From the NCBI GenBank assembly GCA_963680875.1, contig OY804579.1, positions 49,564,536 through 49,628,535 of the forward strand: 64,000 nucleotides of DNA, given 5' to 3'. The notes under the pieces are model-generated. The model made no database searches. It was not told the DNA's origin and saw only the letters and a program-made list of their open reading frames with translations. The DNA comes from Bathymodiolus brooksi. Taxonomy: Eukaryota; Mollusca; Bivalvia; Mytilida; Modiolidae. Both the position numbers and the translations under genes were made by a program. The stretch's first letter is position 1; every line of letters begins with the position of its first letter. Of this stretch, positions 1 through 64,000 are shown piece after piece.

Positions 1-422
1 CCTCGGTCCGTTATCTAGGAGCGCTGGTTGTTCTAAATAGTATTAACAAGTAATATTACCAACAATCTTTATATTCATTATTTAATTTTATACAAGCCTT
101 GATATATTAACAAACGAAGTACGATTTAAAGATTGAATAGATTATTTCCACATTTCTGACTTTGACTATAACATTATGCGTTTTACATGAGTTATTTCCC
201 TTTAATGTGGAAAAGGATCCTATTTTATGCAAAATTCAATGAAAATAAAATAGTTTTCCCCTAAGCTGTTCAAAATGTTAATGTTATCACAACTTGAGAA
301 TTTTCTATTTGTTATTAAAAAAAATGTTCCTTTTGATCGTAAGGGAAATAACTCGTATAGAAAAGCTTAAAAACGTATAATTTTAGAATCAATCTGGGAA
401 TGTGCAAAATGTCTATTTATAT
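1..422. other. AT-rich intergenic DNA, no gene seen
   Basis: AT-rich sequence with no coding frame, RNA gene or repeat that I can recognise. It leads directly into the long palindrome at 423-561. Confidence 0.5.
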
Positions 423-561
423 TATAATGTTGTGTTAGCAATGACTATGCCAATATAGTGGTCAGGGTTGAAGACATAGTGCACGACCCGAAGGTGGAGT
501 GCACTATGTATTCAACCCTGACCACTATATGGCATAGTCATTGCTAACACAACATTATTAT
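423..561. repeat. long near-perfect palindrome (fold-back element)
   Basis: Two arms of about 62 bp are reverse complements with about one mismatch and one single-base indel. They are separated by a loop of about 14 bases (485-498) whose middle reads CCGAAGG. The outermost arm sequence includes AATGTTGTGTTAGCAATG on the left and its complement on the right. No coding potential is visible. It could be a fold-back transposon or a structured non-coding insertion. A second palindrome at 53,744-53,911 shares only the central CCGAAGG/CCTTCGG core. Confidence 0.85.
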
Positions 562-1160
562 TATTATTATGCTGACTGTTATATGTAGACACAATATATT
601 GAGAACTATTACAATAAAGGAGGTCCTGATATTGGTGACTAATATATTGGATCAGGTAGTCTTGAAAGTGTAAGAATATTCTTTGCTTCATTTAAGGCTT
701 TAAAAATATAAACATTTTTGAAGTTTGAAATTTAATTAACAACAATAACAAGCATTAAAAACAGTAACATGAATAATAGACGACTATGATAGATTGACAG
801 ATTGGATCCGGCCCCCCTTACACGTGGACTAGCTATATATAGCTTGACAGACACCTGAAAACCCAACCTTCCCCGCGTGAAACTGGCATAGTAGATGTAC
901 TATTTTCGCATAGCATATCAACGCTATATAATTCTTTGTGATATATGCCAAAATATCGTATGAACTTATATTACAGAAGAAATTTACAGAAAGCATAATA
1001 ATATCAAATATATATCAAATTTTTGACAAAAGATATTCGTCGATGGGAGACTTGAGACAAATGACATAATCAGGATATATAACTAATTGTAAAAACAAAA
1101 TTTTACACGAAAAAATACAAACATCGTATTTTGTGAAAAAAAACCCTGATTTATTTATTT
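562..1160. other. AT-rich intergenic DNA, no gene seen
   Basis: Low-complexity AT-rich sequence. I see no coding frame, RNA gene or repeat here apart from a short ATT run just after the palindrome. Confidence 0.5.
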
Positions 1161-1490
1161 AAAAATGAACCATCATAAGGATTAACTCCAGATAGCTATG
1201 TCAACTCTAGTCATATAACATTATTTAAAAATGAACCATCATAAGGATTAACTCCAGATAGTTATGTTAACTCCAGTCATCAAAAACATTAAAAATGAAC
1301 CATCATAAGGATTAACGCCAGATATGTATGTTAACTCTAGTCGTCAAATACATTAAAAATGAGCCATCATCAGGAGAAACCACAGATCGCTATGTCAACT
1401 CTAGTCGTCAAAAACATTAAAAATGAACCATCATCAGGAGGAACTCCATATGTTTATGTAAACTCTTATCATCAAAAACATTAAAAATGC
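1161..1490. repeat. 64-bp tandem repeat, about 5 copies
   Basis: The phrase AAAAATGAACCATCATAAGG recurs at 1161, 1227, 1291, 1355, 1419 and, degenerate, 1483. The first interval is 66 bp and the others are 64 bp. Later copies carry substitutions. The unit length is not a multiple of 3 and there is no sustained reading frame. A plain minisatellite. Confidence 0.9.
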
Positions 1491-2060
1491 ACGAAAGTTT
1501 AATACTGTTATATACGTAATATCACTTAGTTAATATGGGTAAAATACAATTTAAAGTACACATTTCATATGGATGTCACAATCCTCATTGTTCGGAATAT
1601 TCCACAATGATGGAACGCAAAATGTCAAGATTGTTTTTTGTAATGTAATATGAAAACATTTTTATTTTCGTATTTCATGCCAATACATGTCGAATAAGAG
1701 AGGGGATTATATCTTAAAGAATCATATGTTTTAAAGTTGTTTTAAAACTGTTCCATATGTGTATGGCCTAGACAAAACTATAACATAGTAACCACGTGTT
1801 CTGTTTTAAATAATTTATATTTTATCTAATGACAAGTGTGGATAATTATTCATTATGCATTAATATTACTGTTTATTATATTTTATGTAAATTTTTCGGC
1901 TAATCCATTAAATTCATTGGTCTAGAGCCATGTGGTATTTTTCAGTAATTTTAGTAAACTCCGCCTTTCTTAGCAACGGATGGTATTGTACGCATAGCAA
2001 CGACAATACCACCTGTTGAGACCGAGTTTTAGCGATAATCATATAAGATAGGATACAGTC
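1491..2060. other. intergenic DNA, no gene seen
   Basis: AT-rich spacer between the 64-bp array and the truncated LINE. No convincing coding frame or repeat is seen. Confidence 0.5.
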
Positions 2061-2216
2061 AGACAGTGTATTACATTTGAAAGTAACACTAAAATATTTA
2101 GAGTTTGCCCGAGAGTGTATCCCAACGAAAACAATTACAATACGCGATCGTGATAAACCGTGGTTTAATTCTGGTATTAAAAGAGTAATGAAAATTCGCG
2201 ATTCTCTTGATAAAAA

Positions 2217-3332
2217 ATGTGCAAACAGCCGAATATTAATAACATATGCAAATATAAGGTTCAAAGGAATAAAGTTAATAACATGATTATCCATGCAAAG
2301 CAACAGTTTTTTCTTAATTCAAACGACTTTCTTGACGAGAATTCGTCAGATCCTAAGTTATTTTGGTCTCTTGGTAAAAAGCTAATGGGCAATGTTGGTC
2401 GTAGTTGTACGATGCCATCCCTTTTAGATACAGAAAATGATATTTTATATGTCGATGATACTGATAAGTGCAACCTCCTCAACAATTTCTTTTGTTCCAT
2501 ATCAAATGTGGATGATAATAACTGTAATCCACCTAACTTAGAGTTGAGAACAAATTCAAAGTTAGCTATTATAGAATTTACAATTAAGGAAATTTCAGAT
2601 ATATTAAAGTCCCTAAATATAAAAAACGCCTCCGGGCACGATTTGATTAGTCATCATATGTTAAAAAAAAACACAACCAATACTGTTGGTATACCTATTA
2701 AAATTATATTTGATTATTCCATACAAACTTCTACTTTTCCGGACCATTGGAAATTAGCTAAAGTTATGTCATTATTTAAAAATGGCAACAAGTCCTTAGT
2801 ATCCGACTATCGATCTATATCCCTACTTAGCTGTGTGGCAAAAACATTTGAAAGAGTGGTTTTCAAGCATGTATCTAATTATTTTTTAGGCAACATATTG
2901 TTATGTAAATATTTATCAGGTTTTGTACCAGGATGTTCAACAGTACATCAGTTAATTGAAATATTTCATAAAATATGTATATCTCTAGATAAAAAATATT
3001 TTTTTTGTTCAGTTTTTTGTGATATATCGAAGGCATTCGATAGGGTGTGGCATAAAGGTCTTACTGAAAAGTTAAAATCTGAAGGTTTAAGTGAAAGTTT
3101 AGTTAAATGGTTTCAAGATTATATTTCTAATGGGAAACAAATTGTGTTCATTAATAATTCAGAGTCACGGATAGGGTTACTTAAAGCTGGTATTCCTCAG
3201 GGTTCAGTGTTGGATCCTTTACTTTTTCTGATATACATCAATGATATTTCTGATCATTTATCTAGCTTGGTAAGACTATTTGCAAACGATACTTCATTAT
3301 CCTCCTTTACTTTTTCTGATATACATCAATGA
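2217..3332 (+). pseudogene. LINE reverse transcriptase fragment
   Basis: This frame contains the RT core in order: SGHDLIS (finger/motif 1), DYRSISLLSCVAKTFERVV where intact elements usually have YRPISLL, SGFVPGCSTVHQL where SGFRPG is usual, DISKAFDRVWHKGL (motif A with its Asp), GIPQGSVLDPLLFLIYIND (motif B) and finally LFANDTSL. The usual motif C is FADD, so here the first catalytic Asp is Asn in both duplicated copies. Its start continues a frame-shifted upstream block (from 2,077). It ends where an 88-bp direct duplication changes the frame. It is therefore a dead copy on three grounds: truncation, an active-site change and frameshifts. Confidence 0.85.
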
Positions 3333-3390
3333 TATTTCTGATCATTTATCTAGCTTTGTAAGACTATTTGCAAACGATACTTCATTATCC
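3215..3390 (+). repeat. 88-bp tandem duplication inside the RT frame
   Basis: The segment beginning TCCTTTACTTTTTCTGATAT occurs at 3,215 and again at 3,303 (offset 88 bp) with almost no divergence. It covers RT motif C. Because 88 is not a multiple of 3, the duplication terminates the upstream frame and shifts the continuation (3,280-3,531) into another frame. The low divergence means the duplication is younger than most other damage in this LINE. Confidence 0.9.
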
Positions 3391-3710
3391 TATTCATCAA
3401 CTAACCTACTTCAAATTGAAAGAAAATTAAATTCTGATATGAATATATTAAATACATGGGCTGAGACATGGTTGGTAAAATTTAACCCACAAAAGACAGA
3501 ATTTGTCATCTTTAGTAATAAAAAAAAATAGACCAAGTAAACATTCTTTTTAATGGTGAGAATATTAAACAGGTATAATATCATACTCATTTAGGTGTTT
3601 GTCTTTCTAGTAACTGTAAATAGTGTTATCATATTAACAACACATGCCAAAGGGCGACCAAACGAATACACATTTTACGAAAACTAAAATACTTATTAAG
3701 TCGATCCCAT

Positions 3711-3896
3711 TTGAGTAAGATTTATAAAACATATATTTTACCTATATTAGAGTATGGTTGTGAACTGTGGGATGACTGTTGTATTCGTGATACCCACAAA
3801 ATAGAATGTTTGCAACTTGAAGCAGCAAGGATTGTAACGGGTCTACATATTTATTATAGTGCTGAAAGTTTATATTTTGAAACTGGGTGGTCATAA
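3711..3896 (+). pseudogene. LINE RT connection/thumb fragment
   Basis: The encoded segment includes IYKTYILPILEYGCELWD, the typical post-palm segment of animal LINEs, followed by HKIECLQLEAARIVTGL. It follows stops at about 3,531 and 3,620 and ends in another stop. It belongs to the broken element above. Confidence 0.8.
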
Positions 3897-4183
3897 TTGG
3901 AAGACCGTCGGAAGTCTAGGAAACTCAATTTATTTGATAAAATTGAAAATAATATGGTTCCCACATACTTATCTGACTGTTTGCCAACTACTATTTGAGA
4001 AACAGTAACATACAATCTCCGTAATAATGATGACTATCGCACTCAGAGGTGTCGTCTGCAAACTAGTTCCAAGTCTTTCTTTCCTTCCACTATAAAGTTG
4101 TGGAATTCCTTACCTGATAATGTAAAATTTCTACTCACTTTTTCCAAATAAAAAAAAAAAACATTCAGCCTGTCCAAATTCCG

Positions 4184-4540
4184 GTGGCTTCATTTTACAA
4201 TATTGGCGATAGGAAAAGTAACATAATACATACTAAGCTAAGACATAGATGTAGTGGCCTTCATGCCGATTTATTTAGAGTAAATTTGAAGAATGATCCA
4301 TGTTGTGTATGTGGTCATTTATTTGAGGATGTTATTCATTTTTTACTTGAATGTCCACGTTATCAACACGATAGAATTTCTTTGTTTAACTATTTTAATA
4401 AAATTGTTCCCATCTCTATAGAATATATACTCTTTGGATGTAACGAAATTAGTGAAGATTTGAATACTTTATTGTTTAAATCAGTGCAAAATTTATTCGA
4501 CAAACTTGTAGATTTAATAATTAATTATCCCCAACCGTGA
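4184..4540 (+). pseudogene. LINE C-terminal cysteine-rich segment
   Basis: The frame carries LRHRCSGLHADLFRVNL followed by CCVCGHLFEDVIHFLLECPR. This is the Cys/His segment commonly found after LINE RT domains (R..C..L..HLF, then CxxC...H...C). It is separated from the upstream RT pieces by stops and a short A-run at about 4,151-4,162. The stop at 4,538-4,540 is followed by a 3' non-coding tail of about 250 bp. Confidence 0.8.
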
Positions 4541-4960
4541 TATTATCTCAACACAATTTATTAGTTTTACCCCCCTCCCTCCTTTTTTTCTGTTAAATAT
4601 TAAAACAATATTTAATATGTATGCTTAGTTTGACATGATTTTGCTTAATTTACTAATTATAATTGATATAGCCTGTACATTTGCTGTCATTTGATTTGTT
4701 TTGTTTATGCTATTAATGTATTTGTATGGAGAGGGACTAGTAAGTTGTAAAAACTTGTTCCAATCCAATTGTATATATATATTGACAATAAAATCATTAT
4801 AAAGTAAGTAACACTTGCACGTTGATATAGTTGTTAAAATTCTATTGTTCTGTTTATTAAAATGTTGAAATATACTTGTTAAGCAACATTATTAAGAAAA
4901 AACTGGTAGAACGTGCTAATGTGGGTTACGGGTCACTGTAATCGGGCGGCTGTATCGAGA

Positions 4961-5250
4961 AACAGATATGGTGTTGAGAAAACGGTTGATACTCATAAAA
5001 TATTGATAAATGCAATAACATTTTATGTTTGTCTTCAAGAAATATGATAGACAAAACCATGTGTGAAGTTTTATGACGAAATAGCTCCGATTTCTATGTT
5101 AATTTAACAGATATGGTGTAGAAAAAACGGTTGATACTCATAAAATATTGATAAATGCAATAAAATTTTATGTTTGTCTTCAAGAAATATGATAGACAAA
5201 ACCATGTGTGAAGTTTTATGACGAAATATCTCCGATTTCTATGTAAATTT
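4961..5250. repeat. 145-bp tandem duplication
   Basis: AACAGATATGGTGT begins at 4,961 and again at 5,106. The two copies (145 bp) are nearly identical and run to about 5,250. No coding meaning is seen. Confidence 0.85.
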
Positions 5251-5463
5251 ACGAGTTGAAGTGGGGAAACACCCACAGGTAATATTAGCGATGTATTTTT
5301 ATCTTGGACAAGAATAATGAGCGTCCTGATCAGTTGGATGACCGATTTAAAACACACTGACTCCGCATGGTAAAAAGATGCATGTAAAAGAAATCTATGT
5401 TATATTTATTCATTTGTTTGATTCTGGAATTTTACATTTAAATAAATGTTATGTTTCGACAGT

Positions 5464-5870
5464 TTATAGTTCTGTATATCGGATCTTTACCAAACTTGGC
5501 CACATGATTCCCCTGTGGAAGGGAAAGAACTCTATTTATTTTGGGGTCATTAGGTCAAAGGTCAAGGTCACCATTACTTTAAATATATTGTTTGACAACA
5601 AGGTCGTTTCCGCACGATAACTTTAGTTCTGTATATTGGATCTTTACCAAACTTGGCCACATGATTGTCCTCTGGAAGGGGAAATACCCTATTTATTTTG
5701 GGGTTAATAGGTCAAAGGTCAAGGTCACCGTTAATATAAATATAATTTTTGACAACAGGATCGTTTCCGCACGATAACTATCGTTCTGTATATTGGATCT
5801 TTACCAAACTTGGTCACATGATTCCCATGTGGAAGGGGAAGAACCCTATTTATTTTGGGGTCATTACCAT
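5464..5870. repeat. 157-bp tandem repeat, 2.6 copies, carrying AGGTCA half-sites
   Basis: TTCTGTATAT recurs at 5,470, 5,627 and 5,784, exactly 157 bp apart. Copies 1 and 2 include a cluster of nuclear-receptor-type half-sites, AGGTCAAAGGTCAAGGTCA, at about 5,552-5,570 and 5,709-5,727. In copy 1 a GGGTCA precedes it at 5,545. The third copy is broken just before this cluster. The short open frames through the repeats are side effects. The sequence type resembles a dispersed repeat known from many marine invertebrates, but no transposon ends are visible. Confidence 0.85.
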
Positions 5871-6510
5871 TATACTGTTTGATAATTTATATAGACGTGC
5901 GTATTTTGTGATGCACACATTTTTTGTTATATGTAAAAAGACATCAATCGAAAATGTCCGATTTTTTACACGATGGAGGAAAAATTTTAAATAGTTGTAT
6001 ATATTAAGACATATATCTTATATAATGTATGCCATAATGTTCTGTATCTGATTATGACACATCGGTTTAGTGATGAGCAAAAAATATTTTTTTTATTTTG
6101 CATTTAAATGCATGCTCTTTACAAATAATCAAAAACATTCTTTATGAATTTGGTCATTAAAAATCAGATTAAATCATAGCAGTTTTGTAAAAGATCATGT
6201 GTTTATATTTTCGACCTATCTTCAGTATTTGTATTGTTCTATTGGCTTTAATAAGATTGTAAAAACAGATAGCCTACAATTCACTATTGGCGTTATTTAA
6301 GTATGTTAGTATGTAACTCTTTGAATGTCTAATTAAGTTAATATGTTATATTAAATATGGTGTAAAAAGAAAACGATTATAACAGCATAATTTGAAATAT
6401 AATATCATTAAAACATGTTATTTAGAATGAAGTTTTTTTTTAATAATATGTACACTTTTAGTTGGCATTGCAGGGCATGTCAATTCAGGCAGTTTATTTT
6501 CTTGTTTGGC
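5871..6510. other. intergenic DNA, no gene seen
   Basis: AT-rich sequence without a convincing gene, RNA or repeat structure. Confidence 0.5.
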
Positions 6511-6838
6511 TGTGTCACAAATGACCACGGGTATGTTCCACTTGTCGTAATCACTTACCAGTCCTTTCCTCATTCATGAGTTATCATCGGGTTTGTAACT
6601 AGATTAACACGACGTGTGCCACTAGTAGAGCAGGAAGTGCCTACCCTTCCGGAACACCTGAATTCACTCCCGGTTTTTAGTGGGGTTCGTGTTACTCGAT
6701 CTTTAGTTTTATGTGTATGTTTTGTAGATCGTTATTTGTCCTATTTTCCTTTTTCTTTTTGCCATTGTGTTGTCTGTTCTTCGATTTACGTATTGTGATT
6801 ACCTCCCTTTGATATCTTCAAGCTCTTCTTGGAACATA
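6511..6838 (+). mobile_element. 3' tail fragment of the YIDD-RT retroelement
   Basis: This sequence (CACAAATGACCACGG, then CCCTTCCGGAACACCTGA, then GGGGTTCGTGTTACTCGAT) matches the DNA directly following the RT fragment at 11,408-11,768. It is therefore best read as the 3' non-coding tail of that retroelement, inserted alone by 5' truncation. The 60-residue open frame inside it is incidental. Other copies in this window are listed separately. Confidence 0.7.
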
Positions 6839-6909
6839 TATGTCACCAGAATGAACTTAGCAGGTCATAGCTTCTTATATTGAGTTCTAAAAGCGACATT
6901 TTTCAAATG

Positions 6910-7030
6910 TGAAGGAACTGCATACCCTTCCGGAGCACACAAGTTCATCCCCAGTTTAAGTGAGGTTCGTGTGTCTCAATCGTTAGTTTTCTGTGTAGTA
7001 TTTTGTTGATCATTCTTTGTCCTTGAACAG
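6910..7030 (+). mobile_element. partial, diverged copy of the retroelement tail
   Basis: A shorter, more diverged version of the preceding copy, recognisable by GAAGGAACTGCATACCC, CTTCCGGAGCACA and GAGGTTCGTGTGTCTC, in the same order and orientation. Confidence 0.6.
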
Positions 7031-7283
7031 TCAATCTCATTTAAACAGTGCATATAGGGTGCTATGGTTGTAGAAATAAAGATATCATATTTTGTGCTTG
7101 ATAGTTTTCATTTCTAGTTAAGAAATAATGAAATATTGCAATTCCAGAATATTTTCAACATAGCTTTTAGCATTTTTCTGGACTCGATATTTGGATAGAG
7201 TGTTCCAACTACCTAAAAATCAACAAAAATTCCTACGTTACAGACAACATAGCAAACGAATATCAGAAGTAGTTCTATAAATC

Positions 7284-7512
7284 TGGGGTCCGTTGTTGAA
7301 CTTGTGATTAAGCTAATCATATGATTAGCCATAATTACATGATTCATTCCTAATCACATAATTACCTAATTCAATGATTAGATATGATTAGTTAATACAT
7401 TGATTAAAAAAGAGTGCAGCAACAAAATTTAATCATTGCATTAGCTAAGTATGTGATTAGGAATGAATCATGTAATTATAGCTTAATCACAAGTTCAACA
7501 ACGGACCCCCAG
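7284..7512. mobile_element. MITE of about 229 bp with 30-bp terminal inverted repeats
   Basis: The ends are near-perfect inverted repeats: CTGGGGTCCGTTGTTGAAC at the left and the complement of CTGGGGGTCCGTTGTTGAAC at the right, extending about 30 bp. Sub-terminal parts are also inverted, around GATTAGGAATGAATCATG. The interior is non-coding and AT-rich. A target-site duplication is not clear. It is a non-autonomous DNA transposon, with the superfamily not determined. Confidence 0.8.
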
Positions 7513-8021
7513 TACTCTACAACAGACAGATGAGTTACAGTCAACGTAGGAAAATTGATTATAGCGAAAAATATTGACCTCTGTAGGCAATATTCATCCA
7601 GTTTGAAAGGAATAGGCTATAAAATTCTCTTTTTTTCTAGCTACACAGTAAAAATAGTTTCCTCTACATTCTCCATCTATGTCTTGATCGTGTTTTAGTA
7701 TGAATATCATTGATTCTCAAGTTAATACCATCTTTTCAAAGGAGTGTGTACAAGTTTCATAAAATTTCATTAATTGTCAGAAAATGTGAATGTGCTTTTC
7801 ATAATTTTGTAAATTGGCAATTCATGTCGTTGGTAACGTAAGAATCACCTTTCAACATTAAAATCCTTTTTCTATCGAAAGTGACATGTTCATGTTTTAT
7901 GATTAGCAAAACAATTATAGACGTAAAAAAAACACATCCCACATTTAAATTAAGTTCTGTGAAATACACAGCAGCAAGATAAAGCCATAGATAATATGAT
8001 TATGTATCTGTCATTTGAAAT
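7513..8021. other. intergenic DNA, no gene seen
   Basis: AT-rich spacer between the MITE and the end of the minus-strand pseudogene. Nothing recognisable. Confidence 0.5.
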
Positions 8022-10614
8022 TCATTTGCGTTTTTTTAACTGCTCTTCAATTTCGGCAACACTTTCAATAACAAAGATTATTCTGCTTCTTCCTGTTGCC
8101 TTTGGTTCCTCTACTTTGCAAAGGACGCCTGAGCGCTTAATCCATATCTCATCCGCCGGTTGAGTCATATAAAAGTTATTTTCCCTCTTACATTTGTCAT
8201 TGACATGAACGAAATGTATACTGTCATCATCTGATTCGTCTATGTCCTTTACCTGACCAACAAACCATGACTTTTGCTGCTGATTGTCATCGCAGTAAAT
8301 TGCAGTTACATGGTCCCCTACTTCGACATCGATTTCGACTTGATATAAGCTATCACCATCGAGTTCTATTCCATTTCTGACATCGTCCTCTCGAGATTCC
8401 TGATTGTCCACTGACGGAGTTTCAATTTCGTCTTGAAATCTGACGATAGGTTCTTCCCAACCAGGACAGCTTTGTCGAAATTTACCTGCAACAAAGCAAC
8501 CGTCATAAAAACAAGAAGAGATCTTCGTGGCAACACGATTCTCATCGACAGGAAAAACAGAATGGATGTTCATGGTACCTTTGACAGCTTTTAACTTTTG
8601 GCTACGTATTTCCGAGTCGGTCCTCTGTGGTGACAAACACAAATTTGATAGCACACTCGGAGCAGGAATTTGCCCAAGAGTAAAATCCGTGTGCGTCTTG
8701 TATAATTTGCTTTTCTCTTTTCACAGCTCCGTCTGCCATTCTTTTAACAAAAGCTCCTATGCCATCGCATGGGCCCTTCCCATGTCCTGCTTCAAAGAAT
8801 TGCCACTTTGCGGCTATTCCAAGTAAATTAATGTGATTTGCGATCATTCCGAATACAAATGTATATATGTATTTCGATATTGACTGGTTGGGCTATCTGT
8901 AGCGTAATGTATACAGCTCATCATGAGAACCATTTCTTGTAGCATTGGAATTAGATTTTTGATAAATGCGTAAACTGCAGATGCTGTATGACTTAGTTCG
9001 TCCGAGATAAAGGCAAATGATTTGTGTTTAAGAACTAATTGATTGTTTTCCTCTTTCTTAATGTAGGCCACCACAGGATGAACCGTGACCATACTTTGAT
9101 TCCAGTATGCACTTTGTACTTCTTTCATGTTTGTACACGTATAATTTTCAGAGAAGTCCATTGGTGCAACCACATGCCCAAATGTCAGATTCTCCTTCAG
9201 CTGCCTTATTTCAGTGTACTGGTTGCTTACTTATTGGATATCCTCTCTAAATATGTGTGCATGGTGTCAATGAAGATTAGTTTGAATTCTTCTTTGGGAA
9301 TATCTACCATAACAAGATTCATCTTCTTTTTACCATCCCCTATTTCTGCTCGTTTCCAAGTTGAATACTTGACATTTCCTTCCTCCAACGAATCAATCAT
9401 AGTTAGTACCTGTTCATCTGAATGATTCCTGAAAAATGCAATTGCATTTTTCATTTCACTTGAGCCTCTTGTTTGACTTAATTGGAGAACCTTTAACATG
9501 AGTGTCATATTCTGGTGCTTCAAACACAAACATGTCCTCCTTGCCGAGAAAGAAACCGGTAAAATATAAGTGGGTCGACATATGAAAAATGTTGATCTGC
9601 TAACTTTAGCATTTGGGGACTCAATCAGGAATTTGTCGTACGCATCGTCCAAATAATCGTTCAAAATTCGTTTGGCCTTCATTGTTCCGTCGACTATGTT
9701 GATCCCTTGCTTGTTTGGATGGACAGTGTTATTGTCACAACGTTCCAGAAAATGCACAATACTTTCTCGATATAGCCCATGTTCTTTCAGTGAACGCCTT
9801 CGTTTTCCTTGTTTCAATATCTTTTCCTTGACCTCAGCCATTCGATTGCGACATAGCCCCAGTTCGGATGACACTTTTCTGAAAAACCTATATTTCTTAA
9901 GTATTTTGCCACCTATGATAAGTTCGACAGCTTTCTTTGTCCTCTTATCTTTCGTTTTCAGGGCGTTCTTGATTTCTTCATTCAGGGTGTATGCCATAAT
10001 CAAATTATTTCTAAGCTTTGCTGCCTTGAATGGATTAATACCAGCCTCTAGTAGATCCTGTCTAGATATTATCCTAGGAGTTTGCTGCCTTGAATGGATT
10101 AATACCAGCCTCTAGTAGATCCTGTCTAGATATTATCCTAGGAGTTTGCTGCCTTGAATGGATTAATACCAGCCTCTAGTAGATCCTGTCTAGATATTAT
10201 CCTAGGAGTATCAGGTGTATTTTTGTTTACCTTTTTGGTTTCTCTTTGCAGTTTTCTCTCAAGAGCCTGATACATATTCTTGTACTTTTTTAAGCTTCGG
10301 CGTAAAGACATGATATGCTTATTTTACTTTGTAATTGTATTTCTGACTCTTGCCTTTCCACCCTTTCCTCTGCCTGGAAAACCGAACTTCAAAACCAATG
10401 TGTGTTTGGCCACCTCCCTTTTGCGTTCTCTCATTTTTCTATTTGAAATCAGCCTTATTACATGTGTCTTCTTTCTGTCACTTCTAGAAAGCTCACTTGA
10501 TGCGATATAATACTTCTTGACCCTTTCACGTTCCTTCTGTAGATATTGAGACCCCTCTTTCTGTTTATTTCTCTCACGGTAGGCACGCTGAATTTCCGCC
10601 CGTGTTTTACTCAT
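8022..10614 (-). pseudogene. broken transposase-like gene (DFSENY / GHGKGPCDGIG family)
   Basis: Five successive minus-strand frames read as one decayed protein of roughly 800-900 residues. Order from the N-terminus: a basic segment starting MSKTRAEIQRAYRERNKQ (10,614-10,324); a second basic piece near 10,310-10,210 interrupted by a triplicated 64-bp segment; a middle segment (10,003-9,227) with the Cys-rich TCLCLKHQNM; a core with DFSENYTC, QSAYWNQ, SDELSHTAS and TDSPTSQYRN (9,173-8,844); then FFEAGHGKGPCDGIG (8,847-8,602); then an acidic C-terminal part (8,654-8,022). The two Asp blocks and the Glu of FFEAGHGKG could be a DDE-type triad; this is inference. I recall similar proteins as repetitive unnamed families in invertebrate genomes. 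Frame breaks show this copy is dead. Confidence 0.65.
10017..10208 (-). repeat. 64-bp segment triplicated inside the pseudogene
   Basis: TTTGCTGCCTTGAATGG occurs at 10,017, 10,081 and 10,145, with essentially identical 64-bp copies. On the minus strand one copy encodes SRQDLLEAGINPFKAA, a segment of the pseudogene protein. The expansion shifts the frame and helps explain the loss of function. The copies look young. Confidence 0.9.
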
Positions 10615-10779
10615 GATGGACAGTAATTAGGGATATGTAATGGAAAGTTAAAACACTTTGATAACATGTGCGATGTTGATAGATGGACTGACGTTATACA
10701 TCGATGAAATACATAGAAACTTCTAACTCTTCCATGTAACCACTCTGCATTACCATTTGTTGTTCAATGTTTTTTCGAA

Positions 10780-10990
10780 AAAAAGACAGACAATACAATG
10801 ACCAAAAGGAAAAAGGACACCCAATTATGAACAAAACACAACACAGAAAGCTGAATATCGCGTAAGGTTAACTCAGGTCCTCCGGAAGGATAAACAGTTC
10901 CTACTCCACATACACCCGTCGTGTTACTCTTGTTGCAAACCCGATGATACACATGTAAGTCATGAATTTGGAAAGCAAGGGATTACGATT
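10780..10990 (-). mobile_element. retroelement tail fragment, reverse orientation
   Basis: Reading the minus strand gives the same order as the 6.5-kb copy: the CACGACGGGTG-type block, GGAGTAGGAACTG, CTTCCGGAGGACC, then the CATTGTATTGTCTGTC end. Diverged but collinear with the other copies. Confidence 0.6.
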
Positions 10991-11407
10991 ACGACAATCA
11001 GAACGTATCTGTTGTCATTATAATACATGCAATTTGTCGTAAAAGGTGTGATTATTATTAGATATACAATCCATATCTAAATATATTTCTTGGTTTTGGC
11101 TATCCTGAAACTTTGGTATGCTTGCTCAGGATGGTTTTACAAAGCGTTGGTCATCAGTCTGACGCCTATATCGATTATGATATTGTTATCCTGCTTCACA
11201 CTGATAATCACAGTTTTCTGGCTTTGAGTGTTCGGTCATATATTCTCTAATTAAGACGTATTATGATATTTATACATCCAATATGAAGACAATTGTTGCC
11301 AATAAATATTGTCTTATTTACAACTGGTGACGTTAGTGGTCAGTTAGAAGTCTTCATACCACTGATTATGCTTGTAATCCAAACGTCAAAAATGTGTATC
11401 TTGTAGA
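10991..11407. other. intergenic DNA, no gene seen
   Basis: No coding frame, RNA or repeat recognised between two retroelement fragments. Confidence 0.5.
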
Positions 11408-12060
11408 TTTGGTGATTTCATTGATCGCATCTATCACATTGAGCTTGAAATAAAGGATACCACAGATACAGATAGGTCTGCTTCATACCTTGAAATTGAC
11501 AGTGAGGAACGGTTACAAACGAAACTTGACGACAAAAGAGATGATTTCTATTTTCCCATTGTGAACTTTTCATTTATATGTAGCAACATTCCAGCAGCAC
11601 CTGCATATGGAGCATGCATCTCTCAGTTGATATGATATTCCAGAGCTTGTGGTTCCTCTCAGCATTTCCTTGATAGAGGGTTGCTGCTAATAAGGAAGAT
11701 GCTGAACCAAGGGTTCCGTTTGGTAAAGTTGAAGTCATCACTTCGAAAATGTTACGGTCGACACCACAAATGACCACGGATATGTTCCACTTGTCGCAAA
11801 CACTTCCCGGTCCTTTCCTCATTCGCGACTTATCACAGGGTGTGTAACTAGACTAAAACGACGAGTGACACTAGTGGAGCAGGAACTGCTTTCCCTTCCG
11901 GAGCACATGAGTTCACTCCTGGTTTTAGTGGGGTTCGTGTTACTCGATCTTTAGTTTTATGTGTAATGTTTTGTAGATCGTTGTTTGTCCTTTTGTCCCT
12001 TTTCTTTTAGCCAGTGTGTTGTCTGTACTTCTTCGATTTACAGATTATAATTACCCCTTC
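11408..12060 (+). pseudogene. YIDD-type retroelement: RT C-terminal fragment plus 3' tail
   Basis: The frame from about 11,408 reads IKDTTDTDRSASYLEID, DDKRDDFYFPIVNF, CSNIPAAPAYGACISQLI, a stop, then YSRACGSSQHFLDRGLLL and LKSSLRKCYGRH. This is collinear with the better-preserved copy at 52,186-52,814, where the matching parts are KETTDTASSASFLDLYL and CSNIPASPAYGVYISQLI. The catalytic YIDD block is not present here. The coding fragment runs directly into the dispersed tail sequence at about 11,768, which links that tail to this element. It is dead through truncation and an internal TGA at about 11,632. Confidence 0.8.
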
Positions 12061-13410
12061 ACACCCTTCTTGTACAGCTGTGTTAATAAATTCAACTGCT
12101 GTCTTAAGACAAGTAAAACAGTTTATCGCCCTTTTATTTTGATATTTGTGTGTACTCAATGAAACGTATAATGTACTTATCGTGTCATTTTCATCGCATA
12201 CGTATTGCACAAGAAGAAATCATACATATATAATTGCTATACGATTTTCATAAGCAAATCATTTTATTGTATTCAAATGAATTGTTCATCCATTTTTCAA
12301 ACTGTATATAATATGTTCATTTGATTTTCATTGATGGTATAGTCATGATTTTAGCATTCGTTCGTAATACATGTTTAAAATAGGTACCACATATTACAGT
12401 ATTAACTAGGAATTGTCTATATATGTATTACCGTTATCACGAGGGGAGGGTTGTGATCCCATTATCCGGTTTAACCCCACCACATTTGTGTGGTTGTTCC
12501 TATCCAGGATTTTGATTTCTAACGTCATATCTCGTGGTCCTTTTGTGTTCAGTGAGTTCAGCTAAGATGAGAGGTGATTGTTCGTTTTGTTAATATTGGC
12601 TTAAACTTTCTTTTCATAATTAAACATGTATTTGCATGCAGACGATTCAAGGTTGTATAAGTAGATACATGTTTACCAAAAGTCAGTAATCGTCAACGTA
12701 AGATTGTCTTTAGGCATGGCAAAATCCAATATGTGTATGTTTGTGACTAATGAACCTACCATATTACTTTTAGAGGAGGCTATCTTTTCCCTACCCGAGC
12801 AAGAATTTTTTTTTTCATGAAACAAAATCAGTTTATTTTTTCATGAAACAATTGTATTTTTTTTTCTCAAATATTCTCAAAATGTTAGTGCCGTATTAAT
12901 TATTATTTACATCTTCGGAGTCAGTTTAATTTTTTTTTCTGTAAAAGAATTTGAAGACATAATTTGTTTTAAAAATTAAACCGTTTATATATCAATATCT
13001 ATATTAATATATCAATCAATGACGATGGTCACAATTTATATTTTATTTATTTATATATTCTGTATATGTAGGAGGAAAAATATAATAGACCCGTGTACAT
13101 ATATATTGCTTAGGTCAATAAAATTTAAATATCTACATTATTATATTTGTTTTTCTATAACTCACGTGTGTATGGGGTGAGGTGACAAATTAGGTGCTTA
13201 GCTAATATTCACCAGAGTATTAGTTTAAATCTATCACGATATCATTTATATCTTTCTTAATTATATCTAATTGTCTTTGTTTTAGTGTCTGTTATAGTTG
13301 TCAGAGACGACAAGATTGTTCGATAATAGCAATATTACATGACCCATTTTTTTTTTAATATTAAAAACGTATGATGAACATTTACAAAGGAAGAATACCT
13401 AGTATAAAAA

Positions 13411-13471
13411 ATGTCGACATCGATTGTACTTTTACTGGTTCTCTTCATGAAATGCGGGTTTTCTTTTGCAG
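13411..13471 (+). CDS. signal-peptide first exon, copy 1
   Basis: ATG with A at -3 opens a 61-nt coding exon for MSTSIVLLLVLFMKCGFSFA plus the first base of a Gly codon, then a donor CAG|GTCAGA (GT at 13,472). The peptide has a classical hydrophobic core and an S-F-A end suited to signal peptidase. It ends in phase 1, matching the phase-1 acceptor of the VWA-like exon at 46,144; the join would read SFA-GCAPER. Linking them requires an intron of about 29-33 kb, which is inference. No promoter element is convincing upstream. The peptide is too short to identify alone, so the call rests on signal, donor and phase together. Confidence 0.6.
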
Positions 13472-13551
13472 GTCAGATATAGTATTTTTTATAGAAATTT
13501 TAATTATTTAAAAGCTAATTAACTTACATCATGCACACTTTGCCGATAATT

Positions 13552-13812
13552 GAGGGTTAGGGTTAGGATTATGGTGCTTAACGTCACTTTCAACAATATT
13601 TCAGTTATATCATGGCGGATAGTTTTATTGGTAGCGGAGAGCGGATTACACAGAGAAAACCACTGATCAGTCGCAAGTCAGTGACAAACTTTATAACATA
13701 ATGTTGTATCAAGTACACCACACCATGAACGGGGTTCGAACTCACAACGTCAGTAGTGATAGGCACTGACTGCATAAGTAGTTAAAATCCAATTACCACG
13801 ACCACGACGTCC
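13552..13812 (-). mobile_element. tRNA-related SINE (triplication copy 1)
   Basis: On the minus strand the order is a head with GTGGTCGTGGTAATTGG (A-box-like), a B-box-like GAGTTCGAACCCCG, a body, then ATATAACTGAAATATTG, TTGAAAGTGACGTTAAGC and a TAACCCTAACCC tail. The same order is seen at 50,601-50,872. The 3' portion resembles the conserved end of molluscan SINEs that I recall. The other triplication copies are at 15,273-15,533 and 16,994-17,254. Confidence 0.75.
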
Positions 13813-13847
13813 CCGCCGATATTTGAATTTAATTAGAAGAGTAAATA

Positions 13848-13965
13848 AACAGTACCTGTTCCACTAATGACACCTGTCGTGTTACTCTCGTCACAAACCC
13901 AGTGATAATTGATGAACGAGGAAAGGAAGGGATTGTTATTTACGATACCCTTATCCCCTCCATAC
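13848..13965 (-). mobile_element. partial retroelement tail (repeated in each triplication unit)
   Basis: The plus strand shows CAGTACCTGTTCCACTAATG, ACACCTGTCGTGTTAC and GAGGAAAGGAAGGGATTG, the reverse complement of the tail family described at 6,511. Identical copies occur 1,721 and 3,442 bp downstream. Confidence 0.65.
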
Positions 13966-15131
13966 TTTTATCCAGCAAATCATTTTATTGTATTCAAATG
14001 AATTGTTCATCCATTTTTCAAACTGTATATAATATGTTCATTTGATTTTCATTGATGGTATAGTCATGATTTTAGCATTCGTTCGTAATACATGTTTAAA
14101 ATAGGTACCACATATTACAGTATTAACTAGGAATTGTCTATATATGTATTACCGTTATCACGAGGGGAGGGTTGTGATCCCATTATCCGGTTTAACCCCA
14201 CCACATTTGTGTGGTTGTTCCTATCCAGGATTTTGATTTCTAACGTCATATCTCGTGGTCCTTTAGTGTTCAGTGAGTTCAGCTAAGATGAGAGGTGATT
14301 GTTCGTTTTGTTAATATTGGCTTAAACTTTCTTTTCATAATTAAACATGTATTTGCATGCAGACGATTCAAGGTTGTATAAGTAGATACATGTTTACCAA
14401 AAGTCAGTAATTGTCAACGTAAGATTGTCTTTAGGCATGGCAAATTCCAATATGTGTATGTTTGTGACTAATGAACCTACCATATTACTTTTAGAGGAAG
14501 CTATCTTTTCCCTACCCGAGCAAGAATTTTTTTTTTCATGAAACAAAATCAGTTTATTTTTTCATGAAACAATTGTATTTTTTTTTCTCAAATATTCTCA
14601 AAATGTTAGTGCCGTATTAATTATTATTTACATCTTCGGAGTCAGTTTAATTTTTTTTTCTGTAAAAGAATTTGAAGACATAATTTGTTTTAAAAATTAA
14701 ACCGTTTATATATCAATATCTATATTAATATATCAATCAATGACGATGGTCACAATTTATATTTTATTTATTTATATATTCTGTATATGTAGGAGGAAAA
14801 ATATAATAGACCCGTGTACATATATATTGCTTAGGTCAATAAAATTTAAATATCTACATTATTATATTTGTTTTTCTATAACTCACGTGTGTATGGGGTG
14901 AGGTGACAAATTAGGTGCTTAGCTAATATTCACCAGAGTATTAGTTTAAATCTATCACGATATCATTTTTATCTTTCTTAATTATATCTAATTGTCTTTG
15001 TTTTAGTGTCTGTTATAGTTGTCAGAGACGACAAGATTGTTCGATAATAGCAATATTACATGACCCATTTTTTTTTTAATATTAAAAACGTATGATGAAC
15101 ATTTACAAAGGAAGAATACCTAGTATAAAAA

Positions 15132-15192
15132 ATGTCGACATCGATTGTACTTTTACTGGTTCTCTTCATGAAATGCGGGTTTTCTTTTGCAG
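15132..15192 (+). CDS. signal-peptide first exon, copy 2
   Basis: Identical to copy 1, exactly 1,721 bp downstream: the same 20-residue signal peptide, phase-1 end and CAG|GTCAGA donor. Any of the three copies could splice to the same downstream exon, which would make them interchangeable first exons with separate upstream regions. Confidence 0.55.
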
Positions 15193-15272
15193 GTCAGATA
15201 TAGTATTTTTTATAGAAATTTTAATTATTTAAAAGCTAATTAACTTACATCATGCACACTTTGCCGATAATT

Positions 15273-15533
15273 GAGGGTTAGGGTTAGGATTATGGTGCTT
15301 AACGTCACTTTCAACAATATTTCAGTTATATCATGGCGGATAGTTTTATTGGTAGCGGAGAGCGGATTACACAGAGAAAACCACTGATCAGTCGCAAGTC
15401 AGTGACAAACTTTATAACATAATGTTGTATCAAGTACACCACACCATGAACGGGGTTCGAACTCACAACGTCAGTAGTGATAGGCACTGACTGCATAAGT
15501 AGTTAAAATCCAATTACCACGACCACGACGTCC
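15273..15533 (-). mobile_element. tRNA-related SINE (triplication copy 2)
   Basis: Same SINE as at 13,552-13,812, carried along by the 1,721-bp triplication. Confidence 0.75.
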
Positions 15534-16852
15534 CCGCCGATATTTGAATTTAATTAGAAGAGTAAATAAACAGTACCTGTTCCACTAATGACACCTGTCG
15601 TGTTACTCTCGTCACAAACCCAGTGATAATTGATGAACGAGGAAAGGAAGGGATTGTTATTTACGATACCCTTATCCCCTCCATACTTTTATCCAGCAAA
15701 TCATTTTATTGTATTCAAATGAATTGTTCATCCATTTTTCAAACTGTATATAATATGTTCATTTGATTTTCATTGATGGTATAGTCATGATTTTAGCATT
15801 CGTTCGTAATACATGTTTAAAATAGGTACCACATATTACAGTATTAACTAGGAATTGTCTATATATGTATTACCGTTATCACGAGGGGAGGGTTGTGATC
15901 CCATTATCCGGTTTAACCCCACCACATTTGTGTGGTTGTTCCTATCCAGGATTTTGATTTCTAACGTCATATCTCGTGGTCCTTTAGTGTTCAGTGAGTT
16001 CAGCTAAGATGAGAGGTGATTGTTCGTTTTGTTAATATTGGCTTAAACTTTCTTTTCATAATTAAACATGTATTTGCATGCAGACGATTCAAGGTTGTAT
16101 AAGTAGATACATGTTTACCAAAAGTCAGTAATTGTCAACGTAAGATTGTCTTTAGGCATGGCAAATTCCAATATGTGTATGTTTGTGACTAATGAACCTA
16201 CCATATTACTTTTAGAGGAAGCTATCTTTTCCCTACCCGAGCAAGAATTTTTTTTTTCATGAAACAAAATCAGTTTATTTTTTCATGAAACAATTGTATT
16301 TTTTTTTCTCAAATATTCTCAAAATGTTAGTGCCGTATTAATTATTATTTACATCTTCGGAGTCAGTTTAATTTTTTTTTCTGTAAAAGAATTTGAAGAC
16401 ATAATTTGTTTTAAAAATTAAACCGTTTATATATCAATATCTATATTAATATATCAATCAATGACGATGGTCACAATTTATATTTTATTTATTTATATAT
16501 TCTGTATATGTAGGAGGAAAAATATAATAGACCCGTGTACATATATATTGCTTAGGTCAATAAAATTTAAATATCTACATTATTATATTTGTTTTTCTAT
16601 AACTCACGTGTGTATGGGGTGAGGTGACAAATTAGGTGCTTAGCTAATATTCACCAGAGTATTAGTTTAAATCTATCACGATATCATTTTTATCTTTCTT
16701 AATTATATCTAATTGTCTTTGTTTTAGTGTCTGTTATAGTTGTCAGAGACGACAAGATTGTTCGATAATAGCAATATTACATGACCCATTTTTTTTTTAA
16801 TATTAAAAACGTATGATGAACATTTACAAAGGAAGAATACCTAGTATAAAAA

Positions 16853-16913
16853 ATGTCGACATCGATTGTACTTTTACTGGTTCTCTTCATGAAATGCGGG
16901 TTTTCTTTTGCAG
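16853..16913 (+). CDS. signal-peptide first exon, copy 3
   Basis: Third identical copy, and the closest to the rest of the gene. Intron 1 from this copy would run from 16,914 to 46,143 and contain the whole 28-kb minisatellite. Start choice and evidence are as for copy 1. Confidence 0.6.
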
Positions 16914-16993
16914 GTCAGATATAGTATTTTTTATAGAAATTTTAATTATTTAAAAGCTAATTAACTTACATCATGCACACTTTGCCGATAATT

Positions 16994-17254
16994 GAGGGTT
17001 AGGGTTAGGATTATGGTGCTTAACGTCACTTTCAACAATATTTCAGTTATATCATGGCGGATAGTTTTATTGGTAGCGGAGAGCGGATTACACAGAGAAA
17101 ACCACTGATCAGTCGCAAGTCAGTGACAAACTTTATAACATAATGTTGTATCAAGTACACCACACCATGAACGGGGTTCGAACTCACAACGTCAGTAGTG
17201 ATAGGCACTGACTGCATAAGTAGTTAAAATCCAATTACCACGACCACGACGTCC
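16994..17254 (-). mobile_element. tRNA-related SINE (triplication copy 3)
   Basis: Same SINE as at 13,552-13,812, third copy in the triplication. Confidence 0.75.
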
Positions 17255-17416
17255 CCGCCGATATTTGAATTTAATTAGAAGAGTAAATAAACAGTACCTG
17301 TTCCACTAATGACACCTGTCGTGTTACTCTCGTCACAAACCCAGTGATAATTGATGAACGAGGAAAGGAAGGGATTGTTATTTACGATACCCTTATCCCC
17401 TCCATACTTTTATCCA

Positions 17417-17910
17417 GCAATACACGCAATAAGGTAAACCTTTCAGAAGCAGAGAAATGGGCTGTCAGTTGTTGTTATCAACTCCTTCGTCAGTTTTAAG
17501 TCTAGATCATTGAAACTATGCATAGGGTTTGTAAACATCTTAGACATAATAGGTACACTAAGTTGATAATGTTGATGGCTATGCTTCATACGCGTTAGAG
17601 GAGGGGCAATCAAGAATGGACAATCGAGAGATCCAGAGAGGCTGCCAACTGATAGAACAATTAATTGAATACTCGACCGTAAATACAAAAATCAATATTT
17701 ATTAGATGGAAATATTAACATAACTAATTTTTGAATTCGGTTGGGATTATCTTGTGATTTCATAATAGCACGAATAAAACTATTGAAAAAGGTGTGAATA
17801 AATGCAATATTAAGTTTGCAACTTATATTTCTTCAAATAGTGAATACAAATTGGAAGATACCAAAGGAATTAACAAAGCTCTAAGAGCTTATTAAAACTA
17901 TAGAAACTAG
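17417..17910. other. unique sequence between triplication and 28-kb array
   Basis: About 490 bp with no gene. A minus-strand open frame at 17,688-17,443 (81 residues, containing SGSLDCPFLIAPPLTRM) has no known domain. A weakly similar stretch (GCTGGATTGTCCATTTTTAA) lies near 48,057, so it may be part of a dispersed repeat. Confidence 0.4.
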
Positions 17911-20689
17911 ATATGCTGCAATGGTCATTACCATGGGGCACTCAATAAGATGATATCTTAAAACTCTCATTCCCCCGAGGCGCTCAATAGCATGGTATGT
18001 TACTATCCTCATTACCCTGAGGCACTCAATAAGATGATATGTTGCTTCACTCATTACTCTGGGGCACTCAATAAGATGGTATGTTACTACCCACATTACC
18101 ATGAGGCACTCAATAAGATAATGTGTTGCTATCCTCATTCCCATGTTGAACTCAATAAGATGATAAGTTACTATCCTCATTCCCCTGTGGCATTAAATAA
18201 GATGGTATGTTGATATCATCATTACCCTGGGGCACTCAATAAGATGATATGTTACTATCCTCATTACCCTGGGGCACTCAATAAGATGATATGTTAAAAT
18301 TAGCATTCCCCTCAGGCGCTCAATAAGATGATATGTTGCTACCCTCATTCCCCTGGGGCACTCAATAATATGGTATGTTAATATCCTCATTACCACGAGG
18401 CACTCAATAAGATGATATGTTGCTACCCTCATACCCCTGGGACACTCAATAAGATGACATTTTGCAATTCTCATTACCCAGACGCACTCAATAAGATGAT
18501 ATATTACTACCTGCATTCCCCTCGGACACTCAATAAGATGATATGTTGCTACCCTCATTATCCTGAAGTACTCAATACGATATGTTACTACCCTCATTCC
18601 CCTGGGGCACTAAATAGGATGATATGTTACAATTCTCATTAACCTAAGGCACTCAATAAGATGATATGTTACTACCCTCATTACCCTGGGGCACTCAATA
18701 TGATGGTATGTTGCAATCCTCATTCCCATGAGGTACTCAATAAGATAGTATGTTACTATCCTCATTCCACTGAGGCACTAAATAAGATGATATGCTGTTA
18801 CCCTCATTCCCCTGAGGCACTCAATAAGATTATATGTTAATATCCTCATTCCCATGAGGCACTCAATAAAATGGAATGTTGCTATCCTCATTCCCCTGCG
18901 GCACTCAATAAGATGACATGTTACAATTATCATTGCCGGGAGACAATCAATAAGATAATATGTTACTACCCTCATTACTCTGGGGCACTCAATAAGATGA
19001 TATGTTACTACCCTCATTACTCTGGGGCACTCAATAAGATGGTATGTTGCTACCCTCATTCCCCTGAGGCACTCAATAAGATGAGATGTTGCTATCCTCA
19101 TTCCCCTGGGGCACTCAATACGATGGTATGTTACTATCCTCATTCCCATGAGGCACTCAATACGATGGTATCTTACTTATCCTCATTCTCATGAGGCACT
19201 CAATAAGATGGCATGTTACTATCCTCATTCCCATGAGGCACTCAATAAGATGGTATGCTATTACCCTCATTCCCCTGAGGCACTCAATTAGATGGTACGC
19301 TACTACCCTCATTCTCTTGGGGCACTCAATAAGATGGTATGTTGCTACCCTCATTACAATGAGGCACACCAATAAGATGATATGTTACTACCCTCATTCC
19401 CCTGGGTCACTCAATAATATGGTATGTTGCACTCAATAAGATTACATGTTGCAATTCTCATTACTCAGACGCACTCCAATAAGATGATATATTACTACCC
19501 TCATTCCCCTGGAACACTCAATAAGATGATATGTTACTCCCCTCATTCCCCTGGGGCACTAAATAAGATGATATATTGCTACCCTCATTCCCTTGAGGCA
19601 CTCAATAAGATGATATGTTGCTACCCTCATTCCCTTGCGACACTCAATAAGATGATATGTTACCACCCTCATTACCCTGGGGCACTAAATAAGATGATAA
19701 ATATGTAGCTACGCTCATTCCCCAGAGGCACTCAATAAGATGATATGTTGCTAGTCTCATTCCCCTGGGGCACTAAATAAGATGATATGTTGCTACCCTC
19801 ATTCCCTTGAGACACTCAATAAGATGATATGTTGCCACCCTCATTACCCTGGGGCACTAAATAAGATGATAATTATGTAGCTACCCTCATTCCCCAGAGG
19901 CACTCAATGAGATGATATGTTGCTAGCCTCATTCCCCTGGGGCACTAAATAAGATGATATGTTGCTACCCTAATTCCCCTGGGGCACTAAATAAGATGAC
20001 ATGTTAAAGTTTTCATTAGCCTGAGGCACTCAATAAGATGATATGTTACTACCCTCATTACCCTGAGGCACTCAATACGATGATATGTTGCTACACTCAT
20101 TACCCTGGGGCACTCAATAAGATGGTATGTTACTACTCTCATTACCCTGAGGTACTCAATAAGATGATATGTTGCTATCCTCATTCCCCTGGTGCACTCA
20201 ATAAGATGATATGTTACTATCCTCATTCCCGTAAGGCATTCAATAAGATGGTATGTTGATATCATCATTAACCTGGGGCACTCAATAAGATGATATGTTA
20301 CTATCCTCATTACCCTGGGGCATTCAATAAGATGATGTATTAAAATTCTCATTCCCCTCAGGCGCTCAATAAGATGATATGTTACTACCCTCATTCCCCT
20401 GGGGCACTCAATAATATGGTATGTTAATATCCACATTACCCAGAGGCCCTCAATAAGAGGATATGTTGCTACCCTCATACCCCTGGGGCACTCTATAAGA
20501 TGACATGTTGCAATTCTCATTACCCAGACACACTCAATAAGATGATCTCTTACTACTTGCATTCCACTCGGGCACTCAATAAGATGATATGTTGCTACCC
20601 TCATTATCCTGAGGTACTCAATACGATATGTTTCTACCCTCATTCCCCTGGGGCACTAAATATGATGATATGTTACAATTCTTATTAGC

Positions 20690-23600
20690 TTAAGGCACTC
20701 AATAAGATGATATGTTACTACCCTAATTACCCTGGGGCACTCAATAAGATGGTATGTTGCAATCCTCATTCCCATGATGAACTCAATTAGATGGTACGTT
20801 ACTATCCTCATTCCCATCAGGTACGCAATAAGATGGTATGTTACTATCCTCATTCCCCTGGGGCACTAAATAAGATGATATGTTACTATCCTCATTCCCA
20901 TGAGGCACTCAATAAAATTGTATGTTGCTATCCTCATTCCCCTGGGGCACTCAATAAGATGACATATTACAATTCCCATTACTCGGAGGCACTCAATACG
21001 ATGGTATGTTACTATCCTCATTACCATGAGGCACTCAATAACATGGTACCTTACTTATCCTCATTCTCATGTGGCACTCAATAAGATGGCATGTTACTAT
21101 CCTCATTCCCATGAGGCACTCAATAAAATGGTATGTTGCTATCCTCATTCCCCTGGGGCACTCAATTTGATGGCATGTTACAATTATCATTGCCCAGAGA
21201 CAATCAATAAGATTATATGTTACTACCCTCATTACTCTGGGACACTCAATAAGATGGTATGTTGCTACCCTCATTCCCTTGAGGCACTCAATAAGATTAC
21301 ATGTTACAATTCTCATTACTCGGACGCACTCCAATAAGATGATATATTACTACCCTCTTTACTCTGGGGCACTCAATAAGATGGTATGTTGTTATCTTCA
21401 TTCCCCTGAGGCACTCAATAAGATGGCATGTTACTATCCTCATTCCCATGAGGCACTCAATAAAATGGTATGTTGCTATCCTCATTCCCCTGTGGTACTC
21501 AATAAGATGACATGTTACAATTATCATTGCCCGGAGACAATCAATAAGATGATATGTTACTACCCTCATTCCCCTGAGTCACTCAATATGATGGTATGTT
21601 ACCATCCTCATTCCCATGAGGCACTCAATAAGATGGTATGCTATTACCCTCATTACCATGAGGCACACCAATAAGATGATATGTTACAATTCTCATATCT
21701 CGAAAGCACTCCAATAAGTTGATATATTATTACCCTCATTCCCCTGGAACACTCAATAAGATGATATGTTGCTACCCTCATTCCCTTGAGGCACTCAATA
21801 AGATGATATGTTGCCACCCTCATTACCCTGGGGCACTAAATAAGATGATAATTATGTAGCTACCCTCATTCCCCAGAGGTACTCTATCAGATGATATGTT
21901 ACTAGCCTCATTCGCCTGGGGCACTAAATCAGATGATATGTTGCTACCCTCATTCCCCTGGGGCACTAAATAAGATGATATGTTACAGTTTTCATTAACC
22001 TGAGGCACTCAATAAGATGAAATATTACTACCCTCATTCCCATGAGGCACTCAATAAGATGATATGTTGCTATCCTCATTACCCTGAGGCACTCAATACG
22101 ATGATATGTTGCTACACTCATTACCCTGGGGCACTCAATAAGATGGTATGTTACTACTCTCATTACCCTGAGGCACTCAATAAGATGATAAGTTACTATC
22201 CTCATTCCCTTAAGGCATTCAATAAGATGGTATGTTGATATCATCATTAACCTGGGGCACTCAATAAGATGATATGTTGCTATCCTCATTACCCTGAGGC
22301 ACTCAATACGATGATATGTTGCTACACTCATTACCCTGGGGCACTCAATAAGATGGTATGTTACAACTCTCATTACCCTGAGGCACTCAATAAGATGATA
22401 AGTTACTATCCTCATTCCCTTAAGGCATTCAATAAGATGGTATGTTGATATCATCATTCCCCTGGGGCACTCAATAAGATGATATGTTACTATCCTCATT
22501 ACACTGGGGCACTCAATAAGATGATGTGTTAAAATTCTCATTCCCCTGGGGCACTAAATAAGATGATATGTTACAGTTTTCATTAGCCTGAGGCACTCAA
22601 TAAGATGAAATATTACTACCCTCATTCCCATGAGGCACTCAATAAGATGGTATGTTGCTATCATCATTCCCCTGCGGCACTCAATAAGATGATATGTTGC
22701 TACCCTCATTCCCCTGGGGCACTAAATATGATGATATGTTACAATTCTCATTAGCTTAAGGCACTCAATAAGATGATATGTTACTACCCTAATTACACTG
22801 GGGCACTCAATAAGATGGTATGTTGCAATCCTAATTCCCATGATGAAATCAATTAGATGGTACGTTACTATCCTCATTCCCATGAGGTACGCAATAAGAT
22901 GGTATGTTACTATCCTCATTCCCCTGGGGCACTAAATAAGATGATATGTTACTATCCTCATTCCCATGAGGCACTCAATAAAATTGTATGTTGCTATCCT
23001 CATTCCCCTGGGGCACTCAATAAGATGACATATTACAATTCCCATTACTCGGAGGCACTCAATACGATGGTATGTTACTATCCTCATTACCATGAGGCAC
23101 TCAATAACATGGTACCTTACTTATCCTCATTCTCATGTGGCACTCAATAAGATGGCATGTTACTATCCTCATTCCCATGAGGCACTCAATAAAATGGTAT
23201 GTTGCTATCCTCATTCCCCTGGGGCACTCAATTTGATGACATGTTACAATTATCATTGCCCAGAGACAATCAATAAGATTATATGTTACTACCCTCATTA
23301 CTCTGGGACACTCAATAAAATGGTATGTTGCTACCCTCATTCCCTTGAGGCACTCAATAAGATTACATGTTACAATTCTCATTACTCGGACGCACTCCAA
23401 TAAGATGATATATTACTACCCTCTTTACTCTGGGGAACTCAATAAGATGGTATGTTGTTATCTTCATTCCCCTGAGGCACTCAATAAGATGGCATGTTAC
23501 TATCCTCATTCCCATGAGGCACTCAATAAAATGGTATGTTGCTATCCTCATTCCCCTGGGGTACTCAATAAGATGACATGTTACAATTATCATTGCCCGG

Positions 23601-24900
23601 AGACAATCAATAAGTTGATATGTTACTACCCTCATTCCCCTGAGTCACTCAATATGATGGTATGTTACCATTCTCATTCCCATGAGGCACTCAATAAGAT
23701 GGTATGGTATTACCCTCATTATCATGAGGCACACCAATAAGATGATATGTTACTACCCTCATTCTCCTGGGACACTCAATAATATGGTATGTTACTATCC
23801 TCATTACCATGAGGCACTCAATAAGATGATATGTTGATACCCTCATTACCCTGGGACACTAAATAAGATTACATGTTACAATTCTCATTTCTCGAGCGCA
23901 CTCCAATAAGTTGATATATTATTACCCTCATTCCCATGGAACACTCAATAAGATGATATGTTGCTACCCTCATTCTCTTGAGGCACTCAATAAGATGATA
24001 TGTTGCCACCCTCATTACCCTGGGGCAGTAAATAAGATGATAATTATGTAGCTACCCTCATTCCCCAGAGGTACTCTATCAGATGATATGTTACTAGCCT
24101 CATTCGCCTGGGGCACTAAATCAGATGATATGTTGCTACCCTCATTCCCCTGGGGCACTAAATAAGATGATATGTTACAGTTTTCATTAGCTTGAGGCAC
24201 TCAATAAGATGAAATATTACTACCCTCATTCCCATGAGGCACTCAATAAGATGGTATGTTGCTATCATCATTCCCCTGCGGCACTCAATAAGATGATATG
24301 TTGCTATCCTCATTACCCTGAGGCACTCAATACGATGATATGTTGCTACACTCATTACCCTGGGGCACTCAATAAGATGGTATGTTACTACTCTCATTAC
24401 ACTGAGGCACTCAATAAGATGATAAGTTACTATCCTCATTCCCTTAAGGCATTCAATAAGATGGTATGTTGATATCATCATTAACCTGGGGCATTCAATA
24501 AGATGATATGTTACTATCCTCATTACCCTTGGGCACTCAATAAGATGATGTGTTAAACTTCTCATTCCCCTGGGGAACTAAATAAGATGATATGTTACAG
24601 TTTTCATTAGCCTGAGGCACTCAATAAGATGAAATATTACTACCCTCATTCCCATGAGGCACTCAATAAGATGGTATGTTGCTATCATCATTCCCCTGCG
24701 GCACTCAATAAGATGATATGTTGCTATCCTCATTGCCCTGAGGCACTCAATACGATGATATGTTGCCACACTCATTACCCTGGGGCACTCAATAAGATGG
24801 TATGTTACTACTCTCATTACCCTGAGGCACTCAATAAGATGATAAGTTACTATCCTCATTCCCTTAAGGCATTCAATTAGATGGTATGTTGATAGCATCA
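20690..24900. repeat. about 2,066-bp higher-order block inside the 42-bp array
   Basis: The block whose plus-strand frame reads MVRYYPHSH starts at 20,791 and recurs at 22,857, offset 2,066 bp; the stretch reading MRHSIRLHVTILITRTHSNK recurs at the same offset (21,279 and 23,345). The offset is not a multiple of 42, so the block carries its own indels and was copied as a unit. Exact limits are approximate. Confidence 0.8.
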
Positions 24901-27690
24901 TTAACCTGGGGCACTCAATAAGATGTTATGTTACTATCCTCATTACACTGGGGCACTCAATAAGATGATGTGTTAAAATTCTCATTCCCCTGGGGCACTA
25001 AATAAGATGATATGTTACAGTTTTCATTAGCCTGAGGCACTCAATAAGATGAAATATTACTACCCTCATTCCCATGAGGCACTCAATAAGATGGTATGTT
25101 GCTATCATCATTCCCCTGCGGCACTCAATAAGATGATATGTTGCTACCCTCATTTCCCTGGGGCACTAAATATGATGATATGTTACAATTCTCATTAGCT
25201 TAAGGCACTCAATAAGATGATAGTTACTACCCTAATTACACTGGGGCACTCAATAAGATGGTATATTGCAATCCTCATTCCCATGATGAACTCAATTAGA
25301 TGGTACGTTACTATCCTCATTCCCATGAGGTACGCAATAAGATGGTATGTTACTATCCTCATTCCCCTGGGGCACTAAATAAGATGATATGTTACTATCC
25401 TCATTCCCATGAGGCACTCAATAAAATTGTATGTTGCTATCCTCATTCCCCTGGGGCACTCAATAATATGACATATTACAATTCCCATTACTCGGAGGCA
25501 CTCAATACGATGGTATGTTACTATCCTCATTACCATGAGGCACTCAATAAGATGGTACCTTACTTATCCTCATTCTCATGTGGCACTCAATAAGATGGCA
25601 TGTTACTATCCTCATTCCCATGAGGCACTCAATAAAATGGTATGTTGCTATCCTCATTCCCCTTGGGCACTCAATTTGATGACATGTTACAATTATCATT
25701 GCCCAGAGACAATCAATAAGATTATATGTTACTACCCTCATTACTCTGGGACACTCAATAAGATGGTATGTTGCTACCCTCATTCCCTTGAGGCACTCAA
25801 TAAGATTACATGTTACAATTCTCATTACTCGGACGCACTCCAATAAGATGATATATTACTACCCTCTTTACTCTGGGGCACTCAATAAGATGGTATGTTG
25901 TTATCTTCATTCCCCTGAGGCACTCAATAAGATGGCATGTTACTATGCTCATTCCCATGAGGCACTCAATAAAATGGTATGTTGCTATCCTCATTCCCCT
26001 GGGGTACTCAATAAGATGACATGTTACAATTATCATTGCCCGGAGACAATCAATAAGATGATATGTTACTACCCTCATTCCCCTGAGTCACTCAATATGA
26101 TGGTATGTTACCATTCTCATTCCCATGAGGCATTCAATAAGATGGTATGCTATTACCCTCATTACCATGAGGCACACCAATAAGATGATATGTTACTACC
26201 CTCATTCTCCTGGGACACTCAATAATATGGTATGTTACTATCCTCATTACCATGAGGCACTCAATAAGATGATATGTTGCTACCCTCATTACCCTGGGGC
26301 ACTCAATAAGATTACATGTTACAATTCTCATTTCTCGAACGCACTCCAATAAGTTGATATATTATTACCCTCATTCCCATGGAACACTCAATAAGATGAT
26401 ATGTTGCTACCCTCATTCCCTTGAGGCACTCAATAAGATGATATGTTGCCACCCTCATTGCCCTGGGGCACTAAATAAGATGATAATTATGTAGCTACCC
26501 TCATTCCCCAGAGGTACTCTATCAGATGATATGTTACTAGCCTCATTCGCCTGGGGCACTAAATCAGATGATATGTTGCTACCCTCATTCCCCTGGGGCA
26601 CTAAATAAGATGATATGTTACAGTTTTCATTAGCTTGAGGCACTCAATAAGATGAAATATTACTACCCTCATTCCCATGAGGCACTCAATAAGATGGTAT
26701 GTTGCTATCATCATTCCCCTGCGGCACTCAATAAGATGATATGTTACTATCCTCATTACCCTGAGGCACTCAATACGATGATATGTTGCTACACTCATTA
26801 CCCTGGGGCACTCAATAAGATGGTATGTTACTACTCTCATTACACTGAGGCACTCAATAAGATGATAAGTTACTATCCTCATTCCCTTAAGGCATTCAAT
26901 AAGATGGTATGTTGATATCATCATTAACCTGGGGCATTCAATAAGATGATATGTTACTATCCTCATTACCCTTGGGCACTCAATAAGATGATGTGTTAAA
27001 CTTCTCATTCCCCTGGGGAACTAAATAAGATGATATGTTACAGTTTTCATTAGCCTGAGGCACTCAATAAGATGAAATATTACTACCCTCATTCCCATGA
27101 GGCACTCAATAAGATGGTATGTTGCTATCATCATTCCCCTGCGGCACTCAATAAGATGATATGTTGCTATCCTCATTGCCCTGAGGCACTCAATACGATG
27201 ATATGTTGCCACACTCATTACCCTGGGGCACTCAATAAGATGGTATGTTACTACTCTCATTACCCTGAGGCACTCAATAAGATGATAAGTTACTATCCTC
27301 ATTCCCTTAAGGCATTCAATTAGATGGTATGTTGATAGCATCATTAACCTGGGGCACTCAATAAGATGTTATGTTACTATCCTCATTACACTGGGGCACT
27401 CAATAAGATGATGTGTTAAAATTCTCATTCCCCTGGGGCACTAAATAAGATGATATGTTACAGTTTTCATTAGCCTGAGGCACTCAATAAGATGAAATAT
27501 TACTACCCTCATTCCCATGAGGCACTCAATAAGATGGTATGTTGCTATCATCATTCCCCTGCGGCACTCAATAAGATGATATGTTGCTACCCTCATTTCC
27601 CTGGGGCACTAAATATGATGATATGTTACAATTCTCATTAGCTTAAGGCACTCAATAAGATGATAGTTACTACCCTAATTACACTGGGGC
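22640..27690. repeat. 2,443-bp higher-order block inside the 42-bp array
   Basis: Sequence at about 22.6-25.2 kb recurs at about 25.1-27.7 kb with an offset of 2,443 bp. Markers are 22,857 with 25,300, 24,158 with 26,601 and 24,578 with 27,021, with identical or almost identical translated strings. Inside each copy a 420-bp (10-unit) sub-block is repeated (24,209/24,629 and 26,652/27,072). Confidence 0.85.
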
Positions 27691-27699
27691 ACTCAATAA

Positions 27700-29101
27700 G
27701 ATGATGTGTTAAAATTCTCATTCCCCTCAGGCGCTCAATAAGATGATATGTTACTTCCCTCATTCCCCTGGGGCACTCAATAATATAGTATGTTAATATC
27801 CACATTACCCAGAGGCACTCAATAAGATGATATGTTGCTACCCTCATACCCCTGGGGCACTCCATAAGATGACATGTTGCAATTCTCATTACCCAGAAGA
27901 ACTCAATAAGATGATATATTACTACTTGCATTCCACTCGGGCACTCAATAAGATGATATGTTGCTACCCTCAATCCGCAGAGGCAGTCAATAAGATGATA
28001 TGTTGCTATCCTCATTATCCTGAGGTACTCAATACGATATGTTACTACCCTCATTCCCCTGGGGCACTCAATATGATGATATGTTACAATTCTCATTAGC
28101 TTAAGGCACTCAATAAGATGATATGTTACTACCCTCATGACCCTGGGGCACTCAATAAGATGGTATGTTGTAATCCTCATTCCCATGATGCACTGAATTA
28201 GATGGTACGTTACTATCCTCATTCCCATGAGGTACTCAATAAGATGGTATGTTACTATCCTCATTCCCCTGGGGCACTAAATAAGATGATATGTTGATAC
28301 CCTCATTCCCCTGAGGCACTCAATAAGATGGTATTTTACTACTCTCATTACCCTGAGGCACTCAATAAGATGATATGTTGCTATCCTCATTCCCCTGGTG
28401 CACTCAATAAGATGATAAGTTACTATCCTCATTCCCTTAAGGCATTCAATAAGATGGTATGTTGATATCATCATTAACTTGGGGCACTCAATAAGATGAT
28501 ATGTTACTATCCTCATTACCCTGGGGCACTCAATAAGATGATGTGTTAAAATTCTCATTCCCCTCAGGCGCTCAATAAGATGATATGTTACTACCCTCAT
28601 TCCCCTGGGGCACTCAATAATATGGTATGTTAATATCCACATTACCCAGAGGCACTCAATAAGATGATATGTTGCTACCCTCATACCCCTGGGGCACTCC
28701 ATATGATGACATGTTGCAATTCTCATTTCCCAGAAGCACTCAATAAGATGATATATTACTACTTGCATTCCACTCGGGCACTCAATAAGATGATATGTTG
28801 CTACCCTCAATCCGCAGAGGCAGTCAATAAGATGATATGTTGCTATCCTCATTATCCTGAGGTACTCAATACGATATGTTACTACCCTCATTCCCCTGGG
28901 GCACTAAATATGATGATATGTTACAATTCTCATTAGCTTAAGGCACTCAATAAGATGATATGTTACTACCCTCATTACCCTGGGGCACTCAATAAGATGG
29001 TATGTTGCAATCCTCATTCCCATGAAGCACCCAATTAGATGGTACGTTACTATCCTCATTCCCATGAGGTACTCAATAAGATGGTATGTTACTATCCTCA
29101 T
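27700..29101. repeat. 837-bp block duplication inside the 42-bp array
   Basis: Distinctive variants such as CTCAATCCGCAGAGGCAG occur at about 27,968 and 28,805, offset 837 bp, within a collinear block of units. Confidence 0.75.
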
Positions 29102-31639
29102 TCCCCTGGGGCACTAAATAAGATGATATGTTGATACCTTCATTCCCATGAGGCACTCAATAAAATGTATGTTGCTATCCTCATTCCCCTGGGGCACTCA
29201 ATAAGATGACATGTTACAATTCTCATTACTCGGAGGCACTCAATACGATGGTATGTTACTATCCTCATTACCATGAGGCACTCAATAAGATGGTATCTTA
29301 CTTATCCTCATTCTCATGTGGCACTCAATAAGATGGCATGTTACTATCCTCATTCCTCTGGGGCACTCAATAAGATGACATGTTACAATTATCATTTCCC
29401 GGAGACAATCAATAAGATGATATGTTACTACCCTCATTACTCTGGGGCACTCAATAAGATGGTATGTTGCTACCCTCATTCCCCTGAGGCACTCAATAAG
29501 ATTACATGTTACAATTCTCATTACTCGGACGCACTCCAATGAGATGATATATTACTACCCTCTTTACTCTGGGGCACTCAATAAGATGGTATGTTGCTAC
29601 CTTCATTCCCATGAGGCACTCAATAAGAAGGCATTTTACTATCATCATTCCCCTGAGGCACTCAATATGATGGTATGTTACTATCCTCATTCCCATGAGG
29701 CACTTAATAAGATGGTATCTTACTTATCCTTATTCTCATGAGGCACTCAATAAGATGGCATGTTACTATCCTCATTCCCATGAAGCACTCAACAAGATGG
29801 TATGCTATTACCCTCATTACCATGAGGCACACCAATAAGATGATATATTACTACCCTCATTCCCCTGGGACACTCAATAATATGGTATGTTACTATCCTC
29901 ATTACCCGGAGGCACTCAATAAGATGATATGTTGCTACCCTCATTCCCCTGGGGCACTCAATAAGATTACATGTTACAATTCTCATTACTCGGACACACT
30001 CCAATAAGATGATATATTATTACCCTCAATCCCCTTGAACACTCAATAAGATGATATGTTACTACCCTCATTCTCCTGGGTCACTAAATAAGATGATATG
30101 TTGCTACCCTCATTCCCTTGAGGCACTCAATAAGATGATATGTTGCCACCATCATTACCCTGGGGCACTAAATAAGATGACATGTTACAGTTTTCATTAG
30201 CCTGAGGCACTCAATAAGATGATATGTTACTACCCTCATTCCCATGAGGCACTCAATAGGATGGTATGTTGCTAACATCATTCCCCTGCGGCACTCAATA
30301 AGATGACTTGTTACAATTCTCATTACCCTGAGGCACTCAATAAGATGAAATATTACTACCCTCCTTCCCATGAGGCACTCAATAAGATGGTATGCTGCTA
30401 TCATCATTCCCCTGCGACACTCAATAAGATGACATGTTACAATTCTCAATCCCCGGAGGCACTCAATAAGATGATATGTTGTTATCCTCATTCCCCTGAG
30501 GCATTCAATAAGATGATATGTTGCTATCCTCATTTTCCTTAAGTACTCAATAAGATGGTATGCTACTACCCTCATTCCCCAGAGACACTCAATAAGATGG
30601 TATGCTACTACCCTCATTCCCCAGAGACACTCAATAAGATTGGATGTTACTACCTTCATTACCATGAGGCACTCACTAAGATGGTGTCTTGCTATCCTCA
30701 TTATCCTGAGGTACTCAATAAGATGGTATCTTACTATCCTCATTCCCATAAGGCACTCAATAAGATGGAATGTTACTATCCTCATTCCCATGAGGCACTC
30801 AATAAGATCGTATGCTATTACCCTCATTCCACTGAAGCACTGAATAAGATGATATGTTATTACCCTCATTCCCCTGGGGCACTCAATAAGATGGTATGTC
30901 ACTACCCTCATAACCCTGAGTCACTCAATAAGATAGTATTTTACTACCCTCATTACCCCGAGGCACTCAATAAGATGGTATGTTGCTACCCTCATTACCC
31001 TGTGGCACTCGATAAGAAGGTACGTTACTGCCCTCATTCCCCTGGGGCACTCAATAAGATGATATGTCACTACCCTCATAACCTTGAGTCACTCAATAAG
31101 ATGGTATGTTACTACCCTCATTACCTTTAGGCACTCAATAAGATAGTATGTTGTTGCCCTCATTCCTCTGGGGCACTCAATAAGATGGTATGTTGCTACC
31201 CTCATTACCATGAGGCACACCAATAAGATGATATGTTACTACCCTCATTCCACTGGGACACTCAATAATATGGTGTGCTGCTATCATCATTCCCCTGCGG
31301 CACTCAATAAGATGACATGTTACAATTCTCAATCCCCGGAGGCACTCAATAAGATGATATGTTGTTATCCTCATTCCCCTGAGGCATTCAATAAGATGAT
31401 ATGTTGCTATCCTCATTTTGCTTAAGTACTCAATAAGATGATATGCTACTACCCTCATTCCCCAGAGACACTCAATAAGATGATATGTCACTACCCTCAT
31501 AACCTTGAGTCACTCAATAAGATGGTATGTTACTACCCTCATTACCTTTAGGCACTCAATAAGATAGTATGTTGTTGCCCTCATTCCTCTGGGGCACTCA
31601 ATAAGATGGTATGTTGCTACCCTCATTACCATGAGGCAC

Positions 31640-34600
31640 ACCAATAAGATGACATGTTGCAATTCTCAATCCCCGGAGGCACTCAATAAGATGATATGTT
31701 GTTATCCTCATTCCCCTGAGGCATTCAATAAGATGATATGTTGCTATCCTCATTTTGCTTAAGTACTCAATAAGATGATATGCTACTACCCTCATTCCCC
31801 AGAGACACTCAATAAGATGGTATGCTACTACCCTCATTCCCCAGAGACAATCAATAAGATTGGATGTTACTACCTTCATTACCATGAGGCACTCACTAAG
31901 ATGGTGTCTTGCTATCCTCATTATCCTGAGGTACTCAATTAGATGGTATCTTACTATCCTCATTTCCATAAGGCACTCAATAAGATGGAATGTTACTATC
32001 CTCATTCCCATGAGGCACTCAATAAGATCGTATGCTATTACCCTCATTCCACTGAAGCACTGAATAAGATGATATGTTATTACCCTCATTCCCCTGGGGC
32101 ACTCAATAAGATGGTATGTCACTACCCTCATAACCCTGAGTCACTCAATAAGATGGTATGTTACTACCCTCATTACCCTGAGGCACTCAATAAGATGGTA
32201 TGTTGCTACCCTCATTACCCTGTGGCACTCGATAAGAAGGTACGTTACTACCCTTATTCCCCTGGGGCACTCAATAAGATGGTATGTCACTACCCTCATA
32301 ACCCTGAGTCACTCAATAAGATGGTATGTTACTACCCTCATTACCCTGAGGCACTCAATAAGATAGTATGTTGCTGCCCTCGTTCCTCTGGGGCACTCAA
32401 TAAGATGGTATGTTGCTACCCTCATTACCATGAGGCACACCAATAAGATGATATGTTACTACCCTCATTCCACTGGAACACTCAATAATATGGTGTGCTA
32501 CTATGCTCATTACCCCGAGACACTCCATAGGGTGATATGTTGCTACCCTCATTCCCCTGGGGCACTCAATAAGATGACATGTTACAATTTTCATTATTCG
32601 GATGCACCCCAATAAGATGATATGTTACTACCCTCATTCCCCTGGGGCACTAAATAAGATGATATATTGCTACCCTTATTCCTTTGAGGCACTCAATAAG
32701 ATGATATGTTACAACCCTCATTCCCCTGGGGCACTAAATAAGTTAATAATTATACTGCTACCCTTATTCCCCAGAGGCACTCAATAAGATGATATGTTGC
32801 CATCCTCATTCCCCTGGGGCACTGAATAAGATGATATGTTGCTACCCTCATTCCCCTATGGCACTAAATAAGATGATATGTTACAATTCTCATTAGTCTG
32901 AGGCACTCAATAAGATGGAATGTTACTATCCTCATTCCCATGAGGCACTCAATAAGATCGTATGCTATTACCCTCATTCCACTGAAGCTCAGTATATAAG
33001 ATGATATGTTATTACCCTCATTCCCCTGGGGCACTCAATAAGATGGTATGTTACTACCCTCATAACCCTGAGTCACTCAATAAGATGGTATGTTACTACC
33101 CTCATTACTCCGAGGCACTCAATAAGATGGTATGTTGCTACCCTCATTACCCTGTGGCACTCAATAAGAAGGTACGTTACTGCCCTCATTCCCCTGGGGC
33201 ACTCAATAAGATGATATGTCACTACCCTCATAACCTTGAGTCACTCAATAAGATGGTATGTTACTACCCTCATTACCTTTAGGCACTCAATAAGATAGTA
33301 TGTTGCTGCCCTCATTCCTCTGGGACACTCAATAAGATGGTATGTTGCTACCCTCATTACCATGAGGCACACCAATAAGATGATATGTTACTACCCTCAT
33401 TCCACTGGGACACTCAATAATATGGTGTGCTGCTATCATCATTCCCCTGCGGCACTCAATAAGATGACATGTTACAATTCTCAATCCCCGGAGGCACTCA
33501 ATAAGATGATATGTTGTTATCCTCATTCCCCTGAGGCATTCAATAAGATGATATGTTGCAATCCTCATTTTGCTTAAGTACTCAATAAGATGATATGCTA
33601 CTACCCTCATTCCCCAGAGACACTCAATAAGATGGTATGCTACTACCCTCATTCCCCAGAGACAATCAATAAGATTGAATGTTACTACCTTCATTACCAT
33701 GAGGCACTCACTAAGATGGTGTCTTGCTATCCTCATTATCCTGAGGTACTCAATAAGATGGTATCTTACTATCCTCATTTCCATAAGGCACTCAATAAGA
33801 TGGAATGTTACTATCCTCATTCCCATGAGGCACTCAATAAGATCGTATGCTATTACCCTCATTCCACTGAAGCACTGAATAAGATGATATGTTATTACCC
33901 TCATTCCCCTGGGGCACTCAATAAGATGGTATGTCACTACCCTCATAACCCTGAGTCACTCAATAAGATGGTATGTTACTACCCTCATTACCCTGAGGCA
34001 CTCAATAAGATGGTATGTTGCTACCCTCATTACCCTGTGGCACTCGATAAGAAGGTACGTTACTACCCTCATTCCCCTGGGGCACTCAATAAGATGGTAT
34101 GTCACTACCCTCATAATCCTGAGTCACTCAATAAGATGGTATGTTACTACCCTCATTACCCTGAGGCACTCAATAAGATAGTATGTTGCTGCCCTCGTTC
34201 CTCTGGGGCACTCAATAAGATGGTATGTTGCTACCCTCATTACCATGAGGCACACCAATAAGATGATATGTTACTACCCTCATTCCACTGGAACACTCAA
34301 TAATATGGTGTGCTACTATGCTCATTACCCCGAGACACTCCATAGGATGATATGTTGCTACCCTCATTCCCCTGGGGCACTCAATAAGATGACATGTTAC
34401 AATTTTCATTATTCGGATGCACCCCAATAAGATGATATGTTACTACCCTCATTCCCCTGTGGCACTAAATAAGATGATATATTGCTACCCTTATTCCTTT
34501 GAGGCACTCAATAAGATGATATGTTACAACCCTCATTCCCCTGGGGCACTAAATAAGTTAATAATTATACTGCTACCCTTATTCCCCAGAGGCACTCAAT

Positions 34601-36000
34601 AAGATGATATGTTGCCATCCTCATTCCCCTGGGGCACTGAATAAGATGATATGTTGCTACCCTCATTCCCCTATGGCACTAAATAAGATGATATGTTACA
34701 ATTCTCATTAGTCTGAGGCACTCAATAAGATGATATGTTACTACCCTCATTCCCATGAGGCACTCAATAAGATGGTATGTTGCTATCATCATTCCCCTGA
34801 GGTACTCAATGAGATTGTATGTTTCTACCCTAATTCCTCAGAGACACTCAATAAGATAATGTTACTACCCTCATTCACCTGAGGCACTCAATAAAATGAT
34901 ATGATACTACACTCATTACATTGGTGCACTCAATAAGATGGCTTGTTGCTATCCTCATTCTCCTCTGGCACTCAATAATATGATATATTACTACCCTCAT
35001 TACCCTGAGGCACTCAATAAGATGGTATGTTGCTACCCTCATTACCCTGTGGCACTCGATAAGAAGGTACGTTACTACCCTCATTCCCCTGGGGCACTCA
35101 ATAAGATGGTATGTCACTACCCTCATAATCCTGAGTCACTCAATAAGATGGTATGTTACTACCCTCATTACCCTGAGGCACTCAATAAGATAGTATGTTG
35201 CTGCCCTCGTTCCTCTGGGGCACTCAATAAGATGGTATGTTGCTACCCTCATTACCATGAGGCACACCAATAAGATGATATGTTACTACCCTCATTCCAC
35301 TGGAACACTCAATAATATGGTGTGCTACTATGCTCATTACCCCGAGACACTCCATAGGATGATATGTTGCTACCCTCATTCCCCTGGGGCACTCAATAAG
35401 ATGACATGTTACAATTTTCATTATTCGGATGCACCCCAATAAGATGATATGTTACTACCCTCATTCCCCTGTGGCACTAAATAAGATGATATATTGCTAC
35501 CCTTATTCCTTTGAGGCACTCAATAAGATGATATGTTACAACCCTCATTCCCCTGGGGCACTAAATAAGTTAATAATTATACTGCTACCCTTATTCCCCA
35601 GAGGCACTCAATAAGATGATATGTTGCCATCCTCATTCCCCTGGGGCACTGAATAAGATGATATGTTGCTACCCTCATTCCCCTATGGCACTAAATAAGA
35701 TGATATGTTACAATTCTCATTAGTCTGAGGCACTCAATAAGATGATATGTTACTACCCTCATTCCCATGAGGCACTCAATAAGATGGTATGTTGCTATCA
35801 TCATTCCCCTGAGGTACTCAATGAGATTGTATGTTTCTACCCTAATTCCTCAGAGACACTCAATAAGATAATGTTACTACCCTCATTCACCTGAGGCACT
35901 CAATAAAATGATATGATACTACACTCATTACATTGGTGCACTCAATAAGATGGCTTGTTGCTATCCTCATTCTCCTCTGGCACTCAATAATATGATATAT
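31640..36000. repeat. 1,815-bp and 1,012-bp block duplications inside the 42-bp array
   Basis: Blocks at 31,860 and 32,397 recur at 33,675 and 34,212 (offset 1,815). Part of that block (34,212, 34,417, 34,875) recurs again at 35,224, 35,429 and 35,887 (offset 1,012). The copies are nearly identical, so the events are recent and nested. Confidence 0.8.
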
Positions 36001-39000
36001 TACTATCCTCATTACCCGGAGGCACTCAATAAGATGGTATGTTACTATCCTCATTACCCTGAGGCACTCAATAAGAGAATAAGTGACTACCCTCATTACC
36101 CTGAGGCACTCAATAAGATGGTATGTTTGCTACCCTCATTATCCTAAGGTACTCAATATGATGGTATGTTGCTACTCTCATTACTCTGAGGCATTCAGTA
36201 AGAGGATAATTTACTATTCTTATTATGCTGAGGCACTCAATAAGATGATATGTTACTACCCTCATTCCCATGAGGCACTCAATAAGATGGTATGTTGCTA
36301 TCATCATTCCCCTGCGGCACTCAATAAGATGACATGTTACAATTCTCATTACTCGGAGGCACTCAATACGATGATATGTTGTTATCCTCATTCCCCTGAG
36401 GCACTCAATAAGATGATATGTTGCTATCCTCATTATCCTTAAGTACTCAATAAGATTGGATGTTGCTACCCTCATTCCCCAGAAACACTCAATAAGACTG
36501 GATGTTACTACCTTCATTACCATGAGGCACTCAGTAACATGATATGTTACTACCCTCATTCCCCTGGGGCACTCAATAATATGGTATGTTGTTATCCTCA
36601 TTATCATGAGGTACTCTATAAGATGGTATGCTACTACCCTTATTCCCCTGAGGTACTCAATGAGATTGTATGTTTCTACCCTCATTCCCAGAGACACTCA
36701 ATAAGATATGTTACTACCCTCATTCCCCTGAGGCACTCAATAAAATGATATATTGCTACCCTCATTACCCTGGTGCACTCAATTAGATGGTTTGTTGCTA
36801 TCCTCATTCTCCTCTGGCACTCAATAATATGATATATTACTATCCTCATTACCCGGAGGCACTCAATAAGATGGTATGTTACTATCCTCATTACCCTGAG
36901 GCACTCAATAAGAGAATAAGTTACTACCCTCATTACCCTGAGACACTCAATAAGATGGTATGTTTGCTACCTTTATTATCATGAGGTATTCAATATGATG
37001 GTATGTTGCTACTCTCATTACTCTGAGGCACTCAATAAGAGGATAAGTTATTATTCTTATTATGCTGGGGCACTCAATAAGATAATATGTTAATACCGTC
37101 ATCCCCCTGGGGCACTCAATAAGATGGTATGTTACTATCCTCGTTCCCGTGGGGCACTCAATAAAATGGTATGTTGCTATCCTCATTCCCTGAGGCACTC
37201 AATAAGATCGTATGTTACTACCCTCATTCCCCCGAGGTACTTAATAAGATGATATGTTACTACCCTCATTCCCCTGGGGCACTAAATAATATGATATATT
37301 ACTATCCTCATTACCCTGAGGCACTCAATGAGATGGTATGTTACTATCCTCATTTCCTTGAGGCATTCAATAAGAGAATAAGTTACTATTCTTATGTTTC
37401 CGAGGCACTCAATAAGATATGTTACTACCCTCATTCCCCTGTGGCACCCAATAAGATGGTATGTTACTATCCTCATTACCCTGAGACACTCAATAATATG
37501 GTACATGTATGTTACTATCTTCATTACCCTGCTGCTCTCAATAATATGGTATGTTGCTATCCTCATTACCCTGAGGCACTAAATAAGATGGTATGTTGCT
37601 ATCCTCATTACCATGAGGCACTCAATATAAGGATAAGTTTCTATTCTTATTATGCTGAGGCACTCGATAAGATGATATGTTAATACCGTCATTCCCCTCG
37701 GGTCCTCAATAAGATGGTATGTTACTATCCTCATTCCCGTGGGGCATTCAATAAGATGGTATGTTGCTATCCTCATTATCATGGGGCACTTAATAAGACG
37801 GTATGTTACTATCCTCATTCCCCTGGGGCACTCAATAAAATGGTGTGTTACTATCCTCTTCACCTGGGACACTCAATAAGATGATATGTTACAACCCTCA
37901 TTCCCCTGGGGCACTAAATAAGTTAATAATTATACTGCTACCCTTATTCCCCAGAGGCACTCAATAAGATGATATGTTGCCATCCTCATTCCCCTGGGGC
38001 ACTGAATAAGATGATATGTTGCTACCCTCATTCCCCTATGGCACTAAATAAGATGATATGTTACAATTCTCATTAGTCTGAGGCACTCAATAAGATGATA
38101 TGTTACTACCCTCATTCCCATGAGGCACTCAATAAGATGGTATGTTGTTATCATCATTCCCCTGAGGTACTCAATGAGATTGTATGTTTCTACCCTAATT
38201 CCTCAGAGACACTCAATAAGATAATGTTACTACCCTCATTCACCTGAGGCACTCAATAAAATGATATGATACTACACTCATTACATTGGTGCACTCAATA
38301 AGATGGCTTGTTGCTATCCTCATTCTCCTCTGGCACTCAATAATATGATATATTACTATCCTCATTACCCGGAGGCACTCAATAAGATGGTATGTTACTA
38401 TCCTCATTACCCTGAGGCACTCAATAAGAGAATAAGTGACTACCCTCATTACCCTGAGGCACTCAATAAGATGGTATGTTTGCTACCCTCATTATCCTAA
38501 GGTACTCAATATGATGGTATGTTGCTACTCTCATTACTCTGAGGCATTCAGTAAGAGGATAATTTACTATTCTTATTATGCTGAGGCACTCAATAAGATG
38601 ATATGTTACTACCCTCATTCCCATGAGGCACTCAATAAGATGGTATGTTGCTATCATCATTCCCCTGCGGCACTCAATAAGATGACATGTTACAATTCTC
38701 ATTACTCGGAGGCACTCAATACGATGATATGTTGTTATCCTCATTCCCCTGAGGCACTCAATAAGATGATATGTTGCTATCCTCATTATCCTTAAGTACT
38801 CAATAAGATTGGATGTTGCTACCCTCATTCCCCAGAAACACTCAATAAGACTGGATGTTACTACCTTCATTACCATGAGGCACTCAGTAACATGATATGT
38901 TACTACCCTCATTCCCCTGGGGCACTCAATAATATGGTATGTTGTTATCCTCATTATCATGAGGTACTCTATAAGATGGTATGCTACTACCCTTATTCCC

Positions 39001-40226
39001 CTGAGGTACTCAATGAGATTGTATGTTTCTACCCTCATTCCCAGAGACACTCAATAAGATATGTTACTACCCTCATTCCCCTGAGGCACTCAATAAAATG
39101 ATATATTGCTACCCTCATTACCCTGGTGCACTCAATTAGATGGTTTGTTGCTATCCTCATTCTCCTCTGGCACTCAATAATATGATATATTACTATCCTC
39201 ATTACCCGGAGGCACTCAATAAGATGGTATGTTACTATCCTCATTACCCTGAGGCACTCAATAAGAGAATAAGTTACTACCCTCATTACCCTGAGACACT
39301 CAATAAGATGGTATGTTTGCTACCTTTATTATCATGAGGTATTCAATATGATGGTATGTTGCTACTCTCATTACTCTGAGGCACTCAATAAGAGGATAAG
39401 TTATTATTCTTATTATGCTGGGGCACTCAATAAGATAATATGTTAATACCGTCATCCCCCTGGGGCACTCAATAAGATGGTATGTTACTATCCTCGTTCC
39501 CGTGGGGCACTCAATAAAATGGTATGTTGCTATCCTCATTCCCTGAGGCACTCAATAAGATCGTATGTTACTACCCTCATTCCCCCGAGGTACTTAATAA
39601 GATGATATGTTACTACCCTCATTCCCCTGGGGCACTAAATAATATGATATATTACTATCCTCATTACCCTGAGGCACTCAATGAGATGGTATGTTACTAT
39701 CCTCATTTCCTTGAGGCATTCAATAAGAGAATAAGTTACTATTCTTATGTTTCCGAGGCACTCAATAAGATATGTTACTACCCTCATTCCCCTGTGGCAC
39801 CCAATAAGATGGTATGTTACTATCCTCATTACCCTGAGACACTCAATAATATGGTACATGTATGTTACTATCTTCATTACCCTGCTGCTCTCAATAATAT
39901 GGTATGTTACTATCCTCATTACCCTGAGGCACTAAATAAGATGGTATGTTGCTATCCTCATTACCATGAGGCACTCAATATAAGGATAAGTTTCTATTCT
40001 TATTATGCTGAGGCACTCGATAAGATGATATGTTAATACCGTCATTCCCCTCGGGTCCTCAATAAGATGGTATGTTACTATCCTCATTCCCGTGGGGCAT
40101 TCAATAAGATGGTATGTTGCTATCCTCATTATCATGGGGCACTCAATAAGACGGTATGTTACTATCCTCATTCCCCTGGGGCACTCAATAAAATGGTGTG
40201 TTACTATCCTCTTCACCTGGGACACT
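35521..40226. repeat. adjacent 2,353-bp tandem duplication inside the 42-bp array
   Basis: 35,521-37,873 is followed directly by 37,874-40,226. Both begin CAATAAGATGATATGTTACA and share an unusual stretch with ATAAGTTAATAATTATACTG. Only a few substitutions separate them, for example TTGCTATCC versus TTACTATCC at 37,553/39,906. Confidence 0.9.
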
Positions 40227-43200
40227 CAAAAAGATGGTATTTTACTATACTCATTACCCTGGGGCACTCAAAAAGAGGATATGTTACTATCCTCATTACC
40301 CGGAGCCATTTAATAGAGAACATGTTACTATCCTCTTTCCCCTGAGGCACTCAATAAGATGGTATGTTACTATCCTCATTCAATAGGGCACTCAATAAGA
40401 TAGTATGTTGCCATCCTCATTACCCTGGGGCACTCAATAAGACGGTATGTTTCTATCCTCATTCCCCTGGGTCACTCAATAAGATGGTATGTTACTATCC
40501 TCATTACACTGGGGCACTCAATACAATGATGTGTTACTATCCGCATTCCCCTGGGGCACTCAATAAGAAGGAATGTTACTATCCTCATTACCCGGAGGCA
40601 TTCAATAAGAGGATATGTTGCTATCCTCATTACCCGAAGGCACTCAATACGATGATATGTTACTATCCTCATTCTCCTGAGGCACTCAATAAGAGGATAA
40701 GTTTTTATTTTTATTATGCTGAGGCACTCAATACGATGATATGTTATTATCAGCATTCCCCTGGGGCACTCAATAAGATGGTATGTTACTATCCTCATTC
40801 CCCTGGGGCACTCAATAAGAGGATAATTTACTATTCTTATTATGCTGAGGCACTCAATAAGATGATATGTTACCATCCTCATTCCCCTGGACACTCAATA
40901 AGATGGCATGTTAGTATCCTCATTTCCCTGGGGAACGCAATCAGATGGTATGTTACTATTCTCATTACCCTGAAGCACTCAATAAGATCGTATTTTACTA
41001 TTTTCATTACCCCGAGGCACTCAATAAGATGATATGTTACTATCTTCATTATCCTGAGACACTCAATAAGATCATATGTTACTATCCTCATTCCCCTGCG
41101 TCACTCAATAAGAGGATAATTTCCTATTCATATCATGCTGAGCCACACAATAAGATGATATGTTACTACCCTCATTCCCCTGGGGCACTCAATAATATTG
41201 GAATGTTGCTATCCTCATTCCCCTACAGCACTCAATAAGATGGTTTGTTACTATCCTTGTTATCCTGGGGAACTCAATAAGATGGTATTTTACTATCCTC
41301 ATTTCCCTGGGGCATTCAATAAGAGGGTATGTTACTATTCTCATTCCCCTGGGGCACTTAATAAGATGGTATGTTACTATCCTCATTCCCATGGGACACT
41401 GCACTCAATAAGATGGTGTTACTATCCTCATTCCGCTGGGGCACTCAATAAGAGGATATGGTATTTTCCTCATTACCCGGAGGCACTCAATAAGACGATA
41501 TGTTACTATCCTCATTAACCTGGGGCACTCAATAAGAGGATATGTTGCTATCCTCATTACCCTGAGGCACTAGCTAAGATGATATGCTACTATCCTCATT
41601 CCCCTTGGGCACTCAATAAGAGGATAAGTTACTATTCTTATTATTCTAAGGCACTCAGTAAGAGGATATGTTACTATCCTCATTACCCGGAGGCACTCAA
41701 TAAAAAATTTTGCTACTATCCTCATTCTCCTGAGGCACTCATTAAAATGATACGTTGCTTTCCTCATTCCCCTCGGGCACTCAATAAGATGGTATGTTGC
41801 TATCCTCATTCCTCTGGGGCATTCAATAATATGGTATGTTGCTATCCTCATTCCCCTGGGGCACTCAATAAGATGTTATGTTGCTATCCTCATTACCCTG
41901 TGGCACTCAATAAGATGATATGTTACTATTCTCATTACCCTGAGGCACTCAATAAGATGGTATGCTACTATCCTCACTCCCTGTGGGCACTCAATAAGAT
42001 GGTATGTTACTATCCTCATTACCATGAGGCACTCAATAAAAGGATAAGCTACTATTCTTATTATACTGAGGCACTCAATAAGACGATATGTTACTGCCGT
42101 CATTCCCCTGGGGCACTCAATAAGATGGTATGTTACTATCCTCATTCCCGTGGGGCACTCAATAAGATGGTATGTTGTTATCCTCATTCCCTGAGGCACT
42201 CAATAAGATGGTATGTTGCTATCCACATTACCCTGGGGCACTCAATAAGAGGATAATTGACTATTGTTATTGTGCTGAGACACTCAATAAGATTATATGT
42301 TACTACCCTCATTCCCGTGGGGCACTCAATAAGATGGAATGTTACTATCCTTATTCCCTGGGGCACTCAATAAAATGATGTGATACTATCCTATTCCCCT
42401 GGGACACTCAAAAAGATGGTATTTTACTATACTCATTACCCAGGGGCACTCAAAAAGAGGATATGTTACTATCCTCATGACCCGGAGGCATTTAATAAGA
42501 GAATATATTACTGTCCTCTTTCCCCTGAGGCACTCAATAAGATGGTATATTACTATCCTCATTATCCTGAGGCACTCAATAAGAGGATCAGTTATTATTC
42601 TTAATATGCTCAGGCACTCAATAAGATGGTATGTTACTATCCTCATTTCTCTGAGGCACAAAATAAGAGGATAAGTTACTATTCTTATGTTTCTGAGGCA
42701 CTCAATAAGATATGGTAATACTCTCATTCCCCTGTGGCACTCAATAATATGGTATGCTATTATCCTCATTACCCTGATGCTCTCAATAAGATGCTTTGTT
42801 TGCTACCCTCATTACTCTGAGGCACTCAATAGGAAGATAAGCTACTATTCTTATTATGCTGAGGCACTGAATAAGATGATATGTTACTACCCTCATTCCC
42901 CTGAGGTACTCAATAAGATGGTATGTTACTACCATCTTTCCCCAGAAACACTCAATAAGATATGTTACTACCCTCATTCCCTTGGGTCACTCAATAAGAT
43001 GGTATGAAACCACCTTCATTCCCCTGGGGTACTAAATAATATGATATATTACTATCCTCATTACCCGGAGGCACTCAATAAGATGGTTTGTTACTATCCT
43101 CATTTCCCTGATGCACTCAATAAGAGGATAAGTTACTATTATTATGTTTCTGAGGCACTCAATAAGATATGTTACTACTCTCATTCCACTGTGGCACTCA

Positions 43201-46143
43201 ATAAGATGGTATGTTACTATCCTCCTTACCCTGAGTCACTCATTAATATGGTATGTTAATATCCTCATTACCCTGATGCTCTCAATAAGACGGTATGTTA
43301 CTATCCTCATTACCCTGAGCCACTAAATAAGATGGTATGTTGCTCTCATCATTACCCTGAGGCACTCAATAAGATGGTATGTTACTATCCTCATTACCCT
43401 GAGGCATTCAATAAAAGGATAAGTTACTATTCTTATTATGCTGAGGCACTCAATAAGATTATATGTTACTACCCTCATTCCACATGGGCACTCAATAGGA
43501 TGGTATGTTACTATCCTCATTCCCGTGGGGCACTCAATAAGATGGTATGTTACTATCCTCATTCCCTAGGGCACTCAATAAGATGGTATGTTGCTATCCT
43601 CATTACCCTGGGGCACTAAATAAGACGGTATGTTTCTATCCTCATTCCCCTGAGGCACTCAATAAGATGGTATGTTGCTATCCTCATTACACTGTGGCAC
43701 TCAATAAGAAGGAATGTTACTATACTCATTACCCTGGGGCACTCAAAAAGAGGATATGTTGCTATCAGCATTACCCGGAGGCATTCAATAAGAGGATATG
43801 TTACTATCCTCATTACCCGAAGGCACTCAATACGATAATATGTTACTATCCTCATTATTATGCTGAAGCACTCAATAAGAGGATATGTTACTATCCTCAT
43901 TACTCGGCGACATTCAATAAGATAGTATGTTACTATCCTCATTCCCCTGGGGCACTCAATAAGACGATAATTTACTATTCTTATTATGCTGAGGCACTCA
44001 GTAAGATCATATGTTACTATCCTCATTCCGCTGGGGCACTCAATAAGATGGTATGTTGCTATCCTCATTACCCTGAGACACTCAATAAGAGGATAATTTA
44101 CTATTCTTATTATGCTGAGGCACTCAATAAGAGGATAATTTACTATTCGTATTATGCTGAGGCACTGAATAAGATGATATGTTATTATCCTCATTCCCCT
44201 GGACACTCAATAAGATGGTATGTTACTATCCTCATTCCCCTGGGGCACACAATCAGATGGTATGTTACTATCCTCATTACCCTGAGGCACTCAATAAGAT
44301 CGTATTTTATTATTTTAATTACCCCGAGGCACTCAATAAGATGATATGTTACTATTTTCATTATCCTGAGACACTCAATAAGATCATATGTTACTATCCT
44401 CATTACCCTGGGACACTCAATCAGAGGATAATTTACTATTCTTATTATGCTGAGGCATGCAATAAGATGATATGTTACTATACTCATTCCCCTGGACACT
44501 CAATAAGATGGTATGTTACTATCCTCATTCCCCTGGGGCACGCAATCAGATGGTATGTTACTATCCTCATTACCCTGAGGCACTCAATAAGATCGTATTT
44601 TACTATTTTATTTACCCCGAGGCACTCAATAAGATGATATGTTACTATCCTCATTATCCTGAAACACTCCATAAGATGATATGTTACTATCCTCATTATC
44701 CTGAGGCACTCAATAAGATGATATGCTACTATCCTCATTCCCATGGGGCACTCAATAAGATGGTATGTTCCTATCCTCATTCCCCTTGAGCACTCAATAA
44801 GATGGTGTGTTACTATCCTCATTCCCCTGGGGCACTCAATAAGATGGTATGTTGCTATCCTTATTATCCTGGGGACCTCAATAAGATGGTATTTTACTAT
44901 CCTCATTTCCCTGGGGCACTCAATAAGATGGTATGTTACTATCCTCATTACACTGGGGCACTCAATACAATGATGTGTTACTATCCTCATTCCCTTGGGG
45001 CACTCAATAAGAATGAATGTTACTATACTCATTACCCTGGGGCACTCAAAAAGAGGATATGTTGCTATCCTCATTACCCGGAGGCATTCAATAAGAAGAT
45101 ATGCCACAATCCTCATTACCCGAAGGCACTCAATACGATGATATGTTACTATCCTCATTCCCCTTAGGCACTCAATAAGAGGATATGTTACTATCCTCAT
45201 TAACCTGGGGCACTCAATAAGAGGACATGTTGCTATCCCCATTACCCTGAGGCACTAACTAAGATGATATGCCACTATCCTCATTCCCCTGTGGCACTCA
45301 ATAAGAGGATAAGTTACTATTCTTATTATTCTGAGGCACTCAGTAAGAGGATATGTTACTATCCTCATTACCCGGAGGCACTCAATGCAATTATATGTTA
45401 CTATCCTCATTCTCCTGAGGCAGTCATTAAAATGATACGTTGCTATCCTCATTCCTCTGGGGCATTCAATAAGATGGTATGTTGCTATCCTCATTCCCCT
45501 AGGGCACTCAATAAGATGATATGTTACTATCCTCATTACCCTGAGGCACTCAATAAGATGGTATGCTATTATCCTCACTCCCTGTGGGTACTCAATAAGA
45601 TGGTATGTTACTATCCTCATTCTCCTGGGGCACTCAATAAAATGGAATGTTACTAACCTCATTACCCTGGGGCACTCAATATGATGGTATGTTGCTATCC
45701 TCATTTCCCTGAGGCACTCAATAAGATGGTATGTTACTATCCTCATTCCCCTGGGGCACTCAATAAGATGGTATGTTACTAGCCTCATTCCTCTGGGGAA
45801 CTCAGTAAGATGGTATGTTACTATCCTCATTACCCTGAGGCACTTAATAATACGATATGTTGCTACCCTCATTCCCCTGGGGCACTCAACAAGATGATAT
45901 GTTTCTACCCTCATTACCCTGGGGCGCTCAATAAGATGAAATGTTACTATCCTCATTCTCATGGGGCACTCAATAAGATGGTATGTTACTAGCCTCATCC
46001 CCCTGGGGCACTCAACAAGAGGATATGTTACTATCCTCATTTGATATCATTAAGCAGGGATATAAAAAGAAAGCAAAATACTAATAAAATTGAAAACAAA
46101 TCTGTATTTGCAAATGATATATACATCTCAAAATTGTTTGTAG

Positions 46144-46725
46144 GTTGTGCGCCTGAGCGATTAGATGTTGCATTCTATTTAGTAAGAGACAAAGAGGTGT
46201 CAGAAACAGATATTCAAAATCAAGTGAATTTTGCAAAGGCGATAGTTAACGCTGCTACCGTTGGATTTATGCAAACACGATTCTCCTGTCATGTCTATGG
46301 ATCTACAGGAGAAGAAATATTTGATTTCAAATCAAAAACTTCTAAAGATGGTGTTCTTGCTGCTCTGGATGCTATTCCAACGTCTATTTCAGGCAGTGGT
46401 GTACTAGAAACGATCGAAAACATCAAATACATATGGGAAACTATATTTACAGTAGACAAGGGAGACAGACCAAACATTAGCGATTATTGTATAATGATGG
46501 CATCAGGCGAAAATAATGATACGTATGACTCTGCAGGCCGTTTGAAACCCAATGAATTAGATTTGGGAATTATTGACGCACAGACGAATTATGAAGCAAA
46601 TATGTATTATACCAGTTCAAGTTATGTTTCTTTTGCGGAACACCGACCAATTAGTTCTTTTTCTGTTATTAATTTGAATACAGAAGTAGAAGTTTTTACC
46701 AGCAAATTGTTTACCTGCAACTATT
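46144..46725 (+). CDS. exon 2: von Willebrand factor A-like domain
   Basis: The exon lies between an acceptor TTGTTTGTAG (AG at 46,142-46,143) and a donor ATT|GTAAGTATTT (GT at 46,726). It is 582 nt and enters and leaves in phase 1. It starts CAPERLDVAFYLVRDKEV, then follows the VWA order: helix SETDIQNQVNFAKAIV, strand RFSCHVYGSTGEEIFDF, helix region GVLETIENIKYIWETIF, strand ISDYCIMMASGEN, strand DLGIIDAQ, and last helix SFSVINLNTEVEVFTSKLF. The MIDAS DxSxS expected after the first strand is absent (YLVRDKEVSE), so classical metal-dependent ligand binding is doubtful. The likely role is extracellular protein binding. No antisense gene is supported. Confidence 0.7.
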
Positions 46726-46995
46726 GTAAGTATTTCTGCGTTAACACAGTTGTGTGGCATATCCTTGTATATTAATAAATATACTAAGAATGTATATTAT
46801 ATGTGTAAACCTATTAAATGATATTAAGGGATCGGTTAAAGCTTCTTTTGTTCTTTTATTGTAAGTATTTCGTTAACACAGTTGTGTGGCATATCCTTGT
46901 ATATATATATATATACTAATATATATGCTAAAAAAATGTATATTATGTGTGTAAGCCTATTAAATCATATTAAGGGATCGTGCAGGCTTCTTTTT
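46726..46995 (+). repeat. 135-bp duplication of intron start including the splice donor
   Basis: GTAAGTATTT and the following CGTTAACACAGTTGTGTGGC occur at 46,726 and again at 46,861 (offset 135 bp). The intron start after the VWA exon is therefore present twice, including its donor. Reading through from exon 2 meets an in-frame TAA just after TGGCATATCCTTGTATAT, so use of the second donor would truncate the protein. Confidence 0.8.
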
Positions 46996-47044
46996 GTTTT
47001 TATTGAAAAACCCATGTATGAAAAATGTTTCATTCGTATAACAG

Positions 47045-47166
47045 AACAAGTCGGCAAGAAAATGAGCACATATGGTACCCCTAGGAATGCAGAATGTCTG
47101 TTGAACAATACGTCCTCCAAACATATTCTTAGTTTGATCGATCTTGACAATTATGAAAAAAACATC
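47045..47166 (+). pseudogene. possible decayed exon (VWA end-like)
   Basis: After an acceptor-like TTCGTATAACAG the frame reads QVGKKMSTYGTPRNAECLL, then SSKHILSLIDLDNYEKNI before a TGA. The last part loosely resembles the terminal helix of a VWA domain (S..DL...I). Joining it in phase to exon 2 makes a TAA codon at the junction, and no good donor follows. It is either a relic of a duplicated VWA exon or chance. Confidence 0.25.
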
Positions 47167-47188
47167 TGATGAATGTGTCCTTTAACAG

Positions 47189-47407
47189 TGTCTGTGCTAT
47201 TCTCCTTATTGTGTGCAGAAGTTTATATTATTAGAAAAGAATATTTTAAAATGTTAGCCCAGACAGGAGATTACATGTTGGACATCTTGCCTCACGACGT
47301 TGTCTGTTGCGCAACTATTGTCCCACTGGACAACTATCCCGTATTGAATTTGGCTTTAACTGGATATGTAACCGATTTAGCTTTTAAATTACTAGTAATC
47401 GTACAAG
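47189..47407 (+). CDS. exon 3 (start uncertain): Cys-Cys module, first copy
   Basis: The frame reads VYIIRKEYFKMLAQTGDYML, LPHDVVCCATIVPLDNYP and FKLLVIVQ, ending in phase 1 at a donor CAAG|GTCATA. The strongest acceptor is TTATTGTGTGCAG (AG at 47,217-47,218), but joining there to exon 2 creates a TAA codon (T plus AA). The acceptor TTTAACAG (exon from 47,189) keeps the frame open, so I give that start with low certainty. The CC motif and closing VIVQ resemble exon 5 (ITCCGVIT and IIIVPG), suggesting a repeated module. A missing exon upstream is equally possible. Confidence 0.45.
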
Positions 47408-47526
47408 GTCATAAAAAAGTTAAATTTACACAAAAAAGAAAATTGAAACTAACAGTAATCAATGTCATTCCAATAACTGCATTCATGTTATCTACTCTAC
47501 AGTAAAAATGTTTGATCTTTTCATAG

Positions 47527-47595
47527 ATTGTGATGTTAATTATTTCGCATATGATGATCCAAAATTACTGAAGACGTATCAAGATTCCGACTCAG
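47527..47595 (+). CDS. exon 4: short linker exon
   Basis: A 69-nt exon between TTTTCATAG and CTCAG|GTAGG, phase 1 at both ends, encoding CDVNYFAYDDPKLLKTYQDS. The junction codons with its neighbours are GAT and GGT, so no stop arises. The composition is acidic. The function is unknown, and the call rests on splice sites and phase. Confidence 0.5.
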
Positions 47596-48690
47596 GTAGG
47601 TTGAAAAGCTAGAATTTACGTCTTAAATCACGAGAATATTCACCGACAAAAGTAAATCATGGTGTTTCATACATAAACATTAGAGGAATCCGATGGGGTC
47701 AATAAAGGACATTACAAAATTCCAGAGACACATGCAACATTGAGCGGAAAATATGACTAAATACTCATATTATCAAATATATGCTAAATTCGATTGTACT
47801 AAGCCTTGCGACTCATTTATCAATAAGAAAACATATTTTAGTGTAAATATTAATAAACTTTATATAAATTATATTTATATTTATGTCAAGAACGATAATT
47901 AATTATGTATACATGTTCACATGCTCCAGTGGTTTGTTAGGAGGTCTCATGCCTTATTTATGTTAGTTGTGTTTGTTTTTGTATAGTGGTGTCCGACACA
48001 TATAGTGGTGTGTTTTTGTTTTGTTTTTCTTTGCTACCCTATGTTGCCAGTTTCGCTGGATTGTCCATTTTTAATTGCTCCTTTGGTACACTCTAACGTT
48101 TATGAATTACATTTTAACCTCACATAGGTTAACTTTCAAAGTTAGGCATAAGCTTTTCGTTGCATTTATTTGATCTATGTGTGTCATCTTTTAAACCAGT
48201 GTCATATGGTATTGTGTACATCTGGCAAAAATGAACCGATATTCGTTAGTCCATTTTGAACTTGGTGGAATATATCATATGGTAGTTTGAACACAGGGTC
48301 ATTTTTCTATTAGTGTTGATGCTAGAGGCTCAGCTGAGCCTGCATTGCTCACATGATTACTAATACAGTACTTGGGTCCATGCAAGTTTGTACTTTTAAG
48401 GAAAATGCTTTTTATTCATAATCTCAAAAGGTCATATGTTAAACAATATATTGTGATGTAGTTGAGAGCTCACATTAGTTTCATTAAAACAATATTGCCG
48501 AAAAGATCGGAATGTAAATGTGTTATCTGTTTTAAGGCCGCAAAATATCTGAAACAGTTTTATATTCTATGGCTGTACATTTTGATTAAGCAAAATGACC
48601 GTTCGAATGCTATATTCCTAGATTGTTTAGTGATAGTTTGTTGGAATCTGCAGCACATGTATTACTCTTCATCAGTATCTCCTAAACTCA
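47596..48690. other. intron sequence, no further gene seen
   Basis: Long AT-rich intron part. A short stretch near 48,040-48,090 weakly resembles 17.5-17.7 kb on the other strand. No exon with matching phase and splice sites was found. Confidence 0.4.
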
Positions 48691-48965
48691 TTTAAACGGA
48701 GAGCGAGTTTATCACCGGGTTTGTGACTAGATTAAAACGACGGGTGTCACTAGTGGAGTAGGAACTGCTTACCTTCCGGAGCACCTGAGTTCACTCCGTT
48801 TTTGGGTGGGGTTCGTGTTACTCGATCTTTAGTTTTATGTGTATGTTTTGTAGATCGTTGTTTGTCCTTTTGTGCTTTTTCTTTTGGCCATTGTGTTGTC
48901 TGTTCTTCTTCGATATACCGATCTGATAGCTACTTTGGTATCTTCAAACTCTTCTTAAACACGAG
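48690..48965 (+). mobile_element. retroelement tail fragment
   Basis: Contains TATCACCGGGTTTGTGACTA, ACTAGTGGAGTAGGAACTGC, CTTCCGGAGCACCTGAG and GGGGTTCGTGTTACTCG, collinear with the copies at 6,511 and 11,770. Confidence 0.7.
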
Positions 48966-48999
48966 TTCATGGTTGAACCTATATATCAATGTCGACAGA

Positions 49000-49175
49000 A
49001 TAGTAGCACGTGTAGATCGTATTGTAGAAAAGAGTACTAGGGACCATGATTGTGTACCGGCTATGCATCGTGGTCAAGTGAGAGTTACACCGGATTGTGA
49101 TTACGACATACGGAACATATATATGGTTATTTTTTGACACAGATATGCCGTAACGGCTAACCAAGTCATTGTGGC
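49000..49175 (-). mobile_element. retroelement fragment, reverse orientation
   Basis: On the minus strand the sequence encodes SRYGISVSKNNHIYVPYVV, which fits the coding end and tail start of the same element family. It lies tail-to-tail with the preceding plus-strand fragment. Confidence 0.55.
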
Positions 49176-49584
49176 GAACGGAACACTTTTAAAGTAATGA
49201 CGTCAACTTAACCTCTATGACGCCTTGGTTCAGTAGTTTCCTTGTTAGCAGCAACCCACTAAAAAATCAAGGGAATCATGATATGAACCACACATACTGA
49301 AAAATAAAAGTACAGTGAACTTGTGCAATCCGACACGTGAGTTTTCCGACATCCTGTGACATCCGACAAAAATGTATGGTCCCATAGTATTTCTGTTAAT
49401 TAAAATAATCCTGAGTATTCCGACATCCTGTACAATCCGACACATTTCCCTGGTCCCTAGGGTGTGTAGGATTAGACAGGTTCCATTGTATTAGCTATAT
49501 GTTGTATCAAATAGTATTTTGCACATATCATCCTTTTATTAAGGTAATACTAAATTTGAATATATTCAAATCTTCTCCATTCAG
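49176..49584. other. intron sequence with a diverged internal repeat
   Basis: Two related stretches, CCGACATCCTGTGACATCCG (about 49,346) and CCGACATCCTGTACAATCCG (about 49,420), each followed by a GGTCCC block, form a degenerate repeat of about 75 bp. Otherwise nothing is recognised up to the next exon. Confidence 0.4.
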
Positions 49585-49755
49585 GTAGATTGTATTTATT
49601 AGCGGATGGACCATGGAACATAACGTGCTGTGGTGTGATAACATCCTGGATATTCTATGTAAAAGATAGCGGAACGCTTAAAATGTGCGTTTTCCGGCCA
49701 ACAGGGACGACAAACCAGTATAAAATAGTAGGATATACTATAATTATTGTTCCAG
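49585..49755 (+). CDS. exon 5: Cys-Cys/VFRP module, first half
   Basis: A 171-nt exon between CTCCATTCAG and TTCCAG|GTGTG, phase 1 at both ends. It encodes RLYLLADGPWNITCCGVITS, then WIFYVKDSGTLKMCVFRPT, then YKIVGYTIIIVP. The W..xCCGxI..W.FY..SG....VFRP...Y.IVGY pattern is a beta-rich extracellular module that I recall in unnamed bivalve and other invertebrate proteins beside VWA or cadherin domains. It continues in exon 6 (junction codon GAA). The function is unknown; ligand binding is a guess. Confidence 0.65.
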
Positions 49756-49857
49756 GTGTGTTTATTAATATTAATCCTTGTGAATTTCTAAACTAAGATC
49801 AAACAAATCTTCACACAGAATTATGAAATATTCACAACTAATATATAAAAGATTGAA

Positions 49858-50150
49858 AATACCAGAAGAGTAATCAGAAGAATAGACAATACAATGGCCA
49901 AATGAAAAAGCACAAAGAGATAAACAATGAATTACAAAACACTACACAGTTCAAGTAAAGATTGATCAGTACTAGCCGCACAATAAGAGGTGACAAGCAG
50001 TTCCTGCTCCATTAGTTGCACACGTCGTGTTACTCTTGTCAAACATTTGGTAGTGAGTCATGAATGAGGAAAGGAACGAATTGCGATTACGACAAAGGAG
50101 GCATATCCGTGGTTATTTGTGACACAGATATTCCGTAACGGCAGCCTCAA
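49858..50150 (-). mobile_element. retroelement tail fragment, reverse orientation
   Basis: The minus strand reads ACCACGGATATGCCTCCTTT, CACGACGTGTGCAACTAATG, GGAGCAGGAACTGCTTG and CCATTGTATTGTCTATTC, in the order of the family. It is the most complete reverse copy in the window. Confidence 0.65.
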
Positions 50151-50481
50151 TATTTCTATTAAGAATGAGCTTTTCCTTATTTATCTTATTTGTGTATTTC
50201 TTTGTTTTTGTTGAGTTTGTTTTACAATTTCAATTGTTGCAAAATTAATAAATATTTACTAGTTGTAAGATTATTATTCATTCTTACCACGAAACTAATA
50301 GATACAATAAAAAAAATATTAGTCCCTCAAAGTATATAAATATTCACTTCAGTCAAGTAATTATACAAAATATTGATCAATTGGTAACAAGAGGTGACCT
50401 TCAGAGCTACCGGGGGTATGGGGCTAAAATTTATGAGCAATTGTATCGTATCTATAATGAACATTGTTTTCTCTTTGACAG

Positions 50482-50549
50482 AAACGAGCATTGATACACT
50501 TTTAACGTATCCAAATATTGTTGGTCAAAGGATAGCTATTAAAGAAGGA
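50482..50549 (+). CDS. exon 6: module, GDxIGW segment
   Basis: The acceptor is TCTCTTTGACAG (AG at 50,480-50,481). The exon starts in phase 1 and ends in phase 2 at GGATG|GTACGA, about 68 nt. It encodes TSIDTLLTYPNIVGQRIAIK followed by EGDKIGW, the conserved GDxIGW end of the exon-5 module. The split Trp codon TG|G is completed exactly by the phase-2 acceptor of exon 7. The last base is approximate to within one or two positions. Confidence 0.6.
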
Positions 50550-50600
50550 GATAAAATAGGATGGTACGAACCATACATAATTATATAACACCAGAATTGT

Positions 50601-50872
50601 GAGGAGCCGTCTTGGTCGTGATCATATGTTAATTGGAGTTGCAACTACCTATGGAATCAGTGCCTATCACCACTATAACGTTATGAGTTCGAACCCCGTT
50701 TACGGCGAGGGGAGCTCGACACAACATTATGTGATAAACTTTATCAGTGACTTGCTGCAGTTCGGTGGTTTTCTCCGGGTACTCCGGTTTTTTTCCACCG
50801 CTTAAGCTGACCGCCGCCACGATATAACTGAAATGATGTTGAAAGTGGCGTTAAACACCATAACCCTAACCC
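50601..50872 (+). mobile_element. tRNA-related SINE, most complete copy
   Basis: Head GCCGTCTTGGTCGTGATCAT, B-box-like GAGTTCGAACCCCG at about 50,685-50,698, body with GGTGGTTTTCTCCGGGTACT, then the conserved end ATATAACTGAAATGATGTTG and GTGGCGTTAAACACCATAAC, closing with a CCCTAACCC tail. It is the same family as the reverse copies at 13,552 and 57,012. It sits in the intron between exons 6 and 7. Confidence 0.8.
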
Positions 50873-51626
50873 ATAATTGTGGACAGAAAGAAAGTTTAAA
50901 CAATGATGGTAAATCATTCCATCAATAGCCTCTGACCTCAAAACACTGAATACGGCTTGGGACAGGCACACACACACAGATGTGGCGGTGTTAAACTGGT
51001 TAATGGAATATCTACACTCACCTCTTAATAAATGCACATGCAACGTCAATATAAATATAAACAATCAATTGTACACACTTCCACTCCAAACAAAAAACCC
51101 ACATACTATCACAACTTTGAAGAACAAACACAAACATGGACAGTACGATAACAGGATCAGTGGCTGCTAGGCTAGGATGGAAAAATCTGTTGGTTAAAGA
51201 CCATTACTGTTAAAACAAAACACATAACTGATTCTTTATGTATGACACTCGTTGTGAAGATACCTCATTCAATTAAGAAATAAGGAACCAGAGGCGAGGG
51301 ATTAAATTTACTAATATCCGCCAACCCATGTTAAAACTCAAAACACATTCTGGCTTCCATGATTTATTTCGATTCTGATATGTCTAAGAGTACAAATACT
51401 GTAGTATACTTTGATTGGAAGACGTTAATTTATATTTACGTTTGCGGAAAATATCGCACACAATTTATGCTGCCAATGGAAAAGTCAGTCACATTTACCG
51501 TGCGAATGAGATTACATCATCACTAAATCGCTCGTTGTCTACAAAGCGAAAGAAGGACGTCATGTTAGAATGTGTGTATATACTATAATTTAGGTAAAAC
51601 AAAACGTAATTACTTTTAATATGCAG
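50873..51626. other. intron sequence, no gene seen
   Basis: Intron between the SINE and exon 7. No additional exon, RNA gene or repeat recognised. Confidence 0.5.
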
Positions 51627-51811
51627 GTATTCATCTGGTCCCAATATAATATCTTACTCAACATGTAATGTATCTACTCGAACCGACTGTCCACAGAGCA
51701 ATTATTGGTATTCCCCCACAGAAGATATAGCAGTTGGAGATATTATAACAATGCCTACATCATCTGACCTAATGAACAGAGCCTACTCTTTGAAGTTCAC
51801 TACAGCAGATA
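51627..51811 (+). CDS. exon 7: module end and linker to cadherin-like part
   Basis: A 185-nt exon from an ATATGCAG acceptor (AG 51,625-51,626), entering in phase 2 and leaving in phase 1 at GATA|GTAAGA. Completing the split Trp it reads YSSGPNIISYSTCNVSTRT, then DCPQSNYWYSPTEDIAVGD, then MNRAYSLKFTTAD. Join 6/7 gives GDKIGWYSSG, which supports both splice sites. Two Cys and an NVS sequon fit an extracellular chain. Confidence 0.65.
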
Positions 51812-51837
51812 GTAAGACTTAATTCCATGATTGTTGA

Positions 51838-52186
51838 GGTGTCTTATAAAGTTTTAAGTTGTCGTTATATACTTACTCGAATTAAATTTATCCAGTGTTT
51901 TAATGTGTTATATTGCAATAATTAGAAATACATTTACCTGGTGTTTTAATCTGTTATATTGCAAATATTAGAAATGAATTTACCCGATGTTTTAAGTTGT
52001 CATATTGCAATAATTAGAAATAAATTTACCTGATGTTTTAAGCTGATATATTGCAATAATTAGAAATAAATTTACATTGGGTTTTAAGTTGTTATATTGC
52101 AATAATTAGAAATAAATTTAACTGTGGTTTTAAGCTGATATATTGCAATAATTAGAAATAAATTTACATGGGGTTTTAAGTTTTCA
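51838..52186. repeat. 46-bp minisatellite, part 1
   Basis: About seven units of TATATTGCAATAATTAGAAA followed by TAAATTTACCTGGTGTTTTA, period about 46 bp. It breaks off at the RT insertion at 52,186 and resumes at 53,176. Confidence 0.9.
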
Positions 52187-53172
52187 GCAGGTCGTCGGCA
52201 TACCAATGGGTACGAATTGTGCCCCTCTTCTAGCCGATTTATTTTTATACTCATATGAGTCGGAGTTTCTTCAAAAGCTTGTAAAAGATAAGAAGATTCA
52301 TGAGGCTAGAGCCTTTAATTTCACATACAGGTATATTGATGACGTTTTATCTATCAATAATTCTAGATTTGCAGAATTTCTTCCATTGATATATCCTCCA
52401 GAGCTGGAAGTTAAAGAGACCACCGATACAGCTTCGTCCGCATCATTTTTGGACTTATACCTCGAATTTGACGACAGTGGTCAACTCAGTACTAAAATTT
52501 ATGATAAGCGGGACGACTTCAATTTTAAAATCATAAATTTTCCAAATATGTGCAGCAATATACCAGCTTCTCCTGCATATGGTGTTTACATCTCGCAATT
52601 GATTCGCTATGCAAGGGGCAGTAGCAATTATTCTGATTTCCTGAAACGTCATCTTCATCTGAGAAACAGGCTACTGGACCAGGGCTATAAAAAGATTCGC
52701 CTTATTCGATCTCTTAAAAAGTTTATATTCCGATACCAATATCTTGTCGAAATATATTCCGTCTCTGCAGAAAAAATTATAAGCGATGCATTTTCATATA
52801 GTGAAAATGTATAAAGATAAAGAGTCAAATATGTCAAGAATTTTTTTTTGTCAATGTGTGACGTAAAAATATTTTTGACATTTACGTCACCGAATATGGT
52901 ACTGCTTTGACAACTATTTTACCTATTTTGTTCCTGTATTTAAATACTGTTACAGTGACAGCCGGAACCTTTGAACCGTAATGAGAGCGGGAGGTTTGGC
53001 GCCTTAAAATCTGATTCAACCCACCATTTCTTTAGAAATGCCTGTACCAAGTCAGGGTCATTACGGTTTTCACAGTTTTCCGGTTGTTGACTGATTTTGT
53101 CTGTTTATATAATTATGAGTTTTGACTTTCCCTTTGTAAGATTGTTCGGAGTTCGGTAATTTTGTTATTACC
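52186..53172 (+). mobile_element. 5'-truncated YIDD-type retroelement inserted in the 46-bp array
   Basis: Coding starts within GIPMGTNCAPLLADLF and runs open to 52,814. The 3' non-coding tail includes CGGGAGGTTTGGCGCC and ATGCCTGTACCAAGTCAGG. The 46-bp array stops at its left edge and resumes just after its right edge, so this is a clean insertion. It lacks the N-terminal half of the RT. Its tail differs from the dispersed tail at 6.5 and 11.8 kb, so at least two related families may be present. Confidence 0.8.
52206..52814 (+). pseudogene. reverse transcriptase fragment with intact YIDD
   Basis: A 202-residue open frame with PMGTNCAPLLADLFLYSYE (residues 1-18 plus the preceding Pro), then FTYRYIDDVLSINNSRF with catalytic YIDD at 43-46. 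Next come KETTDTASSASFLDLYLEFD, YDKRDDFNFKIINFPNMCS, NIPASPAYGVYISQLIRYAR and LLDQGYKKIRLIRSLKKF. The catalytic Asp pair is intact, but the N-terminal RT motifs are missing because of 5' truncation. I recall this protein type as very common in molluscan and fish genomes. Assignment to Penelope-like or another class is not settled by sequence reading. The absence of stops suggests a young insertion. Confidence 0.8.
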
Positions 53173-53175
53173 TTA

Positions 53176-53420
53176 ATTGTTATATTGCAATAATTAGAAA
53201 TAAATTTAACTGTGGTTTTAAGCTGTTATATTGCAATAATTAGAAATAAATCTACCCGATGTTATAAGTTGTCATATTGCAATAATTAGAAATAAATTTA
53301 TCTGGTGTTTTAAGTTGTTATATTGCAATAATTAGAAATAAATTTACCTGGTGTTTTAAGTTGTTATATTGCAATAATTAGAAATTAATTTATCTGGTGT
53401 TTTAAGTTGTTTTATTAACT
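53176..53420. repeat. 46-bp minisatellite, part 2
   Basis: Five further units of the array described at 51,838, ending near 53,420 before unrelated sequence and the palindrome. Confidence 0.9.
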
Positions 53421-53743
53421 TATAGTATATGTTTCTCATATGCTATATTTTTAACTGATTACAAGAAAATTTTTAAAATAGCCGGCGGAGTGAAACAGTT
53501 TACTGTTCCCCTACTTCCGGATCCGAACTATTCCATGCCCAAGAAAGATGCGCAGTGCGTCATTCCTGTCAAGCGCATCAGTGACCATTCAGTTCGTTAG
53601 GCAGACGAGATGGCAGATAAATAATCAACAAAATGCTGTATTTCTTTCAAAACAATGTTGTGTCCCAATTTTTTAATGGTTTGGTATGCTGACATTATCA
53701 TCTTCAGTGGATTTGTGGTTATGTGCATGTATATAAGATAATA

Positions 53744-53911
53744 AAACAGTTATTACATGCCTGTTCAGGGAACAGTCAAAACTATTGTCCCTCGGTGCTG
53801 GAGATGACTTGGGAACTGTTGCCTTCGGCCTCAGGCAACAGTTCCCAAGTCATCTCCAGCACCTCGGGTCAATAATCTTGACTGTTCCCTGAACAGGCAT
53901 AAAATAACTGT
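53744..53911. repeat. long palindrome (fold-back element) with CCTTCGG core
   Basis: The arms are about 75-80 bp. The left arm has CCTGTTCAGGGAACAGTCAA and GGAGATGACTTGGGAACTGT, and the right arm has their complements around a centre at GCCTTCGGC. A few mismatches occur in the arms. The palindrome and its flanks (about 53,420-53,914) separate parts 2 and 3 of the 46-bp array, so this too is probably an insertion. Confidence 0.85.
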
Positions 53912-53914
53912 ATA

Positions 53915-54330
53915 ATATTACAATAATTAGAAATACATTTACCTGGTGTTTTAAGTTGTTATATTGCAATAATTAGAAATAAATCTACCGTATGTTTTAA
54001 GTTGTTATATTACAATAATTATAATGATATTTTCCCGGTGTTTTAACCTGTTATATTGCAATAATTGTAAATAAATTTACTTGGTGTTTTAAGTTGTTAT
54101 TTTTAATAATTAGAATTAAGCTTACTTCGTGTTTTAAAGTGTTATTTTACAATATTAGAATTAAGCTTACCCAGTTTTTGATATTGAAATATTAGAATAA
54201 TAAGGTTTAAATATTGGTCTACCCGATGTTTTAAGATGCTATATTGCAAATATTAGAATTAAATATAGTTGGTGTGGAGTTAAATGGAACTATTACTTTA
54301 CATTGTTGTAATACAAACTTTAGAAATAAA
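53915..54330. repeat. 46-bp minisatellite, part 3 (diverged)
   Basis: Continuation of the array, with growing divergence to the right (GTTATTTTTAATAATTAG and TTACTTCGTGTTTTAAAG variants). It fades out at about 54,330. Confidence 0.8.
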
Positions 54331-54350
54331 ATTTTAATTTGCAATACAAT

Positions 54351-54690
54351 GAAAAACTAAAATCCCACACTGTCGAAACAGTTCTAAAATCCCACACTGT
54401 CGAAACAGTTCTAAAATCCCACACTGTTGAAACAGTTCTAGAATCCCACACTGTCGAAACAGTTCTAAAATCCCACACTGTCGAAACAGTTCAAAATCCC
54501 ATCCTGTCGAAAAAGTTCTAAAATCCCACACTGTCGAAACAGTTCTAAAATCCCACACTGTCGAAACAGTTCTAAAATCCCACACTGTCGAAACAGTTCT
54601 AAAATCCCACACTATCGAAACAGTTCTGAAATCCCACACTGTCGAAACAGTTCTAAAATCCCACACTGTCGAAACATTTCTAAAATCCAA
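54351..54690. repeat. 27-bp minisatellite, about 12 copies, each with a small hairpin
   Basis: Unit AATCCCACACTGTCGAAAC followed by AGTTCTAA, period 27 bp. ACTGT and ACAGT within each unit are inverted around CGAA, so every unit can form a 5-bp stem with a 4-base loop. Open frames on both strands (KSHTVETVL and WDFRTVSTV) follow the period and are not genes. One unit is 26 bp, which breaks the frames. Confidence 0.9.
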
Positions 54691-54993
54691 CAGATACAAA
54701 AGTCATCGGAATTAAAAGGAACCCGTGTTTATTTTTCTTGTTTCTATCAAGTGCTGACCGCATTCAACAAGTTGAAGATTATATCAGGGATTTTAGATTA
54801 TTAAAGAAAAAACAGGATAAAATTGAGACATCGTTGATATAAAAGGATTATTTAAATTAACAAAACAAATTCTGGAAGATCGCAGTCGGTCGTTGTTTTG
54901 CACGAATCATTACATAAATCGCCAAATGACGTTATGTAAATGACACTTCATTTCGAGAAGGCCTTCTAATCAGCACTGTACGTATGCTAAGAT

Positions 54994-55452
54994 GGTACAT
55001 TCGAGATTCAAGATTCGAAATTCGAGATTCAGTATCTGAAGTACGAGATTCGAAATGAAAGCAATACATAATTGGAAACAACGGAAGGGAAAACTGAAAT
55101 GTGCATTTAGTGATAATCGAAACAATTGCATTCATTTACAGAAGAAATTAATAAAATAATCACTATGTGACAAGAAACTCTACATGTTGTCCTAAATCAC
55201 TAAAGTAAATTAAGGGTACATATAGGTATACTCTGTAACACATAATCCAACAATTCGCTGAAACGATCAATAGACATGGACTATTTGTCTAGTTTTATTT
55301 TGAGTCGCCTCCCTTTAGCTAAGTAAGAGTTGTCTCGCTTTGATGTGGCATAATTTGGCTTTAATTTCATTGGTTAATTAGATTACTGAATTTTGAATCT
55401 ACAATCTCGAACTATAGATACTAAATCTGGAATTTTGAATCTCGAATGATCC
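54994..55452. mobile_element. possible fold-back element with GATTC-rich terminal inverted repeats
   Basis: The left end GGTACATTCGAGATTCAAGA and the complement of the right end (GGATCATTCGAGATTCAAAA) match over about 60 bp with mismatches. The ends contain internal ATTCGAGATTC repetition. The interior is non-coding. Confidence 0.6.
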
Positions 55453-55574
55453 TTCTGTGATTTCAAAGCAAAAGATCCCAACGATATATATTATCTCCAA
55501 AATCAGATGCCGATTTATTTCTTATGGCCTTGTATTTCTGAATTCATAATAGTATTCTCTTCAATCAATTATAG

Positions 55575-55751
55575 ATACAGAGTTGATTATTAGGACTAGT
55601 GAACATGAAACCGAGCTAGAAGAAAATACTGCTGTTGGAGTGAGAGCAATATATTTAACTATTGTTGATACTGATGCTTACGAAGATCATGTGTTTACGA
55701 TGACCGGTGCTACGGACTACTTTGAGCTTAACATTGTTAACACTGAGAAAA
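55575..55751 (+). CDS. exon 8: cadherin-like repeat 1, first half
   Basis: A 177-nt exon between CAATTATAG and GAAAA|GTAAGT, phase 1 at both ends. It encodes ELIIRTSEHETELEENTAVG, then VRAIYLTIVDTDAYEDHVF, then TMTGATDYFELNIVNTEK. EENTAVG...V.DTDAYED.VF matches the E-N-x-x-x-G and D-x-D order of cadherin repeats. The canonical DRE and DxNDNxP calcium motifs are not seen. The junction codons AAT (to exon 7) and ATG (to exon 9) are open. Confidence 0.65.
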
Positions 55752-55839
55752 GTAAGTACATGTACAATGTAATACGGTAGTCTGAATTGTATTTAAGTAG
55801 ACGAATGCAGGATAATACCACCCGGATATATTTGGGGTA

Positions 55840-55960
55840 ATCAGAATCCGTAAATCGAAGGACAGACAATACAATGGCCAAAAGAAAAAGTACAAAAGGA
55901 CAAACAACGATCTACAAAACATTACACAAAAAACACAAGATCGACCAATCTTTCCTTTTT
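55840..55960 (-). mobile_element. partial retroelement tail, reverse
   Basis: TAATCAGAATCCGTAAATCG, ACAATACAATGGCCAAAAG and GGACAAACAACGATCTACAA are collinear with the reverse copies at 49,858 and 58,040. It lies just after the exon-8 donor. Confidence 0.6.
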
Positions 55961-57011
55961 TAGCAAAGTAATTTATTGATTTGTGTGAGTTTTCCTGTGA
56001 TTGTTATATGATATTGGAATTATATTTTCAGTGTTGTTTATAAGAGGAAATGTCCATTGTTTATTTTGATGTTTTTGTCCCTATGATTTTGCATAGTGCT
56101 GTTGACATCTATTCCATAAGCTTTTTAACTCTATCATGGGATCTTATCTATATAGCGGTTCAATTCGTTGACTTCTAACCAGAGTCTGAACATCAATAAC
56201 GTAAATGTTCACCCCATCAATGTTAGCGGTTCAAGATATCTCCACCTACCGATGAATTTACTGAACAGGTCGCTATAACTGTCCAGGTTCTCCTCTCCTA
56301 GTAATGTATTGTTGCTGAAAGTAGAATTTCTGACAACAGAACACCATTGGAAATATTATAAATAAGAATTAGATACGTAGTACGGGTAGCAATGGGGCGA
56401 AATTTTTCCTGAACTATTGAGAGGTATTACCCACTACGTAACGCAAATAATTTGTTTGTATTTTTTGTAAGAGTTTGACTCAGGATTTGCCTTCGTTCTT
56501 ACCTGAAATGTTTATTGTGACAATGTACGTATTACTATTGTGCGTAAATGATAAACGGTGGTTCCTTCTTTTCACTATGGAAATCTAAGGTTCTGACATA
56601 ATTGCTATAAAATCTTAACTTGATCAGAATTAGGTATTTTATTAAGCTCAATTAAAAAATACATAAATTATGAAAAGGAAGTGGAAACAGTCATGATAAA
56701 AAAATTCCACAAATATCAGCAATACGAAAAACCACGACTTTACTTCAACAACAAAAAAGCACGACATATGGCGTTGAAGATCCAATTACTGACTTGAGAT
56801 ATATTGTGACTGGGTGAAACTGGTTAATTGGATCCCAACACTCATCCTCTGATAATTGGATCTCTAACAACAATATGAACATTATGAAGACTTTTGATAA
56901 TCACCGAAAGCACTTTATAATCTTTTTTAATCTGTCAGATGCGTTAAGTACAGTCCTAATTGCCCATACAAGTTTCGAAATTTTACTAGTGATTTCAAAA
57001 TATTAAAAATA
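55961..57011. other. intron sequence, no gene seen
   Basis: About 1 kb of AT-rich intron with no exon of matching phase and no clear repeat. Confidence 0.5.
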
Positions 57012-57229
57012 CAGGGGTTAAGCTTATGGTGTTTAAGGCCACGTTCAACAATATGTCAGTTATATCGTGGCGGTCAATTTTATTGGTGGATGAAACAGGA
57101 ATACCCGAAGAAAACCACCGACCTGTTGCAAGTCACTGACAAGCTTTATCACATAATGTTGTTTCGAATATACCTTGTCATGAGAGGGATTCGAACTCAC
57201 AACTACCATACGATCACGACCACGATGGG
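57012..57229 (-). mobile_element. tRNA-related SINE, reverse copy
   Basis: On the minus strand: GGTCGTGATCGTATGG head, GTGAGTTCGAATCCCTC (B-box-like), and a 3' end with CCACGATATAACTGACATAT and GCCTTAAACACCATAAGC. It is collinear with 50,601-50,872. Confidence 0.75.
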
Positions 57230-57370
57230 TCATTAAAAAGGTATGTGACACTACTATGAAGGTATTAAATGTTACATGTTAATCAGTTAGATATAAGTGT
57301 TAATTCATCTCACATGACATACTGTTGAATGATGAAATGATTTCATAATCTAAACACATATTTAATGCAG

Positions 57371-57495
57371 TGACAATTGACCTCAATACCAAGTTCCCGA
57401 AAGGAGGTGGCGGACCTTACATAGTCACAATATCTGGTGAAGATACTTGTCAACATTCCGCTACTGTTACCCTTACTATTGGAACATATAATGCA
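57371..57495 (+). CDS. exon 9: cadherin-like repeat 1, second half
   Basis: A 125-nt exon from TTTAATGCAG to GCA|GTAAGT, entering in phase 1 and leaving in phase 0. It encodes TIDLNTKFPKGGGGPYIVT, then ISGEDTCQHSATVTLTIG and TYNA. It has the Y.V.I...D......A.VTLTI pattern of the last strands of a cadherin repeat, and TYNA-PP at the join with exon 10 sits where the N-x-P linker would be. The phase change 1 to 0 is matched by exon 10. Confidence 0.65.
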
Positions 57496-57510
57496 GTAAG
57501 TCATATAAAA

Positions 57511-57585
57511 TGTAGGGGTTGTGTGCTTAACACCACTTTCATCAATATATTGCTTATTTCGTGGCTGTCAGATTGGTCCTATAAC
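57511..57585 (-). mobile_element. SINE 3'-end fragment
   Basis: TGTAGGGGTTGTGTGCTTAA and CACCACTTTCATCAATATAT correspond, on the minus strand, to the 3' end of the SINE family. It starts only about 15 bp after the exon-9 donor. Confidence 0.55.
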
Positions 57586-58039
57586 ATGTATTGATTCGGA
57601 TCCTTGTCGACATACAAATAGTCATGAAAAGAAAGTTAAAAACAGTACTGGTTACCAATTCCCCGTATATCAACAAACCTATGATAAGAACCGAACATTT
57701 TGTCATAGAAGACCGCATATAACTGTATATTAGATCTCTGGCGAAATAACATGTTGCCGTGTAACGGGCCGCCAACGACCACTCCTGACAAACTGTTGCG
57801 CATTATGAGCTGCTGCTGGCTGTTGTGAAACGTAGAAGAGTGGAAAAATCCATACACGAGACACTCATTTCCGTCCCTTCCTAATGTCGAGTTCTGTATC
57901 TGATTTTTCCCGCGTAATTAGCAGGCGACACTTTCGCACCAGAGAAACTATGTATTATGTGTATATCCGGGAATCCGGAGGAAATATGTGCTTTTATGTT
58001 TTTTATGAAAATAAAGATATACATAAGAAGAGTTTGAAG
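57586..58039. other. intron sequence, no gene seen
   Basis: No exon or repeat was recognised. Confidence 0.45.
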
Positions 58040-58155
58040 ATACTAAAGAGGTAATCAGAATCCGTAAATCGAAGGACTGATAACACAATGGCCAAAAGAA
58101 AAATGACAAATGACAAACAACGATCTACAAAACCTTACACATAAAACTAACGATG
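58040..58155 (-). mobile_element. partial retroelement tail, reverse
   Basis: GGTAATCAGAATCCGTAAAT, GAAGGACTGATAACACAATG and AACGATCTACAAAACC are collinear with the fragment at 55,840. Confidence 0.6.
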
Positions 58156-58323
58156 GAGTAACATATGACCGAAAGTTTTGTTATTTCGTTAACGTAATGT
58201 GCTTTGGTCAACGAAGCGGAAAAATGAGCGTTCATAAATATATGTTTTGGATATTCTACAATTATTTTGGAATAAGTTTTGGAACTGTTCTATATGGTAT
58301 TTTATTTTATTGTATTATTTCAG

Positions 58324-58501
58324 CCTCCAATTATAAATAATTTACCTTACATTCATGAGATGTTAGAAACTACAAAAACGGCAGTTCCTCTGTTCATGAT
58401 TAATGTCACCGATGCTACAAACGACGATGTGTGTTGTACTCTACCCTTTACCTTGCCAAATTCGCCTAACTTTGTGCTGCACAATATTACCAATGACATC
58501 G
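58324..58501 (+). CDS. exon 10: cadherin-like repeat 2, first half
   Basis: A 178-nt exon from TTATTTCAG to GACATCG|GTAAGC, entering in phase 0 and leaving in phase 1. It encodes PPIINNLPYIHEMLETTKTA, then VPLFMINVTDATNDDVCC, then PNSPNFVLHNITNDI. The P.I.NLP....E......LF.I.VTDA...D pattern is cadherin-like, with a CC pair as in the neighbouring modules and two N-glycosylation sequons. The junction codon with exon 11 is GGC. Confidence 0.65.
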
Positions 58502-59007
58502 GTAAGCCTACAATACGTTCATATTTACATACATGTAACACTGAAATTTTTAATACTTAATATGACCATCATTTATTGGCGCGTAAACTTGGTTTTTATT
58601 ACTAGGTTAAGCTGTCTACAGAGTTTGTCATTAAAATATAAGACTAATGAGGTACTAAATACAGGCTAATTTAATATGCTATATAAACAGAAAAATGTCA
58701 TTCGGTATCAGTCGCCGGTGATGATATCGACATAGTTCACTGCTACCTATCATTCAACCGTGACGATATCAGTAATCATGCACCGTGACACATGTTTGTG
58801 TCTGTTTCAAGTAGAGTGAGTGATTATTGTTTAAAGTCAATGAGCAGTCTTTCAGTTATATCATGGCGATAACAAGTTACATTTTGATGAGATGATGATG
58901 ATGTCCGCTTTGTACTAGACCAACGCGCTGAGTGGAGGTTTATAGTACTAGCTCACTGAAACAATAGTCCGCGGGTAGACATGTCGCTCCAATCGGTCAC
59001 ATTATTT
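58502..59007. other. intron sequence, no gene seen
   Basis: Contains a 20-bp remnant of the SINE 3' end (TTTCAGTTATATCATGGCG near 58,851). Nothing else is recognised. Confidence 0.45.
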
Positions 59008-59930
59008 TTGTATTTATGATGTGTTCTATTCAGACTGTTTATGTTTGTATTCACGACTTGTTCTTTGTAGACTGTTATCTTTGTATTTATGACTTGTTCT
59101 TTGCAGACTCTTATAAATTATCTTTGTATTTATGACTTGTTCTTTGCAGAATGTTACATGTTATCTTTGTATTGATGACTTGTTCTTTGCAGACTGTTTA
59201 TGTTTGTATTTATGACTTGTTCTTTGCAGACTGTTTATGTTTGTATTTATGACTTGTTCTTTGCCGACTGTTTATGTTTGTATTCATGACTTGTTCTTTG
59301 CAGACTGTTTATGTTTGTATTTATGACTTGTTCTTTGCAGACTGTTTATGTTTGTATTTATGACTTGTTCTTTGCAGACTGTTTATGTTTGTATTTATGA
59401 CTGTTCTTTGCCGACTGTTTATGTTTGTATTTATGACTTGTTCTTTGCAGACTGTTTATGTTTGTATTTATGACTTGTTCTTTGCCGACTGTTTATGTTT
59501 GTATTTATGACTTGTTCTTTGCAGACTGTTTATGTTTGTATTTATGACTTGTTCTTTGCCGACTGTTTATGTTTGTATTTATGACTTGTTCTTTGCCGAC
59601 TGTTTATGTTTGTATTTATGACTTGTTCTTTGCCGACTGTTTATGTTTGTATTTATGACTTGTTCTTTGCCGACTGTTTATGTTTGTATTTATGACTTGT
59701 TCTTTGCAGACTGTTTATGTTTGTATTTATGACTTGTTCTTTGCCGACTCTTTATGTTTGTATTTATGACTTGTTCTTTGCCGACTGTTTATGTTTGTAT
59801 TTATGACTTGTTCTTTGCCGACTGTTTATGTTTGTATTTATGACTTGTTCTTTGCCGACTGTTTATGTTTGTATTTATGACTTGTTCTTTGCCGACTGTT
59901 TATGTTTATGTTTATCTTTGTAGTTATGAC
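59008..59930 (+). repeat. 37-bp minisatellite with acceptor-like units, about 24 copies
   Basis: Unit ACTGTTTATGTTTGTATTTA followed by TGACTTGTTCTTTGCAG, period 37 bp. Each unit has a T-rich tract followed by GCAG or GCCG; about half keep AG, mostly on the left side, while GCCG dominates on the right. It lies in the intron between exons 10 and 11, on the sense strand, so the units look like 3' splice sites. No coding sequence is present. Confidence 0.9.
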
Positions 59931-60235
59931 TGTTATAATGTAGTTTGTATTATATATATATAGAAGTCTAGAAGATTGTGCAACGATACCGATAAAGATG
60001 TTACACAAAATATATTGACAAAACTTTCGATCAACAAATGACCTTCTATAATTTATTTTGTTTGTGCTGCATCGTCATGTCTCGACGATATGTTTCTCAT
60101 TAAGTTCTCTGGTTGGTATATTAAATATATAATGTACCATCTACACACGCTTATACACATGTCTTACGTCTATCTCTAGATTTACCTTACGAGACAAGGT
60201 GACACTACGATTATTGAAGCTCCTTTCTTAGGGAG

Positions 60236-60320
60236 TGGATGTGGTCGAGTGGTCTAGGGCGCTGGACGTAAGGCTAAGCGAATTGTTTCTGCAGTGTATC
60301 AATGGTGTGAGTTCAAAAAT
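60236..60320 (+). mobile_element. tRNA-derived SINE head (not a tRNA gene)
   Basis: GTGGTCGAGTGGTCTAGGGC contains a perfect A-box match (TGGTCGAGTGG), and GGTGTGAGTTCAAAAA is a weakened B box about 55 bp on. The cloverleaf is not convincing (no pairing acceptor arm, odd anticodon region), so this is read as a SINE head rather than a working tRNA gene. Confidence 0.6.
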
Positions 60321-60325
60321 TTAGA

Positions 60326-60720
60326 AGGGGAGATAATTCAACTTATACTTTCACGAAAAGGGGGGGGGGGGGGGGGGGGGGGTCGTGTACCTTGTAAGCG
60401 CAATTCCTCCTAAACGGCTTATTGGATTTTTATGAAACTTTACACATTTGTAGAACACTACCTGCAGATGTGCATGAAGGAATATGGTTGCTGTCCAAAA
60501 TTAAAAAGGGGAGATAATTCAACTTATACTTTCACGAAAAGGGGGGGCATGTACCTTGTAAGCACAACTCCTACTAAACTGCTTATTGAATTTTTATGAA
60601 ACTTTACTCAGTTGTAGTACACAACCTGCAGATGTGCATGAATGAATACTGTTGCTGTCTAAAATTTACAAGGGGAGATAATTCAACTTATACTTTCACG
60701 AAAAGGGGGGTCGTGTACTT
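60326..60720. repeat. tandem repeat of about 165-181 bp (2.3 copies) with a 23-base G run
   Basis: AGGGGAGATAATTCAACTTA starts copies at 60,326, 60,507 and 60,671. Each is followed by TTTCACGAAAAG and a G run: 23 G at 60,360-60,382, 7 in copy 2 and 6 in copy 3. No coding meaning is seen. The long G run could form quadruplexes and is prone to sequencing error. Confidence 0.85.
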
Positions 60721-61004
60721 GTGACGACCCCTAGATGTATGTTCTTGGTTAGTTTATTTTGGAGATGGGATGTTGTCTCCTTGACATAACTCCATATCCG
60801 TTCATTTTTCATAGTTGACTTGCTAATGTACCTGCATTCCAAAGTTTGAACATCATAGTATTGCAAGCGGGGGCTATCACTCAGTGAGGTCACTCACAGT
60901 TCTAGTTTGTTACTTCTTTAGTTATGCATTTGTACATATATAAAAATTGTGTTATGTTGTTTGTTATCTTGTATTGTGTATAAGCACATTCTCATATGTT
61001 GTAG

Positions 61005-61172
61005 GCGTAGAAGAATTGTGGCTGTATACTATTGAGGAACCAGCCTTTGAATACAGTGACATAGATTCCTACAGATTATTTGTTTGTTGCGAAGACCCGT
61101 ACGGCTCTTCATATAGCTATCTTATTCTACGATTAGTAGAGGTTAAGCAAGTGTCAGAATACGTTCCTCCAG
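61005..61172 (+). CDS. exon 11: cadherin-like repeat 2, second half
   Basis: A 168-nt exon from CATATGTTGTAG to CCTCCAG|GTATGT, phase 1 at both ends. It encodes VEELWLYTIEEPAFEYSDID, then SYRLFVCCEDPYGSSYSYLI, then LRLVEVKQVSEYVPPG. L..IEEPAFEYSD.DSYRLFV.C.DPYG...S.L.LRL.EV follows the closing strands of cadherin repeats (yE....Y.L.V...D..G). The gene continues beyond the window. Its donor seeds the 30-bp array that follows. An in-frame TAA comes right after the donor, so retention of the next repeat unit would end the protein. Confidence 0.7.
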
Positions 61173-64000
61173 GTATGTAAGAATACGAATACGTTCCTCC
61201 AGGTATGTAAGAATACGAATACGCTCATCAAGCTATGTAAGAATACGAATACGTTCCTCCAGGTATGTACGAATACGAATACGTTCCTCCAGGTATGTAA
61301 GAATACGAATACGCTCATCAAGCTATGTAAGAATACGAATACGTTCCTCCAGGTATGTAAGAATACGAATACGTTCCTCCAGGTATGTAAGAATACGAAT
61401 ACGCTCATCAAGCTATGTAAGAATACGAATACGTTCCTCCAGGTATGTAAGAATACGAATACGTTCCTCCAGGTGTGTAAGAATACGAATACGCTCATCA
61501 AGCTATGTAAGAATACGAATACGTTCCTCCAGGTATGTAAGAATACGAATACGTTCCTCCAGGTATGTAAGAATACGAATACGCTCATCAAGGTATGTAA
61601 GAATACGAATACGTTCCTCCAGGTATGTAAGAATACGAATACGCTCCTGCAGGTATGTAAGAATACGAATACGCTCCTGCAGGTATGTAAGAGTTAGAAT
61701 ACGTTCCTGCAGGTATGTAAGAGTCAGAATACATTCCTGTAGGTATGTAAGAGTCAGAATACGCTCCTGCAGGTATGTAAGAGTCATAATACGCTCCTCC
61801 AGGTATGTAAGAGTCAGAATACGCTCATCCAGGTATGTAAGAGTTGGAATATGCTCCTCCGTGTAAGAAAGAGTCAGAATACGCTCCTGTAGGTATGTAA
61901 GAGTCAGAATACGCTCCTGTTGGCATGTAAGAGTCAGAATACGCTCCATCAGGTATGTAAGCCAGATTACGCTCCTCTAAGTATGTAAGAGTCGGAATAC
62001 GATCCACCAGGTATGTAAGAGTCAGAATAAGCTACTCCAGGTATGCAAGAGTCAGAATACGCTCCTCTAGGTATGTAAGAGTCGGAATACACTCCACCGG
62101 GTATGTAGGAATCCGAATACGCTCCTCCAGGTATGTAGCAGTCAGAATACGCTCTTCCAGGTATGTAAGAGTCAGAATACGCTCCTCCAGGTATGTAAGA
62201 GTCAGAATACGCTCCTCCAGGTATGTACAATGTAAGAGTAAGAATACGCTCCTCCAGGTATGTAAGAGTCAGAATATACTCCACCAGGTATGTAAGAATC
62301 CGAATCCGCTCCTCCAGGTATGTAGCAGTCAGAATACACTCTTCCAGGTATGTAAGAGTCAGAATACACTCCTCCAGGTATGTAAGAATCAGAATACGCT
62401 CCCCCAGGTATGTAAGAGTCAGAATACGCTCCTCCAGGTATGTAAGAGTCAGAATACGCTCCTCCAGGTATGTACAATGTAAGAGTAAGAATACGCTCCT
62501 CCAGGTATGTAAGAGTCAGAATATACTCCACCAGGTATGTAAGAATCCGAATCCGCTCCTCCAGGTATGTAGCAGTCAGAATACGCTCTTCCAGGTATGT
62601 AAGAGTCAAAATACGCTCCTCCGGATATGTAAGAGTCAGAATACGCTCCTCCAGGTATGCAAGAGTCAGAATACGCTCCTCCAGGTATGTAAGAGTCAGA
62701 ATACGCTCCTCCAGGTATGTAAGAGTCAGAATACGCTCCTCCAGGTATGTAAGAGTCAGAATACGCTCCTCCGGGTATGTAAGAGTCAGAATACGCTCCT
62801 CCAGGTATGCAAGAGTCAGAATACGCTCCTCCAGATAAGTACAATGTAAGAGTCAGAATACGCTCCTCCAGGTTTGTAAGAGTCAGAATGCACTCCTGCA
62901 GGTATGTAAGAGTAAGAGTACGCTCCTCCAGGTATGTAAGAGTCAGAATACGCTCCTCCAGGTATGTAAGAGTCAGAATACGCTCCTCCAGGTTAGTAAG
63001 AGTCAGAATACGCTCCTCCAAGCTAGTAAGAGTCGGAATACACTCCTCCAGGCTAGTAAGAGTCAGAATACGCTCCTCCAGGTATGTGCGAATCCGAATA
63101 GGCTCCTCTAGGTATAACAGAGTCAGAATATGCTCCTCCAGGTATGTACAATGTAAGAGTCAGAATACTCTCCTCCAGGTTAGTGAGAGTCAGAATACGC
63201 TCCTGTAGGTATGTAAGAGTCAGAATACGCTCATCCAGGTATGTAAGAGTCAGAATACGCTCCTCTAGGTATGTAAGAGTCAGAATACACTCCACCAGGT
63301 ATGTAAGAGTCAGAATACGCTCCTCTAGGTATGTAAGAGTCAGAATACACTCCACCAGGTATGTAAAAATCCGAATACGCTCCACCAGGTATGTAGCAGT
63401 CAGAATACGCTCTTCCAGATAGGTAAGAGTCGGAATACACTCCACCAGGTATGTAAGAGTAATAGTACGCTCCTCCAGGTATGTAAGAGTCAGAATACGC
63501 TCCTCCAGGTATATAGGAGTCAGAATACGCTCCTCCATGTTAGTAAGAGTCCGAATAAGCTCCTCCAGGTATGTAAGAATCCGAATATGCTCCTCCAGGT
63601 ATGTAGCAATCAGAATACGCTCTTCCAGGTATGTAAGAGTCAGAATACACTCCACCAGGTATGTAAGAGTCAGAATACGCTCCTCTAGGTATGTAAGAGT
63701 CAGAATACACTCCACCAGGTATGTAAAAATCCGAATACGCTCCACCAGGTATGTAGCAGTCAGAATACGCTCTTCCAGATAGGTAAGAGTCAGAATACAC
63801 TCCACCAGGTATGTAAGAGTAATAGTACGCTCCTCCAGGTATGTAAGAGTCAGAATACGCTCCTCCAGGTATATAGGAGTCAGAAAACGCTCCTCCATGT
63901 TAGTAAGAGTCCGAATACGCTCCTCCAGGTATGTAAGAATCCGAATATGCTCCTCCAGGTATGTAGCAGTCAGAATACGCTCTTCCAGGTATGTACAATG
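61173..64000 (+). repeat. 30-bp minisatellite made from an exon end plus its splice donor, about 94 copies
   Basis: Units read GTATGTAAGAGTCAG then AATACGCTCCTCCAG (right part of the array) or GTATGTAAGAATACG then AATACGTTCCTCCAG (left part). The part AGAATACGTTCCTCCAG equals the last bases of exon 11 and GTATGTAAG equals its donor. The left 450 bp is organised as 90-bp triplets in which every third unit has CTCATCAAGC. Further right a 360-bp (12-unit) block is repeated (63,362/63,722), and TACAATGTAAG insertions occur at 62,225, 62,472, 62,838 and 63,147. Open frames on both strands follow the period and are not genes. The array runs off the window. Confidence 0.95.

What the first reader, a model, noticed from the sequence alone, without database searches (positions are those of the whole stretch)
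61143..64000. Minisatellite seeded on an exon-intron junction: about 90 tandem splice donors
Seen: the 30-bp unit is the end of exon 11 (AATACGTTCCTCCAG) plus its donor (GTATGTAAG), repeated to the window end. Most units keep CAG|GTATGT, and each also holds an overlapping GTAAGA. Established: U1 binds such donors, and competing donors change splice choice. Inference: only the first donor keeps the protein open, since an in-frame TAA follows at once; use of any later donor would add a premature stop. The array may act as a U1 sink, tune expression through aberrant mRNA, or be neutral but tolerated because exon definition favours the first site.
Basis: partly seen in the sequence, partly recalled or inferred. 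Interest (0 to 1): 0.9.

Follow-up and report, generated by a model that had tools for sequence, protein, structure and literature searches.

The report
Exon-end splice signal repeated 94 times
In a mussel-like gene, the 30 letters that straddle one exon-intron boundary are repeated at least 94 times in a row; a related intron-free sequence, likely from RNA, reads past the first splice signal and ends two codons on, which would likely give a soluble form of a protein otherwise predicted to be anchored in the membrane.

Summary
A 30-bp tandem array of 94 full units (61,149-63,994, running off the window) begins inside an exon; each unit is the exon's last 24 nt plus the first 6 nt of its intron. 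The exon is well supported: exon 1 and nine further exons fit a VWA-domain gene, and four relatives (three named Mytilus) share its final YVPP. 79 of 94 units keep AG|GT, 67 keep AGGTATGT. The kind is already described: 'mirages' in amphioxus, with IFI6 and UBC as functional cousins. Two points are new here: the array is much longer than the mirages I read of and sits in a mollusc-like gene; and an 88%-identical 600-aa relative on a 1,901-bp intron-free contig ends ...YVPPGM, as read-through of this first donor to the TAA beside it would, while the other four relatives with a full C-terminus carry a hydrophobic tail. So missing the first donor, whichever later donor is taken, should give one product: the protein minus its predicted anchor. 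Donor positions are not significantly better conserved than the rest of the unit (permutation p 0.21). Neutral origin with a built-in stop is the best reading; U1 sink and recursive splicing lack support. No RNA reads, and no DNA beyond the window, could be examined.

The parts
13411..13471 (+). exon 1 (coding part), copy 1 (MSTSIVLLLVLFMKCGFSFAG, predicted signal peptide), followed by gtcaga; identical copies begin at 15132 and 16853
   Evidence: tblastn of P0001 residues 1-21, 100% identity at all three places; sequence
46144..46725 (+). exon 2 (VWA domain)
   Evidence: open frame, AG/GT ends; Pfam VWA E 1e-12 for the joined protein, residues 17-135
47527..47595 (+). exon 3
49585..49755 (+). 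exon 4
50482..50563 (+). exon 5
51627..51811 (+). exon 6
55575..55751 (+). exon 7
57371..57495 (+). exon 8
58324..58501 (+). exon 9
61005..61172 (+). exon 10, ending ...YVPP + 1 nt (phase 1); its last 24 nt (61149-61172) are the exon part of unit 1 of the array
61173..61178 (+). first donor GTATGT, the only donor of the array upstream of the in-frame stop
   Evidence: sequence; U1 duplex energy
61178..61180 (+). in-frame TAA met if the first donor is not used (protein would end ...YVPPGM)
   Evidence: same ending in P0001 and P0009
61149..63994 (+). 30-bp minisatellite, 94 full units, continuing to the window end as a partial unit
11130..11227 (+). copy of the hydrophobic last exon (WFYKALVISLTPISIMILLSCFTLIITVFWL, stop), phase 1, upstream of this gene; taken to belong to a neighbouring paralogue
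   Evidence: tblastn of P0003 residues 603-638, E 7.5e-10; position and acceptor

Best explanation
This is a 'mirage'-type minisatellite: the last 24 nt of exon 10 and the first 6 nt of its intron stand in at least 94 tandem copies, likely grown by slippage and unequal exchange without selection for the extra donors, and a TAA beside the first donor means that any RNA not spliced there would make one product, the VWA protein without its predicted C-terminal membrane anchor. Shown: the array, its overlap with a coding exon whose YVPP end is shared by relatives, the stop, no significant excess of conservation at donor positions, and an intron-free relative sequence that ends as this read-through would. 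Inferred: that the first donor joins to an anchor exon beyond the window in the membrane form, that the array is otherwise passive intron, and that the read-through form is made as protein and is soluble. Untested: which donors are used, and how often.
For: Exons 2-10 join into 578 open codons with GT/AG ends and matching phases; P0001 aligns over all of them and over exon 1. Of the five relatives that are complete at the C-terminus, four (P0002, P0003, P0004, P0006) continue YVPPDWFF...TVFWL and P0001 alone ends YVPPGM (P0005 stops in exon 9 and is not counted). P0009, an 88-aa ORF on a 209,584-bp contig at 97% identity, has intron sequence before exon 10 and ends YVPPGM, as unspliced DNA of this gene would. 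A phase-1 hydrophobic exon of this kind lies at 11130-11227; its best 19-residue mean hydropathy is 2.53 against 1.31 for the rest of the protein. YVPP is in proteins 58-64% identical to this one, so the exon came first and the array copied it. AAG stands at both edges of the founding unit, a possible place for slippage. Stretches of at least 97% identity at lags of 90, 247 and 360 bp point to block exchange. Donor positions: mean diversity 0.124 against 0.167 elsewhere over 93 units, permutation p 0.21, rank 6 of 30 circular windows; with three more donor positions 0.136 against 0.166.
Against: P0001 is one cluster representative from an unnamed source; it is 88% identical, so an allele, paralogue or another species, and its DNA could not be read. 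Its contig could be a partly processed RNA, could break in the repeats, or could be a retrocopy. In the amphioxus mirages that were tested, splicing is reported normal (PMC3087553 section 16). The exon after the array lies outside the window, so the membrane form of this very gene was not seen; two searches with a query that carries the tail found no tailed protein closer than P0006 (68%; none with the tail), though their length limits leave out full-length proteins. The donor diversity is slightly lower than the rest, so weak selection is not excluded.
Confidence: 0.55

Rival explanations
1. Inert mirage: the first donor is used practically always, the copies are silent intron, and P0001 is a partly spliced or mis-assembled RNA.
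For: Normal splicing is reported for amphioxus Adh3, globin, TnC and PGBD5 mirages (PMC3087553 section 16 and one passage of PMC3902484). No significant excess of donor conservation. Only one intron-free read-through sequence was found.
Against: P0001 has nine introns removed and only this one read through; its cluster holds 13 member sequences, though I could not see the members.
Confidence: 0.3
2. Terminal exon: this gene or allele has lost its anchor exon, the protein always ends at the TAA, and the array is 3' untranslated or downstream DNA with fossil donors.
For: The one close full-length relative ends there; no tailed protein close to this one was found; the array runs off the window, so no later exon was seen.
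Against: Donor copies are mostly intact (79 of 94 with AG|GT); a tail exon of the right phase exists nearby; no AATAAA or ATTAAA in 61149-64000.
Confidence: 0.12
3. U1 sink or donor-competition device: the many donors bind U1 and lower or tune correct splicing.
For: The commonest copy, CAGGTATGT, binds the U1 5' end (letters recalled) at -7.8 kcal/mol, as strong as donor 1 and stronger than 6 of the 8 donors of exons 2-9; exon 1's donor was not scored.
Against: No significant excess of conservation at donor positions; units 3, 6, 9 and 12 beside the exon have lost the donor.
Confidence: 0.06
4. Recursive or dual-specific splicing: each AG|GT serves as acceptor and then donor, so the array is removed in steps without changing the message.
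For: AG|GT in 79 of 94 units, commonly with CTCCTCC before it; the pyrimidine share before array sites, 0.59, lies within the range of real acceptors, 0.47-0.80; UBC uses a tandem array of such sites (PMC10809524 abstract and section 7).
Against: The AG-free stretch before array sites has median 13 nt and maximum 28 (78 sites; 4 reach 20) against 18-71 nt at ten acceptors (exons 2-10 and the tail exon), and T content is 0.21 against 0.33-0.73, so they look like poor acceptors.
Confidence: 0.04

Closest known systems
'Mirage' minisatellites of amphioxus (Adh3, globins BflGb6 and BflGb9, TnC, PGBD5)
   Same: Tandem repeats that span an exon-intron boundary, many copies keeping AG/GT, concerted turnover of units (PMC3087553 section 16, PMC3902484 passage).
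   Different: Here a mussel-like gene, at least 94 units (6 and 3 reported for two BflGb6 haplotypes), a stop two codons past the first donor, and a related sequence that reads through it.
Human IFI6 (6-16) minisatellite with multiple splice donors (Turri et al. 1995)
   Same: A minisatellite that offers several splice donors; downstream repeat units are used as donors (statement in PMC4526556; the 1995 paper is not held).
   Different: There the later donors are said to give different isoforms; here every later donor would give the same stop. Unit length and copy number of IFI6 were not checked here.
UBC tandem array of dual-specific AGGT sites
   Same: Tandem AGGT sites at a regular spacing that is a multiple of three (PMC10809524).
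   Different: UBC units are 228 nt and coding; these are 30 nt, are preceded by a stop in frame and look like poor acceptors.
Intron gain by tandem duplication around AG/GT (Rogers model)
   Same: Duplication around an AG|GT site (described in PMC3087553 section 16).
   Different: Here the intron was likely there first: the protein runs on from YVPP into the tail in relatives, and the tail exon at 11130 has the matching phase. The relatives' own intron positions were not seen.

Membership tests
Mirage minisatellite | tandem repeat whose unit spans an exon-intron boundary | tested here: met
   24 exon nt + 6 intron nt, 94 units; exon supported by homologues
Mirage minisatellite | many copies keep AG/GT splice signals | tested here: met
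   79 of 94 units
Mirage minisatellite | concerted turnover of units, length instability between haplotypes | tested here: inconclusive
   block copies at lags 90, 247, 360 bp; no second haplotype could be read
Mirage minisatellite | regular splicing not disturbed | tested here: inconclusive
   no RNA reads; P0001 reads through the first donor
IFI6-type donor minisatellite | downstream units proven as used donors | not testable with these tools
Dual-specific splice-site array (UBC type) | sites work as acceptor as well as donor | tested here: inconclusive
   sequence looks like poor acceptors: median AG-free stretch 13 nt; use not testable
Recursive splice sites | strong pyrimidine tract directly before AG|GT (definition recalled) | tested here: inconclusive
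   pyrimidine share 0.59 over 78 sites, within the 0.47-0.80 of ten acceptors of this gene family; T share 0.21, below their 0.33-0.73

The most novel reading that the evidence does not exclude
The array is a length-tunable switch between a membrane-bound and a secreted VWA protein: each allele's number of competing donors sets how often the true donor is missed, and because the stop stands beside the first donor, every miss yields the same soluble protein. A fast-mutating minisatellite would thus set the ratio of two forms of a surface protein from one individual to the next.
Probability: 0.1. Interest if true: 0.78.

Novelty: new member of a known kind. Interest (0 to 1): 0.45.

Why it matters
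Here nature offers dozens of near-identical donors 30 nt apart with one frame-keeping choice and a single, easily scored other outcome. It would show whether exon definition can hold against such competition, and it extends mirages from lancelets to what is most likely a mollusc. If allele length shifts the two protein forms, it would be a minisatellite with a direct protein read-out.

Tried and rejected
Coding repeat: 30 is a multiple of three, so several frames and the minus strand are open for long stretches (up to 315 codons); rejected because the exon's own frame meets TAA at once and the other frames are open by periodicity. Selection on donors: tested, not significant. Exon remodelled by an invading repeat: rejected, since YVPP is in proteins 58-64% identical and no near copy of the unit lies elsewhere in the window. 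Other copies of the unit: one exact 29-base pattern, 0 matches in viral contigs (that answer warns that records of the window's own genome may be left out); the other DNA collections on hand are described as prokaryotic, phage, plasmid or metagenomic and were not searched. Paralogous exon 10 before the tail exon at 11130: none found by tblastn of P0001 and P0003 against the window, so that gene's last intron would exceed 11 kb if the gene is complete. Acceptor-like 37-bp array in the intron before exon 10: 10 TTTGCAG, 12 TTTGCCG, 1 TTTGTAG; none of exons 2-10 starts with its ACTG, so I do not call it a mirage. Literature: eight searches; led to the two amphioxus papers. I noticed no bivalve case in these listings, but I opened only seven papers, not the two, and most subscription papers are not held, so this is no proof of absence.

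Full report
What is there. The window is taken as animal DNA from a mussel or near relative: the three relatives of its gene with a species name and a full C-terminus are from Mytilus (M. galloprovincialis, M. californianus, M. edulis, and for the lineage), at 58-59% identity, so the species is probably another mytilid; it was not identified. On the + strand, exons 46144-46725, 47527-47595, 49585-49755, 50482-50563, 51627-51811, 55575-55751, 57371-57495, 58324-58501 and 61005-61172 have AG/GT ends and join into 578 open codons plus one base. Pfam finds a VWA domain (E 1e-12). P0001, an 88%-identical 600-aa protein on a 1,901-bp contig, covers all of this, and its first 21 residues match exactly three places in the window, 13411, 15132 and 16853: exon 1, within a stretch that repeats at a lag of 1,721 bp. 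So the exon in question is exon 10 of this model.

The array. From 61,149 to 63,994 lie 94 full units of mostly 30 bp (four are 37 bp long), 55 distinct when insertions are ignored. Unit 1 is 24 nt of exon plus GTATGT and differs from the consensus at two places. AGGTATGT lies in 67 of 94 units, AGGT in 79, neither in 15; GTAAGA in 73. Beside the exon the order is a three-unit block whose third unit reads AAGCTATGT and has no GT (units 3, 6, 9, 12 in exon-first numbering). Stretches of at least 97% identity also occur at lags of 247 and 360 bp. Units 41-60 are the closest both to the consensus and to the exon copy (mean 1.25 and 3.25 differences; units 2-18: 4.65 and 5.47), so similarity to the exon does not fall off with distance, as expected if blocks have been shuffled.

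Why the exon came first. Four relatives at 58-64% identity (P0002, P0003, P0004, P0006) read EVKIIEPYVPPDWFFRALILSLTPIGLMTAVSCFTLLFTVFWL at this place, so YVPP is old and coding. The tail exon at 11130-11227 starts in phase 1, which fits the phase-1 end of exon 10; the intron positions of the relatives themselves were not seen. The unit starts at AAG within the exon, and most copies end GTATGT before the next AAG: slippage between two AAG is a simple founding step, inferred, not shown.

What it does to the message. If donor 1 is used, the frame can run on into the next exon. If it is not, TAA at 61178-61180 ends the protein as ...YVPPGM. This holds for every later donor, since they all lie after the TAA. 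P0001 ends ...YVPPGM. Its contig has 98 bases more than 601 codons need, and it lacks the nine earlier introns, so it looks like RNA-derived sequence; its DNA, its species and its 12 fellow cluster members could not be read, and a contig that breaks in the repeat, a retrocopy, or an alternative exon with the same two codons cannot be excluded. P0009 (88 aa, contig of 209,584 bp, 97% identity) shows exon 10 read straight on to the same GM ending, with intron sequence before the exon, as expected of unspliced genomic DNA. The tail that would be lost is hydrophobic (best 19-residue mean 2.03 in Mytilus and 2.53 in the copy at 11130-11227, against 1.31 for the rest); whether it is a transmembrane segment or a signal for a lipid anchor was not tested.

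Function of the extra donors. The commonest copy pairs with the U1 5' end at -7.8 kcal/mol, equal to donor 1 and stronger than 6 of the 8 donors of exons 2-9, so strength alone does not mark donor 1. Yet donor positions are not significantly better conserved than the rest (0.124 against 0.167, permutation p 0.21, 93 units). As acceptors the sites look poor by AG-free stretch and T content, though their pyrimidine share lies in the range of real ones. I therefore take the copies as passive, with a built-in stop that makes any miss uniform.

What is known. Minisatellite-like tandem duplications of exon-intron boundaries are described in amphioxus as mirages, with normal splicing (PMC3087553: passages and section 16 read; PMC3902484: one passage). 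Human IFI6 has a minisatellite with several donors (PMC4526556 passages, and reference-list entries there and in PMC3618361 and PMC2572611; the original is not held). UBC has tandem AGGT sites (PMC10809524: abstract and section 7). Repeats at exon-intron boundaries are also linked to new introns in human duplicated genes (PMC2812944 passages). This is a new member of a known kind, notable for copy number, host group and the read-through ending.

Noticed in passing
17925-46041: A 28-kb minisatellite with a 42-bp unit (about 669 copies) fills most of intron 1 and ends 102 bp before exon 2.
   Followed up: no
12236-17435: A segment of about 1,721 bp stands in three tandem copies, each with an identical exon 1 and the 60 bases before it, so the gene may have three promoters. 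The outer limits are approximate.
   Followed up: partly
59002-59915: A 37-bp array in the intron before exon 10 repeats an acceptor-like TTCTTTGCAG; 10 copies keep TTTGCAG and 12 read TTTGCCG.
   Followed up: partly
52152-52814: A 220-codon open frame that looks by eye like part of a reverse transcriptase (YIDD; label recalled, no family search run) lies between 46-bp arrays at 51879-52180 and 53173-54171.
   Followed up: no
11130-11227: A copy of the hydrophobic last exon lies upstream of exon 1, as if a neighbouring paralogue ended there.
   Followed up: partly
13411-64000: Four of the ten introns seen in whole or part (after exons 1, 6, 9 and 10) hold tandem arrays found by TRF.
   Followed up: no
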